This document shows, in pieces, positions 1-64,000 of a stretch of 64,000 nt of DNA (its first letter is position 1; the number at the start of each line of letters is the position of its first letter). The stretch comes from Phreatobacter sp. Lineage in GTDB: Bacteria > Pseudomonadota > Alphaproteobacteria > Rhizobiales > Phreatobacteraceae. Below the pieces are notes generated by a model. That model was not told the origin of the DNA, did no database searches, and saw only the letters and a program-made list of their open reading frames with translations. The position numbers and the translations under genes were made by a program. Where the stretch lies: the NCBI RefSeq assembly GCF_027532945.1, contig NZ_JAPZTZ010000014.1, positions 1 through 64,000 on the forward strand, given 5' to 3'.

Positions 1-138
1 TGCTCAGAAAGGCCGCCGAGCGAACCGTGGACGGGCTATGGGCCGCGATCGGCCGCCTCATCGACCACTTCCAGCCCGCCGAATGCCGGAACTACTTCAA
101 CGCAGCAGGGTACGATGCAGCCTGATCGAATGGCGCTC
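1..138 (+). mobile_element. Right end of an IS630-family insertion sequence
   Basis: The left edge of the window holds the 3' end of a transposase gene followed by about 13 bases, then a TA dinucleotide (139-140), then sequence that continues an unrelated transporter gene. IS630/Tc1-type elements insert at TA and duplicate it, so 138/139 is the inferred element boundary. The terminal bases 124-138 (GATCGAATGGCGCTC) are the presumed inverted repeat. The left end of the element is outside the window, so the matching repeat and second TA cannot be checked here. Confidence 0.75.
3..125 (+). CDS. IS630 family transposase, C-terminal fragment (partial at window edge)
   Basis: The frame starting at base 3 encodes 40 residues ending in RNYFNAAGYDAA and a TGA stop. 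The order 'ERTVDGLWAAIG...FQPAECRNYF..AGY' is the usual C-terminal tail of IS630-family DDE transposases, whose catalytic triad lies further upstream outside the window. The gene is cut by the window start, so whether the transposase is intact cannot be judged. It catalyses cut-and-paste movement of its own element at TA targets. Confidence 0.75.
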   Translation, partial: LRKAAERTVDGLWAAIGRLIDHFQPAECRNYFNAAGYDAA

Positions 139-462
139 TAGCACGATAGCCCAGAGCGGCGTGGTGAAGGTGAGGATGGCCGCCCGCGACGTCGTCGTGT
201 TGAGCTGCGCGAAGACCACCGCGAGATTGAAGAGGGCGATGTTGAAGGCGCCGGAAATAATCAGCGGCACCCATGACGCCCGCGCCACCTTCAGCGACCG
301 TCCGAGGAGGGCGGCGAGAGCGATCAGGATCAGCGCCCCTGCCCCCATGCCCACCGTCCGCAGCGCAAAGGGGGGCACTTCCGACAGGCCGATCTTCACC
401 GCCGGCCAGTTGAGCCCCCACAGCACGGCGAGGGCGACGGGAATGAGGCGGGTGAAATCCAT
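139..462 (-). pseudogene. EamA/DMT-family transporter, 5' part, disrupted by the IS element
   Basis: Reading leftward from ATG 462 (GGAG about 6 bases upstream; an in-frame ATG at 471 is possible) the protein begins MDFTRLIPVALAVLWGLNW, the typical first helix of a drug/metabolite transporter, and contains about four membrane helices. A normal EamA protein has ten helices and about 290 residues. The reading frame runs out of transporter sequence just after 'TPLWAIVL', a common helix-4 motif, exactly where the IS element begins. Only about 108 native residues remain, followed by a few residues read from the IS end. It is therefore most likely inactive. The rest of the gene may lie beyond the IS outside the window. 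Confidence 0.75.
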
Positions 463-577
463 GGGCTCCATCGCGGACGCGGCAAGGAGCCGGCGCCGGG
501 CGACGATGCGACAGCGGATGGGTGCTTCGCCATGGGGCACGGCGCAGGGCAGGCGCGCGAGGCGCCGTCGGGCGGGC

Positions 578-2407
578 TCAGCGCGAGAGCCAGGCTCCGC
601 GCTGGCGGGCCGGAGCCGCCGGCTCGGCAAATTCCAGCGTGCGGAGCGAGGCAACGGCCTCACCGCTGAAGCGCTGGGTCGGCACGGTGGCGGGCGCCGA
701 GGCGGAGAAGGTCATGGCGACGACCTGGGCCGGCTGTTGCAGCAGCTGGCGCTCACGCGGGTCCGGCGCCTGCAGGGTGGCGGCGGGAACGGCGCGATCG
801 GTGGTCTGGCGGGCGAAGACGACGGTGCCGCGCGACCCGTTGATATTCGGCGGCACCATCGCGGGGGCGGCGACGCGGGTCGGGCGGGCGGCGGGACGCG
901 GCGCGGTGGCAGGTGCCATCGCAGCCTGGACAGGAGCCTGCGGGGCAGCCCGCACGGCCTGGGCCGGGCGGGGCTGCGGACCCTGGAGGGATGTCTGGCC
1001 CGGCAGCGTGACCGGCTGCGACGGGGAGGCGAAGGCAAGCGCCATCGCCGGCTCGCCCTCGGCCTGGCGGCCGCGCTGCTCACCCGTCGTGATGAGCGGC
1101 GGCAGGGTCGGCTGCGACGAGGCGGCGGCGAGAACCTGTGGGCGCGCGGGCGGCAGCGGCGCCTGGGCGACCGCGGCCGGCTCGCTGAGGACGGTCGGCC
1201 GGGTCGACGGTTCCGGCGCCAGGGCCACGGCGGTGCCGGGCATGGCAGGGCGGGCGGCGGGCAGCGGCGCGGCGACGAGGCGGGGCTCCGCCTCCTCCTC
1301 GGCATTGCCGCGCAGGCGCTCGGCGGCGGGGGGCGCGCGCAGCGGCAGCGGAGCGGCGGCGATCTGCATCCGCGGCGGCGCGTTGGTGACGATTTGCACC
1401 GGGCGGCCAGGGGCCGGCTGGTTGATGGCGGTCGGCACCGGCTGGGCCGGCGCGGCGGCGGCAGGGGCCGGAGCGGCTTCCGCGGCGGGGGCGGGAGCCG
1501 GGGCAGGAGCCGCCGGCTGCGGCGCCGGGGCCGCCTGCTGCTGGCGGTTGCCGAACAGACCGGCGAACAGGCCCATGGACGAACTGCGCTGGCGGATGAC
1601 CCCGCCACGGGCGCTGTCATCGTCGTCCTCGTAGGTCACGGCCTCGTCGGCCCGCGAATCGTAGAAGCGCGAGGCGGTGCCGCCACGGGCGCGGACCATG
1701 GCCAGCGCGGTCTCGAAGCCGGCCAGCGGGCGGCCGTCGGACGGGATATGGACGGTTCGACCGTCTGGGAACAGGCGGGCGAGATAATCGCGCGACACTT
1801 TCGGCCAGTGGCGGACGGAGCCAGTGTCCATGTGGACGAACTGGTTGGCCGAGCCCGGATAGAAGCCGACGCCGCCGCGCTGCAGCAGCAGGCCGGCTTC
1901 GCGCACCCGGGTCATGGACGCGCCGGGAATGTAGAAGTCCATCGCCTGGCCGGTAATGTGCCGGGACTGCTGGGCGACACCGCGCGAACGGCGGCGCAGC
2001 ATGGCGTTGGTGCCGGCGGAGCGATAGGCCGAGACGACGTGGATCTGTGACTGCGCGCCGACCGAACGATAGACCTCCCAGACGATGTCGAAGAGGTGCG
2101 GGTCCATCCGCGTCGGCTCGTCGCGGCGCCAGTCGCGCAGGAACCAGTTGAGCTTGTTCAGCGCTTCCTGGTCATAGCGGCCGTTGCGCTTGAAGGTGAT
2201 GAGGATCTGCTCGCCCGTATGCTTGTGCAGCATGGACAGCGTGCGCGTGTCGCCGTTCGCCACGACAGTCTGCGTCGAATTGCTGATGGCGATGAGGAAG
2301 CCGACACCGAGAGTGACGGTGGCACAGGCGCGCAGGGCTTTGCGCGAGACCAGGCCAGGCACGGATCGGTGGGATGAGGGCACTATGACCTGGCTCTGTC
2401 GCTGCAC
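578..2407 (-). CDS. DUF882 (YcbK-like, M15-fold) protein with long Pro/Ala-rich tail
   Basis: The protein is about 609 residues with a hydrophobic N-terminal segment (about 24-42) suggesting a membrane anchor or uncleaved signal. Residues about 55-215 form a DUF882/YcbK domain, related to metallo DD-carboxypeptidases: H150, D157 (in RHITGQAMDFY) and H192 (in FVHMD) match the zinc-ligand pattern. From about 260 onward the protein is low-complexity Pro/Ala-rich, probably a disordered periplasmic tail. It lies beside an L,D-transpeptidase gene on the same strand, as YcbK-type proteins often do with YcbB-type enzymes, suggesting a role in peptidoglycan processing. The start is uncertain: GTG 2407 gives the longest form, while GTG 2383 has a better AGG-type ribosome site. 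Confidence 0.85.
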   Translation of the reverse strand: MQRQSQVIVPSSHRSVPGLVSRKALRACATVTLGVGFLIAISNSTQTVVANGDTRTLSMLHKHTGEQILITFKRNGRYDQEALNKLNWFLRDWRRDEPTRMDPHLFDIVWEVYRSVGAQSQIHVVSAYRSAGTNAMLRRRSRGVAQQSRHITGQAMDFYIPGASMTRVREAGLLLQRGGVGFYPGSANQFVHMDTGSVRHWPKVSRDYLARLFPDGRTVHIPSDGRPLAGFETALAMVRARGGTASRFYDSRADEAVTYEDDDDSARGGVIRQRSSSMGLFAGLFGNRQQQAAPAPQPAAPAPAPAPAAEAAPAPAAAAPAQPVPTAINQPAPGRPVQIVTNAPPRMQIAAAPLPLRAPPAAERLRGNAEEEAEPRLVAAPLPAARPAMPGTAVALAPEPSTRPTVLSEPAAVAQAPLPPARPQVLAAASSQPTLPPLITTGEQRGRQAEGEPAMALAFASPSQPVTLPGQTSLQGPQPRPAQAVRAAPQAPVQAAMAPATAPRPAARPTRVAAPAMVPPNINGSRGTVVFARQTTDRAVPAATLQAPDPRERQLLQQPAQVVAMTFSASAPATVPTQRFSGEAVASLRTLEFAEPAAPARQRGAWLSR

Positions 2408-2598
2408 GAAGCACGGGACCAGGGCCGCCAGGCGACCATGGTGAACGCATCATCGCCGGGAACGGTTAAAGATCCCTGACATCCGTCAACAGTTCGCCAA
2501 CCATGCGACCGTTCACGGCAGCGTGAGCGGTAGGCAGCAAAAGTGGCGAAATCATGCTGCGACACGCACGCCCCCTGCCCGCGTTGTGAACGAAACCT

Positions 2599-4239
2599 TT
2601 AGCCGCGCATCCCGGTCAGGGCGGCACGAACCCGGGCATTGTGGCCGTAGATATCGGGAAGCTCAACGAGCTTCCCTGTCGCATCCACTGTCATCGTGAA
2701 ATAGACGAGGTGGATCGGGATGGCCTGGCGGAAGCGCACCGTGCGCTCGCCCGAGCCATAGATGCTACGCATCCTGGCCGTGGACCAATTGTCTCCGGGC
2801 AGGGCGATGCCGAGCAGCAATTCGGCAAGCTCCTCCGGATTCTGCACGCGCACGCAGCCATTCGACAGGGCGCGGTTGCTGTGGGCGAAATAGGAGCGCG
2901 ACGGCGTGTCGTGCAGGTAGACCGCGTGCCGGTTGGGGAACATGAACTTCATCCGCCCCAGCGCATTGGCGGTGCCGGGCGGCTGACGGAAGGAGTAGCG
3001 GCCGATATTGGCGGAGGCCCAGTTGATGGTGGAGGCGTCGATGACCCGGCCGCCCTGCATCACCTGGATGCCGCGATGGGCGAAATAGCCGCCGTTGCGG
3101 GCGGCCGAACTCAGCATCGAGCGCCGCACGATCGAATGCGGCACGTGCCAGGACGGGTTGAAGACGATGAAGCTCATCGCGTCAGAGAAGACCGGCGTCT
3201 GAGTCTCCGGGCGGCCCATGACGGCGCGGGTGCGATGGACCACCTGGCCCTCGCGCACGACGTTGACATGGTAATCCGGCGAATTCACCCAGATATGGGT
3301 CTCGCCCAGCGTCCGCGGCAGCCAGCGCCAGCGCTCCAGATTGGCGATGAGGTCGCGCTCGCGCAGCGCATGGAGGCGCGAGGCCTCGGTGGTGCTCATC
3401 TCCCGGCGCTCGCCGCGCATCTCGATAAGCTTGGCGCGCAGAGCCCGGAAGCCCGCATGCGGCGGGTTGAAGCCGTCGATGGCAGCAGAGACGTCAGCCG
3501 CTGCGGCGAGCGCGCCGAGGGCGACCGCTGTCTCGATGCGCGGCGGCGCCACGTCGAAATAGCCGGAGAGGCGCTTGGGGTCGGTGCGGCCACCCGAGGC
3601 ATGGGAGGCATAGCGCGCCACGGCCTGGGCGAGGGCCAGCTCGAGGCGGGCGACGCTTTCGGCGTTGCGCGGGCCCGTTGGCAGATCGATCCGATAGGCG
3701 GAGGGGTCGAGCCCGTCCTCGCCGGCCCGGGCAAGGCGGTTCAGCACCTGCTGGCCACGCTCGGAGATGATGCCTTCCCTGACGAAGAGCGGCTGGTAGG
3801 CGCGGCCGGCATAGAACGGGTTGAAGCCCTGCTGCAGGGCGCGGTCACCACCCGGGCGGGCGAGCAGGACGCGCAGCTGCTGGGCGACGCGCTCGGCGCT
3901 GATGGCGGGGTCGGGCTGGCCGGCCTCGACGAGGCTCGGCGGGTCGTCCGGCATCGCGGCGAAGTCGGCCTCCGTCGGCTGCGGCACCGGCGGGGCCTGC
4001 ACCGTCTCCGGCGCCTCGTCGTCGGGATTGTTGACCTCGGCGACCAGCGGCGAGACGGGGAAGGCGGCGAGGCCGAAATCGGCCGGCTTCAGCGGACCCG
4101 CGCCATCAAGGTCCGGGCGCGGGATCGCCTGTTCGACCTCCCAGCCGGCGAGGCGGAAGCGGCTGGCCTCCTCGGCACGGGTCACAAGCCCCGTGGCGCC
4201 CACCAGGGCGCAAGCGAGCAAAGCCGAGCGCAGTTGCAT
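2599..4239 (-). CDS. L,D-transpeptidase (YcbB/LdtD type)
   Basis: This 546-residue protein starts with a cleavable-looking signal peptide (residues 1-22, MQLRSALLACALVGATGLV). Between about 120 and 200 it has a peptidoglycan-binding-like region, and the C-terminal half carries the YkuD catalytic domain. The active-site motif SNGCVRV is at about 459-465 (Cys462), preceded by the conserved FAHSNRAL, and there is a further conserved HVPHSIV segment. The family makes 3-3 cross-links in peptidoglycan in the periplasm. Its length fits the large YcbB-type members rather than the small ErfK type. It is transcribed in the same direction as, and 192 bp upstream of, the DUF882 gene, so a shared envelope function is likely. 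Confidence 0.9.
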   Translation of the reverse strand: MQLRSALLACALVGATGLVTRAEEASRFRLAGWEVEQAIPRPDLDGAGPLKPADFGLAAFPVSPLVAEVNNPDDEAPETVQAPPVPQPTEADFAAMPDDPPSLVEAGQPDPAISAERVAQQLRVLLARPGGDRALQQGFNPFYAGRAYQPLFVREGIISERGQQVLNRLARAGEDGLDPSAYRIDLPTGPRNAESVARLELALAQAVARYASHASGGRTDPKRLSGYFDVAPPRIETAVALGALAAAADVSAAIDGFNPPHAGFRALRAKLIEMRGERREMSTTEASRLHALRERDLIANLERWRWLPRTLGETHIWVNSPDYHVNVVREGQVVHRTRAVMGRPETQTPVFSDAMSFIVFNPSWHVPHSIVRRSMLSSAARNGGYFAHRGIQVMQGGRVIDASTINWASANIGRYSFRQPPGTANALGRMKFMFPNRHAVYLHDTPSRSYFAHSNRALSNGCVRVQNPEELAELLLGIALPGDNWSTARMRSIYGSGERTVRFRQAIPIHLVYFTMTVDATGKLVELPDIYGHNARVRAALTGMRG

Positions 4240-4377
4240 TCCCGTCCCCTCACGTCCCGGCGAATCCGGCCGGACCGCCCATGCTTTGAAACCGCCCGTT
4301 TTTCCGTCATGTGTCGCGGAACGATCAAGCCACGAAGTCTTGTTCGGCCGCGAATTCCGCGCCGCGCGACTTCGCGG

Positions 4378-5865
<1,488 letters not shown>

Positions 5866-5914
5866 GCACTCCCGATGCGGATGTCTCGATTCGGGAGAAG
5901 GTGGTTGTCGCCGC

Positions 5915-5930
5915 TTAAGGTCGGGTTAAC
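5915..5930. promoter_or_regulatory. Candidate CtrA-binding site
   Basis: TTAAGGTCGGGTTAAC is a perfect TTAA-N7-TTAAC match, the full CtrA consensus known from Caulobacter and rhizobia. It lies 50-65 bp before the start of the sigma-54 response regulator gene, where a promoter would be expected, in otherwise GC-rich DNA where TTAA is uncommon. A GATTC (GANTC, the CcrM methylation site) lies nearby at about 5889. Confidence 0.5.
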
Positions 5931-5959
5931 GGCCCTCTAACGCCCTGGCCGGGAACGGA

Positions 5960-6976
5960 TCAGGCCGCCCGCGCAACGCTGGCGAAAGGCGCAAGCGCGC
6001 TGGCGAACTGGCGCGCCGCGGCCTCCCAGCTGCGGGTCAGCGCGAAGGCGCGGCAGGCCGTCCGGTCGAGGGTGAGCGCCCGGCGAATCGCTGCCGCAAG
6101 GTCGCCATCGAGCGCCCCGACCGCCGGATCGGTGATGACGTCGAGCGGGCCCGCCACGGGGAAGGCCGCCACCGGCACCCCCGAGGCGAGCGCCTCCTGC
6201 ATGACATTCCCATAGGTGTCGGTCAGGCTCGGGAAGACGAAGACGTCGGCACTCGCGTATAATTCGGCGAGCGCCTCGCCGGTGCGCGACCCGAGGAACA
6301 CAGCGTCGGGATGGCGCTGCTCCAGCGCCGCACGCTGTGGCCCGTCACCGACCACGACCTTGGTGCCCGGCAGGTCGAGCGACAGGAAGGCCTCGAGATT
6401 CTTCTCCACCGCGACCCGGCCGACGCTGAGCATCAGCGGCCGCGGCCATGCGACGGCGCCGAGCTCCCGCGGCCGGAACAGTCTGGCATCGACGCCGCGC
6501 GACCAGACCGACAGGTTCCGGAACCCCCAGGAGGCGAGTTCGCGCCGCATGGTCTCGGTCGGCACGAGGGTGCGCGAGGCCGGCCCGTGGAAGTGGCGCA
6601 GCCATGCATAGGTCAGCGCTTCCGGCACCGGCGCGCGGGCCCGCACATATTCGGGATAGCGGGTGTGATAGCTGGTGGTGAAGGGCAGACGCCGCGCCAG
6701 CGCCCAGCGCCGCGCCGCATGGCCGATCGGGCCTTCGGTTGCGATGTGGAGCGCGTCGGGCGCGAGGCGGTCGAGCCGCTCGGCCACCGCCGACCCCGCG
6801 CCGATAGCGAGGCGGATATCCGGATAGGTCGGGAGCGGCCAACTCGGCAGGCCCTCCGGCGTGATGAAATCGACGGCGTAGCCCAGCGGGCCGAGCGCCG
6901 CCGCCGTTTCGGTCAGCGAGCGGACCACACCGTTGATCTGCGGGGCCCAGGCATCGGTGGCGAGGGCGACGCGCAT
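5960..6976 (-). CDS. Glycosyltransferase family 4 (GT-B fold)
   Basis: This 338-residue protein begins MRVALATDAWAPQINGVVRS, the typical N-terminal nucleotide-fold strand and glycine loop of GT4 enzymes. It carries SYHTRYPEYVR in the acceptor half, and the donor-binding end has the conserved PSLTDTYGNVMQEALASG with an E-x7-E-like arrangement. Such enzymes move a sugar from a nucleotide-sugar onto a lipid or glycan at the inner face of the membrane. It follows the metallophosphoesterase gene by only 5 bp, so the two are co-transcribed. This pairing resembles glycolipid-synthesis genes seen in other alphaproteobacteria, but the sugar and acceptor cannot be told from sequence. Confidence 0.85.
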   Translation of the reverse strand: MRVALATDAWAPQINGVVRSLTETAAALGPLGYAVDFITPEGLPSWPLPTYPDIRLAIGAGSAVAERLDRLAPDALHIATEGPIGHAARRWALARRLPFTTSYHTRYPEYVRARAPVPEALTYAWLRHFHGPASRTLVPTETMRRELASWGFRNLSVWSRGVDARLFRPRELGAVAWPRPLMLSVGRVAVEKNLEAFLSLDLPGTKVVVGDGPQRAALEQRHPDAVFLGSRTGEALAELYASADVFVFPSLTDTYGNVMQEALASGVPVAAFPVAGPLDVITDPAVGALDGDLAAAIRRALTLDRTACRAFALTRSWEAAARQFASALAPFASVARAA

Positions 6977-6981
6977 GGGCC

Positions 6982-7809
6982 TCAGGCCTCCACCTTGGGC
7001 CGCCCGGGCATGGCGAGCGGCGTCGGGACGAGGGCGGGCTCCTCCTCCGGCAGGCTCGCGGGAGCGGCAACCGGAACGGTCCAGCGGATGATCTCGAAGC
7101 GGCCGTCATGGCTCTCGGCGAGAGCGGTGCAGCTCTCCACCCAGTCGCCGCAGTTCATGTAGCGGATGCCGAGCTGGTCCTTGATGGCGGCGTGGTGGAT
7201 GTGGCCGCAAATGACGCCGTCGACCTTCTGGCGACGCGCCTCCAGGGCCAGTGCCTCCTCGAAGGCACCGATGAAGTTCACGGCCTTCTTCACCTTCAGC
7301 TTGGCCCAGGCCGACAGCGACCAGTAGGTGAGCCCGAGGCGGCGACGGAAGAAGTTGACCCAGCGGTTGCAGTAGAGCGCCGCGTCATAGGCCCAGTCGC
7401 CGAGATGGGCGAGCCAGCGCGCATGCATGACGACGACATCGAAGGCGTCACCGTGGATGACGAGGTAGCGCTTGCCATCGGCCGCCTCGTGGACAATCCG
7501 GTCCATCACCTCGATGCCACCGAAATGGGTGCCGAAATAGTCGCGCAGGAACTCGTCGTGATTGCCGGGGAGATAGACGAGGTGGCTGCCCTTGCGGACC
7601 ATGCGCAGCAGCTTCTGCACCACGTCATTGTGCGCCTGCGGCCAGTACCAGCCGCGCCTGAGCTGCCAGCCATCGACGATGTCGCCGACCAGATAGACGA
7701 CATCGGCCTCGTTGTGGCGCAGGAAGTCGATGAGGAGCTGTGCCTGCGAACCCCGGGCGCCAAGATGGACGTCGGAGATGAACAGGGCCCTGTGCCGCTT
7801 CACCGTCAT
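6982..7809 (-). CDS. LpxH-like metallophosphoesterase (UDP-2,3-diacylglucosamine diphosphatase family)
   Basis: The 275-residue protein has the complete calcineurin-like metal-binding set: SDVHLG at about 13-18, GDIVDGW, GNHDE, HGD and GHIHHA. Insertions around 'WVNFFRRRLGLTYWSLSAWAKLKVKK' are amphipathic and fit attachment to membrane lipid substrates. It belongs to the LpxH/LpxH2-like group that hydrolyses UDP-diacylglucosamine to lipid X in lipid A synthesis, although proteins of this group also act on other lipids. Alphaproteobacteria usually use LpxI for lipid A, so this copy may serve another glycolipid pathway together with the glycosyltransferase just downstream. Start ATG 7809 has GGAG about 8 bases upstream. 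Confidence 0.8.
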   Translation of the reverse strand: MTVKRHRALFISDVHLGARGSQAQLLIDFLRHNEADVVYLVGDIVDGWQLRRGWYWPQAHNDVVQKLLRMVRKGSHLVYLPGNHDEFLRDYFGTHFGGIEVMDRIVHEAADGKRYLVIHGDAFDVVVMHARWLAHLGDWAYDAALYCNRWVNFFRRRLGLTYWSLSAWAKLKVKKAVNFIGAFEEALALEARRQKVDGVICGHIHHAAIKDQLGIRYMNCGDWVESCTALAESHDGRFEIIRWTVPVAAPASLPEEEPALVPTPLAMPGRPKVEA

Positions 7810-7992
7810 GCCGTGGCTCCGCCAGATTGTTTGCTGGACCCAGACCAGATTCCCGCTGCGCTTTTGTGACAGGTTGCCGCAGCGGCGCGAGAAACCTGCG
7901 ACATCCTGTCGTCGAACTGTCGTCCGCCGCTGCTAGCGCTCCGCTTTCAGTCGCCCGGGCCATCGTCCGGGCCTCATTGCCGGGAGTGCCGC

Positions 7993-8673
7993 ATGGCCGG
8001 AGATCTCGATCGCGATACGATGGAACGCGCCTATGCGCGCTGGGCGCCGATCTACGACGCCGTCTGTGGTCCCATCTTCGAAAGCGGCCGTCGCGCCGCC
8101 ACCGATGCGGCCAAGCGTGCCGGCCGCCGCATCCTCGAACTCGGTGTCGGCACCGGCCTGTCGTTCCAGGACTACGGCCCGGAGCACGAGGTCTATGGCA
8201 TCGACCTCTCGGAGCCGATGATCGCCCGCGCCCGCGACCGCATGGCGAGCGGCGCCTTTCCGCATGTGAAAGACGTGCAGGTCATGGACGCCCATGACCT
8301 CGCCTTTCCCGACGGGATGTTCGATGCAATCACCGCGCAGTTCGTCATCACGCTGGTCGAGCGCCCCGAGCGTGTGCTCGACGAATGCGCCCGCGTCCTC
8401 AGGCCCGGCGGCGAGATCATCCTCGTCAACCACCTCTATTCCGAGAAGGGCCTCGCCGCGGCCGTCGAGCGCTGGTTCTCCAAGCACGCCCACGCGTTTG
8501 GCCTTCGGCCGGAATTCCCCTTCCACCGCCTCGAGGCCTGGGCCGCCAACCATGGCGGCGTGATGGTGGTGGAGCGCCGCCGCGTCGCGCTGTTCGGCGT
8601 CTATACGCTGGTCCGCTTCCGCAAGCTCACCGCCGCAGACGCCGTTCCGCAGGCCTTCGCCGCAGTCGGCTGA
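7993..8673 (+). CDS. pmtA: PmtA-like phosphatidylethanolamine N-methyltransferase (class I SAM methyltransferase)
   Basis: The 226-residue protein has a Rossmann methyltransferase core: motif I LELGVGTGLSF at about 48-58, an acidic end of strand 2 (GIDLS), and VLRPGGEIILVNH in motif III. The N-terminal ARWAPIYDAVCGPIFESGR and the C-terminal half (HAHAFGLRPEFPFHRLEAW) resemble the Rhodobacter/Sinorhizobium type of phosphatidylethanolamine N-methyltransferase, which makes phosphatidylcholine by three SAM-dependent methylations. A GGGAG ribosome site precedes ATG 7993. It is divergent from the LpxH-like/glycosyltransferase pair, so the region may serve membrane-lipid modification. Another lipid methyltransferase of the same fold cannot be excluded. 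Confidence 0.72.
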   Translation: MAGDLDRDTMERAYARWAPIYDAVCGPIFESGRRAATDAAKRAGRRILELGVGTGLSFQDYGPEHEVYGIDLSEPMIARARDRMASGAFPHVKDVQVMDAHDLAFPDGMFDAITAQFVITLVERPERVLDECARVLRPGGEIILVNHLYSEKGLAAAVERWFSKHAHAFGLRPEFPFHRLEAWAANHGGVMVVERRRVALFGVYTLVRFRKLTAADAVPQAFAAVG

Positions 8674-8680
8674 CCCGCCC

Positions 8681-8698
8681 CGTTGCCGATCGGCAACG
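8681..8698. repeat. Perfect 18-bp palindrome after pmtA
   Basis: CGTTGCCGATCGGCAACG is perfectly self-complementary and begins 8 bp after the pmtA stop. There is no T tract, so it is a weak terminator candidate; it could equally be an operator for the downstream peptidase gene. Confidence 0.4.
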
Positions 8699-8796
8699 GC
8701 TCGCGCCAGAGGACCCCGGCCAGCGCCGCGGACGTTGATCCGCCGGGGCGGAACGCCCATACAGCCTCCTGTCCGCCGAAGCTTCAGGAGGCCCGC

Positions 8797-10641
8797 ATGC
8801 GCCGGTCCGTCAACGACGCCGCCTCGAAGAGCGCCGCCTCCCGCGGCCGTGCCGACGAGGCCGTCGGCGCCCTGCCGGAATGGGACCTCGCCGCCCTTTA
8901 CCGCGACATGGACGATCCGGCGATTGCCGCCGATCTGCAGGCCGGCGAGACCGAGGCCGTGGCCTTCGAGGCGGCGTTCAAGGGCAGGCTCGAGGCCGTC
9001 ACCCGCGCCCCCAGCGCGACCGCCGATCTCACCGACGCCGTGACCCGCTTCGAGCGGCTCGAAGACCGGCTCGGCCGCCTCGCCTCCTATGCCGGCCTCG
9101 TCTATGCCGGCGACACGACCGATCCGAAGCGGGTGAAGTTCTATGGCGACATCCAGGAGAAGATCACCGCGATCTCCTCGCACCTGCTGTTCTTCACGCT
9201 GGAGCTGAACCGCATCGACGACGCGCTCCTCGACCAGGCCATCAGCCGCGATCCGCTGGCGCATTACCGGCCCTGGCTCGAGGATATCCGCAAGGACAAG
9301 CCGTTCCAGCTCGACGACCGGATCGAGAAGCTCTTCCACGAGAAGGCGATGACCGGCCGCGCCGCCTGGAACCGCCTCTTCGACGAAACCATGGCGAGCC
9401 TGCGCTTCGACATCGACGGCGAGAAACTGCCGCTCGAACCGACGCTGAACCTCTTGCAGGACAGCGCCGAGGAGAGCCGCCGCAAGGCCTCCGAGGCCCT
9501 CGCCGCCACCTTCAGGGAGAACCTGCGCACCTTCGCCCTCATCACCAACACGCTGGCGAAGGACAAGGAAATCTCCGACCGCTGGCGCGGCTTCGAGGAC
9601 GTCGCCGATTCCCGCCACCTTGCGAACCGCGTCGAGCGCGAGGTGGTCGACGCCCTGGTCGCCGCCGTCCGCGAGGCCTACCCCGCCCTCTCGCACCGCT
9701 ATTACCGGCTGAAGGCCAAATGGTTCGGCAAGGACACCCTGCCGCACTGGGACCGCAATGCGCCGCTGCCGAAGGTCGAGCAGCGGACCATCGCCTGGAC
9801 GGAAGCGCGCGACACCGTGCTCTCCGCCTATGGCGGCTTCTCACCGCGCCTTGCCGACATCGCCCGCCGCTTCTTCGACGAGGGCTGGATCGACGCCCCG
9901 GTGCGCCCCGGCAAGGCGCCGGGTGCCTTCGCCCATCCGACCGTGCCCTCCGCCCATCCCTATGTGCTGCTGAACTACCAGGGCAAGCCGCGCGATGTGA
10001 TGATCCTTGCCCACGAGCTCGGCCACGGCGTCCATCAGGTCCTCGCCGCGCCGAACGGCGCGCTGATGGCGCCGACCCCGCTCACCCTCGCCGAGACGGC
10101 GTCCGTCTTCGGCGAGATGCTGACCTTCAAGGCGATCCTGAAAGGCACCACCGACCCCGTCCAGAAGAAGGCGCTGATCGCCTCCAAGGTCGAGGATATG
10201 ATCAACACGGTGGTGCGCCAGATCGCCTTCTATTCCTTCGAGCGGAAGATCCACACGGCGCGCCGCGACGGCGAACTCACCGCCGACGACATCTGCGCCG
10301 CCTGGATGAGCGTGCAGGGCGAGAGCCTCGGCCCCGCCATCGAGCTGAAGCCGGGCTACGAGACCTTCTGGGCCTATATCCCGCACTTCATCCACTCGCC
10401 CTTCTACGTCTACGCCTATGCTTTCGGCGATTGCCTCGTGAACTCGCTCTATGCGGTATACGAGAAGGCCGATTCAGGGTTCGCCGAGCGCTACCTCGCC
10501 ATGCTCTCGGCCGGTGGCACGAAGCATCACGCCGAACTCCTCGCGCCCTTCGGCCTCGACGCCCGCGATCCCGCCTTCTGGCAGGGCGGCCTCGGCGTCA
10601 TCGCCCGGCTGATCGACGAGCTGGAGGCGATGGAGGGGTAG
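8797..10641 (+). CDS. pepF: Oligoendopeptidase F (M3 family metallopeptidase)
   Basis: From ATG 8797, which has CAGGAGG 6 bases upstream, the protein is 614 residues. The frame is open further upstream to 8683, but that part has no ribosome site and looks non-coding. It contains the zinc-binding HELGHGVHQ motif with a downstream glutamate in TLAETASVFGEM, the M3 family signature. Oligoendopeptidase F enzymes degrade short peptides in the cytoplasm; there is no signal peptide. The pattern 'LLNYQGKPRDVMILAHELGH' is typical of alphaproteobacterial PepF. It precedes the AarF-like kinase gene on the same strand with a 73-bp gap. Confidence 0.92.
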   Translation: MRRSVNDAASKSAASRGRADEAVGALPEWDLAALYRDMDDPAIAADLQAGETEAVAFEAAFKGRLEAVTRAPSATADLTDAVTRFERLEDRLGRLASYAGLVYAGDTTDPKRVKFYGDIQEKITAISSHLLFFTLELNRIDDALLDQAISRDPLAHYRPWLEDIRKDKPFQLDDRIEKLFHEKAMTGRAAWNRLFDETMASLRFDIDGEKLPLEPTLNLLQDSAEESRRKASEALAATFRENLRTFALITNTLAKDKEISDRWRGFEDVADSRHLANRVEREVVDALVAAVREAYPALSHRYYRLKAKWFGKDTLPHWDRNAPLPKVEQRTIAWTEARDTVLSAYGGFSPRLADIARRFFDEGWIDAPVRPGKAPGAFAHPTVPSAHPYVLLNYQGKPRDVMILAHELGHGVHQVLAAPNGALMAPTPLTLAETASVFGEMLTFKAILKGTTDPVQKKALIASKVEDMINTVVRQIAFYSFERKIHTARRDGELTADDICAAWMSVQGESLGPAIELKPGYETFWAYIPHFIHSPFYVYAYAFGDCLVNSLYAVYEKADSGFAERYLAMLSAGGTKHHAELLAPFGLDARDPAFWQGGLGVIARLIDELEAMEG

Positions 10642-10714
10642 GCCGAACCATAGCCCCCTCGAAACCGGCACCGCGGCACCCTATCTGCCCCTCGACAGCA
10701 CGAGGACGCACCGC

Positions 10715-12079
10715 ATGCCCCCACGCGACGACGAAGCCAACCGTCTGACCGGACGCCTGTCGCGCTATGCCCGCGTCGGAACCAATGTCGCGGGCGCCGC
10801 CGCCTCCATCGCCGCGGCGCGCCTCTTCGGTGCGAACCTCGATCGCGAGAAGAATGCCGCCGACCTCACCCGGGCGCTGGGCGGCCTCAAAGGCCCGATC
10901 ATGAAGGTGGCCCAGCTTCTCGCCACCATCCCCGAGGTCCTGCCGCCCGAATATGCCGAAGAGCTGCAGAAGCTGCAGTCCGAGGCGCCGCCCATGGGCC
11001 CGGCCTTCGTCAAGCGCCGGATGATGGCCGAGCTCGGGCCGGACTGGGAGCGCAAGTTCGCGACCTTCGACAAGATCCCGTCTGCCGCCGCCTCGCTTGG
11101 CCAGGTGCACCGCGCCACCGCCCATGACGGCATGGCCCTCGCCTGCAAGCTCCAGTACCCCGACATGCAGTCGGCGGTGGAGGCCGATCTCGCCCAGTTG
11201 GAAGTGCTCTTCGCCATCCACCGCCGCATGGACCCGGCGGTCGACACCCGCGAGATCATCAAGGAGATCGGCGCCCGCGTCCGCGAGGAGCTGGACTACC
11301 GGCGCGAGGCGAAAAATGCCGCGCTCTATCGTGGCGTCCTCGCCGACGAGCCTCTGGTGCGCGTGCCCGACGTGCGCGACGAGCTGTCGACCGGCCGCCT
11401 GCTGACCCTCTCCTGGCTCGACGGCACCAAGATGCTGAGCCACGTCGACACGTCGCTGGAGATCCGCAACCGTCTCGCCATCGCGATGTTCCGGGCCTGG
11501 TGGCACCCCTTCACCGCCATCGGCGTCATCCATGGCGACCCGCATCTCGGCAATTACACGGTCTTCGAGGAGGCAGGCGAGCCGGGCGGCATCAACCTTC
11601 TGGACTACGGCTGCATCCGCATCTTCCCGCCGCGCTTCATCGGCGCGGTGATCGACCTCTACAAGGGCCTCGAGACCCATGACGACGCCCGCATCGTCCA
11701 TGCCTACGAGACCTGGGGATTCCGCAACCTCAACCGCGACCTCATCGACATCCTGAACCTCTGGGCGCGCTTCATCTACGGCCCGCTGCTCGACGACCGC
11801 GTCCGCTCCATCGCCGACGGGATTTCGCCCGGCGAATATGGGCGGCGCGAGGCCTTCACCGTCCACAAGGCGCTGAAGGAGAAGGGGCCGGTGACGATCC
11901 CGCAGGAATTCGTGCTGATGGACCGCGCCGCCATCGGCCTCGGCGGCGTCTTCCTGCATTTGAAAGCCGAGCTGAACTTCTACCGGCTGTTCAACGAACA
12001 GATCGACCAGTTCTCGCTGGAGGCGGTCACCGCCCGCCAGGACGCGGCACTCGGCTCGGCCGGGCTTCTTGCCGCCTGA
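10715..12079 (+). CDS. AarF/ABC1/UbiB family atypical kinase
   Basis: The 454-residue protein shows the UbiB-type kinase order: a KxGQ-like motif in an N-terminal helix (here MKVAQ, with Ala for Gly), the A-rich nucleotide loop AASLGQVH, the lysine in ACKLQYP, the catalytic loop IHGDPHLGN and the DFG-equivalent LLDYG. These proteins support coenzyme Q synthesis or lipid transport and have ATPase-like rather than ordinary protein-kinase activity. It is smaller than the main UbiB (about 500-550 residues with C-terminal membrane helices), and no such helices are visible, so it is probably a soluble paralogue. Start ATG 10715 has GAGGA upstream. Confidence 0.85.
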   Translation: MPPRDDEANRLTGRLSRYARVGTNVAGAAASIAAARLFGANLDREKNAADLTRALGGLKGPIMKVAQLLATIPEVLPPEYAEELQKLQSEAPPMGPAFVKRRMMAELGPDWERKFATFDKIPSAAASLGQVHRATAHDGMALACKLQYPDMQSAVEADLAQLEVLFAIHRRMDPAVDTREIIKEIGARVREELDYRREAKNAALYRGVLADEPLVRVPDVRDELSTGRLLTLSWLDGTKMLSHVDTSLEIRNRLAIAMFRAWWHPFTAIGVIHGDPHLGNYTVFEEAGEPGGINLLDYGCIRIFPPRFIGAVIDLYKGLETHDDARIVHAYETWGFRNLNRDLIDILNLWARFIYGPLLDDRVRSIADGISPGEYGRREAFTVHKALKEKGPVTIPQEFVLMDRAAIGLGGVFLHLKAELNFYRLFNEQIDQFSLEAVTARQDAALGSAGLLAA

Positions 12080-12086
12080 GGCGAGC

Positions 12087-12371
12087 ATGGCGGTCTATGT
12101 CGATGATCCCATCTGGGACTGGCAGGGCCTCAAATGGTGCCACCTCCTCGCCGACACCGAGGAGGAGCTGCACCGTTTCGCCCGCGCCATGGGCGTCCAC
12201 CGGCTGATCTACCAGGGCCCCCCGAAGACCAGCGCGCCGCACTACGACCTCACCGGCTTCGAGCGGCGCCGCGCCATCGCCATGGGCGCCATCCCCTGCA
12301 CCCGCCACGAGATCGTCGCGGTCTTCCGCCGAGTCAGGCAGCCGCGCGCATCGCTGCCGCGCGCCGCCTGA
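12087..12371 (+). CDS. DUF4031 domain protein
   Basis: This 94-residue protein starts [23 protein letters not shown], the characteristic opening of the DUF4031 family (VYVDdp.w...g..w.HL.aD), followed by [16 protein letters not shown] and HYDLT. The function of the family is unknown. ATG 12087 is preferred over an in-frame ATG at 12069 because it follows a GAGGCGAG ribosome site; it lies 7 bp after the AarF stop codon, so the two are probably co-transcribed. Confidence 0.85.
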
Positions 12372-12435
12372 GGCGCCTCGCCTTGACAGGCGCGCCGCTT
12401 CCCCCGAAACGGGAGCGTCCCATCCGGAGAGCGCC

Positions 12436-13395
12436 TTGACGAAGCCGCCGCTGAAGATCCTGCTGTGTTCGCCGCGCGGTTTCTGCGCCGGCGTGGTGCG
12501 GGCCATCGATGCCGTCGAGCAGGCCCTCAAGCTCTACGGTCCGCCGGTCTATGTCCGCCACGAGATCGTCCACAACCGCTTCGTCGTCGACGGGCTGAAG
12601 GCCAAGGGCGCCATCTTCGTCGAGGAACTCGACGAGATCCCCGACACCGCCGCCCCCGTCATCTTCTCCGCCCATGGCGTGCCGAAATCTGTGCCGGCCG
12701 AGGCGCAGGAGCGCAACTTCCTCGCCATCGACGCCACCTGCCCCCTCGTCACCAAGGTCCATCGCGAGGCGGAGATCCACCATCGCCGCGGCCGCGAGGT
12801 GGTTCTCGTCGGCCATGCCCGCCACCCCGAGGTGGTCGGCACCATGGGCCAGTTGCCCGCCGGCGCGGTGACCCTGGTCGAGACCATCGAGGATGCCCGC
12901 GCCTTCACCCCGCGTGACCCCGGGGCGCTCGCCTTCGTCACCCAGACGACCCTGTCGGTGGATGACACCCGCGAGATCGTCGAGTGCCTGCGGGAGCGCT
13001 TTCCCGCCATCGTCGGGCCCCACAAGGAAGACATCTGCTACGCCACGACCAATCGCCAGGAGGCGGTGAAGCGCGTCGCGCCGCATGTCGAGGCGATGAT
13101 CGTCGTCGGCGCGCCGAACTCCTCCAACTCGCAGCGCCTGCGCGAGGTCGCCGAGCGCGAGGGCTGCCACATCGCCGACCTCGTCCAGCGCGCCGCCGAC
13201 ATCGACTGGACCCGCTTCGGCGCCATTGCCTCGCTCGGCATCACCGCCGGGGCCTCGGCCCCCGAGGTCCTGGTCGAGGAGATCATCGAGGCTTTCGCGG
13301 CACGCTACGAAGTCTCGGTCGAGACCGTCTCCACCGCCGACGAGAGCGTCTTCTTCCCCCTGCCCCGCCAGCTGCGCCCCGACGCGGCGGCCTGA
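12436..13395 (+). CDS. ispH: 4-hydroxy-3-methylbut-2-enyl diphosphate reductase IspH
   Basis: IspH performs the last step of the MEP isoprenoid pathway, reducing HMBPP to IPP and DMAPP with a [4Fe-4S] cluster. The 319-residue protein has the three cluster cysteines in expected contexts: [13 protein letters not shown] (Cys17), [13 protein letters not shown] and [10 protein letters not shown], along with HEIVHN, SAHGVP and NSSNSQRL substrate motifs. The start is a TTG at 12436 with GGAGAG 5-6 bases upstream; no in-frame ATG is nearby. It begins an ispH-thrB-rnhA operon, an arrangement common in Hyphomicrobiales. Confidence 0.97.
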
Positions 13396-13403
13396 GACCT
13401 GCC

Positions 13404-14366
13404 ATGGCCGTCTATACCGACGTCACCGCCGAGGACCTCTCGGCCCATCTGGCGCGCTACGACATCGGCACGCTGCTCTCGTTCAAGGGCATCGCCGAGG
13501 GCGTTGAGAACTCGAACTTCCTGCTCCACACCACCGGCGGCAGCTTCATCCTCACCCTCTACGAGAAGCGGGTCGATCCGAAGGACCTGCCCTTCTTCAT
13601 CGGCCTGATGGAGCATCTGGCCGCCCGCGGCCTCACCTGCCCGCAGCCGGTGCACATGAAGGACGGCGAGACGCTCGGTGAGCTGGCTGGACGGCCGGCC
13701 GCCATCGTCACCTTCCTCGATGGGATGTGGATCCGCCGGCCGCAGGTCCTGCACTGCGCCGCGGTCGGCAAGGCACTGGCCGAACTCCACCTCGCCGGCT
13801 CCGGCTTCGCCCTGACCCGCGTCAACGCCCTCTCCGTGCCGGGCTGGCGGCCGCTCTACGAGCGCGCGAAGGACCGTGCCGACACGGTCGCGCCGAACCT
13901 AGCCGCCACCATCGCCGCCGAACTCGCCCATTGCGAGGCCTTCTGGCCGCAGGACCTGCCGGCTGGCGTCATCCATGCCGACCTGTTCAACGACAACGTC
14001 TTCTTCCTCAACGACCGGCTGTCGGGCCTCATCGACTTCTACTTCGCCTGCAACGACATCCTCGCCTACGACCTCGCCATCTGCCTCAACGCCTGGTGCT
14101 TCTCGCCCGACAGCGAGTTCGATTTCGCCAAGGGCAGCGCGATGATCGCCGCCTATCAGGCGGTGCGGCCGCTGAGCGCCGCCGAGACCGCCGCCCTGCC
14201 GCTGCTCGCCCGCGGCTCGGCGCTGCGCTTCCTCCTCACCCGGCTCGTCGACTGGCTGAACGTGCCGCCGGGCGCGGTGGTGACGCCGAAGGACCCGCTG
14301 GAATATCTGCGCAAGATGCGCTTCCACCAGAAGGTCACCTCCCCCACCGAATACGGCCTCGCATGA
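13404..14366 (+). CDS. thrB: Homoserine kinase (ThrB, aminoglycoside-phosphotransferase fold)
   Basis: The 320-residue protein is the alphaproteobacterial/pseudomonad type of ThrB, which phosphorylates homoserine in threonine synthesis and has the choline-kinase fold rather than the GHMP fold. [22 protein letters not shown] and [15 protein letters not shown] are typical of the family. The catalytic loop is [13 protein letters not shown] and the metal-binding motif [13 protein letters not shown] 13404 lies 8 bp after ispH. Its stop overlaps the rnhA start by 4 bases (ATGA), so the two are translationally coupled. Confidence 0.95.
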
Positions 14367-14824
14367 GCACCGCCGCTGCTGATCCCCGTCGCGTCGAGAT
14401 CTTCACCGACGGCGCCTGCTCGGGAAATCCCGGCCCCGGCGGCTGGGGCGCGATCCTGCGTTATGGCGAGGTGGAGAAGGAGCTGAACGGCGGCGAGCCG
14501 GTCACCACCAACAACCGCATGGAGCTTCTCGCCGCCATCAACGCCCTGGAGGCACTGCGCCGCCCCTCCCGCGTCGACCTGCACACCGACAGCCAGTACG
14601 TGAAGAACGGCATCATGACCTGGATCCACGGCTGGAAGCGCAACGGATGGCGCACCGCCGACAAGAAGCCGGTGAAGAACGCCGAGCTGTGGCAGCGCCT
14701 CGACGACGTCGCGGACCTTCACGAGATTACCTGGCACTGGGTCAAGGGCCATGCAGGCCACCCCGAGAACGAGCGGGCCGACGAACTCGCGCGGATGGGC
14801 ATGGCGCCCTTCAAGACCCGCTGA
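14363..14824 (+). CDS. rnhA: Ribonuclease HI
   Basis: RnhA degrades the RNA strand of RNA:DNA hybrids. The 153-residue protein has all four catalytic acidic residues: D in [17 protein letters not shown] in NNRMELLA, D in [11 protein letters not shown] and D in NERADELA, plus the basic handle [12 protein letters not shown] and the conserved [10 protein letters not shown]. The frame is open further upstream, but that part runs through thrB; the start at 14363 overlaps the thrB stop as ATGA. Confidence 0.97.
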
Positions 14825-14922
14825 CGCGGCCACGCCATCACGCCAGCGTGAAACTCGGCAAGGCTCTTGCGATCTCCTGACGCAACCGGGGCGCGTGTCC
14901 CGGCGTGACACAGGAGACGTCC

Positions 14923-15444
14923 ATGACGCGGCCGCCTTTCTCTGCCGAGAGCCTCGCCCATCTCGACCTCGACCCCGCCCCGATCCGTCCCGAATGGGTC
15001 ATCGGCGGCAACCCCGTCGCCCGCTGCCGCCACTGGTCGGATTCCTCGGATGGCACCACCTCCGCCATGGTCTGGGACTGCACGGCCGGGTCTTTCCGCT
15101 GGTATTTCGGCGGCGACGAGATCGTCCACATCATCGAGGGCGAGGTGATCGTCTCCGGCGATGGCGCGGCTCCCCGCACCCTACGCCCGGGTGATGCCGC
15201 CCTGTTCCGTGCCGGGACATGGTCGACCTGGCATGTGCCTCACTACGTCCGCAAGCACGCCATCTGCCGCGACAGCCTTCCCGCTCTCGTCACCCTGCCG
15301 CTGCGCGCCGCACGCAAGGCGGGCCGCATCGTCGAGCGTCTGCGGCAGATCCTGCCTGCCCGCACGCCCGCCTATGCCATGCGCGCCGGCGTGCCGCTGG
15401 TGGGCATCGGCCTCCTCGGCGCCATTGGCGTCCTCGGCTTCTGA
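14923..15444 (+). CDS. Cupin domain protein with C-terminal membrane anchor
   Basis: The 173-residue protein has a small DUF861-type cupin barrel: WDCTAGSFRWYFGGDEIVHIIEGEV followed by LRPGDAALFRAGTWSTWHVP, the two cupin motifs. Histidines and acids are present, though metal binding is not certain. The last 20 residues (GVPLVGIGLLGAIGVLGF) form one hydrophobic helix, unusual for these cupins, so it is probably tail-anchored to the membrane. ATG 14923 follows CAGGAGA; a GTG at 14905 is the alternative. The substrate is unknown. Confidence 0.8.
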   Translation: MTRPPFSAESLAHLDLDPAPIRPEWVIGGNPVARCRHWSDSSDGTTSAMVWDCTAGSFRWYFGGDEIVHIIEGEVIVSGDGAAPRTLRPGDAALFRAGTWSTWHVPHYVRKHAICRDSLPALVTLPLRAARKAGRIVERLRQILPARTPAYAMRAGVPLVGIGLLGAIGVLGF

Positions 15445-15496
15445 AACGACGACGCCGCCCGGGCCGGCAGGCCGGGGCGGCGCGGGACGTGATGCG

Positions 15497-15517
15497 GCGG
15501 CCGGTCGGACCGGCCGC
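15497..15517. terminator. Candidate bidirectional terminator hairpin
   Basis: GCGGCCGGTC and GACCGGCCGC are 10-bp perfect arms around a single G between two converging genes (cupin and peroxiredoxin). A second GC hairpin lies just to the left (about 15450-15480). There is no T tract, so termination strength is uncertain. Confidence 0.4.
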
Positions 15518-15522
15518 AGCGC

Positions 15523-16008
15523 TCAGAGCTGCTTCAGCAGGTTCTCGGCGCCCGAGACATCGGCCTTGCCCGGGCCGTCCTCGATGTTCAGCGAGGTGAC
15601 GACGCCGTCCTTCACCAGCATGGAATAGCGCTTGGTGCGCATGCCCATGCCGAAGGAGCTCATGTCGTTCTCGAGGCCGACGGCCTTGGCGAAATCGGCG
15701 CTGCCATCGGCGAGGATGCCGACCTTGTCGACCGCGCCGGTGGCCTTCTGCCAGGCGTCGAGGACGAAGACGTCATTGGTCGAGGTCACGTAGATCGCGT
15801 CCACGCCCTTGGCCTTGATGGCCTCGAAATTGGCGACGAAGCCCGGCAGGTGGTTCTTGTGGCAGGTGGGCGTGAAGGCGCCTGGCACGGCGAAGAGCAC
15901 GACGGTCTTGCCGGCGAAGATCTCCCCGGTGGTACGGGCGGCGGGGCCCTCGGCCGTCATGGTGCGGAAGGTGGCTTCCGGCAACTTCTCGCCGACCTGG
16001 ATCGTCAT
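15523..16008 (-). CDS. Peroxiredoxin, Prx5 family
   Basis: The 161-residue protein has the Prx5 peroxidatic motif VPGAFTPTCHKNHLPG with Cys49, and TSTNDVFVLDAW typical of the family. Cys49 is the only cysteine, so it is a 1-Cys type that needs an external thiol such as glutathione or a glutaredoxin. It reduces hydrogen peroxide and alkyl hydroperoxides in the cytoplasm. The start at 16008 is chosen because MTIQVGEKLP is the usual beginning and GAGGAG lies upstream; the longer open frame to 16362 has no family features. Confidence 0.93.
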   Translation of the reverse strand: MTIQVGEKLPEATFRTMTAEGPAARTTGEIFAGKTVVLFAVPGAFTPTCHKNHLPGFVANFEAIKAKGVDAIYVTSTNDVFVLDAWQKATGAVDKVGILADGSADFAKAVGLENDMSSFGMGMRTKRYSMLVKDGVVTSLNIEDGPGKADVSGAENLLKQL

Positions 16009-16118
16009 GGGGAACTCCTCGATGAAGGATAGGGAACGCAGCCCGCGGGCCGCCTGTTGCAAAGACGCGACAACACTTAGTGCGTCACCCAGCCGCCGTC
16101 GAGACGGCATCGGCGCGA

Positions 16119-16940
16119 TCAGCGGGGGGTGAGCTTTGCCTCCAGCGCACGCTGGCCCGAGACCAGCGTGAAGGTCAGCGCATGGCCGAGCGGATCGGTG
16201 CCGCGCGGCGCCCCGTCGAGCGTGAGCTTGAAGCGCCGCATCGCGCCGGATGTGTCCTGCGGCTCGGGCAAGGGCAGCGTCCAATGGGCGTCCGGCCCCT
16301 CGGCGAAGAGATCGGCCGGCGCGCCGGCCTCCACCTCGGCCTTCAGTGTCACCACCGGCCACTGGTCGGAGCGATCCACCGCATCGATGGCAAGGGAAAG
16401 GCCCGGCACGGCCTGCTGTGGCACGCTCGCCCGGTAGCGGGCGATGGCGGCGGCGGCAGCCGGGTCGGAGGGGGTGCGTGAGAGGCCGAGGAGCGCATCG
16501 GCCTTGGCGGGAATGCAGATCTGGTCGCAGACCGCATAGTCGAGATGGAGGCCGAGCCGCACCTGTTGGCCGGCGACCTTCGGCTTCACCGTCAGCGGGA
16601 AGACGACGCCGGTCTTGTAGCCGATGGAAAAGCCGTTGCCGTCGGGAAAGCGCAACGGCGCCGGCCAGGACACCGCCACATCAGCGACATTGGTCGACTT
16701 CGACCAGTCGAAATGGGGAGGGACGCCGGAATCGCCGGGTGTGCGCCAATAGGTCTTGGTGCCCGGATCGAGGGTGATCTCAACGCCGGCGAGATGGACA
16801 CCGCCCTCGAACCCGCCGTCGAGCAGCCGGACCGCGGACTTGGTGTCGCGCGACCAGGCAGACGCTGATGGTGCCGCCAGGACCGGCGTCCCGGTCCCGG
16901 CCAGCGCCAGGAAAGACAGGAGGGCGCGCCGGTCGAGCAT
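16119..16940 (-). CDS. DsbD N-terminal (thiol-disulfide interchange) domain protein, exported
   Basis: From ATG 16940 the protein is 273 residues with a Sec-type signal peptide (MLDRRALLSFLALAGTGTPVLA). The rest resembles the DsbD alpha domain: an Ig-like beta fold with GLHLDYAVCDQICIPAKA, in which the two cysteines spaced by four residues (C-x3-C) match the redox pair of DsbD-N. It lacks the membrane and thioredoxin parts of full DsbD, as is common for stand-alone alphaproteobacterial copies beside yqgE. It probably passes electrons in the periplasm, for example to copper or cytochrome c maturation proteins; the partner is not evident. The divergent yqgE starts 124 bp away. Confidence 0.82.
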   Translation of the reverse strand: MLDRRALLSFLALAGTGTPVLAAPSASAWSRDTKSAVRLLDGGFEGGVHLAGVEITLDPGTKTYWRTPGDSGVPPHFDWSKSTNVADVAVSWPAPLRFPDGNGFSIGYKTGVVFPLTVKPKVAGQQVRLGLHLDYAVCDQICIPAKADALLGLSRTPSDPAAAAAIARYRASVPQQAVPGLSLAIDAVDRSDQWPVVTLKAEVEAGAPADLFAEGPDAHWTLPLPEPQDTSGAMRRFKLTLDGAPRGTDPLGHALTFTLVSGQRALEAKLTPR

Positions 16941-17064
16941 GGCAGGAACTCTTATGTCCGCCGCCGGATTTTTGCCACTGACGTTCCGTTGAACATGCAG
17001 ACACCGCACGTCCACCGCCTCCTCGCGCGTTGGCAAATCGCGGCTGTCCGGGTTAGCGTGGGGC

Positions 17065-17682
17065 ATGGCAGGCAAGATCCGAAGCGGGGGGCGCGACCGC
17101 GTCCGCGGTTATCTCGATGGACAGATGCTCGTCGCGATGCCGACCATGCGCGACGAACGGTTCTCGCGCACCGTCATCTACCTCTGTGCCCATTCGGCCG
17201 ATGGCGCCATGGGCATCGTGGTGAACCAGAGCGCCGCGGATCTCGCCTTTTCCGACCTGCTGGTGCAGCTCGACATCATCCCCGAGGCGCGGAAGATCAC
17301 TCTGCCGCCCCGGGTCGATTCGATCCGGGTGCTGCGCGGCGGGCCAGTGGAGACCGGCCGCGGCTTCGTCCTACACTCATCCGACTTTTATATCGAGAAC
17401 TCGACGCTCCCCATCGACGAGGGCATCTGCCTCACCGCGACCCTCGACATCCTCAAGGCGCTCGCCATTGGCGAGGGCCCGGCCAGCGCCGTCCTCGCAC
17501 TCGGCTATGCCGGATGGGCGGCAGGCCAGCTCGAAAACGAGATCCAGGCCAATGGCTGGCTGCACTGCCCGGCCGACCCGGACCTGATCTTCGGCGCTGA
17601 CGTCGAGACCAAGTACGAGCGCGCCATGCGCAAGATCGGCATCGACCCGGGGATGCTGTCGAGCGAATCCGGCCACGCCTGA
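17065..17682 (+). CDS. YqgE/AlgH family protein
   Basis: The 205-residue protein has the family pattern: [40 protein letters not shown] at the N-terminus, [16 protein letters not shown] in the middle and [21 protein letters not shown] near the C-terminus. The biochemical role of YqgE is not settled; AlgH was named from a proposed effect on alginate genes in Pseudomonas. It is divergent from the DsbD-N gene. The start codon is as chosen because the first family motif begins about 15 residues in; the ribosome site is weak. Confidence 0.92.
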
Positions 17683-17794
17683 CATCGGGGCGTCACGGCC
17701 CTCACTCAAGCGTTCTTCCGCGCGAAACCGTCGCCCGCCTCTCGCCCTGCGCGATCGAACCGGTTTAGGATCGCGTCAGGGAGTGAATTCACAC

Positions 17795-19228
17795 ATGCGA
17801 CGCCAGCGCCGGACCAAGATCCTCGCCACCCTCGGACCCGCCTCCACAAGCCGCGACCAGATCAGCGCCCTTTTCGCCGCCGGTGCTGATGTCTTCCGCA
17901 TCAACATGAGCCACACGCCGCACGACAAGCTGCGGGAATTCGTGGAGACGATTCGCTCCATCGAGCACGAGGTGCAGCGGCCCATCGGCATCCTCGCCGA
18001 CCTCCAGGGCCCGAAGCTGCGCGTCGGGACCTTCAAGGACGGGCCGGTCATGCTGGTGAACGGCGCGACCTTCGTCCTCGATTCGGACAAGGCGCCCGGC
18101 GATGTCGGCCGCGTCCACCTGCCCCATCCGGAGATCCTTGCAGCGCTCGAGCCGGGGCATCGCCTCATCCTCGACGACGGCAAGGTGCTGCTGGAGGCGG
18201 TTGCCTGCACGCCGAAGCGCGCGGAGTGCCGCGTTCTGGTCGGCGGCAAGCTGTCGGACCGCAAGGGCGTGTCGCTACCCGACACCACCCTCCCCGTCTC
18301 GGCGCTCACCGACAAGGACCGCTCCGACCTCGATGCGGCGCTGAATGCCGGCGTCGACTGGATCGCGGTGTCCTTCGTCCAGCGGCCCGAGGACGTCGCC
18401 GAGGTGAAGAAGGTGGCGCGCGGCCGCGCCGCCGTCATGGCCAAGATCGAGAAGCCGCAGGCGGTCGCCCGCCTCGCCGAGATCATGGAGATTTCCGACG
18501 CGCTCATGGTCGCCCGCGGCGATCTCGGAGTGGAATTGCCCATGGCCAAGGTGCCGGGCATCCAGAAGCAGATCACCCGCCAGGCCCGCCGCACCGGCAA
18601 GCCGGTGGTCGTCGCCACCCAGATGCTGGAGAGCATGATCACCGCGCCGGTGCCGACCCGCGCCGAGGTCTCCGACGTCGCCACCGCCGTCTTCGAGGGT
18701 GCCGACGCCATCATGCTGTCGGCCGAGAGCGCCGCCGGCCAGTATCCGGTCGAGGCGGTGGCGATGATGAACCGCATCGCCGAGGAGGTGGAGGCCGATC
18801 CCACCTATCGCGCGGTGATCCAGGGCCAGCGCGCCGAGCCCGAGGCGACCGGCGCCGACGCCATCGCGCTCGCCGCCCGCGACATCGCCGAGACGCTCGA
18901 CCTCTCGGCCATCGTCTGCTGGACCATGTCCGGCTCGACGGCGCTGCGTGTCGCCCGCGAGCGACCGAAGCCGCTGACTATCGCCCTCACCCCGAAGATC
19001 GCCACGGGCCGCAGGCTCGCCCTGCTCTGGGGCGTCCATTGCGTCGTCACGCAGGATGCCCGCGACCTCGACGACATGGTGAGCCGCGCCTGCCGCTTCG
19101 CCTTCAAGGACGGCTTCGCCAAGCCGGGCCAGCGCATCATCGTCGTCGCCGGCGTGCCGCTCGGCACCCCCGGCGCCACCAACATGCTGCGCATCGCCTT
19201 CGTCGGCTCGGACGACGCGGAGATCTAG
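17795..19228 (+). CDS. pyk: Pyruvate kinase
   Basis: Pyruvate kinase converts PEP and ADP to pyruvate and ATP, the last step of glycolysis. The 477-residue protein has the N-terminal RRTKILATLGPAS, RINMSH, LQGPKLRVG, the catalytic segment MAKIEKPQAV, MVARGDLGVELP and the phosphate-binding C-terminal domain. ATG 17795 is preferred over GTG 17783 because AGGGAG at 17778-17783 sits at a suitable distance. Its stop codon overlaps by 4 bases the stop of the convergent hydrolase gene. Confidence 0.97.
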   Translation: MRRQRRTKILATLGPASTSRDQISALFAAGADVFRINMSHTPHDKLREFVETIRSIEHEVQRPIGILADLQGPKLRVGTFKDGPVMLVNGATFVLDSDKAPGDVGRVHLPHPEILAALEPGHRLILDDGKVLLEAVACTPKRAECRVLVGGKLSDRKGVSLPDTTLPVSALTDKDRSDLDAALNAGVDWIAVSFVQRPEDVAEVKKVARGRAAVMAKIEKPQAVARLAEIMEISDALMVARGDLGVELPMAKVPGIQKQITRQARRTGKPVVVATQMLESMITAPVPTRAEVSDVATAVFEGADAIMLSAESAAGQYPVEAVAMMNRIAEEVEADPTYRAVIQGQRAEPEATGADAIALAARDIAETLDLSAIVCWTMSGSTALRVARERPKPLTIALTPKIATGRRLALLWGVHCVVTQDARDLDDMVSRACRFAFKDGFAKPGQRIIVVAGVPLGTPGATNMLRIAFVGSDDAEI

Positions 19229-20169
19229 GCTCCGGCCTGCAGCGCCCGGATCTCGGCGATAATGCGCTCCGGATCGGCATGGTGCGGCCCATGGCCGACG
19301 CCGGGCATGATGATGAGCTTCGTCTGGGCAATGTCACGGGCAAGGCCCGCCGAGTGGAGATGGGTCCAGACGACGCCATCGGCATCGCCCGAGATCACCG
19401 TCACAGGGCAGCTTATGTCGCCGTAGAGCCGCGACTGCTCCTCGACCTGCGGCAGGAGCCCTGCCACGTCCTCGGCATTGGCGCGGAACTGGTGCGGCCG
19501 CAGCACCAGCGGGATGCCAGCCGCCTCGGCATAATCGTCCTCCACCGCCTGCGGGCTGAAAACGCCGGCAATGCTGGCGCGCATCCAGGCCTCGCCCACG
19601 GGGAGGGCCACGGTCCAGGAGAACAGCGGGCCGAGGACCGGGCTCGCCGCAACCGCATAGTACCAGTGGACCCCGCCGGGCCAGGGATGGGTGGCCGGCG
19701 CGATGAGGCAGAGGCCCGCCACGCGGTCGGCATGGTCGAGCGCCATGCGGCAGGCAAGCGCCCCCGCCCAGGAATGGGCGACGATGACGGCTTTGCCGAT
19801 GCCGAGCCCGTCCAGCGCATCGACGATGGCGCCCGCCTGGTGTTCGAGGCGCGCAGCATCGCGGCCCGCCCGCCGCTCCGAGGCGCCATGCCCCGGCCGG
19901 TCGACCAGCAGCACGCGGCCGAGCCCGTCCAACCGGTCTCCGAAGGCAGGCCGCCAGCTTAAGGCCGAGCCTGACGCGCCGTGGAGGAAGACGACGGGCG
20001 GCTGCTCATCGGCATCGCCACTGTCGATGAGGTGCAAGGCGCCGGCCCGCGTCGGCAGGAACCGCCCTTCCGGCGGGAAGCTGCGGGTGATGCGGCGGGC
20101 GCGCATGGCGGTCCAGCCGGCGAGCAGGGCCGGCACCGCGGCGGCGGTGATCAGCGGATCGAGAGCCAT
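19225..20169 (-). CDS. Alpha/beta hydrolase
   Basis: This 314-residue protein has the alpha/beta hydrolase fold signature: VVFLHGASGSALSW (oxyanion loop), VDRPGHGAS, the nucleophile elbow VAHSWAGALA (Ser in AHSWAG), and a C-terminal PGVGHGPHHADPE carrying the catalytic His. The acid is probably the Asp in SGDADGVV. An N-terminal hydrophobic segment (residues 6-20) suggests membrane anchoring. The HG.GS start and overall layout resemble lipases or haloperoxidase-like enzymes; the substrate cannot be deduced. It converges on pyk with a 4-base overlap. Confidence 0.85.
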   Translation of the reverse strand: MALDPLITAAAVPALLAGWTAMRARRITRSFPPEGRFLPTRAGALHLIDSGDADEQPPVVFLHGASGSALSWRPAFGDRLDGLGRVLLVDRPGHGASERRAGRDAARLEHQAGAIVDALDGLGIGKAVIVAHSWAGALACRMALDHADRVAGLCLIAPATHPWPGGVHWYYAVAASPVLGPLFSWTVALPVGEAWMRASIAGVFSPQAVEDDYAEAAGIPLVLRPHQFRANAEDVAGLLPQVEEQSRLYGDISCPVTVISGDADGVVWTHLHSAGLARDIAQTKLIIMPGVGHGPHHADPERIIAEIRALQAGA

Positions 20170-20211
20170 GGGGGATCTACGGGAGGGCGCGGGTCGCGGA
20201 TCGCCGGAGCC

Positions 20212-20847
20212 TCAGAGCTCGACGCCGTCGACCTTCGGCTTGAGGCGCTGGATGATCTGCGGCACCCGCTCGATATGCGGGTTGACCTCCATCGCCTGCT
20301 GGAAGGCGGTCAAGGCCCCCTTCTCGTCGCCGAGCTGCTGCAACAGCATGCCGAGGCCGACCATGGCGCCGAAATGGCGCGGCTCCAGCCGCAGCACGTT
20401 CTCGAGGTCGGAGAGCGCCCGGCCGAATTCGCGGCGGGCGAAGTAGAGCGTGGCGCGGCGGCTCCAGGCCTCGGTGAAGTCCGGCTGCAGGTCGATGACC
20501 GCGTCGAGCAGCGAGAGGGCGAGATCGGCCTGGCGCTGCTGCATGGCCTGCTGGGCGCGGCCCATGAGGAGATCAGCCGTGTCCGAGCCGGAGACCGACA
20601 TGAGCATGCCGATCTGGGCCTCCAGCACCCGCGCCTGCCGGGCATTCTCAGCTTCGCGCAGGCGGGAATAGAGTTCGTCCAGCCGGCGGGCGCGCTCGGA
20701 AGCGAGAGCCGGCGGGGTGATGGCACCGGCGGCCGGCGCGGCTTCTGACGGCGGCGTCGGCACCGGACCGGTGGTCTGGGCGTGCGAGGCCGCGCCGCCA
20801 AGGGCCGTACCGAGCAGAGCAAAAAGAAAAACCGCCGCGCGAGTCAT
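20212..20847 (-). CDS. Exported tetratricopeptide-repeat protein
   Basis: The 211-residue protein begins with a signal peptide (MTRAAVFLFALLGTALGGAASHAQ) and a Pro/Ala linker, then about three TPR units between about 90 and 195 (ADLALSLLDAVIDLQPDFTEAWSRRATLYFARREFGRALSDLENVLRL...GAMVGLGMLLQQLGDEKGALTAFQQAMEVNPHI is visible as helical pairs with the usual W/LG/Y/A/F/A/P positions). It presumably acts as a periplasmic protein-protein scaffold. The function is unknown. It is followed on the same strand by the hydrolase. Confidence 0.82.
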   Translation of the reverse strand: MTRAAVFLFALLGTALGGAASHAQTTGPVPTPPSEAAPAAGAITPPALASERARRLDELYSRLREAENARQARVLEAQIGMLMSVSGSDTADLLMGRAQQAMQQRQADLALSLLDAVIDLQPDFTEAWSRRATLYFARREFGRALSDLENVLRLEPRHFGAMVGLGMLLQQLGDEKGALTAFQQAMEVNPHIERVPQIIQRLKPKVDGVEL

Positions 20848-20943
20848 GGCACCAAGCTGGGCCAGGACACGGCGACGGTCAATGTCGGGACGATGACAGC
20901 CGCGTGAGCGGCGTCAGTCCCAAAGGACGGCGTTCAGCCGGCC

Positions 20944-21069
20944 TCAGCCCTGACGCGCCTTGAAGCGCTTCTGGGTCTTGTTGATGACGTAGACGCGGCC
21001 CTTGCGGCGCACGATCTGGTTGTCGCGGTGGCGACCGCGCAGCGACTTGAGTGAGTTGCGGACCTTCAT
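20944..21069 (-). CDS. rpmJ: 50S ribosomal protein L36 (Cys-free type)
   Basis: The 41-residue protein starts [20 protein letters not shown] and ends in [13 protein letters not shown], the L36 pattern. It has none of the four zinc-binding Cys/His residues of the standard type, matching the C-minus (YkgO-like) version usual in alphaproteobacteria. ATG 21069 has AGGGA upstream; the longer open frame further upstream is non-coding. It sits apart from the main ribosomal operons as is normal in this group. Confidence 0.93.
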
Positions 21070-21261
21070 GGCGGCGATCCCTGGGAGACGAGCACCGGGA
21101 TCGGGGGACCCGACGGACGCTGCGTCGATAAAGAAGAGGCGGCGGCTATACGTGTCCGGGGCGGGAGTGTCAAGGTTGCGGCGGGGAGATCGCCGCCCCA
21201 TCTGGCGGGATCACGGGCCCCGGGGCCGGACAGTCACCCCATAGCACGAGAGACGGGACGG

Positions 21262-21738
21262 ATGAGCGTCGCCTTCACCAAGGAGAACGACCGGGACGGC
21301 ACGGAGGCGAACCTCCAGGACCGGCCGATCTCGCCCCATCCGAACCTCGTCACGTCAGCCGGCCTCGCCGCGCTCGAGGCGGCGGTGGAGGAAGCCCGCG
21401 CCGCCGTGCTCGCCGCCAAGGCCGCCGGCGAGGATGCCACCGGCATCGCCTATGCCCGCGCCGCCCGCGACCTGCGCTACTTCCAGGCCCGCCGCGCCAG
21501 CGCCGAGGTCCAGCCGGCCCCGCCCGCCGATGGAAGGGTGCATTTCGGCAGTCGCATCACCATCGACCGGGAGGACGGCCGGCGGCAGACCTACACCATC
21601 GTCGGCGAAGACGAGGCGAACCCGTCCGTCGGCACCATCTCCTATGTCTCGCCCATGGCCCGCGCGCTCATGGGCAAGGGCGTCGGCGACGTCGCGATCG
21701 TTGCCGGCCACGAGGTCGAGATCATCGCCATCGGCTGA
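21262..21738 (+). CDS. GreA/GreB-like transcription elongation factor family protein
   Basis: The 158-residue protein lacks a clear long coiled-coil start but its second half has the GreA C-terminal FKBP-like domain: VHFGSRITIDREDGRRQTYTIVGEDEANPSVGTISYVSPMARALMGKGVGDVA, with the typical 'ISPxxRALxGKxxGD' pattern. GreA proteins release backtracked RNA polymerase through a coiled-coil with acidic tip; here the N-terminal helices (about 30-80) are short and Ala-rich. It may act at RNA polymerase like GreA, or be an Rnk-like regulator. Confidence 0.85.
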   Translation: MSVAFTKENDRDGTEANLQDRPISPHPNLVTSAGLAALEAAVEEARAAVLAAKAAGEDATGIAYARAARDLRYFQARRASAEVQPAPPADGRVHFGSRITIDREDGRRQTYTIVGEDEANPSVGTISYVSPMARALMGKGVGDVAIVAGHEVEIIAIG

Positions 21739-21742
21739 GGCC

Positions 21743-23893
21743 TCAGAACAGGCCGCCCGTATCCGACGGCGCGATCCAGCGCGGCTCGCCCACCGCGACC
21801 CATTCGCCGAAGCCGTCGCCGTCGTCGGTGACCACCAGCGCCATGCCGGGCCGCAACAGCCCGGCGGGAAGCAGCAGGGCATACCAGAGATGGTGCTCGC
21901 GGAAGGCGGGCGCGGCCTCGGCCAGCACGGTTCCATCGACATCGACCAGCCGGACCGTCTGGCGGCGATGATCCTCGCCCGTCGCGATCGGCAGGGCGAG
22001 CGTCTGGCCCTCGGCCACGGCACGGATCTCGATGCGCAGGACCCCGCGCCGCGCCGCACCGGACGACCCGCTGCCATGGACCGTCGCGACACCGGCCAGG
22101 GGCCGCAGCGGAGCCGGCGGCGCACCTGCGCGGTCGAAGCCCTCGCCGCTGATCACGACATCCGCGGGCGTTCCGGCAAGGCCCGGCATGAACGGCATCT
22201 GCGCGAGGAGAACGGGCGAGGAGGCCGGCATGGCGAAGCGGCAGAGGATCGTCCCGGCCGCATCGAGGCCGATGATCCCGCCGGGCGGCGCCTCGCTGCG
22301 GGCCGCGAGCGCGAAAACGTCGCTCTGCGGGCTGATCACGGAGCGCCGCGGACGGGTCCAGCCGGCGATCGGACCGCCCTCGTCGCGGGCCACGATCCAG
22401 GCCGGGGCAGCCGCCGCCCGGCGATCGACGACGCCCGAGACCCTGACCGCGCCCGGCCCGATCCGTGTCACCGCGGTGATGGTGCCGGCACAGGCGGGAG
22501 GGTCCGGCGGAGCGGCGCCCGCAAGCGCGGCGAGCGGCGGCCAGGCCGGTCCCGCCGCGCGGTCGTAGAGGCCGAGGCCGGCGCGGCGCAGGCTCACGAG
22601 GATGGGCTTCAGCGCCTCGGCGGAAGGATAGGCGAAGCGCAGAACCTCGGGATCGGCGATGCCGTTCCGCGCCATGTCGGCGACATCGGCGAGCCGCTGG
22701 CGCTGCTGGATCACCTGCGACACCCAGGGATGCGGCACGGCGGCGACCACTGCGAGGCCGACCAGCGCGAGACGCCCGGCCAGCACCACAGCGGCCCGGT
22801 GCAGCCAGAAGCGCACGGCGGCGAGGACGATGAGCAGCAGGCCCGTCAGGGAGACCAGCGCGTAGCGCGAGACGAGCGCATAGGCCGGCGGCCCCTCTGC
22901 GCCGCGGGTGAGGCCGGTGGCGAGCGCCACCGCCAGGATGAGGCCAATGCTGCCGAGGAGGCTTGCCGCACGCGGATCGAGCGGCCTGTCACGTCGCCAG
23001 CAGCGATGGGCACCCCAGGCGATCAGGCTGATCCCGGCCAGCGCGATGGCGAGGCCGACGGCCTGCGCCAGTCCCACCGTGCGGGTGGGCGTGACCGATC
23101 CGAGGAAGGCGAGGCCATAGGCCAGCGCCTCCATCGGCGCGGCAAAGGCGCGGGCCGGCGCCGGCCCCTCGACGGAGAGGGTGGCGAGCCCGACGGCGAT
23201 CGAAGTCGGCACGGCCATCGCGACGGCCCGCGGCAGGTCGCGTCGGAACATCAGCGCTGCCGCGCCCGCCGCCACCGGCGCGAGGATCCCTGCGGCCATG
23301 GTGTAGGCGCACAGGACCGCCAGCGGACAGGCAACGAGGAGCGCCGTTGCCGTGTTGCGCGCCGCCATCGCCGCCCAGACCAGCCCCAGCGACAGCATGA
23401 GAAACAGCGGGAACTGCGCCTGCGTGAACCAGGTGGTGTTCTCGACATGGACCGGGGCGAGGAAGAGACCCGCGCCCGTCACCATCAGGACGACGAGCGA
23501 GGCGCGGTCCACCCGGTCGGCGAGGGCGAGGACGAAAAGAAAGGCGCCGGCGGCAGCCATGAGCGCCAGATGGATCCAGAGCCCGATCCCCGGCCGGCCG
23601 TACCAGTCCGCCAGCATGACCAGCTTGGCGAGGCCCGGCCGATGCTCGTTGTGCCGGTGGTGCAGCGCCCGCGCCCAGTCCGCGAGGCTGCCGCTCTCAT
23701 GGGCGCGGAGCAGAACCTCGGCATAGCCCCAGCCATCCCAGTAGAGGGTCGGCAGGGCATGGAACAGGCTATAGCCGAGGCCGAACGCAGCGAAGCCCAG
23801 GGCCCCCGCGAGCGAGACAAGCATGAGCCAGCGCGGCGACGCCAGCGGCGCCTCGCTGTCGTCGGTCACGACTGGCCGCGGAGGCTCCGCCAC
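21743..23893 (-). CDS. Large multi-pass membrane protein, GT-C-like, function unknown
   Basis: The 716-residue protein has about 11-12 hydrophobic helices in its first two thirds (residues 22-450), an early loop with WDGWGYAEVLLRAHESG and HHRHNEHRPGLAK, and a soluble C-terminal third rich in beta strands. The acid-containing first periplasmic loop is typical of GT-C glycosyltransferases that use polyprenyl-phosphate sugars, but no family was recognised with certainty. The start is a GTG at 23893, 6 bp after the hutD-like gene stop, so it probably belongs to the TRAP-HutD transcription unit. Codon use is like its neighbours. Confidence 0.7.
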   Translation of the reverse strand: MAEPPRPVVTDDSEAPLASPRWLMLVSLAGALGFAAFGLGYSLFHALPTLYWDGWGYAEVLLRAHESGSLADWARALHHRHNEHRPGLAKLVMLADWYGRPGIGLWIHLALMAAAGAFLFVLALADRVDRASLVVLMVTGAGLFLAPVHVENTTWFTQAQFPLFLMLSLGLVWAAMAARNTATALLVACPLAVLCAYTMAAGILAPVAAGAAALMFRRDLPRAVAMAVPTSIAVGLATLSVEGPAPARAFAAPMEALAYGLAFLGSVTPTRTVGLAQAVGLAIALAGISLIAWGAHRCWRRDRPLDPRAASLLGSIGLILAVALATGLTRGAEGPPAYALVSRYALVSLTGLLLIVLAAVRFWLHRAAVVLAGRLALVGLAVVAAVPHPWVSQVIQQRQRLADVADMARNGIADPEVLRFAYPSAEALKPILVSLRRAGLGLYDRAAGPAWPPLAALAGAAPPDPPACAGTITAVTRIGPGAVRVSGVVDRRAAAAPAWIVARDEGGPIAGWTRPRRSVISPQSDVFALAARSEAPPGGIIGLDAAGTILCRFAMPASSPVLLAQMPFMPGLAGTPADVVISGEGFDRAGAPPAPLRPLAGVATVHGSGSSGAARRGVLRIEIRAVAEGQTLALPIATGEDHRRQTVRLVDVDGTVLAEAAPAFREHHLWYALLLPAGLLRPGMALVVTDDGDGFGEWVAVGEPRWIAPSDTGGLF

Positions 23894-23899
23894 GGAACG

Positions 23900-24472
23900 T
23901 CAGGCGAGATCGATGGCGACGACGGCGAGACGTCCGCCCGCAGCGCCGCTAACGGCGAGGCCGGTGCCGGCCTCCACGAGAAGCCCGGCCCCTGCGGGAA
24001 GAGCGATGTCGCCGGTCGCCGTCGCCACACGCCAGTCCCCCTCCACCGCGAAGAGGACGCTGATATCGGCGCCCGCGAGCGCCTCAACCGCGCCGCCGCC
24101 GGCGAGGATTCTCACCGTTCCGCGTGCCGCCCCGTCCCGCGTCAAGAGGTTGAAGGCGGTCGCCGGCACGCCGTCGACGAGCCGGCAATAGGGCGCCGGC
24201 GCACCGGAAAAGACCGTCGGGACATCGAGGGGCACGGGTCGTGCCCCCTCCCCTGCGAAGTCCAGCGTGACGCCCGCACCGTGAATCACGGTGAAGGTGC
24301 GCGTCACGCCCGCATAGTCGGAGAACGGACCGTCGCAGTCGATCGCGGCGGTGCCGACGCGCCAGTCCGGCTCGCCATCGGCACCGAGCTTCTGGGCGAT
24401 GTCGGTAGCCGTACCGCCACCGTTCTTCCAGGGAACGGTGCGGAACGAGGCCGGATCGAGCTGGCGGATCAT
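23900..24472 (-). CDS. HutD/Ves family protein
   Basis: The 190-residue cupin-like protein carries the family's characteristic VPWKNGGGTATDIA at the N-terminus, then WRVGTAAIDCDGPFSDYAGVTRTF and the strand-rich C-terminus. HutD is linked to histidine degradation and Ves to environmental stress, but the molecular activity is uncertain. No histidine-utilisation genes are nearby. It starts at ATG 24472, 5 bp after the stop of the TRAP-type binding protein, so the two genes are co-transcribed. Confidence 0.88.
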   Translation of the reverse strand: MIRQLDPASFRTVPWKNGGGTATDIAQKLGADGEPDWRVGTAAIDCDGPFSDYAGVTRTFTVIHGAGVTLDFAGEGARPVPLDVPTVFSGAPAPYCRLVDGVPATAFNLLTRDGAARGTVRILAGGGAVEALAGADISVLFAVEGDWRVATATGDIALPAGAGLLVEAGTGLAVSGAAGGRLAVVAIDLA

Positions 24473-24477
24473 GCCGC

Positions 24478-25563
24478 TCACTGCGCCACGTAGGTGATGC
24501 CGCTGATGGGCGAGACGATGCGGTTGTAGATCTCGCCGCAGCGGGCGCCGCAGCGCTTCACGAAGGCCGGCAGCACCACCTTGGTCAGGGCCTCGCGCAG
24601 CGTCGCCTCGTCGGCGGCCGTGGCACGGGTGACGGTCATGGGACGGTTGGTGACCACATGGCCGATCTTGCAGCCGTCGGCATTGCCGGCATTGCACTGG
24701 ATGCCGTCTTCGGTGAGCTCGGCGCCGAGCTTCCACTGCGCCTCCTCCACCTCGTTCATCGTCGCCTGCAGGAAGTCGCGGACGGCGGGGTCGAGGCGGT
24801 TCCACCACGCAAGATTCACCGCATAGGCGGCGACGCCCCACTGGATCGGCAACGTGTAGAGATGGCGCGTCACCTCGTACCAGCGCGCGCCATTGCCAGT
24901 GGCCGTGCCGGTCACGGCGCAGTCCACCACGCCGCGCTCCAGCGCCGAATAGACCTCAGGGAAACCGATGGCGACCGGCTGGCCGCCGATGGACTGGATG
25001 AAGTCGTTCTGCGAGCCGCCGGGCGTGCGCACGCGCCGGCCCTTGAGGTCGGCGAGGCTGGTGACCGGATCGCGGCAGAACAGCACCTGGCCGGGGAAGG
25101 GATAGAAGGCGACGATCTTCACCCCGAAGCGCTCGAGCTCCTGGTTCAGCGTCGGCAGCATGGCATGGGCAATGCGCCGGCCCTGCTCATGCGAGGGGTT
25201 CTGGCCCGACATGTCGATGATGTCGAGCAGCGGCACGTCACCGGCCACCGTCGGCAGCGCCATGCCCGCCAGGTCGATCTGGCCGGCGCGCAGCACGCGG
25301 ATGAGGTCGGGGCCGGAGAGATTGCGCTCCGGCCAGCTCGCCAGCGTCACGCGGATGCGGCCGCCGGAGCGCGCCGGGATGCCCTCGCGCAGCATGGGGA
25401 TGTCGACCCTGGTGTATTGCGGGATCGAGGGCGAGAGCTGCGTCACCATCTGGATGGAGACCGGCGGGCCCGGCGGCAGGGTCGGGGCCTGGGCGAGCGC
25501 CGGTGAGGCAAGGGCGAGGCTGGCCGCGCCAAGCGCGGCAAGGGGCAGGCGAGACGAAACCAT
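24478..25563 (-). CDS. TRAP transporter substrate-binding protein (DctP family)
   Basis: The 361-residue protein has a signal peptide (MVSSRLPLAALGAASLALASPALA) and the DctP fold, with FPEVYSALERGVVDC and GRRVRTPGGSQNDFIQSIG, the positions that contact the ligand carboxylate. It would deliver an organic acid or related compound in the periplasm to a TRAP permease. Several Cys residues occur near the C-terminus (QCNAGNADGC, KRCGARC). No DctQ/DctM genes are adjacent, so its permease must be elsewhere or it has another role. ATG 25563 has GGAGG about 10 bases upstream. Confidence 0.85.
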   Translation of the reverse strand: MVSSRLPLAALGAASLALASPALAQAPTLPPGPPVSIQMVTQLSPSIPQYTRVDIPMLREGIPARSGGRIRVTLASWPERNLSGPDLIRVLRAGQIDLAGMALPTVAGDVPLLDIIDMSGQNPSHEQGRRIAHAMLPTLNQELERFGVKIVAFYPFPGQVLFCRDPVTSLADLKGRRVRTPGGSQNDFIQSIGGQPVAIGFPEVYSALERGVVDCAVTGTATGNGARWYEVTRHLYTLPIQWGVAAYAVNLAWWNRLDPAVRDFLQATMNEVEEAQWKLGAELTEDGIQCNAGNADGCKIGHVVTNRPMTVTRATAADEATLREALTKVVLPAFVKRCGARCGEIYNRIVSPISGITYVAQ

Positions 25564-25700
25564 GGGAGACACCCTCCGGCAGCGGCGAGATGACCGCCCT
25601 CCTGCGACTATAGGACGCCGCCGCGAAGCGTCGAGGCCGGCCACCGCAGGGCTCGGCCGGGACGACCCGGCCATAGCGCATGGCTCCCGTCGCGGCGGGC

Positions 25701-26765
25701 TCAGCCCGGCAGCGCCCGGAGCGCCGCCCCGAGACAGACAATGACCATCATCGCCGGCAGGGCCCAGCGCAGGTGTGAGCGCAGCGCCACCGCCTCGTCA
25801 CGCCAGCGCGCCGTCGGCGAGGCAACGGCGACCGAGAGCACCACCTCGAAGAGCAGCACGGCGACGAGGTAAAGGTAGCCGAGCGAGATCATCTCCGCGA
25901 CCGGGGTGTTCAGCGAGATGGCGCCGGGAAAGCTCGATTCGAAGGTGAAGCTGATGGCGGCGAGCGCCAGCAGCGAGGAAAAGATGAGGCTGCCCTTGTC
26001 CTTCTCGAGGAGACCCGGCCCCCACAGCACAAAGAGCGACACGGCCAGCACAGCGATGACCGGCACGAAGATGCGCAGCACATAGCGCTGGGCCTCACGG
26101 GCCAGCGTCACCGTCACGTTGAGCCGCGAATAGGAGCGGGCATTCCAGCCCATGGCGAGGTCGTTGACGAAGCGCAGGCCGATGGGCCGCCAGTCGACAA
26201 CCGCGAGGGCCCGCTCGATGCCGGAGAACTGCCGGTCGGCCTCGGTGGTCATCAGCACCGCCTCCTGCTGCGGATGGCGTGGCAGCGAGAGCGCGAGGGT
26301 GAGGTTTTGCTGGTCGAAGGGAAAGGCGTCCATGGTCATGCGAACGCGCACATCCGCCTCGAAGCGCTCGATCAATACCGCCTCGCCATGGGCGTGAATG
26401 GAGAGGGCCACCGTGCGCGAGTCGCGACCGCCCACCTGATTGTCGAGGACGAGGCCCGGCGTCCAGATCGCCTTCAGCCGCTCGTCCGCCTCCGCTCCGA
26501 CGCTGTCTTCACGCGACAGACCGCGCGCCACGGCGTCGAAAGCGAGGCGCGGATCGTGCCAGCGCTGGGTGATCTCGAGATGGAGCCGCGCCTGGCCGCC
26601 GACCTCCCGCACCTCCAGCACATTGAGGACGCGCACGGCGACGCGCACGCGCACCGGCAGTTCGACGCCGCGCGGCAGGGCGGTGAGGCCCTCGCCGGCC
26701 CCCTCCGCATGGGCGATGAGGCCGAGGCCGAGGAGCCAGAGCCAGGCGAGGAGGATGCGGGCCAT
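25701..26765 (-). CDS. Pentameric ligand-gated ion channel homologue (Cys-loop-type, prokaryotic)
   Basis: The protein (about 354 residues) starts with a signal peptide and has an extracellular beta-sandwich with two hallmark motifs: WTPGLVLDN (the W-x-P...N of loop A) and DAFPFDQQNLTLAL (the FPFD-x-Q of the prokaryotic Cys-loop equivalent). Four membrane helices follow: M1 YVLRIFVPVIAVLAVSLFV with its conserved proline, M2 in GSLIFSSLLALAAISFTFES, M3 ISLGYLYLVAVLLFEVVL, and M4 near the end. This matches GLIC/ELIC-type channels, which form pentameric pores opened by small ligands or protons. ATG 26765 overlaps the stop of the upstream Cache gene (TGATG); a GTG at 26768 is an alternative. Ion selectivity and ligand are not predictable from this reading. 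Confidence 0.85.
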   Translation of the reverse strand: MARILLAWLWLLGLGLIAHAEGAGEGLTALPRGVELPVRVRVAVRVLNVLEVREVGGQARLHLEITQRWHDPRLAFDAVARGLSREDSVGAEADERLKAIWTPGLVLDNQVGGRDSRTVALSIHAHGEAVLIERFEADVRVRMTMDAFPFDQQNLTLALSLPRHPQQEAVLMTTEADRQFSGIERALAVVDWRPIGLRFVNDLAMGWNARSYSRLNVTVTLAREAQRYVLRIFVPVIAVLAVSLFVLWGPGLLEKDKGSLIFSSLLALAAISFTFESSFPGAISLNTPVAEMISLGYLYLVAVLLFEVVLSVAVASPTARWRDEAVALRSHLRWALPAMMVIVCLGAALRALPG

Positions 26766-27733
26766 CACGCCTCCTGCCGGCGCAGGCGGGCGAGAACCAG
26801 GAAGGCGACGAAGGCAACGATGCCGCCGACAAGGGCCATGACCCAGAGCTCCGTGGTCAGCCGCCGCCCGTCGGAGCCCATCTCTTCGCGGGCGATGACG
26901 GTGAGGCCGATGAGCCGGCCGGAGAAATCCACCAGCGGCTGGGCCATGACGGCATAGGTTCGCCCGTCGAGGCGGCGGGTGCCGATGCTCACGTCGCGGA
27001 CGGCGCGCAACGGCTCGGCGCGCATCAGCCCGGTGAACAGCGCCTCGTCGGTCGCCGCCATGACGGTGAGGTCGCCCACCGCCGGCAGCTTGGGGTCGAG
27101 CGTGACGCCGGCGAGCGAGGACGCGGCAATGACGGCGATGTCGGTATTGGTCGCAGTCTTCACGAGGTCGAGGATCGGCCGGATGTCGAGGCCAGCCTCC
27201 ACCGTGCCGAGCAGGGAGGCGCCCTGCTCGACCGGCGCGACGCCGCGGATGCCGATGCCGGCAATGCCGATCTCGACGCCGGTCTGCGCCCGGCGCAGGC
27301 GGTTCGCCGCCACCACCATGGCGCGGAAGGTGGAGATGTCGTCACCGTGCTGGTCGGGCCGGTGCATGCGCAGGAGGTAGCGCAGGTCCGGCGTGTGAAA
27401 GCCGAAGATCTGCACACTCGCCTGGCCGCCGAGATAGCCATAGGCCTCGGCCGAGAGCGCCTGGAGCCGCTGCCGGTCGCTGGCGGCAAGGGCCGCGCGC
27501 ACCTGCGGGTTGCGGCCGAAGGATTCGGCGATGGCGAGGGCGAATTTCGCCGCCTGGTCCATGTTGGCGCCAAGCAGCGAGCCGACGAGCTGCATTTGCG
27601 CGGTGCGGTCGCGCTCCTCGACGGCGCGAAGGCTCGCCTGCTGGTGGCGGAGCATCGCCCCAAGCACCAGGGCGATCACAAGGGCCGGCGCCAGAGCGCT
27701 GGCGCCGATCCGTCTCCACTGCACTGCCACCAC
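26765..27733 (-). CDS. Membrane-anchored double-Cache (dCache_3-like) sensor protein without output domain
   Basis: From GTG 27733 (CAGGGA 8 bases upstream; ATG 27778 is the alternative) the protein is 322 residues. A membrane helix near the N-terminus is followed by a periplasmic region with the dCache_3 pattern: LRYLLRMHRPDQHGDDIS, FRAMVVAANRLRRAQTGVEIGIAGIGIRGVAPV and GTVEAGLDIRPIL. A second helix (ELWVMALVGGIVAFVAFLVLARL) ends in a short basic tail. Chemoreceptors and kinases usually follow such a domain with HAMP and signalling domains, which are absent here. Its stop overlaps the channel gene start, so the two proteins are made in step. Confidence 0.82.
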   Translation of the reverse strand: MVAVQWRRIGASALAPALVIALVLGAMLRHQQASLRAVEERDRTAQMQLVGSLLGANMDQAAKFALAIAESFGRNPQVRAALAASDRQRLQALSAEAYGYLGGQASVQIFGFHTPDLRYLLRMHRPDQHGDDISTFRAMVVAANRLRRAQTGVEIGIAGIGIRGVAPVEQGASLLGTVEAGLDIRPILDLVKTATNTDIAVIAASSLAGVTLDPKLPAVGDLTVMAATDEALFTGLMRAEPLRAVRDVSIGTRRLDGRTYAVMAQPLVDFSGRLIGLTVIAREEMGSDGRRLTTELWVMALVGGIVAFVAFLVLARLRRQEA

Positions 27734-27786
27734 GATGCACGTCCCTGAAAATGCATTGCGCCCTAGCACGGGCACCATCGACGCGG

Positions 27787-27815
27787 CTGATAGGCGAAGG
27801 CCGGGCGGAGAACAA
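27787..27815 (-). promoter_or_regulatory. Possible sigma-70-type promoter for the Cache-channel operon
   Basis: On the minus strand TTGTTC (27815-27810) and TATCAG (27792-27787) are spaced by 17 bases, about 55 bases upstream of the GTG start. Matches to consensus are moderate (3/6 and 4/6). Confidence 0.3.
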
Positions 27816-27860
27816 GGGTGGCCGACACGAGCCCTCGCGCATTGACCGGGCGCGGCCCGC

Positions 27861-29459
27861 ATGGCTAAACCGCCGGCCATGACCGTCACCCAATCCCCCG
27901 CCTCGCGGCGGCGCACCTTCGCGATCATCTCGCACCCGGACGCCGGCAAGACGACGCTGACCGAGAAGCTGCTGCTCTTCGGCGGCGCCATCCAGCTCGC
28001 CGGCGAGGTCAAGGCCAAGCAGGGCCGCCGCCAGACCTCCTCCGACTGGATGGCCATCGAGCGCCAGCGCGGCATTTCGGTCGTCACCTCGGTGATGACC
28101 TTCGAATATGGCGGCTGCGTCTTCAATCTCCTGGACACGCCGGGCCACGAGGACTTCTCCGAGGACACCTATCGCACGCTGACGGCGGTGGATTCCGCCA
28201 TCATGGTCATCGACGGCGCCAAGGGCGTCGAGGACCGCACGCGCAAGCTCGTTGAGGTCTGCCGCCTGCGCGACATCCCCATCATCACCTTCGTGAACAA
28301 GATGGACCGCGAGAGCCGCGATCCCTTCGACCTCATGGACGATGTGGAGAAGGCGCTGGCGATCGACACCACGCCGATGACCTGGCCCATCGGCCAGGGC
28401 CGCGAATTCGCCGGCACCTATGATCTCGTCCACAACCACATCCGCCGCATCGACCACGATGACGATGTCATCAAGGTCAACGGGCCGGAGGCCGCGGTCT
28501 TCGATGAGCTCCTGCCCAACGGCACCGACGACTGGCGCGAGAGCGCCCTGCTCGCCAAGGAGGGCGCCAAGCCCTTCGACCTCGCGAGCTATCGCGAAGG
28601 CCACCTGACGCCCGTCTATTTCGGCTCGGCCCTGCGCAATTTCGGCGTCCGCGACCTCATCGACGCGCTCATCGCCTATGCCCCGGCGCCGCGCGCCCAG
28701 GTCGCCGACAGCCGTACCGTGCTCGCCGACGAGCCGCGCATGACCGGCTTCGTCTTCAAGATCCAGGCGAACATGGATCCGAACCACCGCGATCGCATCG
28801 CCTTCCTGCGCGTCTGCTCGGGCAAGCTCTCCCGCGGCATGAAGGCGCGGCTGGTGCGCACCGGCAAGCCCATGCCGCTGAACGCGCCGCAGTTCTTCTT
28901 CGCCCAGGACCGCCAGCTCGCCGAGGAGGCCTTTGCCGGCGACATCGTCGGCATTCCCAACCACGGCACGCTGCGCATCGGCGACACGCTGACCGACGGC
29001 GAGGACATCGTCTTCAAGGGCGTGCCGAGCTTCGCGCCCGAGCAGCTGCGCCGCGTCAAGCTGAAGGATGCGATGAAGGCCAAGAAGCTGCGCGAGGCGT
29101 TGCAGCAGATGGGCGAGGAGGGCGTCGTCCAGCTCTTCGTGCCCAATGACGGCTCACCGGCCATCGTCGGCGTCGTCGGCGCGCTGCAGCTCGACGTGCT
29201 CAAGGAGCGACTGGCGGCCGAATACACCCTGCCGGTGGACTTCGACCCGTGCCAGTTCTCGGTCTGCCGCTGGATCTCCTCCGACGACGAGCGCGTGCTC
29301 GACGCCTTCATCGAGAGCCATGGCTCCTCCATGGCGCGCGACCTCGACGGCGCGCCGGTCTACATGGCCTCCTCGGCCTTCTCGCTGCGCTACGAGGAGG
29401 AACGCGCCGCCGGCATCACCTTCTCGGCGGTGAAGGACTATCAGCGCGCCGCAGCCTGA
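27861..29459 (+). CDS. prfC: Peptide chain release factor 3
   Basis: RF3 is a GTPase that recycles RF1/RF2 after termination. The 532-residue protein has G1 SHPDAGKTTLTEK, switch motif EIRQRGISV as ERQRGISVV, G3 DTPGHEDFSEDT, G4 NKMDRE and domain III 'QLDVLKERLAAEY'. The RF3-specific DWMAIERQRGISVVTSVM confirms RF3 rather than EF-G. ATG 27861 or 27879 (MTVTQ) may be the start; neither has a strong ribosome site. Confidence 0.96.
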   Translation: MAKPPAMTVTQSPASRRRTFAIISHPDAGKTTLTEKLLLFGGAIQLAGEVKAKQGRRQTSSDWMAIERQRGISVVTSVMTFEYGGCVFNLLDTPGHEDFSEDTYRTLTAVDSAIMVIDGAKGVEDRTRKLVEVCRLRDIPIITFVNKMDRESRDPFDLMDDVEKALAIDTTPMTWPIGQGREFAGTYDLVHNHIRRIDHDDDVIKVNGPEAAVFDELLPNGTDDWRESALLAKEGAKPFDLASYREGHLTPVYFGSALRNFGVRDLIDALIAYAPAPRAQVADSRTVLADEPRMTGFVFKIQANMDPNHRDRIAFLRVCSGKLSRGMKARLVRTGKPMPLNAPQFFFAQDRQLAEEAFAGDIVGIPNHGTLRIGDTLTDGEDIVFKGVPSFAPEQLRRVKLKDAMKAKKLREALQQMGEEGVVQLFVPNDGSPAIVGVVGALQLDVLKERLAAEYTLPVDFDPCQFSVCRWISSDDERVLDAFIESHGSSMARDLDGAPVYMASSAFSLRYEEERAAGITFSAVKDYQRAAA

Positions 29460-30157
29460 CGGCCATTGCCGCGCGGCGAGCCAACCGCCTGGCCGATCCA
29501 GCCGATGACGCGGTTGTGCAGGCCGGCATCCTTGTCGATGTTGAAATGCGTCAGGTTGGCCTCCTGGCGCAGGTCGATGTTTTCCAGCCGGCCGCGATAG
29601 CCCGGCACGGCGAAGACCTGGGTCCCCCAGCCATTGTTGGACTGGAAGAGGTTGACGTAGCGCCGCGCACCCCCTGCAAGGGACTGGCGAACCGTCGGGT
29701 CGAAGGCCACCGCCAGCGCCAGGGTCCCGCCCTGCTGCGCCACGGCATTGGCGATATCGGTGACGGCATTGGCGCCGAGCGAATGGCCGATGACAACCGC
29801 CTGGTGGCGCCCGCCGGTCGCGCGCTGGTTGGCGACGATCTCCGCAGCGATGGTGCTCCAGGCGCCGTGCTCGTGGACGGTGGCGTTGTAGCCGCGCGCC
29901 CGGAGCTTGGCGCCGAGATCGTCCATGCCCTGCGAGAAGACATTGGCGAGGCCGCGGATCAGGTAGATGCGCGGCGGGATGGCCGTCGTCCGGCGCGCCG
30001 AGGCGGTGGAATAGACATCACCCCGGGCCATGGCGTCGCGTGCCATCTGCACGGCTCCGCCCCCCTCTCCGCTGATCTCCGCCGTCGTCTGGCACCCGGC
30101 CAGCAACAGACCCGAGAACACGACGCCCAGAACCCGGACGCGCAGCGACACTGCCAT
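29441..30157 (-). CDS. Lipoprotein with alpha/beta-hydrolase GHSLG motif (paralogue A)
   Basis: From ATG 30157 the protein is 238 residues with a lipoprotein signal ending in the lipobox LLAGC (SGLLLAGCQTT). The body contains RIYLIRGLANVFSQGMDDLGAKL, the nucleophile elbow VVIGHSLGANAV (Ser in GHSLG), FDPTV with the likely acidic residue, NGWG and NIDL, and LTHFNID with a candidate catalytic His. It is presumably anchored to the periplasmic face and may be an esterase or lipase. The next gene upstream is a clear paralogue. It converges with prfC, and the two 3' ends overlap by 19 bp. Confidence 0.75.
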   Translation of the reverse strand: MAVSLRVRVLGVVFSGLLLAGCQTTAEISGEGGGAVQMARDAMARGDVYSTASARRTTAIPPRIYLIRGLANVFSQGMDDLGAKLRARGYNATVHEHGAWSTIAAEIVANQRATGGRHQAVVIGHSLGANAVTDIANAVAQQGGTLALAVAFDPTVRQSLAGGARRYVNLFQSNNGWGTQVFAVPGYRGRLENIDLRQEANLTHFNIDKDAGLHNRVIGWIGQAVGSPRGNGRQAAAR

Positions 30158-30345
30158 GGCCAACCCCAGCCTTCGACGACCTGCTCCAAACCCGGGCGCA
30201 CCGCTGCGGTTCACCCGGCAAGACTCGCCGGTCAACCTGACGGAACGTGGTTAATCCAAGCTGAAGATGGGGAACCGTGCCTGTCAACGGTTCGCTGAGC
30301 GAGCCCGCGCCATGGCCTGGCAGCTGTTGCAGCCTTGCCGCGCTG

Positions 30346-31059
30346 TCAGGAGGGGCGGCCGTCGCGCGCCCGGGCGACGGCAGGCACCGGCGCTGCCCTC
30401 GCAGGGATCTGGCGGATCGCGGTGAGGACCCGCTCATGCACCCTGGCGTCGCGGTCGATGGTGAAATGGGTCAGGTGCTCCATCGTCTTGAGGTCGATGT
30501 TCTCGACCCCTCTGGCGCCAGCCCCCACACCGACCGCGCGGCCCCAGCCATTGTCGGACTGGTAGAAATTGAGGAACTGGCGGGCGCCACCCTGGACGGT
30601 GAGGTCCACCGTCGGATCGAAAGTGACGGCGAGATCGACCTCCACGCCGCGAGCCGCAAGGGTGTTGACCAGAGCGACGACGGAATTGGCGCCCAGCGAA
30701 TGGCCGACGATCACAGCGCGAGAGGCCCCGCCACTGGCCCGCCGGTCCTCGATGATCTGCGCCGCGATGGCCGGCCATTCGCCATAGGCGTGAACGCTGG
30801 CGCGATAGCCCTGCCGCACGAGCTTGGCGGAGAGGTGATCGACGCCCTCGGAGACGGTCTGGGCGAGGCCGCGCATGAGGAAGACGCGCGGCCGCGATCG
30901 GGCGGCGGGATCGGTGTCGAGCGGCGTCGCGGCGGCCAGCGCCGGTGCGGCGCCCGCCTGCGGCAGGGCCTCGCTGGGCGCGACCATCTCGATGGTCTGG
31001 CAGCCCCCGAGGAGGCCCGCCACGACCAAAGCTCCGACCAACCTGCGCAACACGACCAT
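30346..31059 (-). CDS. Lipoprotein with alpha/beta-hydrolase GHSLG motif (paralogue B)
   Basis: This 237-residue protein has a lipobox LLGGC at about 22 and the same order of motifs as its neighbour: RVFLMRGLAQTVSEGVDHLSAKL, VIVGHSLGANSV, FDPTVDLTVQGGARQFLNFYQSDNGWG, ENIDLKTMEHLTHFTIDRDARVHERV. The two copies are therefore a tandem duplication, sharing perhaps 40-50% by eye. The start may be GTG 31074 or ATG 31059; neither has a clear ribosome site. The substrate is unknown; the conserved His in LTHFxID is a good candidate for the third catalytic residue. Confidence 0.75.
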   Translation of the reverse strand: MVVLRRLVGALVVAGLLGGCQTIEMVAPSEALPQAGAAPALAAATPLDTDPAARSRPRVFLMRGLAQTVSEGVDHLSAKLVRQGYRASVHAYGEWPAIAAQIIEDRRASGGASRAVIVGHSLGANSVVALVNTLAARGVEVDLAVTFDPTVDLTVQGGARQFLNFYQSDNGWGRAVGVGAGARGVENIDLKTMEHLTHFTIDRDARVHERVLTAIRQIPARAAPVPAVARARDGRPS

Positions 31060-31148
31060 GAACTGAACCGACACGACAAACGACTGCGACGCCCGGGCCG
31101 GGGCGCCGGGCGATGGTCGAAAGACTCAAAGGCAGGGGCGGTGAAGAG

Positions 31149-31748
31149 TCAATGAACGAAGGGAATGATCCGCTTCGTCTGCGCCACATAGGCCTCGTAG
31201 GCGGCGCCGAAAGCCTCATGCATCATCCGCTCCTCGCGGCCGACGCGGAAGGCGTAGAGCGTGCCGAAGCCGATGAGACCGGCGGGCCCGACAACCCAGT
31301 TCTGCAGGAGAAGGAGCTGAGCGAGGCCCCAGAGGAAGAAGGCCGTGTACATGGGATGGCGCACCAGGCGGTAGACGCCATGGGTGACGAGCGTGTGCCC
31401 TTCGCGCAGCTCCAGCGTCTGCGACCAGTTGCGGCCGAGCTGGCGGTGGGTGGCAAGGAAGAGCGCCAGCGCGCCGGCGAAGACCAGAACGCCGAGCGAG
31501 GCGACGGCCGCAGAGAACGGCAGGTCGGCGAAGGCAAGGACGCGCCTGAGGCTGGCGGACAGGCAGTAGGCAATGGGCAGGATGCCGAGGCCGGTGAGCG
31601 ACACGAACAGCAGGACCTTCTCCTGGCGGTCGGCCTGGCTCACCTCGATGCGGTTCTTCCGCTTGTTCTTGATCTCGTGGGGGATGCGGATGGCGCCCCA
31701 GCCGAAGACGCCGATCAGGAAGACGATCTGGGCGAGGAAAGGGGTCAT
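31149..31748 (-). CDS. Isoprenylcysteine carboxyl methyltransferase (ICMT/PEMT-like) membrane protein
   Basis: The 199-residue protein has about five membrane helices and the family signature HGVYRLVRHPMYTAFFLWG and EERMMHEAFGAAYEAYVAQTKRIIPF, which forms the SAM pocket at the membrane. Bacterial members methylate small lipophilic or polyisoprenoid substrates and their real target is usually unknown. ATG 31748 overlaps the stop of the upstream membrane hydrolase-like gene by four bases (ATGA), so the two are probably one functional unit. Confidence 0.85.
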   Translation of the reverse strand: MTPFLAQIVFLIGVFGWGAIRIPHEIKNKRKNRIEVSQADRQEKVLLFVSLTGLGILPIAYCLSASLRRVLAFADLPFSAAVASLGVLVFAGALALFLATHRQLGRNWSQTLELREGHTLVTHGVYRLVRHPMYTAFFLWGLAQLLLLQNWVVGPAGLIGFGTLYAFRVGREERMMHEAFGAAYEAYVAQTKRIIPFVH

Positions 31749-33007
31749 CGGGCCGGCATGTCCATGGTGGAGGGGAGCGGGGTGGCGGCGGCGGCGAGAG
31801 ACCCGTCGGGGCCGAGAGCCCCCGGCAGATCCTCGCCGCGCCGGGCGATGTCGGCGAAGCGAAAGGGCCCGCAGGCGATCATGTGGACGTCATAGAGATA
31901 TCGCTGCTCATTGCCCATCACGTATTGGCGGTGGATGCGCAGCAGATTGCCGCGGAAGCGTCGCCAGGTGGCCGGCGCCAGCATGCGCGACAGGCGGATG
32001 GAGCGCCGCAGCGGCGGATGGGCGACGGTGAGGCCAAGGGCGGTCGGCGTGTCGTTCTTGTAGAAGCAGATGAAGTCGACATGGCTGTCATACTCGGCCC
32101 AGGTGATGCCCGGCGCATCGGCCACCCGCTGCACCGCCGCACGGAGCCAGCCGGCGGCCGGGTGAAGGGCGATCTTCAGGGTGGAGGATCCGGCGCCGAC
32201 GAGACCGAGCGGGCGGCCGGTCGACACGAGGGTGGGATCGGCGGAAAGCGCCCGCGCCACGGCATCGGCCATCCAGGCGGCGCCCAGGCTGTGGGCGACG
32301 ATGACGACCTCGTCGAAGCCGGGATCGGCGAGCCCGGCGGCGATCTCGCGGGCGAAGGCCTCGGCGCGGGCATCGATGCCGGGCCGCCGCTGGCGCATCA
32401 TGTCGCGGGCGAAGATCCAGTCGGCGAGCATGTAGGTGAGGTGCATTCGCGGCCCGGCGAACATGGTGAGGCCGAGGAAGGTGGCGAGGCCAAGCGCCAG
32501 GCGGACCGGCCAGGGCGCCCCGAAGCCGAGCAGCCCCGGCACCAGGCTCGCGAGGATGCCGACAAGGCCGAACAGGACCAGCAGGACCAGCGGGTAGGCG
32601 GCGAAGAGGCCGTAGCGCCAATAGGCGGCGACATAGCGGGCGAAGGTGCCCGTGACGAGGATGTCACCGGCGGCAAGGAGATAGCGCGGCAGCCGCTGCC
32701 AGAGCGGCATCTCCATGTCCTCGGCGACGATGTCGTCCCAGCGCAGCAGCCGGACCTCGGTCTCGACGCCGAAGTCCGGACCTTCCAGCGCCACCGGCCA
32801 GGTCGCGACCGGCCTGTCGGGGATCTCAGTGAGGCCGCCGACCGTCGCCTTCAACGACCAGGTCGCCTCGAAACGCCTGATCTCGCGCGCGAAGCGATGG
32901 TGGTGCGCCGCCGGCGGCAGCGGCTCATAGCCGGTCAGGAGGAAGGTGAGGCGGCGGCGGACGGGGGAGATGGCAGGCCTCCGGGTCAGCAGCGGCCTCG
33001 CCGCCAT
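31745..33007 (-). CDS. Membrane protein with alpha/beta-hydrolase-like GxSxG motif
   Basis: The 420-residue protein (from ATG 33007; an in-frame ATG at 33109 also exists) has two or three hydrophobic helices at about 135-200 (PLVLLVLFGLVGILASLVPGLL and LALGLATFLGLTMFA), then a soluble domain with VVIVAHSLGAAWMADAVA, a lipase-like nucleophile elbow. The C-terminal part is conserved-looking but not recognised (FICFYKNDTPTALGL, YLYDVHMIACGPFRF). Its gene overlaps the ICMT gene by ATGA. A membrane lipase or esterase is a reasonable guess, but not proven. Confidence 0.65.
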   Translation of the reverse strand: MAARPLLTRRPAISPVRRRLTFLLTGYEPLPPAAHHHRFAREIRRFEATWSLKATVGGLTEIPDRPVATWPVALEGPDFGVETEVRLLRWDDIVAEDMEMPLWQRLPRYLLAAGDILVTGTFARYVAAYWRYGLFAAYPLVLLVLFGLVGILASLVPGLLGFGAPWPVRLALGLATFLGLTMFAGPRMHLTYMLADWIFARDMMRQRRPGIDARAEAFAREIAAGLADPGFDEVVIVAHSLGAAWMADAVARALSADPTLVSTGRPLGLVGAGSSTLKIALHPAAGWLRAAVQRVADAPGITWAEYDSHVDFICFYKNDTPTALGLTVAHPPLRRSIRLSRMLAPATWRRFRGNLLRIHRQYVMGNEQRYLYDVHMIACGPFRFADIARRGEDLPGALGPDGSLAAAATPLPSTMDMPAR

Positions 33008-33382
33008 GCAGGACGGGCGCCTCCGGTCCGGTGCCCTGCCGCACCGGCGGAATGCCCAGGTGGGGTCAGTGTGATGCCATGGCGCGGCTGGCATCGCCAG
33101 TCCGGTCATGCCCTTGCGGCGGCGTCATCCCCAGAAGGAGCCCTTGGGGACGCAACGTCAGCGAGGCGTCGACGGGTCTGGATCGTGGTCGCGAAGCCAA
33201 CTTGCCCCACGCCGATCGGGCAGGCCGGGCGGCATCGCCCATCACGACATTGCGTTCAGCGCATCCCCCATCGGCCAGTTGGGGCTCTTCGCCCCGGCGG
33301 GCGAAACAGGTTATGCTCCCCTTGATCGACCGGTATCGGCCGATCGCCCTCGCCGTTTCCCGTCGACAGGAGACAGGGGCCG
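33008..33382. other. Intergenic region, 375 bp
   Basis: No gene of convincing length is seen. The first half (about 33008-33110) can be read as an N-terminal extension of the membrane protein (alternative ATG 33109). A GGGGC-tcttc-GCCCC hairpin lies at about 33283-33297, with no T tract. The last 60 bp hold the ribosome site (CAGGAGACAGGGG) of the next gene. No operator was recognised. Confidence 0.5.
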
Positions 33383-33673
33383 ATGACGCGCGATGACGAC
33401 CACAGGGATGACAGGCCGGCCCTCTTCCGCAGGGCCCCGACCTGGACCCTCGAACACCGGCGGCAGGAACCGGAAAAGCCCGGGTTCAACGCCTGGGACG
33501 AGCGTGTCCGCGCTCGCCAGAACCTTGCCGCAGCCGCCGTCGTCACCCTCCTCGGCCTCGCCACCTACTATGTGATGATCGAGCTGCGGGCGACCTCCCG
33601 CACCATGGCCTGCATCGAGGCGGGGCACCGCCACTGCAACCAGCCCGTCATTCCCGGCAACGGCCACCGCTGA
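33383..33673 (+). CDS. Small single-pass membrane protein, function unknown
   Basis: The 96-residue protein has a charged N-terminus (MTRDDDHRDDRPALF), one hydrophobic segment at about 48-66 (NLAAAAVVTLLGLATYYVMI) and a short Cys/His-containing C-terminus (MACIEAGHRHCNQPVI). The start is supported by AGGAGACAGGGG just upstream. No family was recognised; the pair C75 and C83 might form a disulfide outside the cytoplasm. Confidence 0.6.
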   Translation: MTRDDDHRDDRPALFRRAPTWTLEHRRQEPEKPGFNAWDERVRARQNLAAAAVVTLLGLATYYVMIELRATSRTMACIEAGHRHCNQPVIPGNGHR

Positions 33674-33717
33674 CCGCCGGCCCGCGAGCCCGGCCGGCGC
33701 CGTGAGCCGCCCCCCGC

Positions 33718-33918
33718 TCAGGGCAGCTTCACCAGCTCCAGATGGCCATAGGCCCTCAGGAAATTGCGTCCCTCGGCCCGGTCCTCCGCCAGCGCCGCGA
33801 GATCGTCGAGCAGCGCTCGGATCGCCCGGCGCACGTCGCCGTCGAACTCCGCCAGCACGGCCTCGACCTCCTCATCCACCAGATCCGCACCCGTCGTCAC
33901 CGCCGCCTGCCCTGCCAT
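33718..33918 (-). CDS. SOS-type regulated small protein, function unknown
   Basis: The 66-residue protein (MAGQAAVTTGADLVDEEVEAVL...) is acidic, helical and lacks a membrane segment; ELVKLP is at the end. The sequence DLVDEEVEAVLAEFDGDVRRAIRALLDD looks like one amphipathic helix pair. No domain was recognised. It is convincing as a gene because the start has GGGAGG 7 bases upstream and because the promoter is overlapped by a perfect LexA-type box, so it is probably induced by DNA damage. Confidence 0.75.
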   Translation of the reverse strand: MAGQAAVTTGADLVDEEVEAVLAEFDGDVRRAIRALLDDLAALAEDRAEGRNFLRAYGHLELVKLP

Positions 33919-33939
33919 GATCGACCTCCCGGTTGATAT

Positions 33940-33974
33940 GTTCTTATTTTGTTCTCATCGATCCCATAAGTCAA
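33940..33974 (-). promoter_or_regulatory. Promoter with LexA (SOS) operator
   Basis: On the minus strand TTGACT (33974-33969) and CAAAAT (33951-33946) are spaced by 17 bases, a good sigma-70-type promoter. GTTC-TTATTTT-GTTC (33940-33954 on the plus strand; GAAC-N7-GAAC on the minus strand) overlaps the -10 element. GTTC-N7-GTTC is the alphaproteobacterial LexA binding site. The layout implies repression by LexA of the small gene that starts at 33918. Confidence 0.7.
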
Positions 33975-34140
33975 GCCCCGGCTGACGGAACTGTTCACGC
34001 GGATCTGGGTCTTCGGCCTGCTGGTCGCCTGTCTCGAGAGCACCTTGCTGGCGACCACCGGCGCGCTCTGGTTCTCGATGCTCATGGCGATTTTCGGCCT
34101 GCGCCTCCAGTCCCGCGCAAGGCTGCGTAGCGGCCCGTGA
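33970..34140 (+). other. Start-less short ORF coding a hydrophobic segment
   Basis: Reading plus strand from 33970 to the stop at 34140 gives LTELFTRIWVFGLLVACLES and onward, with two hydrophobic stretches, but no ATG, GTG or TTG start. The frame is bounded by a stop at 33967. It may be the remains of a longer membrane protein gene, or a chance product in GC-rich DNA; it overlaps the SOS-type promoter. Confidence 0.2.
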
Positions 34141-34176
34141 AGGCGCCTTGGCGAGCCTGACGATGTGCGGAAAAGC

Positions 34177-34252
34177 TGGCGCTCCCTAGGGGACTCGAAC
34201 CCCTGTTTTCGCCGTGAGAGGGCGACGTCCTAGACCGCTAGACGAAGGGAGC
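34177..34252 (-). tRNA. tRNA-Glu (anticodon CTC)
   Basis: The 76-base RNA folds into a cloverleaf: 7-bp acceptor stem GCTCCCT/AGGGAGC, the D arm with GGTCTAGGAC, an anticodon stem with loop CTCTCAC (anticodon CTC, reading GAG), T arm CAGGGGTTCGAGTCCCCTA. The discriminator G and 3' CCA are encoded. A short T run follows in the minus-strand direction. Confidence 0.97.
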
Positions 34253-34393
34253 GGACCGCCTCAAGCGGCGGAGGGCGCTTCATAGGCGCAAAGGCCCCGG
34301 CGGGTCAAGCGGGCCTCGCTGGGCTCTCGCAAGAAACTGGGGAACCCTGTGGGACGCCGCCTCTGGCCGGAGCGGGACGCTGCCGGCGCCCGT

Positions 34394-34756
34394 TCAGGGC
34401 CGCGGCACCTGCGGGCCTCCGACGCGGATGCGGTGGCTTTCCTTCAGCGTCTTGAGGTCATAGATGACGATGGTGGCGCCGCTCTCCGCCTGATAGGTGA
34501 CGGTCAGCCGGTTCTCGGCGCTGACCGCCGAGACGAGGCGGCCGGGCTCGGCGGGAATGGCGCCGGAGACCACCGTTCCCGGCCCCGGCACCGTCATCAG
34601 CCGGTAGACGATGACCGCCAGCACGCTGCCGACGCCGAGGATCATGACGAGGAACGAGATCACCGAGATGCGGCGCATGCGCGCCACCACCGCCTCGCTG
34701 GCGGGATCGGCGGCGTCCGTCTCGGTCTGGGCGGGGGTCGGCTGGGTCTGGCTCAT
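34394..34756 (-). CDS. Small membrane protein, DUF6476-like
   Basis: The 120-residue protein has a Pro/Ala/Thr-rich acidic N-terminus, one membrane helix (about 33-52, ISFLVMILGVGSVLAVIVYRL) and a beta-rich C-terminal part beginning VTVPG. Its place next to rluD is typical of the DUF6476 family in Hyphomicrobiales; that family name is an inference. It is divergent from rluD, with only 30 bp between starts. Confidence 0.6.
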   Translation of the reverse strand: MSQTQPTPAQTETDAADPASEAVVARMRRISVISFLVMILGVGSVLAVIVYRLMTVPGPGTVVSGAIPAEPGRLVSAVSAENRLTVTYQAESGATIVIYDLKTLKESHRIRVGGPQVPRP

Positions 34757-34786
34757 GGGTCTTGCGGCGAGGCGAGGAGGGGCGGC

Positions 34787-35809
34787 GTGACGCGCACGGC
34801 CGACGAAGAACCGGAAGGCATCCGGATGGACGGCGTCCAGATGGACAATGTCCAAGTGGTGGCCGACACGCCGCGCGAACGGCTGGACCGTCTCTTGGCG
34901 CGCCGCCTGCCGGACCTGTCGCGCTCGCGCCTCAAGGCGCTGATCGAAGCCGGACAGGTCAGCATCGGCGGGCGGACCATGACCGATGCCGCCCACAGGG
35001 TCAATGCGGGCGACGTCGTGGCCCTGACCGTGCCGGAGCCGGAGGACCCGACGCCGCAGGGCGAGGACATCCCTCTCGCCATCGTCCACGAGGACGAGGC
35101 GCTCATCGTCATCGACAAGCCGGCGGGCCTCGTCGTCCATCCGGCAGCCGGCAACTGGACGGGGACGCTCGTCAACGCCCTCATCGCCCATTGCGGCGAC
35201 AGTCTCTCCGGCATTGGCGGGGTGCGCCGGCCGGGCATCGTCCACCGCCTCGACAAGGACACCAGCGGGCTGCTGGTGGTGGCGAAGACCGATCGCGCCC
35301 ATGCGGGCTTGAGCGCGCAATTCGCCGATCACGGCCGCACCGGCCCGCTGGAGCGCGCCTATATCGCCTTCGCCTGGGGGGTGCCTTCGCGCGCTAGCTT
35401 CACCATCGACGCTGCCCTCGACCGCGACCCTCGCGCGCGCGAGAAGATCGCCGTCCGCCCCTCCGGACGCGACGCGGTGACGCATGTGAGCGTCGAGGAG
35501 CCCCTCGCGGGCGGGCTCGCGAGCCGCGTCACCTGCCGCCTCGAGACCGGACGAACCCACCAGATCCGCGTCCACATGGCGCATGTCGGGCACCCGCTGC
35601 TCGGCGACGAGACCTATGGCAGCGGCTTCCGCACCAAGGCGGCCAAGCTCCCCGCGCCCGCCCGCGAGGCCCTCGACGCCCTCCGCCGCCAGGCGCTCCA
35701 CGCGGCCGTTCTCGGCTTCGAGCACCCGGTGACGGGCCAAACCATGCGCTTCGAGAGCCCCCTGCCCGCCGATCTCGCCCGCCTCGCCGAGGCCCTGCGC
35801 GACCGTTGA
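34787..35809 (+). CDS. rluD: 23S rRNA pseudouridine synthase (RluD type)
   Basis: The 340-residue protein has an S4 RNA-binding domain (RLDRLLARRLPDLSRSRLKALIEAGQV), and the catalytic motif GIVHRLDKDTSGLLVVAKT with the active-site Asp. ETGRTHQIRVHMAHVGHPLLGDETYG is typical of RluA-family enzymes. It probably modifies 23S rRNA helix 69 uridines. GTG 34787 with GAGGAGGGG just upstream is the preferred start (ATG 34826 is the alternative). The end adjoins the rpoH upstream region. Confidence 0.9.
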   Translation: MTRTADEEPEGIRMDGVQMDNVQVVADTPRERLDRLLARRLPDLSRSRLKALIEAGQVSIGGRTMTDAAHRVNAGDVVALTVPEPEDPTPQGEDIPLAIVHEDEALIVIDKPAGLVVHPAAGNWTGTLVNALIAHCGDSLSGIGGVRRPGIVHRLDKDTSGLLVVAKTDRAHAGLSAQFADHGRTGPLERAYIAFAWGVPSRASFTIDAALDRDPRAREKIAVRPSGRDAVTHVSVEEPLAGGLASRVTCRLETGRTHQIRVHMAHVGHPLLGDETYGSGFRTKAAKLPAPAREALDALRRQALHAAVLGFEHPVTGQTMRFESPLPADLARLAEALRDR

Positions 35810-36145
35810 GCGCACCACGGAACCTGGGGCGCCGCGCCCTGTTCACGTCCCCGACGGGGGCGCCCCATCACGGCGCCGTCACGGCAACGTGTAACGACAC
35901 GACGCGCCGGTTCGTAGTTGACTAAGGACTGAGGTGATCGCCGCGCACCTTGCATCGATGCAAGGTCACCCGGGCGAACCTTCCCCTCTCGCGGGCATAT
36001 GTCAATGTTCTGCCATGATTGCCCGACATGATCCCGAAAGGTCGGCGGGCGTAGATGCCCAATGACCAGCGGGCCACCCAGGCTTTTGGGGTGGGTGGCT
36101 CGGGGCTCGCCGGATGGTCCGGGAGCCAAAGACAAGGAGCGCCCT
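35810..36145 (+). promoter_or_regulatory. rpoH upstream regulatory region, 336 bp
   Basis: This gene-free stretch between rluD and rpoH contains three things. First, GGAAC-N16-TGTT at 35819-35843, a near match to the general-stress EcfG promoter. Second, ACCTTGCATCGATGCAAGGT, a perfect 20-bp palindrome at 35947-35966. Third, a hairpin at 36073-36099 with 8-bp arms (GCCACCCA/TGGGTGGC), in the leader about 45 bp from the start codon. The palindrome could be an operator; the hairpin might control rpoH translation. No classical sigma-32 promoter was found. Confidence 0.45.
35947..35966. repeat. Perfect 20-bp palindrome upstream of rpoH
   Basis: ACCTTGCATCGATGCAAGGT reads the same on both strands. 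It is 180 bp before the rpoH start, too far and without a T tract for a terminator, so a dimeric regulator's operator is the likelier role. Confidence 0.5.
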
Positions 36146-37054
36146 ATGGCTCATGCTGCATCCCTTCCGATCCTCTCGGCCGAAGCCGGGCTGTCGCGCT
36201 ATCTCGATGAGATCCGCAAGTTCCCGATGCTGCAGCCGCAGGAGGAGTACATGCTCGCCAAGCGCTGGCGCGAGCACGGCGACAGCGCGGCGGCCCACCG
36301 TCTCGTGACCTCCCACCTCCGTCTCGTGGCGAAGATCGCCATGGGCTATCGCGGCTACGGCCTGCCGATCGGCGAGGTGGTTTCCGAGGGCAATGTCGGC
36401 CTCATGCAGGCGGTCAAGCGGTTCGAGCCCGACAAGGGCTTCCGCCTCGCCACCTATGCGATGTGGTGGATCAAGGCCTCGATCCAGGAATACATCCTGC
36501 GCTCGTGGTCGCTCGTGAAGATGGGCACCACCGCGAACCAGAAGAAGCTGTTCTTCAACCTGCGCAAGGCGAAGAGCTCGATCTCGGCGCTGGACGAGGG
36601 CGACCTGCGTCCCGACCAGGTCAAGGTGATCGCCACCAAGCTCGGCGTCGAGGAGCAGGATGTCATCGACATGAACCGCCGCCTCGGCGGTGACGCTTCG
36701 CTCAACGCGCCGCTCCGCGAGGACGGCGATGGCGAGTGGCAGGACTGGCTGGCGGATGATTCCGACAGCCAGGAGGCCGTGCTCGCCCGCGAGGAGGAGA
36801 CGGACAACCGTCGTGCCGCCCTTACCAAGGCGCTCGGCGTCCTCAACGAGCGCGAGCGCATCATCTTCGAGGAGCGCCGCCTCAAGGACGATCCGATCAC
36901 CCTGGAGGAGCTGGCGGAACGCTTCGGCGTCTCGCGCGAGCGTGTCCGCCAGATCGAGGTCCGCGCCTTCGAAAAGGTGCAGGACGCCGTGGTGAAGTCG
37001 ATCCGCGAGATCGAGCGCCCGGCGGCCCAGGCCGCGGCCCTGCCGGCGCACTGA
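36146..37054 (+). CDS. rpoH: RNA polymerase sigma factor RpoH (sigma-32)
   Basis: RpoH directs transcription of heat-shock genes. The 302-residue protein has the sigma-70 region 2 (HLRLVAKIAMGYRGYGLPIGEVVSEGNVGLMQAVKRFEP, with the RpoH-type ATYAMWWIKASIQEYILRSWSLVK) and region 4 (LEELAERFGVSRERVRQIE). The RpoH box QKKLFFNLRK, typical of sigma-32, is present. ATG 36146 has AAGGAGC 8 bases upstream. It is followed by a strong bidirectional terminator. Confidence 0.97.
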   Translation: MAHAASLPILSAEAGLSRYLDEIRKFPMLQPQEEYMLAKRWREHGDSAAAHRLVTSHLRLVAKIAMGYRGYGLPIGEVVSEGNVGLMQAVKRFEPDKGFRLATYAMWWIKASIQEYILRSWSLVKMGTTANQKKLFFNLRKAKSSISALDEGDLRPDQVKVIATKLGVEEQDVIDMNRRLGGDASLNAPLREDGDGEWQDWLADDSDSQEAVLAREEETDNRRAALTKALGVLNERERIIFEERRLKDDPITLEELAERFGVSRERVRQIEVRAFEKVQDAVVKSIREIERPAAQAAALPAH

Positions 37055-37090
37055 ACAACCCGCGGCACGCAAGGGTCGCGACACAAACAA

Positions 37091-37118
37091 AAGGGAGGCC
37101 GCGAGGCCTCCCTTTTTT
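37091..37118. terminator. Rho-independent terminator after rpoH
   Basis: GGGAGGCC-GCGA-GGCCTCCC with a T6 tract downstream and A-rich sequence upstream. It can serve rpoH and, read on the other strand, the convergent Pro/Ala-rich protein gene. Confidence 0.9.
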
Positions 37119-37146
37119 CATGTCCCGTCGTGGATGAAGCCGGGGC

Positions 37147-38739
37147 TCACTGGCCCCAGGCCTGCAACGCCTCCTCGAAAGCGCGGTCGCCGCTGGCGCC
37201 CTTTTCCACCGTGAGAATGGCGCGGCGGCCGGCATCGTAGCGCAGGGGGATATCGAAGAACGGCCGGGTGCGCAGCGCCTGGAGGTTGTTGTTGCGGTCC
37301 ATGTCGAACCCGGAAAGGCCGACGAAGAAGAAGCCGTTGGTGACGCGCACCGCCTGGCCGACCAGCGGCACGCCGCGCGCCTGTTCCGAGACCTTCATCA
37401 GCACGCCGGGAACCTCCGCGACGCCGCCGAACTGGAAGTCGCGCGGCAGAGCATAGAGGATCTCGATCGTGTGGCTCGCCGGAAGCGTCTGGTCGAGGTT
37501 GCGGCGGATCGTGATGGTCACCGTCATGCGCCGCTCGGGGATCGTCACCTCGCCAAGCAGGGCGAGGTCAGGCGGCTGGCCGGGGCCAACGCTCACCGTC
37601 TGGGTGCGCCAGACGACGGTACCCTGCATCAGCGTGCCCGCCGCATTGCCCGGCGTCTCCTCGAAGAGGGCGGCGCGGGCCGCCTGGCCCGCAACGGCCG
37701 GAGGCGCGGCGGGAGCCGGAGCCGCAGCGGCGGGCGCCGCGGGTGCGGGAGCCGGGGCGGCAGGAGCCGGCGCGGGCGCCGCGGCGACCGGCGGCGCGGC
37801 AGGAGCCGGGGAAGCCGGCACCGGGGCGGGTGGCGGCGGCTCGTTGGACGCGGCCTGCGGGTCAGACGCGCCCTCGTTGGCCGGCGGCAGGGCCGCGGCG
37901 GGCGGATCGACGGGAACGATAAGGCGCGGTGTCGGCGCCGATGCAGCGGGCGCAGGCGCGGGCGCGGCAGGCGCCTGGGCTGCCGGGACTGGCGCAGGGT
38001 CGCCGCCGACGCGGTCGGTCGATTTCGGCCGGTCGGCGTCGGGAGCGCGGGCGGCGGGGGCCGGTGCTGGCGTCGCCGGCGGGTTGGGCGCGCGGGCCGT
38101 GGAGAAGGGCATCCGGTCGGGATAGGTGTTCGCCACATACCAGCCGAGCCCGCCGGCACCGCCGAGCAGGATCAGCACCAGCACGATGGCGATGAGGCCG
38201 CCCTTGCCCTTGCGCGGCGCCTCCTCCGCCTCCTCGCCGAGAACCGCGACGCGCGGGCGGATCGGGCCGCTCGCAGCATCGTTGGCGTCGGTGAACGGCG
38301 TGGCGCGGCCGACCGACGGCTCAATCCGCTCAGCGTCGGCCTGGGGCTCCGGAGCCGTCAGCTGGTCGCGGGCGGAACGGCGCGCCTGCGCCGTGGCATC
38401 ACCCAGCGTCTGCGCGTCGTGGGCGGCATCGCTGACGGTGCGGGCACCGGCGATGGAAATCGGCGCGGGTTTCTGCGCGGCAATGCCGAGGGAGGCGAAT
38501 TCCCGCTCCAGCATCGCATCGAGGCTGTCGCCGGCATTGTCCGCCTCAACCTTGCGGATCGCGTCCTCGAGCGACATGCGCTCGCGCGTGATGTGTTCTT
38601 CCGGCAATGGCGGGTTCATACCGCGCAGCTGTGCGAGCAGCGCGGCGCGCGCGCGCTCATAGACCGCCCGGCGGGCTTCCCCTGTGTTCTCCGCCAGAGC
38701 CCCGACGGCGCGGGAGATGAGCGGCGTGTAATCGGCCAT
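37147..38739 (-). CDS. Pro/Ala-rich single-pass membrane protein, function unknown
   Basis: The 530-residue protein starts MADYTPLISRAVGALAENTGEARRAVYERARAALLAQLRG, an N-terminal helical domain conserved between purA and rpoH in Hyphomicrobiales. One membrane helix lies at about 183-206. A long Pro/Ala-rich (low-complexity) stretch follows (about 210-340), then a C-terminal beta-rich domain (about 350-530) with VVWRTQTVSVGPGQPPD, VTITIRRNLDQTLPASHTIE and NGFFFVGLS. The function is unknown. Confidence 0.7.
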   Translation of the reverse strand: MADYTPLISRAVGALAENTGEARRAVYERARAALLAQLRGMNPPLPEEHITRERMSLEDAIRKVEADNAGDSLDAMLEREFASLGIAAQKPAPISIAGARTVSDAAHDAQTLGDATAQARRSARDQLTAPEPQADAERIEPSVGRATPFTDANDAASGPIRPRVAVLGEEAEEAPRKGKGGLIAIVLVLILLGGAGGLGWYVANTYPDRMPFSTARAPNPPATPAPAPAARAPDADRPKSTDRVGGDPAPVPAAQAPAAPAPAPAASAPTPRLIVPVDPPAAALPPANEGASDPQAASNEPPPPAPVPASPAPAAPPVAAAPAPAPAAPAPAPAAPAAAAPAPAAPPAVAGQAARAALFEETPGNAAGTLMQGTVVWRTQTVSVGPGQPPDLALLGEVTIPERRMTVTITIRRNLDQTLPASHTIEILYALPRDFQFGGVAEVPGVLMKVSEQARGVPLVGQAVRVTNGFFFVGLSGFDMDRNNNLQALRTRPFFDIPLRYDAGRRAILTVEKGASGDRAFEEALQAWGQ

Positions 38740-38766
38740 CGAAACTCGCTTCTTGCCCCCGAACTC

Positions 38767-40056
<1,290 letters not shown>

Positions 40057-40238
40057 GGTTCATATCCTCCACGGCAAGGGAAAACCCCGGCGACGCGTCC
40101 TCGCGTCCTGCCGGGGCCCTTGCACTGTGCGGATAATGGATCGCCGCGAGGGTGGCAAGTGTTGAGCCGGCAGCCCTGACACCCCGCCTCAGACGGGGGG
40201 ACAAGGATCGTCAGCCTGGCTCACGAGCGCCCCTGCAC

Positions 40239-41879
40239 CTACTGCATCCGCTTGTCCGCCGGCCAGCGGATGCGCCAGCCGTGGCGGATGTCGCGGCTGG
40301 CGCCGGGGGTGATGTCGAGGCTCCAGGCGACGATTCCCCGCCGGCCGTCCGGCTCGCGCTGGGTTGGCGCGGTCATGCCGGCGAGCGTCTCGACAGTGAT
40401 CTCCTGCTGCTCCGGCACCGGCATCCGGTCCTCGACCACCACGCGCCGGGCGACCTGCGCGCCATTGCGCAGGACGAAGCGGAACTCGCGCTCCTCGGTG
40501 CGCGAGGTGGAGATGATTCCGGAGGAGCCGTCGGTCCGCCGCACGACCTGATGATCGACGCGCAGAAGGTCGTCGGGGCCGAAGCCGAGCTTCACCTCGT
40601 CCTCACGGGTGGCGGCGGCGATCTGGCCGCGCCCAGCGAAAATGCCGTCCCGATAGAGGCTCACCGGCCCGGCCATGAGCGGCACGTCGTCGCCATGGCG
40701 GAAGCGCGCCTCCAGGAAGGCGGTGATATCGAGGCTCGGCACGACGCGCGAGACAAGGTCCGGCTCGAGCGTCGAGGAGGCGATGCGGAGCGTGCGGGCC
40801 CCCTCCCCCGAGGCGATCTGCGCACGACCGGGCACGACGAAGCTCGCCTGGAAGGCGCCGACCTCCGCGACCGCCTCCGTTTCGGCGGCCCGGCCGATGA
40901 TGGAGGCATCCGCCTGCTCACGCGCCGGAGACGCCGGCGCCGGCATGGCGAGCGGGCGCGGCGCGCCGGAGGCGGCCGCACGGTCTCGCGCCGCCTCAGG
41001 GTCGTGGAACCGCAGGACCAGAGGCTGGAGCACGGGCGCTGCTCCACCACGGGCGACCCGCGCCGTGGAGACCGTGAGCGCCACATCCGACCAGTCCTCG
41101 CCCGTCTGCTGGCGGATCTCGGCGCGGCGGACGAGCTCAAGCTGCGGCTTGGCAGAGGTCGTCACCAGCCGGGCGTCATAGACGGGCGACCAGCGCGCCT
41201 GGCGCACCGCATAGGTCAGCGTCAGCTCGCCGCGGAAGGGCTGGCCGGCCTCGACGGCGATGCGCGCCTCGAGCCGCCGCGGCGGCTGGGCGCGCAGCTG
41301 CGCCTCGATCTCGGCAATGGTGCGGTCGAGCCCGCGCTGGGCCTGCTCGGCCTGACGGATGGCACGGTCGGCGGCGATCGTCTCCTCATGTGCGGCGGCA
41401 AGCGCCTGTCGCGCCTCGGCGATGACAAGGCCGCGCTCACCGCCGGCAAGCGTGCCCGGCGCGACGAGAGCCTCGGCAGCGCGCTTCCTGACGCGCTCCG
41501 CGGCGATACGATCGTCGAGCGCCTGGCGCTCATCCTTCAGCGTCTCCAGCCGCTGGACCAGAACGGGGTCGCGCCGCTCGGTCGGGCGCGGCTGGCGGGC
41601 ATCGACCGCATTGATGGCAAGGCTGCCGGAGCCGGCGCCCTGCACGCGGATGGAGCCGGGATCGGCGGTGAGCGGCAGGTCGTCGATGACGAGCACATGC
41701 TCACCGGCCGGTACGGTCACGGTGAGGCGACGGGTGACGCTCGCCCCGTCGGGAAAGACGGTGACGGCGTCAGGCCGGGCGTTGACGGGAATGTCGGCCG
41801 CAAGGACCGGGAGCGCCGCCGCGGAGGCGAGCACCAGCACGGCGAGAGGCGCGGCAGAAGCGGCAATGGGGCGGGTCAT
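40239..41879 (-). CDS. DUF4139 (mucoidy-inhibitor MuiA-like) protein
   Basis: From ATG 41879 (GGAGGATC upstream) the protein is 546 residues with a signal peptide (ends VLAADIPV). A coiled-coil region (about 110-210) is followed by the beta-rich DUF4139 domain with LTLTYAVRQARWSPVYDARL and REFRFVLRNGAQVARRVVVEDRMPVPEQ. The name MuiA comes from a proposed role in blocking mucoidy; the function is not established. It lies downstream of pstB on the same strand (87 bp apart) and could be a read-through target of the pst operon. Confidence 0.8.
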   Translation of the reverse strand: MTRPIAASAAPLAVLVLASAAALPVLAADIPVNARPDAVTVFPDGASVTRRLTVTVPAGEHVLVIDDLPLTADPGSIRVQGAGSGSLAINAVDARQPRPTERRDPVLVQRLETLKDERQALDDRIAAERVRKRAAEALVAPGTLAGGERGLVIAEARQALAAAHEETIAADRAIRQAEQAQRGLDRTIAEIEAQLRAQPPRRLEARIAVEAGQPFRGELTLTYAVRQARWSPVYDARLVTTSAKPQLELVRRAEIRQQTGEDWSDVALTVSTARVARGGAAPVLQPLVLRFHDPEAARDRAAASGAPRPLAMPAPASPAREQADASIIGRAAETEAVAEVGAFQASFVVPGRAQIASGEGARTLRIASSTLEPDLVSRVVPSLDITAFLEARFRHGDDVPLMAGPVSLYRDGIFAGRGQIAAATREDEVKLGFGPDDLLRVDHQVVRRTDGSSGIISTSRTEEREFRFVLRNGAQVARRVVVEDRMPVPEQQEITVETLAGMTAPTQREPDGRRGIVAWSLDITPGASRDIRHGWRIRWPADKRMQ

Positions 41880-41966
41880 GGCGATCCTCCGGGTGTCAGG
41901 ACACCGCATGAGGACGCCGGAATGGGGCCGCCGCGGGGCTGAACCGCGGCGGCTCCCGGTCGTCGA

Positions 41967-42785
41967 TCAGCCGAAGCGGCCGGTGATGTAGTCGCGGGTA
42001 CGGGTGTCGGACGGATTGGTGAAGATCTGGTCGGTCGCGCCCTCCTCGACGAGGATGCCGAGGTGGAAGAAGGCGGTGCGCTGCGACACGCGGGCTGCCT
42101 GCTGCATCGAGTGGGTGACGATGACGATGGTGAAGTTCTGCTTCAGCTCGTCGATCAGCTCCTCGATCTTGGCCGTGGCGATCGGGTCGAGGGCCGAGCA
42201 GGGCTCGTCCATCAGGATCACCTCAGGCGAGACGGCGATGGCTCGGGCGATGCAGAGGCGCTGCTGCTGGCCACCCGACAGGCCGGTGCCGGATTCCTGC
42301 AGGCGGTCCTTCACCTCGTTCCACAGGCTCGCCTTCTTCAGCGAGGTCTCGACGATCTCGTCGAGGTCGGTCTTGCTCTTGACGAGGCCGTGGATGCGCG
42401 GGCCGTAGGCGACGTTCTCGTAGATCGACTTCGGGAACGGGTTCGGCTTCTGGAACACCATGCCGACCCGCGCGCGCAGCTGCACCACGTCGAGGTCGCG
42501 GTCGTAGATGTCCTGCTCGTCAATGTTGATGTTGCCGGTGACCCGGCAGATCGAGATCGTGTCGTTCATCCGGTTGATGCAGCGCAGGAAGGTCGACTTG
42601 CCGCAGCCCGACGGGCCGATGAAGGCCATGACCGAGCGCTCGGGGATATCGACGTTCACGTCCTTGATGGCGTGCTTCTCGCCATAGAAGACGTTGACGT
42701 TGCGCCCGGTGATCTTGGGCCGAGCAGCGGCGACGGGAGCCGTGGACTGGGTCGCCGTCGTCTGGAAGGTGGGAAGCGAGTTCAT
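41967..42785 (-). CDS. pstB: Phosphate ABC transporter ATP-binding protein PstB
   Basis: PstB powers high-affinity phosphate uptake. The 272-residue protein (ATG 42785 with AAGGATG upstream; GTG 42809 is the alternative) has Walker [10 protein letters not shown], the signature LSGGQQQRL, Walker [14 protein letters not shown] and the switch His in [12 protein letters not shown] short N-terminal extension of about 20 residues precedes the PstB core. It is the last pst gene; no phoU follows. Confidence 0.98.
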
Positions 42786-42816
42786 CGGAACATCCTTGAC
42801 CTGAGGCACCGGCGGA

Positions 42817-44655
42817 TCACCAGCGGCGCTCGAACTTCTTGCGCAGGAACACGGCGACCGCGTTCATGAGGATGAGGAAGACGAGCAGCACCACGATGGC
42901 GGCTGCCGTCTTGCTCTGGAAGGCCTGCTCGGGGAAGTCGGCCCACATGAAGATCTGGACCGGCAGCAGCGTCGCCGCGTCGGTGATGCTGCTCGGCGAG
43001 TCGACGACGAAGGCGACCATGCCGATCATCAGCAGCGGCGCGGTCTCGCCAAGCGCGTGCGCCATGCCGAGAATGGTGCCGGTGAGGATACCAGGCATGG
43101 CGAGCGGCAGCACGTGGTGGAACACCGCCTGCTGGTGCGATGCACCGACGCCGAGCGCGGCCTCCTTCACCGAGGGCGGCACGGCGCGGATGGCCGCACG
43201 CGAGGCGATGATGATGATCGGCAGCGTCATCAGGGCGAGGACGAAGCCGCCGACGACCGGCGCCGAGCGCGGCATTCCGAAGACGTTCAGGAACACCGCG
43301 AGACCGAGCAGGCCGTAGATGATCGAGGGCACCGCCGCGAGGTTGTTGATGTTCACCTCGATGATCTCGGTGATGCGGTTCTTCGGCGCGAACTCTTCAA
43401 GGTACACGGCCGCTGCGACGCCGACCGGGAATGACAGGCCGAGCGTGATCAGCAGCGTCAGGAACGAGCCGACGATGGCGACCCAGACACCGGCGAGTTC
43501 GGCCTCGCGGGAGGCGCCGCCGAAGAAGAACTCGCGGGAGATCCGCTGCTCCACGGCACCGCGCTCCTTCAGGCCCATGAGGAAGGCGATCTCGCGATCC
43601 GGCAGCCGGCGATTGGTCTCGGCCTGCGCGATGCGGACGATCTCCCAGGCTCCCGCGGGAGCAGCAGCGGCGGAGGTCGGCGCCACCAGAACCTCGCCGG
43701 TCGCGCTGGAGGCCTGGATCTGCGCCAACTTGATGATGCCGCCGTTGATCTTCACGAAGTAGCTGGCAACCGTGTTGTCGAGCGTCTCGGAGGTATCGGC
43801 CGACGCAATGCGCTGGCCGAGCTGTTCGAGCCGCTGGCGCATCTGGTTGATGTCGTTCTGGTTGGAGGCGAGCTGGCGGCGCTCGTTCTCGACCCGACCC
43901 TGCAGGCGCTCCCGATCGGCCGCGGGGGCGGCCTCGAAGCTGCGGGTGAGGGCCGCGATGTCGCGCTCGAGGCCGGCGGCGACGCGCTCGCGGCCTGCGA
44001 GGTCACGCTGCAGCGTGTCGCGGGTGGTGATGAGCTGCGCCTTGATCGCCGCGAGCAGCGGCTGGAAATTGGCCGAGCTGGTCGTCAGCTGAACCTGGCC
44101 GGACGTGCCCGAGACGGTCAGGTTGCCCTGACCCTGGGTGATGTCGGTCGGCGCCAGCAGGCCCTTCAGGAACAGGTCGGCATTGTCGTCGAGCGGCAGG
44201 TAGAAGCTCTGCGTCGTGCCGATCCAGGCGGGATTGGCAACCACCTGGCGGCGCATCGCGGTGGGCGCGCCGGAAGACAGGATGTTGCCGAGCGCGCGGC
44301 GGGCCGTGCGATCCGTCGCGCCGGGGAAGTAGGCGCGCAGGGCCGCAGCGGTGATCCCGTCGTAGTTGGCGGCATCGATCGCCTTGGTGAGGTCGGCGCC
44401 GCTGGCATTCTGCGGGTTGAACGTCTCCGGCTTCAGCTCGACGGTGAGCTTCACATAGTTCTGTGTGAAGGCGGGGATCGCCTGCGTGATGATCGTCGAC
44501 AGGAAGATCACCAGGAAGCCGGCGGCCACCAGGAGGGCGCCGAGGCCGAGAGCCTGGAAGATGAACTCCGAACGGTAGCGCGCCTTGAGGCGACCCTTGG
44601 CCTCGTCATTGGTGTGCAGATCGGTGGCGATCCTGGGCAGCGAGACGTCAGTCAT
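42817..44655 (-). CDS. pstA: Phosphate ABC transporter permease PstA (large form)
   Basis: PstA is one of two membrane subunits. At 612 residues it is more than twice the usual PstA (about 280-300). A first membrane helix (about 35-58) is followed by a 300-residue region, including a coiled coil (about 205-280, with [19 protein letters not shown] and [19 protein letters not shown]), before the normal permease part with [14 protein letters not shown] and [13 protein letters not shown]. The extension corresponds to the DUF3333-type N-terminal part of alphaproteobacterial PstA. Its start overlaps the pstC stop by 8 bases. Confidence 0.95.
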
Positions 44656-46027
44656 ACTGTTCCCGATACTTGTTGACGACGCGCAGCGCGACGAGGTTGA
44701 GCGAGAGGGTCACGACGAAGAGCACCAGGCCGAGGCCGAAGGCGGCGAGCGTCTTGGGGCTGTCGAACTCCTGGTCACCGGTGAGCAGCGTGCCGATCTG
44801 CACGGTCACGGTGGTCACCGCTTCCAGCGGGTTCAGCGTGAGATTGGCGGCCAGACCGGCGGCCATGACGACGATCATGGTCTCGCCCATGGCCCGCGAC
44901 ACCGCGAGCACGAGGGCCGAGACGATGCCGGGCAGCGCCGCCGGCAGCACCACCTTGCGGATCGTCTCCGACTTGGTGGCGCCAAGACCGGCCGAACCAT
45001 CCCGCAGCGACTGGGGCACCGCGTTGATCACGTCGTCGGAGAGCGAGGAAACGAAGGGCACGATCATGATGCCCATCACCACACCTGCGGCGAGGGCGCT
45101 CTCGGAAGCGACCTCGAGGCCGAGGGCATGTCCGGTGTTGCGGATGAAGGGAGCGACCGTCAGGGCGGCGAAGAAGCCGTAGACGACCGTCGGGATGCCC
45201 GCGAGGATCTCCAGCACCGGCTTGCCGACGGCGCGCACCTGCGGCGTCGCATAGTCCGACAGGTACACCGCCGCCATGATGCCGAGCGGCGCGGCCACGA
45301 TCATCGCGATGAAGGTGATGAGCAGCGTGCCGGTGAGCAGCGGGATGAAGCCGAAGGCCGCAGTGCCACCGACCTGGTCGGCGCGGAAGGCCATCTGCTG
45401 CGGCGTCCAGGTGAGGCCGAAGAGGAAGTCGATCGGGCTGACCAGCGAGAAGAACCGCATCGATTCCGTGATCAGCGACACCACGATGCCGATGGTCGTG
45501 AGGATGGCGATGGTGGCGGAGACCGCGAGGAACACCTTCACAGCCGCCTCCACCCGGTGGCGGGCCCGGAAGGCAGGGGCGATAGCGCCGAAACCGTACA
45601 TGAAGCCGCCGATGCCGGCGGCCGCCATCGCGGCGATCATCAGGCCGGTGGAGACCCACTGGCGGGACGCGAGGACACCGGCGGCCTCGGTGCGCACAGC
45701 GTCACGGATGCCGGGCGTCCCACCGAAGGCCAGCGCCTGGATGTCGCGCCAGAAACCGTCGAGCTGGGCGGCGCTGGAGGCGCCGAGCTGTGCGCCGAAC
45801 TGGCCGATCAGCATCTGGCGCAGCACGTTGGGGGCGGCGATCGACCAGACGATGAGGATGAGCAGGGGAATGCCGACCGTGGTCAGCGCCAGCCAGGAAC
45901 CGTGATAGCCCGGCAGGGAGTGCATGGCGGCGTAGTTGTTGCCGGCAAGCGAGACGGACCGGCTCCTGCCGATGACGAAGCTGGCGACGGCGACCGCCAC
46001 CAGAAGGCCGAACAGGGTCAGGAACAT
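44648..46027 (-). CDS. pstC: Phosphate ABC transporter permease PstC (extended N-terminus)
   Basis: The 459-residue protein is longer than typical PstC (about 320); the first 150 residues add three membrane helices (MFLTLFGLLVAVAVASFVI, LALTTVGIPLLILIVWSI and GLMIAAMAAAGIGGFMYGF). The permease core contains YLSDYATPQVRAVGKPVLEILAGIPTVVYGF, and AVSRAMGETMIV, the EAA-type loop. The frame open upstream of 46027 runs into pstS sequence on the other frame and is not coding. It follows pstS after a hairpin-containing 91-bp gap. Confidence 0.95.
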   Translation of the reverse strand: MFLTLFGLLVAVAVASFVIGRSRSVSLAGNNYAAMHSLPGYHGSWLALTTVGIPLLILIVWSIAAPNVLRQMLIGQFGAQLGASSAAQLDGFWRDIQALAFGGTPGIRDAVRTEAAGVLASRQWVSTGLMIAAMAAAGIGGFMYGFGAIAPAFRARHRVEAAVKVFLAVSATIAILTTIGIVVSLITESMRFFSLVSPIDFLFGLTWTPQQMAFRADQVGGTAAFGFIPLLTGTLLITFIAMIVAAPLGIMAAVYLSDYATPQVRAVGKPVLEILAGIPTVVYGFFAALTVAPFIRNTGHALGLEVASESALAAGVVMGIMIVPFVSSLSDDVINAVPQSLRDGSAGLGATKSETIRKVVLPAALPGIVSALVLAVSRAMGETMIVVMAAGLAANLTLNPLEAVTTVTVQIGTLLTGDQEFDSPKTLAAFGLGLVLFVVTLSLNLVALRVVNKYREQYD

Positions 46028-46079
46028 CGGAAAACCGCCCGTCTTGACTGGACCCGGCGGAAGCCGGGCATTGGAAGCA

Positions 46080-46103
46080 GGAGGCCCGGTGACCCGGGCC
46101 TCC
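46080..46103 (-). terminator. Stem-loop between pstS and pstC
   Basis: GGAGGCCCGG and CCGGGCCTCC are 10-bp arms around a 4-base loop in the gap between pstS and pstC. There is no T tract, so it more likely stabilises the pstS messenger or attenuates read-through than stops transcription, helping the binding protein outnumber the permease. Confidence 0.5.
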
Positions 46104-46118
46104 CGATGCGTCTGGAGA

Positions 46119-47144
46119 TCAGAGACCGGCCAGGCCGGTGGCAGCGCGGGCCGCGCGGGCGACCGCTTCGCGACGGTCGGCCGGCAGCGGCACGAGGCCC
46201 TTCTTCTCGAGATAGCCGTCGTCGCCCATCGCCTGGTCGGAGACGTACTCGTTGATGAACTCCTGCAGGCCCGGGACGACGCCAATGTGCTCCTTCTTCA
46301 CGTAGACGTAGAGCGAGCGCGACAGCGGGTACTTGCCGGAGGAAATGTTGTCGACGGTGTCCTCGACGCCGTTGATGCGGGCGCCCTGGATCTTGTCGCG
46401 GTTCTCCTCGAGGAAGGAGTAGCCGAACACGCCGAAGGCCGAGGGATTGGCAGCGAGGCGCTGCACGATGATGTTGTCGTTCTCACCAGCCTCGATGAAG
46501 GCGCCGTCGGCGCGCAGCTGCTGGCAGGCGCGGTTGTCGATCTGCACGTTGGCGCGGCGCTGGACGGCCTTGCAGCCCTCGAGCATCGCCAGCTCGTTGA
46601 AGGCGTCGCGGGTGCCCGAGGTCGGCGGCGGGCCGAGGACCTCGATCCTGGCGTTCGGCAGGTTGGGGGCGATGTCCGACCAGTTGCGGTTCGGATTATC
46701 GACCATCTGGCCCTGGGCGTTCGGAACCTTGGCGGCGAGCGCCAGGAAGATCTGGTCGAGCGTCAGCTGGAGAGCCGGGCCCTGCTTCGAGTTGGCGAAG
46801 ACGATGCCGTCGAAGCCGACGACGATCTCGATCGGCGTGACGCCGTTCTTCTTGCAGGTGTCGAACTCGGAGGCGGTGATGCGGCGCGAGGCATTGGCCA
46901 CGTCCGGGGTGTTGACGCCGACGCCGCCACAGAAGAGGCGCATGCCGCCGCCCGTGCCGGTCGATTCCACGATCGGGGCCTTGCCGGAACGCTGGCCGAA
47001 GCGTTCGGCCACCGCAGTCGTGAAGGGGAACACGGTGGAGGAACCGGTGGCCTGGATGCGGTCGCGAGCCTCGGCGGAGCCGGGCAGCGCGGCGACGGCG
47101 CCAAGGGCGACCACCGCAGCGGAAAGAACGAGAGAGAGTTTCAC
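46119..47144 (-). CDS. pstS: Periplasmic phosphate-binding protein PstS
   Basis: PstS captures inorganic phosphate in the periplasm for the PstCAB transporter. The 341-residue protein has a signal peptide (MKLSLVLSAAVVALGAVAALPGSAEA), followed by IQATGSSTVFPFT, the family's phosphate-binding ATGSST loop, then VESTGTGGGMRLFC, and PPPTSGTRDAFNEL with the second binding loop. A Pho box is upstream, so it should be induced in phosphate starvation. Confidence 0.97.
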   Translation of the reverse strand: MKLSLVLSAAVVALGAVAALPGSAEARDRIQATGSSTVFPFTTAVAERFGQRSGKAPIVESTGTGGGMRLFCGGVGVNTPDVANASRRITASEFDTCKKNGVTPIEIVVGFDGIVFANSKQGPALQLTLDQIFLALAAKVPNAQGQMVDNPNRNWSDIAPNLPNARIEVLGPPPTSGTRDAFNELAMLEGCKAVQRRANVQIDNRACQQLRADGAFIEAGENDNIIVQRLAANPSAFGVFGYSFLEENRDKIQGARINGVEDTVDNISSGKYPLSRSLYVYVKKEHIGVVPGLQEFINEYVSDQAMGDDGYLEKKGLVPLPADRREAVARAARAATGLAGL

Positions 47145-47453
47145 AGGATGCTCCTGTCCTTAGAGGGCCCCCGCCCACACACCGGAACGCCGGCGGGACG
47201 GGGAATGCAGCCCCATCGATAGGGCCGTCGGGCGATACTTCTATGACCTCTCCTTGACAGCTGGATGAATATAAAAAATGTTTCCAATCAGAGGCTTATC
47301 CCCGCGCTCGGGAATTTGTCGCAATGTACGGATGACTCGCGTTAACCGATGAAAAGACAGGCGTCAGCGGGGACATTGCTTCCCTGCGGCCTGCCCCCTG
47401 CCCCACTCCGCCACGACCGGTATAGTGCCCATCCCTCGGATTCCGGCGAGCGC
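47145..47453. other. Intergenic region between pstS and the EamA transporter, 309 bp
   Basis: Contains the Pho box (47243-47260), an AT-rich tract (about 47261-47300) and the plus-strand leader of the transporter. No gene is seen; a possible longer start for the transporter at 47349 lacks a ribosome site. Confidence 0.6.
47243..47260 (-). promoter_or_regulatory. Pho box (PhoB operator) of pstSCAB
   Basis: On the minus strand CTGTCAA-GGAG-AGGTCAT is two seven-base direct repeats separated by four bases, the classical Pho box. It lies about 100 bp upstream of pstS in AT-rich DNA, consistent with PhoB activation. Confidence 0.75.
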
Positions 47454-48338
47454 ATGCGCCTTTACGATCGTCCCTATCTCATTCTCGCCGCCACCACCTT
47501 GATCTGGGCCGGCAACGCCATCGCGAGCCGTCTCGCCATCGGCCATGTCTCGCCGATGGTGCTCACCACATTGCGCTGGGTGGGGACGCTGACCCTGATG
47601 ATCGCCCTTGCCGGTGCCGCTTTCCGGACGGAATGGCCGGTGATCCGCGCCCATTGGAAATGGCTGGCGGTGATGGGCGTCGTCGGCTTCACCGGCTTCA
47701 ACGCCCTCTTCTATATCTCTGCCGTCTACACCACGGCCGTGAACATCGGCATCATCCAGGGCTCGATCCCGGTGATGGTCCTGGCCGGCGCCTATCTCGC
47801 CTACCGCACGCCGGTGACGGGATTGCAGGCCATCGGTATCGTCGTCACCATCGCGGGTGTCGCCTTGCTGGCGGCGCGCGGAGATCTCGCCGTCCTCACC
47901 GGCCTCGGCTTCAATCTCGGCGACCTTCTGATGCTCATCGCCTGCCTCGGCTATGCCGCCTATACCGTGGCCTTGCGCGAGCGACCGCCCATCTCCCCCC
48001 GCCCCTTCTTTCTCGGCCTCGCCATCGTGGCGCTGATCTCCTCCCTGCCGCTTGTCGGCATCGAGATCGCCCATAGCACGGCGCAATGGCCTGACCTGCG
48101 GGGATGGCTCATCATCCTCTACGTGGCCGTGCTTCCCGGCTTCGTCGCCCAGCTCTTCTTCATGCGCGGCGTGGAGCTCATCGGCCCGGGCCGGGCCGGC
48201 CTGTGGGTCAATCTGGTCCCGGTATGGTCGGCGATCCTCGGCCCGCTGATCCTCGGCGAGGTCTTCGCCTGGTATCACGCGGTTGCCCTGAGCCTCGTGC
48301 TCGGCGGCATAGCCATCGCCGAGAGCGGCAAGCGCTAA
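47454..48338 (+). CDS. EamA/DMT-family transporter
   Basis: The 294-residue protein has ten hydrophobic helices in two EamA repeats, starting MRLYDRPYLILAATTLIWAGNAIASRLAIG and with LTTLRWVGTLTL, FTGFNALFYISAVYTTAVN, and EVFAWYHAVALSLVLGGIAIAESG at the end. It belongs to the drug/metabolite transporter superfamily, exporting small metabolites; the substrate is unknown. It is intact, unlike the broken family member at the window start. Start ATG 47454 fits the usual helix-1 position. Confidence 0.88.
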   Translation: MRLYDRPYLILAATTLIWAGNAIASRLAIGHVSPMVLTTLRWVGTLTLMIALAGAAFRTEWPVIRAHWKWLAVMGVVGFTGFNALFYISAVYTTAVNIGIIQGSIPVMVLAGAYLAYRTPVTGLQAIGIVVTIAGVALLAARGDLAVLTGLGFNLGDLLMLIACLGYAAYTVALRERPPISPRPFFLGLAIVALISSLPLVGIEIAHSTAQWPDLRGWLIILYVAVLPGFVAQLFFMRGVELIGPGRAGLWVNLVPVWSAILGPLILGEVFAWYHAVALSLVLGGIAIAESGKR

Positions 48339-48430
48339 GGCGCCCGCGACGGCTGTCGAGGCCTTCCGCGGCCGCGCGGCGGCATCCATAAAGCCGACAC
48401 GTCACCCGGGCCCGAGGGCGACTGAGCCCC

Positions 48431-48880
48431 TCAGCGCACGGCGTAGCGCATATAGCCGTTGAGCACCTGGCCGATCCAGGCGAGACCGATGCCGAAGGCG
48501 ACAGCGAGGGCAGCGCCGGCGGCGATGCGGCCGGCATTACCACCCTCGAAGAGCGCCGCGCCCTGCAGCGCCGGCCAGACGACCCAGAGCACGAGCCCGG
48601 GGCCGACGAGGCCGAAGAGCAGGCCGAACCCGGCGCCCTTCACCACGCCGTCGCGGCCCCAGCGATCCCAGATGAGGATGAAGGCAAGGCCCCAGAGCCC
48701 GCCGATCAGGGCTGGCTGGGTGAGGCCTGGCAGGCTCGCCGGCAGCGGCGCGCGCATCGGGAAAAGCTGGACCGGTGCGAGGCCAAGCAGGCCGAAGAGC
48801 CAGACGGCGCCCTGGAGCGCCAGGACGACCGCCATAACGCCGACGGCGAAACCGAAGGACAGGCGGGCGACGAGATACAT
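48431..48880 (-). CDS. Four-helix membrane protein, function unknown
   Basis: The 149-residue protein has four hydrophobic helices (about 10-35, 55-75, 85-105, 118-140) and ends NGYMRYAVR. It starts MYLVARLSFGFAVGVMAVVL. No family was recognised. It lies between the transporter and serA on the minus strand. Codon use resembles its neighbours. Confidence 0.6.
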   Translation of the reverse strand: MYLVARLSFGFAVGVMAVVLALQGAVWLFGLLGLAPVQLFPMRAPLPASLPGLTQPALIGGLWGLAFILIWDRWGRDGVVKGAGFGLLFGLVGPGLVLWVVWPALQGAALFEGGNAGRIAAGAALAVAFGIGLAWIGQVLNGYMRYAVR

Positions 48881-48950
48881 GGGCTCGGGCTTTCGACGAA
48901 TCGCGACGGGGCGAGTTTACCTCACGCCGTCGCGCTCCGCCTTGGGGCCA

Positions 48951-50543
48951 TCAGAACGCGAGACGACGCGCCCGCTTCACCTGCGGGATCTCGTGGATCC
49001 TGGCGAGCAGGTCGTCGGAGATGCGCTCGTCCACCGCCACGAAGCAGATGGCGTCGCCGCCGGGTTTGTCGCGGCCGAGATTGAAGGTCGCGATGTTGAC
49101 GCCGGCATCCCCCAGCAGCGAGCCGAAGCGGCCGATGAAGCCCGGCTTGTCGTCGTTGCGGACATAAAGCATGTGCGGGGCGAACTCGGCGTCCATGGCG
49201 ATGGCGCGGATCTCGACGATGCGCGGCTTGCCGTCGGCGAGCACCGTGCCGGCGGCATGGCGCGGCATGTCCTCGGCCTCCACCGTGATCATGATGCGGC
49301 TCTCGAGATTGCCGCCGGGGGCTTCCCGCTTCACCTCGTCCACCGTGATGCCCTTGTCGTTGGCGATCGGCACGGCATTGACCATGTTGATGTCGGACAG
49401 GAAGGGCCGCAGCACGCCGGTGACCGCCGCGGCGGTGAGCGGACGCACGTTGAGATCGGCGACCTTGCCTTCATACTCGATGCGGATGCCCTTGATCGGG
49501 GCTTCCGTGAGTTGGCCGAGGAAGGAGCCGAGCTTCTCGGCAAGCGCCACGAAGGGGCGAAGCTTTGGCGCATCCTCGGCAGAGATCGACGGGAAGTTCA
49601 CCGCATTGGTGATGGCGCCCGAGAGGAGATAATCGGACATCTGCTCGGCAACCTGTAGCGCCACATTTTCCTGCGCTTCGGTCGTCGCGGCACCGAGATG
49701 CGGCGTGCAGATCACGTTGGGATGGCCGAAGAGCGGGTTGGTGGTCGCCGGCTCCTCCGAGAACACGTCGAAGGCCGCGCCCGCCACGTGGCCCGAATCC
49801 AGCGCCTCGCGCAGTGCCTGCTCGTCGACGAGGCCACCGCGGGCGCAGTTGATGATGCGCACGCCCTTCTTCGTCTTCGCCAGCGCCTCGCGGGAGAGGA
49901 CGTTCTTCGTCTGCGCCGTCATCGGCACGTGCAGGGTGATGAAGTCAGCGCGGCGGAGCAGGTCCTCGAGCTCGACCTTCTCCACGCCGATGGAGACGGC
50001 GCGCTCCGGCGACAGGTAGGGATCGAAGGCGATGACCTTCATCTTCAGGCCGAGCGCGCGGTCGGCGACGATCGAGCCGATATTGCCGCAGCCGATGATG
50101 CCGAGCGTCTTCGAGGTCAGCTCGACGCCCATATACTTGTTCTTCTCCCACAGGCCGGCCTGGGTGGTGCGGTCGGCGTCGGGGATCTGCCGGGCGATCG
50201 AGAACATCATGGCGATGGCATGCTCGGCCGTGGTGATCGAATTGCCGAAGGGCGTGTTCATCACGATGATGCCCTTGGCCGTCGCGGCGGGAATGTCGAC
50301 ATTGTCGACGCCGATGCCGGCGCGGCCGATAACCTTCAGCTTCGTGGCATTGGCGAGGATCGCCGGCGTCACCTTACTGGCCGAGCGGATGGCAAGGCCG
50401 TCATAGTCGCCGATGATGGCGGCGAGCTTCTCCTTGTCCTTGCCGAGCGCCGGCTGGAAATCGACGTCGATGCCCCGGTCCTTGAAGATCTGGACGGCGG
50501 CGGGCGAGAGGGCGTCGGAAATGAGAACGCGGGGTTTGGTCAT
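48951..50543 (-). CDS. serA: D-3-phosphoglycerate dehydrogenase
   Basis: SerA begins serine synthesis by oxidising 3-phosphoglycerate with NAD. The 530-residue protein is the long form: a substrate domain, the NAD-binding domain with LGIIGCGNIGSIVA, catalytic R in CARGGLVDE, E in FSEEPA and H in CTPHLGAATTEA, then an intervening domain and a C-terminal ACT domain (about 455-530, DDKPGFIGRFGSLLGDAGVNIATFNLGR) for serine feedback. ATG 50543 is the start; the longer frame upstream has no ribosome site. It is next to serC. Confidence 0.97.
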   Translation of the reverse strand: MTKPRVLISDALSPAAVQIFKDRGIDVDFQPALGKDKEKLAAIIGDYDGLAIRSASKVTPAILANATKLKVIGRAGIGVDNVDIPAATAKGIIVMNTPFGNSITTAEHAIAMMFSIARQIPDADRTTQAGLWEKNKYMGVELTSKTLGIIGCGNIGSIVADRALGLKMKVIAFDPYLSPERAVSIGVEKVELEDLLRRADFITLHVPMTAQTKNVLSREALAKTKKGVRIINCARGGLVDEQALREALDSGHVAGAAFDVFSEEPATTNPLFGHPNVICTPHLGAATTEAQENVALQVAEQMSDYLLSGAITNAVNFPSISAEDAPKLRPFVALAEKLGSFLGQLTEAPIKGIRIEYEGKVADLNVRPLTAAAVTGVLRPFLSDINMVNAVPIANDKGITVDEVKREAPGGNLESRIMITVEAEDMPRHAAGTVLADGKPRIVEIRAIAMDAEFAPHMLYVRNDDKPGFIGRFGSLLGDAGVNIATFNLGRDKPGGDAICFVAVDERISDDLLARIHEIPQVKRARRLAF

Positions 50544-50617
50544 GATGGGCTCCACGGCCTCCTCCTGCGGAGAAGGGGCGCCTTTTGGCGCGGGGTGAAG
50601 AAGCGGGCTCCAACCGA

Positions 50618-50667
50618 CCCTCTCCCCATGTGGGAGAGGGTGGCTGCGGAGCAGCCGGGTGAGGGAA
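50618..50667. repeat. Intergenic palindromic repeat, copy 1
   Basis: CCCTCTCCC...GGGAGAGGGTGG plus GGCTGCGGAGCAGCC, ending GGGTGAGGGAA: two stem-loops of the kind scattered between genes of many Hyphomicrobiales and other proteobacteria. Copy 2 is inverted about 50 bp away. Confidence 0.7.
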
Positions 50668-50717
50668 GAAAAGCGTCGGCGGTCGATGCGGCCAGCGATC
50701 AGCGCGGGCGAGGCAAG

Positions 50718-50770
50718 TTCCCTCACCCGCCCGCTGACGCGGGCACCCTCTCCCGCAGGGGGAGAGGGGT
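50718..50770. repeat. Intergenic palindromic repeat, copy 2 (inverted)
   Basis: TTCCCTCACCCGCCCGCTGACGCGGGCACCCTCTCCC...GGGAGAGGGG is the same repeat in opposite orientation. The two copies in serA-serC spacer can pair into one long stem. Confidence 0.7.
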
Positions 50771-50782
50771 CCATCGGCAGCC

Positions 50783-51955
<1,173 letters not shown>

Positions 51956-52071
51956 CTGTGTCTCCATCCTTACAGATGGGCGTACCCCGTTGGGGGGGCA
52001 TGTCCCGCTGATGGGGATAGGACCAATGATGGGTCAGGTCAAGGAGAACACGGCGCCGTCGGTCGGTCGCC
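51956..52071 (-). ncRNA. Structured leader of serC (serC-motif-like)
   Basis: The minus-strand leader holds GACC-CATCATT-GGTC at about 52017-52037, then CAGCGGGACATG, a CCCCC-CAAC-GGGG hairpin near 51980-51995, and a conserved-looking GTAAGGATGGAG just before the start. A conserved alphaproteobacterial RNA called the serC motif lies at this position in related genomes; assignment here is by position and hairpins only. Confidence 0.5.
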
Positions 52072-52890
52072 TCAATGGCCGGCCAGCCCGTCACCGAACA
52101 TGTAGCGCAGGCCGACGCGCACCTCGTGCGCCGCAACCGTTGTGCGGTAGCTGCCGCCCACCGTGTCGATGAAGCGCAGCGAACCCATGTGCAGGTAGCG
52201 ATAGCCGATGTCGATCTTCGTCTGTGGCGTCACGTCGACCGTCACGCCCGCCATGGCGGCCCAGGCCAGCGTCCACTTGGTCGTGTTGGCAAGGACGGGC
52301 GTGAAGACCGTCTCGCCGAGGGCGGCCGCACCCGGCACTGGCGTCGAGACGAAGTTCGAGGCCGAGAGCCGCGCCGTGCCGAGACCGACGCCGACATAGG
52401 GCGTCAGCGGTCCGAAGGTGCCGAGATCGGCATAGGCATTGATGAGCAGCGTCTGGGCGCTGACGCCGAAGCTGTTCAGCCGCGATGGCACCGGCAGGGG
52501 CCCGACATAGCCCCAGTTGCCCTGCGGCGGCGCGAAGCCCGAGAAGGTCGCACGGCCATGGATGTCCAGCGTCGTGTCGAGCCGGAAGCTCTTGTACTTG
52601 AAGCCGAAGCCGAGACCCCCGCCGAGCGAGCGCCCGGCCCGGGTGCCGCGCTGCTCGACCATCGCGTTGGCGGTGTCGTCGAAGACCGCCATGGCCGGCG
52701 AGCGGAAGAGGTTGGCGATGAGGTCGCCGCGTACATACCAGCCGGAGGAGAAGTCCTCGGGGAGGACGGGCGGCGCGAGGGGCGCATCGGGAAGCGGGGC
52801 CCGGCGGTCGGCAGCGAGCGCAGGCGCGGCCATGCAGAGGGCTGCGGCGAAGACGGCGATGCGGTGGGAAAGGCGGGGGTTACGCTTCAT
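52072..52890 (-). CDS. Outer-membrane beta-barrel protein (Omp25/31-like)
   Basis: The 272-residue protein has a signal peptide (ends MAAPALAA) and a beta-barrel with SSGWYVRGDLIANLFRSP, GLGFGFKYKSFRLDTTLDIHG, INAYADLGTFGPLTPYVGVGLG, and the C-terminal EVRVGLRYMF(GDGLAGH). These are the motifs of the rhizobial Omp25/31 type of small porin-like proteins. It has a neighbour of the same kind. TTAA-N7-TTAA lies about 80 bp upstream. Start ATG 52890 has CAGGACG upstream. Confidence 0.85.
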   Translation of the reverse strand: MKRNPRLSHRIAVFAAALCMAAPALAADRRAPLPDAPLAPPVLPEDFSSGWYVRGDLIANLFRSPAMAVFDDTANAMVEQRGTRAGRSLGGGLGFGFKYKSFRLDTTLDIHGRATFSGFAPPQGNWGYVGPLPVPSRLNSFGVSAQTLLINAYADLGTFGPLTPYVGVGLGTARLSASNFVSTPVPGAAALGETVFTPVLANTTKWTLAWAAMAGVTVDVTPQTKIDIGYRYLHMGSLRFIDTVGGSYRTTVAAHEVRVGLRYMFGDGLAGH

Positions 52891-52959
52891 CGGACGTCCT
52901 GCAACGCTGACGCCGCCCTGCCGGGCGGATGACCATGGCGGCACTGTCGCAGACCGCGG

Positions 52960-52974
52960 TTAAGGGGGATTTAA
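52960..52974 (-). promoter_or_regulatory. Candidate CtrA-binding site
   Basis: On the minus strand TTAAATCCCCCTTAA followed by CC is a full TTAA-N7-TTAAC match, 70-85 bp upstream of the first outer-membrane protein start. Two further TTAA tetramers (52977-52980 and 52984-52987) follow. Confidence 0.5.
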
Positions 52975-53066
52975 GGTTAAGAATTAACCACGCGGGCCGT
53001 CGCGCGGGCCTTCGCGCCGCGCACAAGAGACGGCGCGGGCCTGGGGCCCGCCAGCCCCGCCTCACA

Positions 53067-53100
53067 AAAGAAAACGGCGCGGGCTTGAGGCCCGCGCCGC
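53067..53100 (-). terminator. Rho-independent terminator
   Basis: A 10-bp stem CGGCGCGGGC/GCCCGCGCCG with short loop is followed on the minus strand by a TTTTCTTTT tract. It ends the second outer-membrane protein transcript. Confidence 0.8.
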
Positions 53101-53125
53101 TGACTTGGGGAACGGTGCTGCGAGG

Positions 53126-53944
53126 TCAGTAGCGGGCGACGACCGGGGCCGGCGCGACAGGGGTCGAGCCGCCGAAGGCGTAGCGCAGGCCGAGGCGGAT
53201 ATCGTGCGAGGTGACCTGGCGGATCTCGTAGTTCTGCACCGCGGTGGTGCAGAGCGGGCACGGCGCGCCGGAGCGGAAATTGCCGAGGTTGAGGTAGCGA
53301 TAGCCGATCTCGACCTTGGTGTTGGCCGAGATGTCCCAGGCCATGCCGGCCATCAGCGCCCAGGCGAAGGTGCCGTTGGAGCCGCCATTGATCACGCCCG
53401 AGGAGGGACCGACGCCGACGACCACGCCGGTGTCGAAGGTCGGGGCGAGGCGGTTATGGGCGTAGCCGACGCCGCCGCCGATATAGGGCGTGATGCCCCA
53501 CCAGGTGCCGAGGTCGATATAGCCGTTGAGGAGGGCCACGACCGAGGACATGTTGGAGTGCAGCACGTTCTCGTAGCTCTGCGGGCCGGTGAGGATGTCA
53601 CGGCCGACGAAACGGCCACCGGAGCGATATTCCAGCGAGGCGTCGACGCGGAACCACGAGTTGAAGGCGTAGCCGATGCCGGCGCCGATGAACATGGTCG
53701 ACGACAGCGAGTGCTGGTAGGTCGCCTGGGTGATGCCACCCGGCGGGTTCGGATTGTACTGCCAGCGCTGGGCGGTCTGCGTGCCCAAGCCGACGTCGCC
53801 GCGAAGGTACCAACCGCCATTGTCGACGGGCTGCACGGCGGGGATGGATTCACGCAGCAGCGGCGGCGCCATGTCGGCGGCGGTGGCGGCGGTGGCGACG
53901 AACGCCGCCGTGGCGGCGAAAGCGAGACTGATCAGGCGGCGCAT
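53126..53944 (-). CDS. Outer-membrane beta-barrel protein, paralogue
   Basis: The 272-residue protein has a signal peptide (MRRLISLAFAATAAFVATAATAA) and a beta-barrel pattern with GGWYLRGDVGLGTQ, ASLEYRSGG, GYIDLGTWWGITPYIGGGVGYA, DISANTKVEIGYRYLNLGNF and the C-terminal DIRLGLRYAFGG. Cys pair CPLC is unusual in the last extracellular loop. It resembles the neighbouring barrel and is 0.24 kb from it. A CtrA-like site lies about 80 bp upstream. Confidence 0.85.
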   Translation of the reverse strand: MRRLISLAFAATAAFVATAATAADMAPPLLRESIPAVQPVDNGGWYLRGDVGLGTQTAQRWQYNPNPPGGITQATYQHSLSSTMFIGAGIGYAFNSWFRVDASLEYRSGGRFVGRDILTGPQSYENVLHSNMSSVVALLNGYIDLGTWWGITPYIGGGVGYAHNRLAPTFDTGVVVGVGPSSGVINGGSNGTFAWALMAGMAWDISANTKVEIGYRYLNLGNFRSGAPCPLCTTAVQNYEIRQVTSHDIRLGLRYAFGGSTPVAPAPVVARY

Positions 53945-54021
53945 GGCGGTGTCCTGGGAGAGGGCATCGCCGTGCCAGGCGCGCCCGAGGGTTCAACACC
54001 CCTGAGCCTGCCGCAGATTGC

Positions 54022-54036
54022 TTAAAGTCCACTTAA
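54022..54036. promoter_or_regulatory. Candidate CtrA-binding site
   Basis: TTAAAGTCCACTTAAC is a full TTAA-N7-TTAAC match on the plus strand, about 80 bp from the start of the second outer-membrane protein (read on minus). Confidence 0.5.
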
Positions 54037-54094
54037 CCCTAACGGACGTGGTGAACGGCGGGTAAAAGTCCCCTTCCCTGCCGCTGAAGCCGCG

Positions 54095-55441
54095 TCAGGC
54101 AGCGGCCTTGGTCACCGCCTCGACGATCTGGTCGACCACCGTCTCGACGAGGTCGCGGTCGTCGCCCTCAGCCATGACGCGGATGACCGGCTCGGTGCCC
54201 GAGGGGCGGATGACGAGGCGGCCGTGATTGCCGAGCTTCACCTTGGCATCGTCGATGGCGGAGACGACGCTCTTCGCCTCCAGCGGCTTGCCACCCTTGA
54301 AGCGGACATTCTTCAGGATCTGCGGCAGCGGCTCGAAGCGGTGGCAGACCTCGGAGACCGGCCGACCCATCTTCAGGACGACGGCCAGCACCTGCAGCGC
54401 GGCGACAAGGCCGTCGCCGGTGGTCGAATAGTCGGAGAGGATGATGTGCCCGGACTGCTCGCCGCCGACATTGAAGCCGTGCTCGCGCATGTGCTCCAGC
54501 ACGTAGCGGTCGCCGACCGGCGTGCGGGCGAGTTGCAGGCCGAGGCCGCCGAGGAAGCGCTCGAGGCCGAGATTGGACATGACAGTGGCGACGATGCCGG
54601 GCTGGGCGAGCCGGCCATCCTCGAGCCAGGATTGAGCGACCACCGCCATGAGCTGGTCGCCATCGACCACATGGCCCTTCTCGTCGACGATCAGGACGCG
54701 GTCGGCATCGCCGTCGAGGGCGATGCCGATATCGGCGCGCATCTCGCGCACCTTCTCCACCAGCGTCTCCGGATGGGTGGAGCCGCAGGCGTCGTTGATG
54801 TTGAAGCCGTCCGGCTTGTCGCCGATCGTCACCACCTCGGCGCCGAGCTCCCAGAGCGCGGCAGGGGCGACCTTGTAGCCGGCGCCATTGGCGCAATCGA
54901 TGACGATGCGCAGACCGTCCAGGTCGAGATTGCGCGGCAGCGTCCGCTTGGCGAACTCGATGTAGCGGGCCTGCGCGTCGTCGATGCGCTTGGCGCGGCC
55001 GAGATGGCGGGAGGCAGCGAGCTTCTTGGACAGGTCCTGGTCGAGCAGGCCTTCGATCTCCTTCTCGACCTCGTCGGAGAGCTTGTAGCCGTCGGGGGCG
55101 AAGAGCTTGATGCCGTTGTCGTCGAAGGGATTGTGGGACGCCGAGATCATCACGCCGAGATCGGCGCGCATGGAGCGCGTCAGCATGGCCACCGCCGGGG
55201 TCGGCATCGGGCCGACCAGCAGCACGTCCATGCCCACCGAGGTGAAGCCCGCGACGAGGGCATTCTCGATCATGTAGCCGGACAGCCGCGTGTCCTTGCC
55301 GATCATGACGCGGTGGCGGTGCTCGCCGCGCTGGAAGGCAACGCCGGCGGCCTGACCGACCTTCATCGCCATGTCAGGCGTGATCGGGAAGGCATTGGCG
55401 CGACCACGGATGCCGTCGGTGCCGAAATACTTGCGGGCCAT
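54095..55441 (-). CDS. glmM: Phosphoglucosamine mutase
   Basis: GlmM interconverts glucosamine-6- and -1-phosphate for peptidoglycan and lipopolysaccharide precursors. The 448-residue protein has [13 protein letters not shown], the phosphoserine loop [14 protein letters not shown], metal loop [18 protein letters not shown] and the C-terminal phosphate-binding [15 protein letters not shown]. The start [10 protein letters not shown] at 55441 is standard; the longer open frame is upstream sequence. Confidence 0.98.
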
Positions 55442-55613
55442 GGGTGAGGGTCTCGGGGTGAAGGTCTCGTCCGCCGCGATGGGGAAGCCATGCGATTCGC
55501 GGGATCTGCCCGCCATCGCAGCCTTATAGGCGCGGCTGGGCGAAATGTCCCCGAAACCGGTTCAAATATGGTGATGGACTGTGACAGCGGCGCCTTGGCC
55601 CGGCGCCGTCGCC

Positions 55614-55862
55614 TCAGCTCTTGAAATAGGGCTCGACCGGCCCTTTGAGCTTCACCGTCAGCGGATTGCCGTGGCGGTCGCGGGCATTGCCGGCGACGAC
55701 GCGGACCCAGCCCTCGGAGACGCAATATTCTTCGACATTGTTCTTCTCGACGCCCTTGAAGCGGATTCCAACCTCCCGCGAGAGGATGTCGGCGTCATAG
55801 AAGGGGCTGGCGGGGTCGGTCGACAGCCGGTCGGGCGGGGCGGCGCGGGTCTCGTCGGTCAT
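55614..55862 (-). CDS. DUF3297 family protein
   Basis: The 82-residue protein starts MTDETRAAPPDRLSTDPASPFYDADIL and contains VGIRFKGVEKNNVEEYCVSEGWVRV and DRHGNPLTVKLKGPVEPYF, the DUF3297 pattern. The family is found in many proteobacteria with unknown function. ATG 55862 is chosen; the longer open frame to 55958 has no family match. Confidence 0.92.
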   Translation of the reverse strand: MTDETRAAPPDRLSTDPASPFYDADILSREVGIRFKGVEKNNVEEYCVSEGWVRVVAGNARDRHGNPLTVKLKGPVEPYFKS

Positions 55863-56170
55863 GCCTGCTTCCGTCGCTGGAGGAGTTTCAGGCGCGGACT
55901 GATAGCGGCACAGGCCCTCCCTGCCAAGGCTGGGCCGGGCGGCAGCAACCGAAGCCATCTGGCAAAGAGGTCCCGCGGCACATCAGGTCCGGTGCGACAG
56001 GCGTGTCGATCGGTGCATCGTCGTCGCAAGGGGTGGCCGATCAGGCCTTGCGTCCATGACGGGACCGGGAACGTCACTAGCGGCCACCCGTCATTTTGAC
56101 GAGCCGCTGCCGTTGTTTCCTGCTAGCGTGACGATGGGTGGTGGCATCTCGTGACGAGGAGATGTGTCCA
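55863..56170. other. Intergenic region upstream of the first Arg-rich peptide gene, 308 bp
   Basis: No gene is recognised. The right part holds an EcfG-like promoter (56068-56092) and a GAGGAG ribosome site just before the coding start at 56171. The left part (55863-56060) shows no feature. Confidence 0.5.
56068..56092 (+). promoter_or_regulatory. EcfG-type general-stress promoter (one mismatch)
   Basis: GGAAC-N16-CGTC matches the GGAAC-N16/17-CGTT consensus at 8 of 9 fixed bases. It lies about 80 bp before the start of the first Arg-rich exported peptide gene. Confidence 0.5.
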
Positions 56171-56593
56171 ATGCATCGCAGACTGTTCCTGACGACCTTG
56201 GCCGCGGGCGTCGCGGCTGGCGCGGGTCTGGCCTCCGGCACGGCTCAGGCCGCGCCCGTCGGCGCCCCTGCGACCGATCTTGCGGGTGTGCGCGCGGCCC
56301 TCGGCCCTGCGCCGGCATCCGAACCCTCCCTGCTGGAGATGCGCCGCCGTGGCGGTGGCTTCCGCGGCGGTGGCCGTCGCTTCCGTGGCGGTGGTTGGGG
56401 TGGCGGACGCCGGTGGCGTGGTGGCGGCGGCTGGCGTCGCGGTGGCTGGGGTCCGGGCTGGCGGCGCCGCCGCGCCTGGGGTCCGCGTCCGTGGGGTCCC
56501 CGTCCCTGGGGTCCGCCGCGCCGCTGCTTCTACAATCGCTGGGGCGAGCTGGTCTGCCGCCGGCCCTACTGGCGCCGCCCCATCTGGTGGTGA
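56171..56593 (+). CDS. Exported Arg/Gly/Trp-rich peptide (paralogue 1)
   Basis: The 140-residue protein begins with a signal peptide (MHRRLFLTTLAAGVAAGAGLASGTAQA), then a short linker with VRAALGPAPA, then a tail of RRGGGFRGGG, RRFRGGGWGGG and WGPRPWGP-type repeats, ending YWRRPIWW. A lone Cys pair (RRCFYNRWGELVCRR) lies near the end. The basic, Trp-rich tail would bind nucleic acid, polyanions or membranes outside the cytoplasm. GAGGAG precedes the start. The function is unknown. Confidence 0.75.
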   Translation: MHRRLFLTTLAAGVAAGAGLASGTAQAAPVGAPATDLAGVRAALGPAPASEPSLLEMRRRGGGFRGGGRRFRGGGWGGGRRWRGGGGWRRGGWGPGWRRRRAWGPRPWGPRPWGPPRRCFYNRWGELVCRRPYWRRPIWW

Positions 56594-56620
56594 CGCCCGC
56601 GCCGCTCTGACGCTCCCGAA

Positions 56621-56646
56621 GGCCCGGCCAGAAGCCGGGCCTTTTC
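56621..56646 (+). terminator. Rho-independent terminator
   Basis: GGCCCGGC-cagaa-GCCGGGCC followed by TTTTCT ends the first Arg-rich peptide transcript. Confidence 0.85.
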
Positions 56647-57384
56647 TCATTCGCGTCCGGGCCGCGGCTCGATCTGGCCGCGCCGCTGCAGCCACAGCGC
56701 CACGATCCAGCACAGCAGCGCCCAGGCGGCGCCGAGGCACCAGCCGGCCAGCACGTCGGTCGGCCAATGGACGCCGAGATAGACCCGGCTGATGCCGATG
56801 AGCACCGTCATGACCACCGCCACGCCGATGAAGAAGGCGTGGACGCGCCGCGGCGCCTCGATGCGCGTCAGCAGCGCGCCCAGCGTCAGATAGGCCACGG
56901 CCGAAATCATCGCGTGGCCCGAGGGGAAGCTCGCCGTGAGCTCGATCGGCGCACCGGGAATGAGATCGGGCCGCGGCCGGTCGAAGACAATCTTCAGCCC
57001 GTGGCTGAGCGCCGTTCCGCCGAGCACCGAGACCAGCACGAAGATGGCCGCTGCGCGCTTGCCGGCAAGCAGCAGGTAGATGACCGCGAAAGCCACCAGC
57101 ATCGACAGCACGGCGAGGCCGCCAAGCGCGGTGATGTCGCGCATGATCCCCGGCAGCCATGAGGGCCCCGGCGCAAGGCCGGGATTGGCCGGATCGCGCA
57201 TGAACAGCAGCAGCGCCCGGTCGAAGGCCTCGGTCTCCCCGTCGACGACGATGTCGGCGAGCCGGAGAAAGGCGAGCGTGCCGCCCGCGATCACCACCAG
57301 CGCCACCACAAGGCCGATCTCGTCACGCACCAGCCGGGCAAGGCGTCCGAGGGCGGAGGGCGTGGGAAGAGGGCGTGCCGACAT
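56647..57384 (-). CDS. PAP2 family phosphatase
   Basis: The 245-residue protein has six membrane helices and the three-part phosphatase signature: KIVFDRPRP, SFPSGHAM and SRVYLGVHWPTDVLAG. Such membrane phosphatases act on lipid phosphates such as undecaprenyl pyrophosphate or phosphatidic acid at the periplasmic face. It lies between the two Arg-rich peptide genes on the opposite strand. Confidence 0.92.
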   Translation of the reverse strand: MSARPLPTPSALGRLARLVRDEIGLVVALVVIAGGTLAFLRLADIVVDGETEAFDRALLLFMRDPANPGLAPGPSWLPGIMRDITALGGLAVLSMLVAFAVIYLLLAGKRAAAIFVLVSVLGGTALSHGLKIVFDRPRPDLIPGAPIELTASFPSGHAMISAVAYLTLGALLTRIEAPRRVHAFFIGVAVVMTVLIGISRVYLGVHWPTDVLAGWCLGAAWALLCWIVALWLQRRGQIEPRPGRE

Positions 57385-57465
57385 GGGCCTTCAGGTGGCC
57401 GAGGCCGTCCGTCGCGTCAAGGCGCGAGGCCGACGGCGGACCTTGTGCCGCACGATGGCGCCAAA

Positions 57466-57490
57466 GGAACCGGCCGCCCGCCCTGACGTT
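57466..57490 (+). promoter_or_regulatory. EcfG-type general-stress promoter
   Basis: GGAAC (57466-57470), 16 bases, CGTT (57487-57490) is a perfect match to the EcfG/PhyR regulon consensus of alphaproteobacteria. It lies 59 bp before the second Arg-rich peptide start codon. Confidence 0.65.
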
Positions 57491-57548
57491 GGCACCATCA
57501 GGCCGCGATGGTCCTCGCCGGCCGCCGACCCATCCACGGAGGAAGCCC

Positions 57549-57815
57549 ATGAACCGCAGAACTCTGCTCACCGCGCTCGCCGCCGGCGTCGCCGCATCGG
57601 CCATGCCCTTTGCCTTCGCCGGCGAGGCGAACGCCCTGCCCGCCACGGCTCCCGCCGACCTGACGGGCATGCGCGCGGCCCTCCAGACCGCCCCGGCCGA
57701 CCCGCAGGACATGCAGTGGCGCCGTCGTCGCTGGCGCCGCCGCTCCTGGGCTGGCCGCCCCTGGCGCCGCCGCCGCTGCTGGATCAACCGCCGCGGCTTC
57801 CGCGTCTGCCGTTGA
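57549..57815 (+). CDS. Exported Arg-rich peptide (paralogue 2)
   Basis: The 88-residue protein has a signal peptide (MNRRTLLTALAAGVAASAMPFAFAGEANA), then TAPADLTGMRAALQTAPAD, then a compact Arg-rich end WRRRRWRRRSWAGRPWRRRRCW and a terminal CR. It shares the signal, the 'DLxGxRAAL' linker and the Arg/Trp character with the protein at 56171, so the two are paralogues. An EcfG-type promoter precedes it. Confidence 0.78.
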   Translation: MNRRTLLTALAAGVAASAMPFAFAGEANALPATAPADLTGMRAALQTAPADPQDMQWRRRRWRRRSWAGRPWRRRRCWINRRGFRVCR

Positions 57816-57828
57816 TGACGCAGACCAT

Positions 57829-57857
57829 CCGGATGGCCGGTGACCCCGGCCATCCGG
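57829..57857 (+). terminator. Strong stem-loop after paralogue 2
   Basis: CCGGATGGCCGG and CCGGCCATCCGG are 12-bp perfect arms with a 5-base loop, 14 bp after the stop codon. There is no T tract. Confidence 0.55.
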
Positions 57858-57988
57858 GACGATCTGAACGACAGGTGCGTTCCGCGTTTTCAGCAACTGC
57901 GACATACCGGCTCGCCCCACCCGCTTAACGAAGGTGCAAGCGTCGCACGTCATCATGCGGCGCATCGCCCGACACCTGGTCCCGGGTG

Positions 57989-59173
57989 ATGGATGGCCGC
58001 GTGACCGAATATCTCCACCCGCGCACGATTGCCCTTGCCGTTGTCGTCGTCAGCATGACGGCGGGCCTGCTGCTGCTCATGTCGTCGCGGCGGAACAGCG
58101 AGGAGCCCAGCCTCTTCACCTGGGGCATCGCCAATGTGGTGGGCAGCGTCGGGGTCTTCATGCTGGCCCTGCGCAACATCGCGCCCGACACACTGTCCAT
58201 CGTCATCGCCAACTTCTGCACCATCACCGCCTACATGCTGAACGTCGCGGGTGTGCTGCAATTCTGCCGCCGGCGGGTGCCCTGGGGCCTCATCGCCATG
58301 CTGCCGTTGATCTGGCTGGTCCTGTGCCAGATCCCCTCCTTCTACGGCAGCATCGAGGCGCGCCTGACCTACATTTCCGGCACCGTCATCATCGCCTCCT
58401 TCGCGGCGGCCGCGGTGCTGTGGCGCCTGCGCGACGAGCCGCTGCCGACGCGCATCCCGACTGTCATCTGGTACTGCCTGCACGGCTGCGTCTTCATCGT
58501 CCGCTTTGTCGTGCCGCTGCTGAACACCGCCCCGGCCCCGAGCGAACTCCAGGCCTCGCCCGTCGTCGTCATCATCATGGTCGAGGCCCTCGTCCACGTG
58601 ACGATGATCTCGTTCCTCCTGCTGCTGCTGATCAAGGATCGCGCCGAGGGTCGCTATCGCCGCGCCGCCGAGACCGACGTGCTGACCGGCCAGCCGAACC
58701 GCCGCGCCTTCTTGGCGGAGGCTGAGAGGCTCGTCGCCGACGCGACGCGTTGGCCGGCCTGCATGCTCGTCATCGACGTCGACCGCTTCAAGAACATCAA
58801 CGACACGGTGGGCCATGCCGGCGGCGATGCGGTGCTTGTGACGGTGGCGACGACGATCCGCTCGCACCTGCGCCCGACCGATACGTTCGGCCGGCTCGGC
58901 GGCGAGGAGTTCGGCGCGCTCCTGCCCAACACCACCCTCTCGACGGCCATGACCGTTGCCGAGGGTCTGCGCGCCCGCGTCGCCGCCCTCGACATCGCGG
59001 CCGGCGGCACCACCCTGCGGACGACGGTGAGCATCGGTGTATCGGTGGTCGCGAGCGGCAAGCCGGACCTCGACCATCTGATCGACCGGGCCGATGCCTG
59101 CCTCTACGAGGCCAAGCGCACCGGCCGCAACCGCGTGGTCGCGCGCGAGGACGGGATCAGGCTCGCGGGGTGA
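57989..59173 (+). CDS. Membrane-bound diguanylate cyclase (GGDEF domain)
   Basis: The protein (about 394 residues) has six or seven membrane helices (about 10-210) and a C-terminal GGDEF domain: ETDVLTGQPNRRAF, IDVDRFKNINDTVGHAGGD, and the active site RLGGEEF with GGEEF. An RPTD five residues before the active site is the allosteric c-di-GMP I-site. It should make c-di-GMP. ATG 57989 or GTG 57986 could be the start. Confidence 0.9.
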   Translation: MDGRVTEYLHPRTIALAVVVVSMTAGLLLLMSSRRNSEEPSLFTWGIANVVGSVGVFMLALRNIAPDTLSIVIANFCTITAYMLNVAGVLQFCRRRVPWGLIAMLPLIWLVLCQIPSFYGSIEARLTYISGTVIIASFAAAAVLWRLRDEPLPTRIPTVIWYCLHGCVFIVRFVVPLLNTAPAPSELQASPVVVIIMVEALVHVTMISFLLLLLIKDRAEGRYRRAAETDVLTGQPNRRAFLAEAERLVADATRWPACMLVIDVDRFKNINDTVGHAGGDAVLVTVATTIRSHLRPTDTFGRLGGEEFGALLPNTTLSTAMTVAEGLRARVAALDIAAGGTTLRTTVSIGVSVVASGKPDLDHLIDRADACLYEAKRTGRNRVVAREDGIRLAG

Positions 59174-59194
59174 GGCGGGTCACGACTTGGGCAC

Positions 59195-60922
59195 TCAGGA
59201 AACTGCGCGCACGATGGCGTCTATTATCTTTGCCAGCGTCTGGTTGCCACCCAGCAAGTCTGCGAGCTGTCGGACAGTAGTTTCATATTTGTGGATGAGT
59301 AGCGCCGCGCCATATCCAGCGCCGGCGATGCCCGCGGCGCCAACCGCTCGGTACGCGCCCTCTCGAATCCCCTTCCAAGCGACCGAAGTCTCTGTGGCAA
59401 CCGGCTTGTAGGCTCGCCGAATAAGCTCCAACACAAGATTAACGGCGGAACGGATAGAAAAAATCCTTGCTCGCACGGCAGATGGGCTATTGCCTGTGGC
59501 GTCTGCTGCGACGCGCTCAAGCGCCTCAGTCGCGCTGGGAGCGACGACCTCCGGCCGCTCTTTAGCTGCGGATATCAGATCCGACACCGCAGCATTCGCA
59601 GGCGGACTGGCGATCCGAAGTTCGGGATCTCCCCTCATTAGATCAAGGGTGACCAAATGCGGTTCGTGAGCAGCGAACAGGTTCAGTTCGTCAAGCAAAT
59701 CCTCCAGCGCCCCCTTCACCTCTTCAGGCAAGGGCGGAGTCTCTGGATCGGCTGAGGTTCTTGCTAGGCTGTCTGCCTCAAGGCGCCGCCGGAGACTATT
59801 CATCGCCGACCAGAAGGCTCGCAGCTTGAGTTCCGCTAGGCTGCCTCCAGCAGCGTCCATTAATCGCGTCGCATAACCCTTCAGTACAGCTAAGCGATTG
59901 CTGGAACCGCAATGAACCTGAAGGGTTCTCGCTTTGTCTTGGATCTGCTGGTGGCCAAGTCGCAGCTCGGCAGTGTCGACGAGAGTTTGGGGTGAAACTT
60001 CAACCACATCAATGGGGGCGTTTTCACCGCCGCCAAAAGCAAGAGCGGAATCAATTTGCGATGTAATAGAATCAATTGATATAGGTATTTCGAATTGCTT
60101 TGATTCCTCTTTTTCAAGAAAGTTGAGCAACTCAACATTGACTGCATCAGGGCCTTGCTCCCAAAACATTTCAGCAAGTGTAAGGCGAGCAAGTTCAAGT
60201 GAGTGGAACTGAGGTGGCTTACCCCTGAGCCGGTCCTCGTACCAATCGGTCCACACTCGCCAGTGGTGTCTCTCCCGAAGCAAGGCTTTCTTCAAGTCAA
60301 GCCAGCCTTCGGCTGCCCCGTCAGGAATTGGCTCCCGATTCCACAGAGGTTGGGCTGCTAGGACTTCTAGAGCTGTTCCTTGTTCGATTGCGGTTGCGTC
60401 AATCGATAAAGCAAGTCGAGCTGTGGCGCCGTAGAAGAGCGAGGATGCCGCGTTCAACGATGACCTTATTGATGCATTCGCGGCCCTTGACGCTGCAATA
60501 CTTGCAAATCGAGAAGCGGGAGATTTGGCGCTCGCGTCGCGAACCGCGGCTAGAGCTGCGCATGAAGCCGCAGCACTCGCGGCAGCGTCCGCAACGGCAC
60601 CGGCGCCAGAAACAGTTGCGTCTCCTGAGTGAACGGCAGACCTTGCAAGGATCCGAGCTGGGCGGGCAAGGAAATCAGCGGCATCTGCGTATGGCCCAAG
60701 CGCCGCGCCCGGATAGAGACAAGAGAGCCACGGCGCAGTAATGGCGCGGAAAACTGGCAGCACGACTGTGGCCGAGGGGTCCTTTACATTTTGATTTGCG
60801 AATACACCGGCCAGCGCGGGCAATACGCGCCATACCAGCCGCCCCGCCAAAAGGATTGCCTCATCGGGTGATCGGCCGTCGATCCACCTCGCAACATCCT
60901 CAGACCGAGTGAAATCAACCAT
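59195..60922 (-). CDS. Low-GC accessory protein, function unknown
   Basis: The 575-residue protein (ATG 60922 with AGGACAG upstream) begins MVDFTRSEDVARWIDGRSPDEAILLAGRLVWRVLPAL. An Ala-rich helical stretch (about 100-160) is followed by the motif HWRVWTDWYEDRLRGKPP and FWEQGPDAVNVELLNFLE, a recurring domain in hypothetical proteins of alphaproteobacteria. The C-terminal half is helical, ending with a hydrophobic segment near YRAVGAAGIAGAGYGAALL. Base composition is visibly lower in GC than flanking genes, with TTTGATTCC-type AT tracts, so recent horizontal gain is likely. No known function was recognised. Confidence 0.7.
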   Translation of the reverse strand: MVDFTRSEDVARWIDGRSPDEAILLAGRLVWRVLPALAGVFANQNVKDPSATVVLPVFRAITAPWLSCLYPGAALGPYADAADFLARPARILARSAVHSGDATVSGAGAVADAAASAAASCAALAAVRDASAKSPASRFASIAASRAANASIRSSLNAASSLFYGATARLALSIDATAIEQGTALEVLAAQPLWNREPIPDGAAEGWLDLKKALLRERHHWRVWTDWYEDRLRGKPPQFHSLELARLTLAEMFWEQGPDAVNVELLNFLEKEESKQFEIPISIDSITSQIDSALAFGGGENAPIDVVEVSPQTLVDTAELRLGHQQIQDKARTLQVHCGSSNRLAVLKGYATRLMDAAGGSLAELKLRAFWSAMNSLRRRLEADSLARTSADPETPPLPEEVKGALEDLLDELNLFAAHEPHLVTLDLMRGDPELRIASPPANAAVSDLISAAKERPEVVAPSATEALERVAADATGNSPSAVRARIFSIRSAVNLVLELIRRAYKPVATETSVAWKGIREGAYRAVGAAGIAGAGYGAALLIHKYETTVRQLADLLGGNQTLAKIIDAIVRAVS

Positions 60923-60988
60923 GCGCTGTCCTATCGGCAGATAGAACAACGTAATTCGTCTTTCGATTCAAGTTCTAGTTGAATCAGA

Positions 60989-61996
60989 CTATGCCCGCGA
61001 AACCCGCCCCTCCAGCGGATAGGCCGGATCCGTATAGCCCGGCGTCGAGGGATGCCCCGCCGGCACAAGCCGGTCCACCAGCGCCTCGTCGGCCCTCGTG
61101 AAGGCGTAACCCGGCGCGCCGAGATAGTCCTCGAACTGCTCCATGGTGCGCGGGCCGGCGATGGCCGCGGTGACGAAGGCATTGTTCAGCACCCAGGCGG
61201 TGGCGAACTGGCCCGGACTGATGCCGCGCTTCTCCGCATGAACCTTGAGCTTCTGGGCGATGACGAGGGATTCCTTGCGCCATTCCGTCTGCATCATGCG
61301 GCTGTCGGCGCGGCCGGCACGCGAGCCCTCCGGCGGCGGCGCCTTGGGGTCGTACTTGCCGGAGAGGATACCGCGGGCGAGCGGCGAATAGGGCACCACG
61401 CCGAGGCCGTAGAAGCCGCAGGCCGGCAGATGCTCGACCTCGGGCATGCGGTTCATGGCGTTGTAATAGGGCTGGCTGACGACCGGGCGGTCGATGCCCA
61501 TGCGGTCGGCCAGGCTGCAGATCTCCGCAACGCGCCAGGAGCGGTGGTTGGAGACGCCGTAATGGCGGATCTTGCCTTGGGCGATGAGGTCGCCGAGCGC
61601 CCGCACGGTCTCCTCCAGCGGCGTCCCGTGGTCCTCCTTGTGGAGGTAGTAGATGTCGATGACATCGGTGCCGAGCCGCTTCAGCGAGGCCTCCACCGCC
61701 CGCATCATGTAGAGGCGCGACAGGCCGCGGTCGTTGGGGCCGGGGCCGGTGGGATTGGCGAGCTTGGTGGCCAGCACCCAGTGGGAGCGGTTCGCCTTGA
61801 TCGCACGCCCCGTGATCTCCTCCGAGCGGCCCTCGGTATAGACATCCGCCGTATCGATGAAATTGACGCCGGCCTCGCGCGCCCGGTCGATGATGCGAAC
61901 CGCGTCCTTCTCCTCCGTCGGACCGCCGAACATCATCGTGCCGAGGCAGATCGGCGAGACCTTGAGGCCAGAGCGGCCGAGATTGCGCGGGGTCAT
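60989..61996 (-). CDS. Aldo/keto reductase
   Basis: The 335-residue protein has the aldo/keto reductase barrel: NFIDTADVYTEGRSEEITG with the catalytic Asp and Tyr, the Lys in ATKLAN and the His in YYLHKEDHGTP. NADP-binding residues are in TAAIAGPRTMEQFEDYL near the C-terminus. It probably reduces carbonyl compounds; the substrate is not evident. GGGAGGAA precedes ATG 61996. Confidence 0.93.
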   Translation of the reverse strand: MTPRNLGRSGLKVSPICLGTMMFGGPTEEKDAVRIIDRAREAGVNFIDTADVYTEGRSEEITGRAIKANRSHWVLATKLANPTGPGPNDRGLSRLYMMRAVEASLKRLGTDVIDIYYLHKEDHGTPLEETVRALGDLIAQGKIRHYGVSNHRSWRVAEICSLADRMGIDRPVVSQPYYNAMNRMPEVEHLPACGFYGLGVVPYSPLARGILSGKYDPKAPPPEGSRAGRADSRMMQTEWRKESLVIAQKLKVHAEKRGISPGQFATAWVLNNAFVTAAIAGPRTMEQFEDYLGAPGYAFTRADEALVDRLVPAGHPSTPGYTDPAYPLEGRVSRA

Positions 61997-62095
61997 ATCA
62001 TTCCTCCCGGATGATCGTTGATCTGCAGTAGGCCGGGGCGCACAGCGCAAGGGAAGCCACGGGCGCGCATGGCCGGCCGCCGCTTTGCCGTTGCC

Positions 62096-64000
62096 TCACG
62101 CCGCCTGGGCGAGCGCGGCCTTGAGCAGCTTGGTCGCCTGGTCGGCGGTCATCGGCTCGCCGAAGGCAAAGCCCTGAGCATAGTCGCAGCCGAGCTGGAA
62201 GAGTTCGACGGCATCCGCGTCGCTCTCGGCGCCTTCGGCCACCACCTCCATCCCGAGGTCCTGGCCGAGCGAGATGATGGTCCGCAGGATAACGGGGCGC
62301 ACGCCGCGCTGGTCGGCACGCACGAAGCTCTTGTCGATCTTGATCGTGTCGAAGGGGAAGCGCTGCAGGTAAGACAGCGAGGAATAGCCGGTGCCGAAAT
62401 CGTCGAGCGACAGGCCGGCGCCGAGTTCGCGGATGCGCTGGAGCATCTGCGCGGCATATTCCGGGTTCTCCATGACGAGGCTCTCGGTGAGCTCGAGCTT
62501 CAGCGAGCCGCGGGCCACCGTCGAGCGCGACAGCACGCCCTTGATGTCCTGCAGGAGGTCGTGGCGCAGCAGCTGGCGGCTCGACACATTGACCGAGACG
62601 AAGAGCGGCGGGTCGAGCGCCATGAGCTGCTGCCACGAGGCGAGCTGCCGGGCCGAACGGTCCATGACGAAGAGGCCGAGCTCGACGATGAGGCCCGTCT
62701 CCTCGGCGATGGCGATGAACTCGCCCGGCGGCAGGCGGCCGAGGCGCGGATGGTCCCAGCGCACCAGCGCCTCGAAACCCGCGAGGGTGCGGTCGGCAAG
62801 GCGCACCACCGGCTGGTAGACGATGGCGATCTCGTTGCGCTCCAGCGCCCGCCTGAGGTCGCTTTCCAGCGCCAGCCGGTCGCTCTTTACCGCCCGCAGC
62901 GCCGGCTTGAACACCTCGATGCGATCGCCGCCGAGCCGCTTGGCGTGATAGGAGGCAAGCTCGGCATCCTTCAGCAGGTCGTCACGCTTGACCTGCGTCC
63001 CGTCGGCCAGCGCGATGCCGATGGAGCCGGTGAGGAAAATCTCGCGGTCGCCGAAGGCGATGGGCGCGCGCAGCGCCTTGCGGAGCGTCTCGGCAAAGCC
63101 GGTGATGCGCTCGGGTGTGCGTTCCGAGACGAGGATGATGGCGAACTGGTCTCCGGCGAGGCGGGCCAGCGTGTCCTGCGGCTTGATCAGGCGGGCAAGG
63201 CGCCGCGACACGCTGAGCAGGATGGAATCGCCCACCGACATGCCGACGGAATCGTTCACCTGCTTGAACCGGTCGATGTCGAGCACCATGACGGTCGGCC
63301 GGCGCCCATCCTCGGCGGCGAGGCTGGTCAGCGAGGCATCGAGGCGGTCGAGGAAGAGCTCGCGGTTCGGCAGGCCGGTGAGATTGTCGTGGACGGCATC
63401 ATGGAGCAGCCGCTCCTCCGCCGCCTTGAACTCGGTGATGTCGGCGAGCGTACCGACGAGGCGCACCACCTCGCCGTCAGACCCGACGACGGGCCGGGCG
63501 CGCAGCACCATCCAGATGAAATGACCGTCCGCCGCGCGCAGGCGGAACTCTTCGACCAGCCGGCCGCGGCGATGTTCGACCACCGTGTCGAGGGTCGAGC
63601 GGATGCGATCGCGATCGGCGGGATGCAGCGCCTCGACGAAGCGGGTGGCGACGCCCTCGAGCGTGCCGCGCTTCAGGCCGAGCTGCGGCTCGAGCTCCGG
63701 CCCGACCCAGATGCGGTTGGTGCCGACGTCCCAGTCGAAGATGACATCGCCCGCCCCGGTCAGCGCCAGCGCCTTGCGTTCGGTATCGGAGACGAGGCCG
63801 CGCGGCACGCCCGCGCCGGAGAAGGCGTGCTGCATCACCGTGAAGCCGATGAGCATAACCAGCAGCACCAGCGCGCCGAGCATGGCGGGGGCGGCGATCT
63901 CGTTGTTGAGGCGGCCGGATACCATCAGAAGCGCCGCGCCCGACCAGACCATGAACAGGACCCAGGTCGGCAACAGGTTGATGGCGCGGTCGTAACGCAG
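62096..64000 (-). CDS. PAS-GGDEF-EAL protein (partial at window end)
   Basis: The reading frame is open to the window edge, so the N-terminus is missing. Visible order: two membrane helices, PAS domain ([19 protein letters not shown]...[16 protein letters not shown]), GGDEF domain and EAL domain. The GGDEF site is AGDQF, so it is probably inactive as a cyclase. The EAL domain has [33 protein letters not shown], and KIDKSFV, so it looks active as a c-di-GMP phosphodiesterase. It may act against the diguanylate cyclase 3 kb away. Confidence 0.9.

Follow-up and report, generated by a model that had tools for sequence, protein, structure and literature searches.

A Cache sensor of chemoreceptor kinship encoded in overlap with a pentameric ligand-gated ion channel in bacteria

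The pentameric channel studied here is a relative of the ion channels of human nerve receptors, and to our knowledge the native stimulus and the role of most bacterial relatives of the nicotinic and GABA receptors are unknown. The window analyzed in this work, a stretch of 64,000 nucleotides from Phreatobacter sp., puts this problem in a concrete form: a channel gene overlaps with the gene of a stand-alone Cache sensor, and the question is whether the sensor controls the channel. We find that the pair is real, conserved and lineage-specific, that its sensor is kin to chemoreceptors, and that its first published mention concerns one genus. On balance, we favor the reading that the two genes encode a receptor-channel made up of a chemoreceptor-like sensing half and a pentameric channel.

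The overlapping genes of sensor and channel

The channel gene (25701..26768, minus strand) encodes a pentameric ligand-gated ion channel of 355 amino acids: its product matches the Pfam family Neur_chan_LBD (61.4 bits, E 1.1e-16, cut-off 26) and aligns with the entries for a proton-gated channel. The first-pass annotation had made this call from the motifs W-x-P and FPFD-x-Q; both are present (W102-x-P104 and F149-P-F-D152-x-Q154), and Pfam and the alignment agree with it. The best solved relatives are the Glr4197/proton-gated channel entries (GLIC), to which residues 36-323 could be aligned, and a profile of the paired channels aligns with the Glr4197 entry at positions 27-347 of 355, through the membrane helices. 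The alignments of 83 Caches and 83 channels used throughout were drawn from 88 paired loci: the window replaces L001, and L004, L007, L086, L089 and L091 were left out; L004 and L046 as well as L007 and L067 look like the same genomes sampled twice, and L086 and L089 hold partial Caches. All 83 paired channels match Neur_chan_LBD (E 0.01 or less), and the FPFD Pro-loop motif (26313..26324, minus strand), located in the extracellular ligand-binding domain (26094..26660, minus strand; Pfam residues 37-225), is invariant in the 83 rows. In the pore helix M2 (25926..26000, minus strand), we take D257 to be the acidic -1' residue and L267 the 9' residue, the prime numbering having been placed by eye on the alignment with the Glr4197 entry. 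The 9' residue is Leu in 63/63 rows of the near clade and Phe in 20/20 rows of the far clade. An acidic ring at -1' goes along with cation selectivity, as in the nicotinic receptors; because this ring is acidic in the window channel and in 74 of the 83 paired channels overall, the paired channel is by analogy probably cation-selective. The product of the window gene is predicted to form a pentamer that conducts ions.

The upstream gene (26765..27733, minus strand; the start was taken as GTG 27733, with GTG 27730 or 27724 as alternatives) encodes the stand-alone dCache_3 sensor, as judged from the Pfam match (93.9 bits, E 1.5e-26, cut-off 25.7) and from an AlphaFold2 model (pLDDT 93.8, pTM 0.86). 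No second Pfam family exceeded its cut-off in this protein, and neither MCPsignal nor HAMP was found. Hydropathy, the model and fold searches agree on two hydrophobic helices that flank a double Cache fold: the first transmembrane helix (27653..27709, minus strand), recognized by hydropathy, forms part of the model's long first helix and precedes the membrane-distal Cache module (27170..27571, minus strand), whereas the second (26792..26848, minus strand) leads into a short tail that lacks HAMP, as indicated by hydropathy, the tail lengths and the lack of a HAMP match. The earlier description of a two-helix membrane protein made only of a dCache_3-like sensor is thus borne out. The statement that this sensor lacks HAMP applies to the window protein but not with the same certainty to its relatives: all 83 paired Caches match dCache_3, none matches MCPsignal and three match HAMP (Pfam, E 0.01), but 51 of the 83 carry a tail of 49-87 amino acids that resembles HAMP on inspection by eye. 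With Pfam matches in just these three proteins, the assignment of HAMP domains to the long tails was not adopted.

The stop codon of the Cache gene (TGA 26767-26765) overlaps with the start of the channel gene at 26763..26768 (minus strand), by 4 bp if the channel starts at GTG 26768 and by 1 bp if it starts at ATG 26765. The TGATG overlap that had first drawn attention to the locus is present with the ATG start, and the GTG start is also possible; either way, the observation of an overlapping gene pair is confirmed. An overlapping stop and start are available in 75 of the 88 paired loci (4 bp in 70, 1 bp in five), a count that favors overlapping starts as it covers all loci where such a start exists. 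Translation of the two genes is probably coupled, with the two proteins made together. Cache and channel are separate open reading frames in all 88 paired loci, and dN is well below dS for both genes in 5/5 comparisons (window versus L002: Cache, dN 0.026 and dS 0.29; channel, dN 0.026 and dS 0.33). At L083, L065 and L071, the two genes share one reading frame, with the stop codon and one further codon between them. Elsewhere in the window, two neighboring genes (29444-30235 and 30349-31074, minus strand) look similar to each other and lipoprotein-like by eye; they have no Pfam match at E 0.001.

Conservation of the pair across genomes

The first-pass annotation proposed to look for co-occurrence of the two adjacent genes. 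A contig scan with patterns from nine close paired channels found 90 channel relatives, and a Cache lies directly upstream of the channel in 80/80 of the best 80 of these 90, which share 81% to 24% identity. In 79 of the 80 loci the Cache is a separate frame on the same strand; in the eightieth, L079, the contig starts within the terminal part of a Cache-like frame, and this locus was counted after reading it by eye. Since the scan patterns came from nine paired channels, the figure of 80/80 is valid within one kin group. The paired loci come from five phyla, i.e. Pseudomonadota, Myxococcota, Acidobacteriota, Verrucomicrobiota and Bacteroidota. The objection that the pair is not conserved therefore fails, and the two genes are not neighbors by chance. 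In the only Bacteroidota pair (L091:358-1520), the Cache frame is split into two pieces that overlap, due to a lesion or an assembly error.

Three genome surveys reached beyond this kin group. Among 249 genomes of the window's order, 18 had a channel match, at 21 loci; nine of these loci (in eight genomes) have a Cache, and 12 have none in the flank seen. A phylum-wide sample searched with the general Pfam model gave eight channel loci in 7/398 genomes, three of them paired, and a class-wide sample searched with the paired-channel profile gave four loci in 4/385 genomes, among which the window's own was the one pair. Together, the surveys yielded 29 distinct channel loci, and 11 of them are paired. 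The other 18, which belong to more distant channels, showed no Cache match in their upstream flanks of 411-1380 bases; as these flanks are short, a Cache gene further away is possible for them. With such low counts, the system is rare, and the presence of the Cache partner follows the channel lineage.

A third partner did not emerge from the neighborhoods: apart from antisense shadow frames (15 and 13 loci), no other gene family was seen near the pair in more than eight of the 80 loci, in a crude survey whose largest clusters recovered the channel in 61/80 and the Cache in 41/80. Some genomes hold more than one pair. In genome G065 (L006 and L019) and in Rhizobium terrae (L078 and L090), two pairs from different clades are found, each channel with its own Cache. 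At L018 (genome G140), two pentameric channel genes stand in tandem (823-1947 and 2031-3086), and their products could form a mixed pentamer.

Presumed ligand pocket and chemoreceptor kinship of the sensor

The presumed ligand-pocket residues of the Cache are R123, H125, D133, R138, N145, E155 and R164 (27245..27370, minus strand; numbers count from codon 27736 and are one more than from GTG 27733), as judged from column counts in the near clade, the far clade and chemoreceptors. In the near clade, R123 is present in 62/63 rows and R138, E155 and R164 each in 63/63. The chemoreceptor rows, cut at 400 residues and without L120, have R123, R138 and E155 in 21/21 each and R164 in 19/21. From this conservation, the Cache protein is predicted to bind a small molecule. 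The far clade has lost R164 (Phe in 19/20, Leu in 1/20), and a single ligand class therefore cannot fit all pairs.

For the window's own branch, the ligand is perhaps a carboxylate. In a second-look alignment, the closest structures to the distal Cache module were citrate-sensor domains, whereas in Foldseek's own ranking the top places went to dicarboxylate sensors, amino-acid sensors and others, and the citrate sensor came at rank 49. R164 aligns, with weak E-values, with the Arg in the RGK stretch of CitA. Arg66 and His69 of CitA are named in the available part of PMC5595915. Equating them with R123 and H125 was a guess that we dropped: the HMMER alignment instead covered the RGK region and a helix, again with weak E-values.

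The putative extracellular site of the channel is likewise conserved (loop C W208 in 82/83 rows, N110 in 79/83, D178 in 80/83), and for this reason the channel may have a ligand of its own. This speaks for the most serious competing explanation, in which the Cache would be a helper without a gating function, serving to concentrate or present a ligand or to assist in assembly, and channel opening would depend on a ligand bound at the channel's own extracellular site. It comes close to the proposal in the accessible text of Tasneem et al. 2004 (PMC549065) that such domains carry out a preliminary step of concentration or sensing. However, the Cache is a two-helix membrane receptor of a chemoreceptor lineage rather than a soluble binding protein, and its presumed pocket has been kept although the output domain is absent. 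We thus regard a pure helper as unlikely, though it deserves to be weighed seriously.

The kinship with chemoreceptors was traced with a profile of the 83 paired Caches, which gave 35 matches with an E-value of at most 1e-40 in the 249 genomes of the window's order, with up to eight candidates scored per genome. The nine genes next to a channel take the first nine places, at 338 bits or more, followed by a match of 231 bits; this top rank is to be expected because the profile was built from paired proteins. The other 26 matches lie in stop-to-stop frames of 656-797 amino acids (25 cases) or in a frame of 288 amino acids that reaches the contig end (one case). Frame length alone is not decisive, because one paired Cache has a frame of 659 amino acids. 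A domain scan of 22 of these 26 relatives detected MCPsignal in 21 and HAMP in 19 (E 0.001 or less), the twenty-second, L120, being the one cut by the contig end; the remaining four, with frames of 677-745 amino acids, were left out of the scan and of the tree. In the window's order, the unpaired proteins closest to the paired Caches are thus methyl-accepting chemoreceptors, and the sensor looks like the front half of a chemoreceptor in which the presumed pocket was retained and the output was lost; evolution would then have run from a chemoreceptor to the paired sensor.

Both sides of the pair form one lineage each. In the Cache tree, one split (support 99) separates the 83 paired Caches from the 22 unpaired relatives, which are the best matches of one order, so that a wider sample of dCache_3 chemoreceptors, kinases and cyclases could change it. 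In the channel tree, one split (support 100, with long-branch warnings) separates 85 paired from 15 solo channels. The paired-channel profile, built from 83 of these 85, scores paired channels at 367-506 bits and solo channels at 57-138 bits; L135 and L140, the two paired channels outside the profile, reach 370 and 460 bits. The two gene trees, both of them quick trees, have 45 (Cache) and 42 (channel) splits at an SH-aLRT of 95 or more, with 35 shared and none in conflict. Overall, 55/80 splits are shared, as compared to at most three in 200 label shuffles, and the tree distances correlate at 0.89. This agreement could also be the outcome of close linkage alone.

In an improbable alternative, the Cache would partner with full-length dCache_3 chemoreceptors, in mixed dimers or in arrays, and the channel would merely be a co-regulated neighbor. 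In its favor, the genome contains 26 matches to MCPsignal, of which two belong to dCache_3 receptors paralogous to the Cache. Against this stand the lack of any other conserved neighbor in the crude survey of 80 loci and the scarcity of HAMP, which is absent from the window protein and rare among its relatives. Moreover, a stand-alone Cache of this kind without a channel was not seen in the 249 genomes of the window's order (E 1e-40, at most eight candidates per genome). Finally, a three-part system in which the DctP-type TRAP solute-binding protein encoded directly after the channel (24478-25563, minus strand; DctP match) would deliver a carboxylate is very improbable. In its favor, the window has no DctQ match (13 are found elsewhere in the genome), and the available text of Tasneem et al. 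(PMC549065) describes PBP-II genes that stand alone next to channels of other bacteria. Against it, a gap of 137 bp with a promoter-like site (25634-25607) separates the channel from DctP if the latter starts at ATG 25563. Moreover, of the loci read, whose flanks are short in the genome surveys, only the window and L002 have a DctP match next to the channel, so that a Cache-channel-DctP operon was rejected as a conserved unit.

A possible receptor-channel and its known relatives

The conserved pairing suggests that the sensor controls the channel, and we therefore return to the two-gene receptor-channel. The Cache protein, with its first transmembrane helix, periplasmic double Cache and second transmembrane helix, would correspond to the sensing half of a methyl-accepting chemoreceptor without the signaling domain and, in the window's branch, also without HAMP. 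A small molecule, perhaps a carboxylate in the window's branch, would bind to the distal Cache module, and the signal would travel via the second transmembrane helix or the periplasmic domain to the channel. The channel would then be opened or tuned, and an ion flux would take the place of the chemoreceptor signal to a kinase. A more specific version is tentative: the controlling site would reside on a distinct subunit acquired from a chemoreceptor, a carboxylate bound to the Cache would open a cation pore, and an ion channel would have replaced the chemotaxis output. All this presupposes a physical complex, which we infer. In a linked-chain AlphaFold2 model of the L083 pair (one copy of each protein; three paired rows of 49; pLDDT 88.8, pTM 0.54), both halves fold well with no confident interface, as if they had been placed freely. 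A conserved partner with a chemoreceptor-type pocket offers a concrete route to the native ligand and the physiological output of such a channel, and the pair is a test case for the coupling of a receptor module to a channel.

The first-pass annotation had called the pair an undescribed two-part system. The unit is real and conserved, but "undescribed" is too strong, since for Rhodopseudomonas a channel and a stand-alone Cache gene had already been placed together in one predicted operon by Tasneem et al. 2004 (PMC549065), who, in the available text, also propose a cooperation of Cache and channel and suggest bacterial channels as chemotaxis receptors. Theirs is the one report of a stand-alone Cache gene tied to such a channel that our literature search found, as far as its text is available. 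Like the window pair, this ART-LGIC operon combines a channel of simple architecture with a separate Cache gene, the gene order not being given in the accessible 2004 text. The Rhodopseudomonas loci L044, L048 and L049 fall with the window Cache into a single group (31 Cache rows, support 100), so that the likeness to the 2004 case holds at the genus level. In its available part, that report concerns one bacterium and contains neither a tracing to chemoreceptors nor conservation across phyla; on this breadth and this kinship, a literature search that covered few subscription papers or bioRxiv found no report. The words "Cache" and "operon" are absent from the accessible text of Jaiteh et al. 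2016 (PMC4795631), and in the available part of Upadhyay et al. 2016 (PMC4822843), no ion channel appears among the dCache_3 proteins, the respective column counting only calcium-channel subunit domains.

Several known systems share parts of this arrangement. GLIC, the proton-gated channel of Gloeobacter, is the closest solved channel, with a nearly full-length alignment, the Pro-loop and M2. DeCLIC and the channels with fused N-terminal domains are likewise prokaryotic pentameric channels tuned by an additional periplasmic module; there, according to the available parts of PMC12664993 and PMC9897478, the module belongs to one polypeptide and its lobes are comparable to jelly-roll folds, whereas the window has a separate Cache membrane protein. 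The dCache_3 methyl-accepting chemoreceptors share the sensor and the pocket residues with the paired Caches, but they possess MCPsignal, which the paired Caches lack, HAMP being matched by Pfam in only 3/83. The carboxylate sensors CitA and DcuS are histidine kinases in which the matched domain is a single Cache module, and the ligand of the window Cache is putative. Finally, the alpha2delta subunits of animal calcium channels are Cache-bearing accessory proteins of an ion channel as well; with dCache_1 domains and a voltage-gated partner, their likeness to the sensor described here is one of analogy only.
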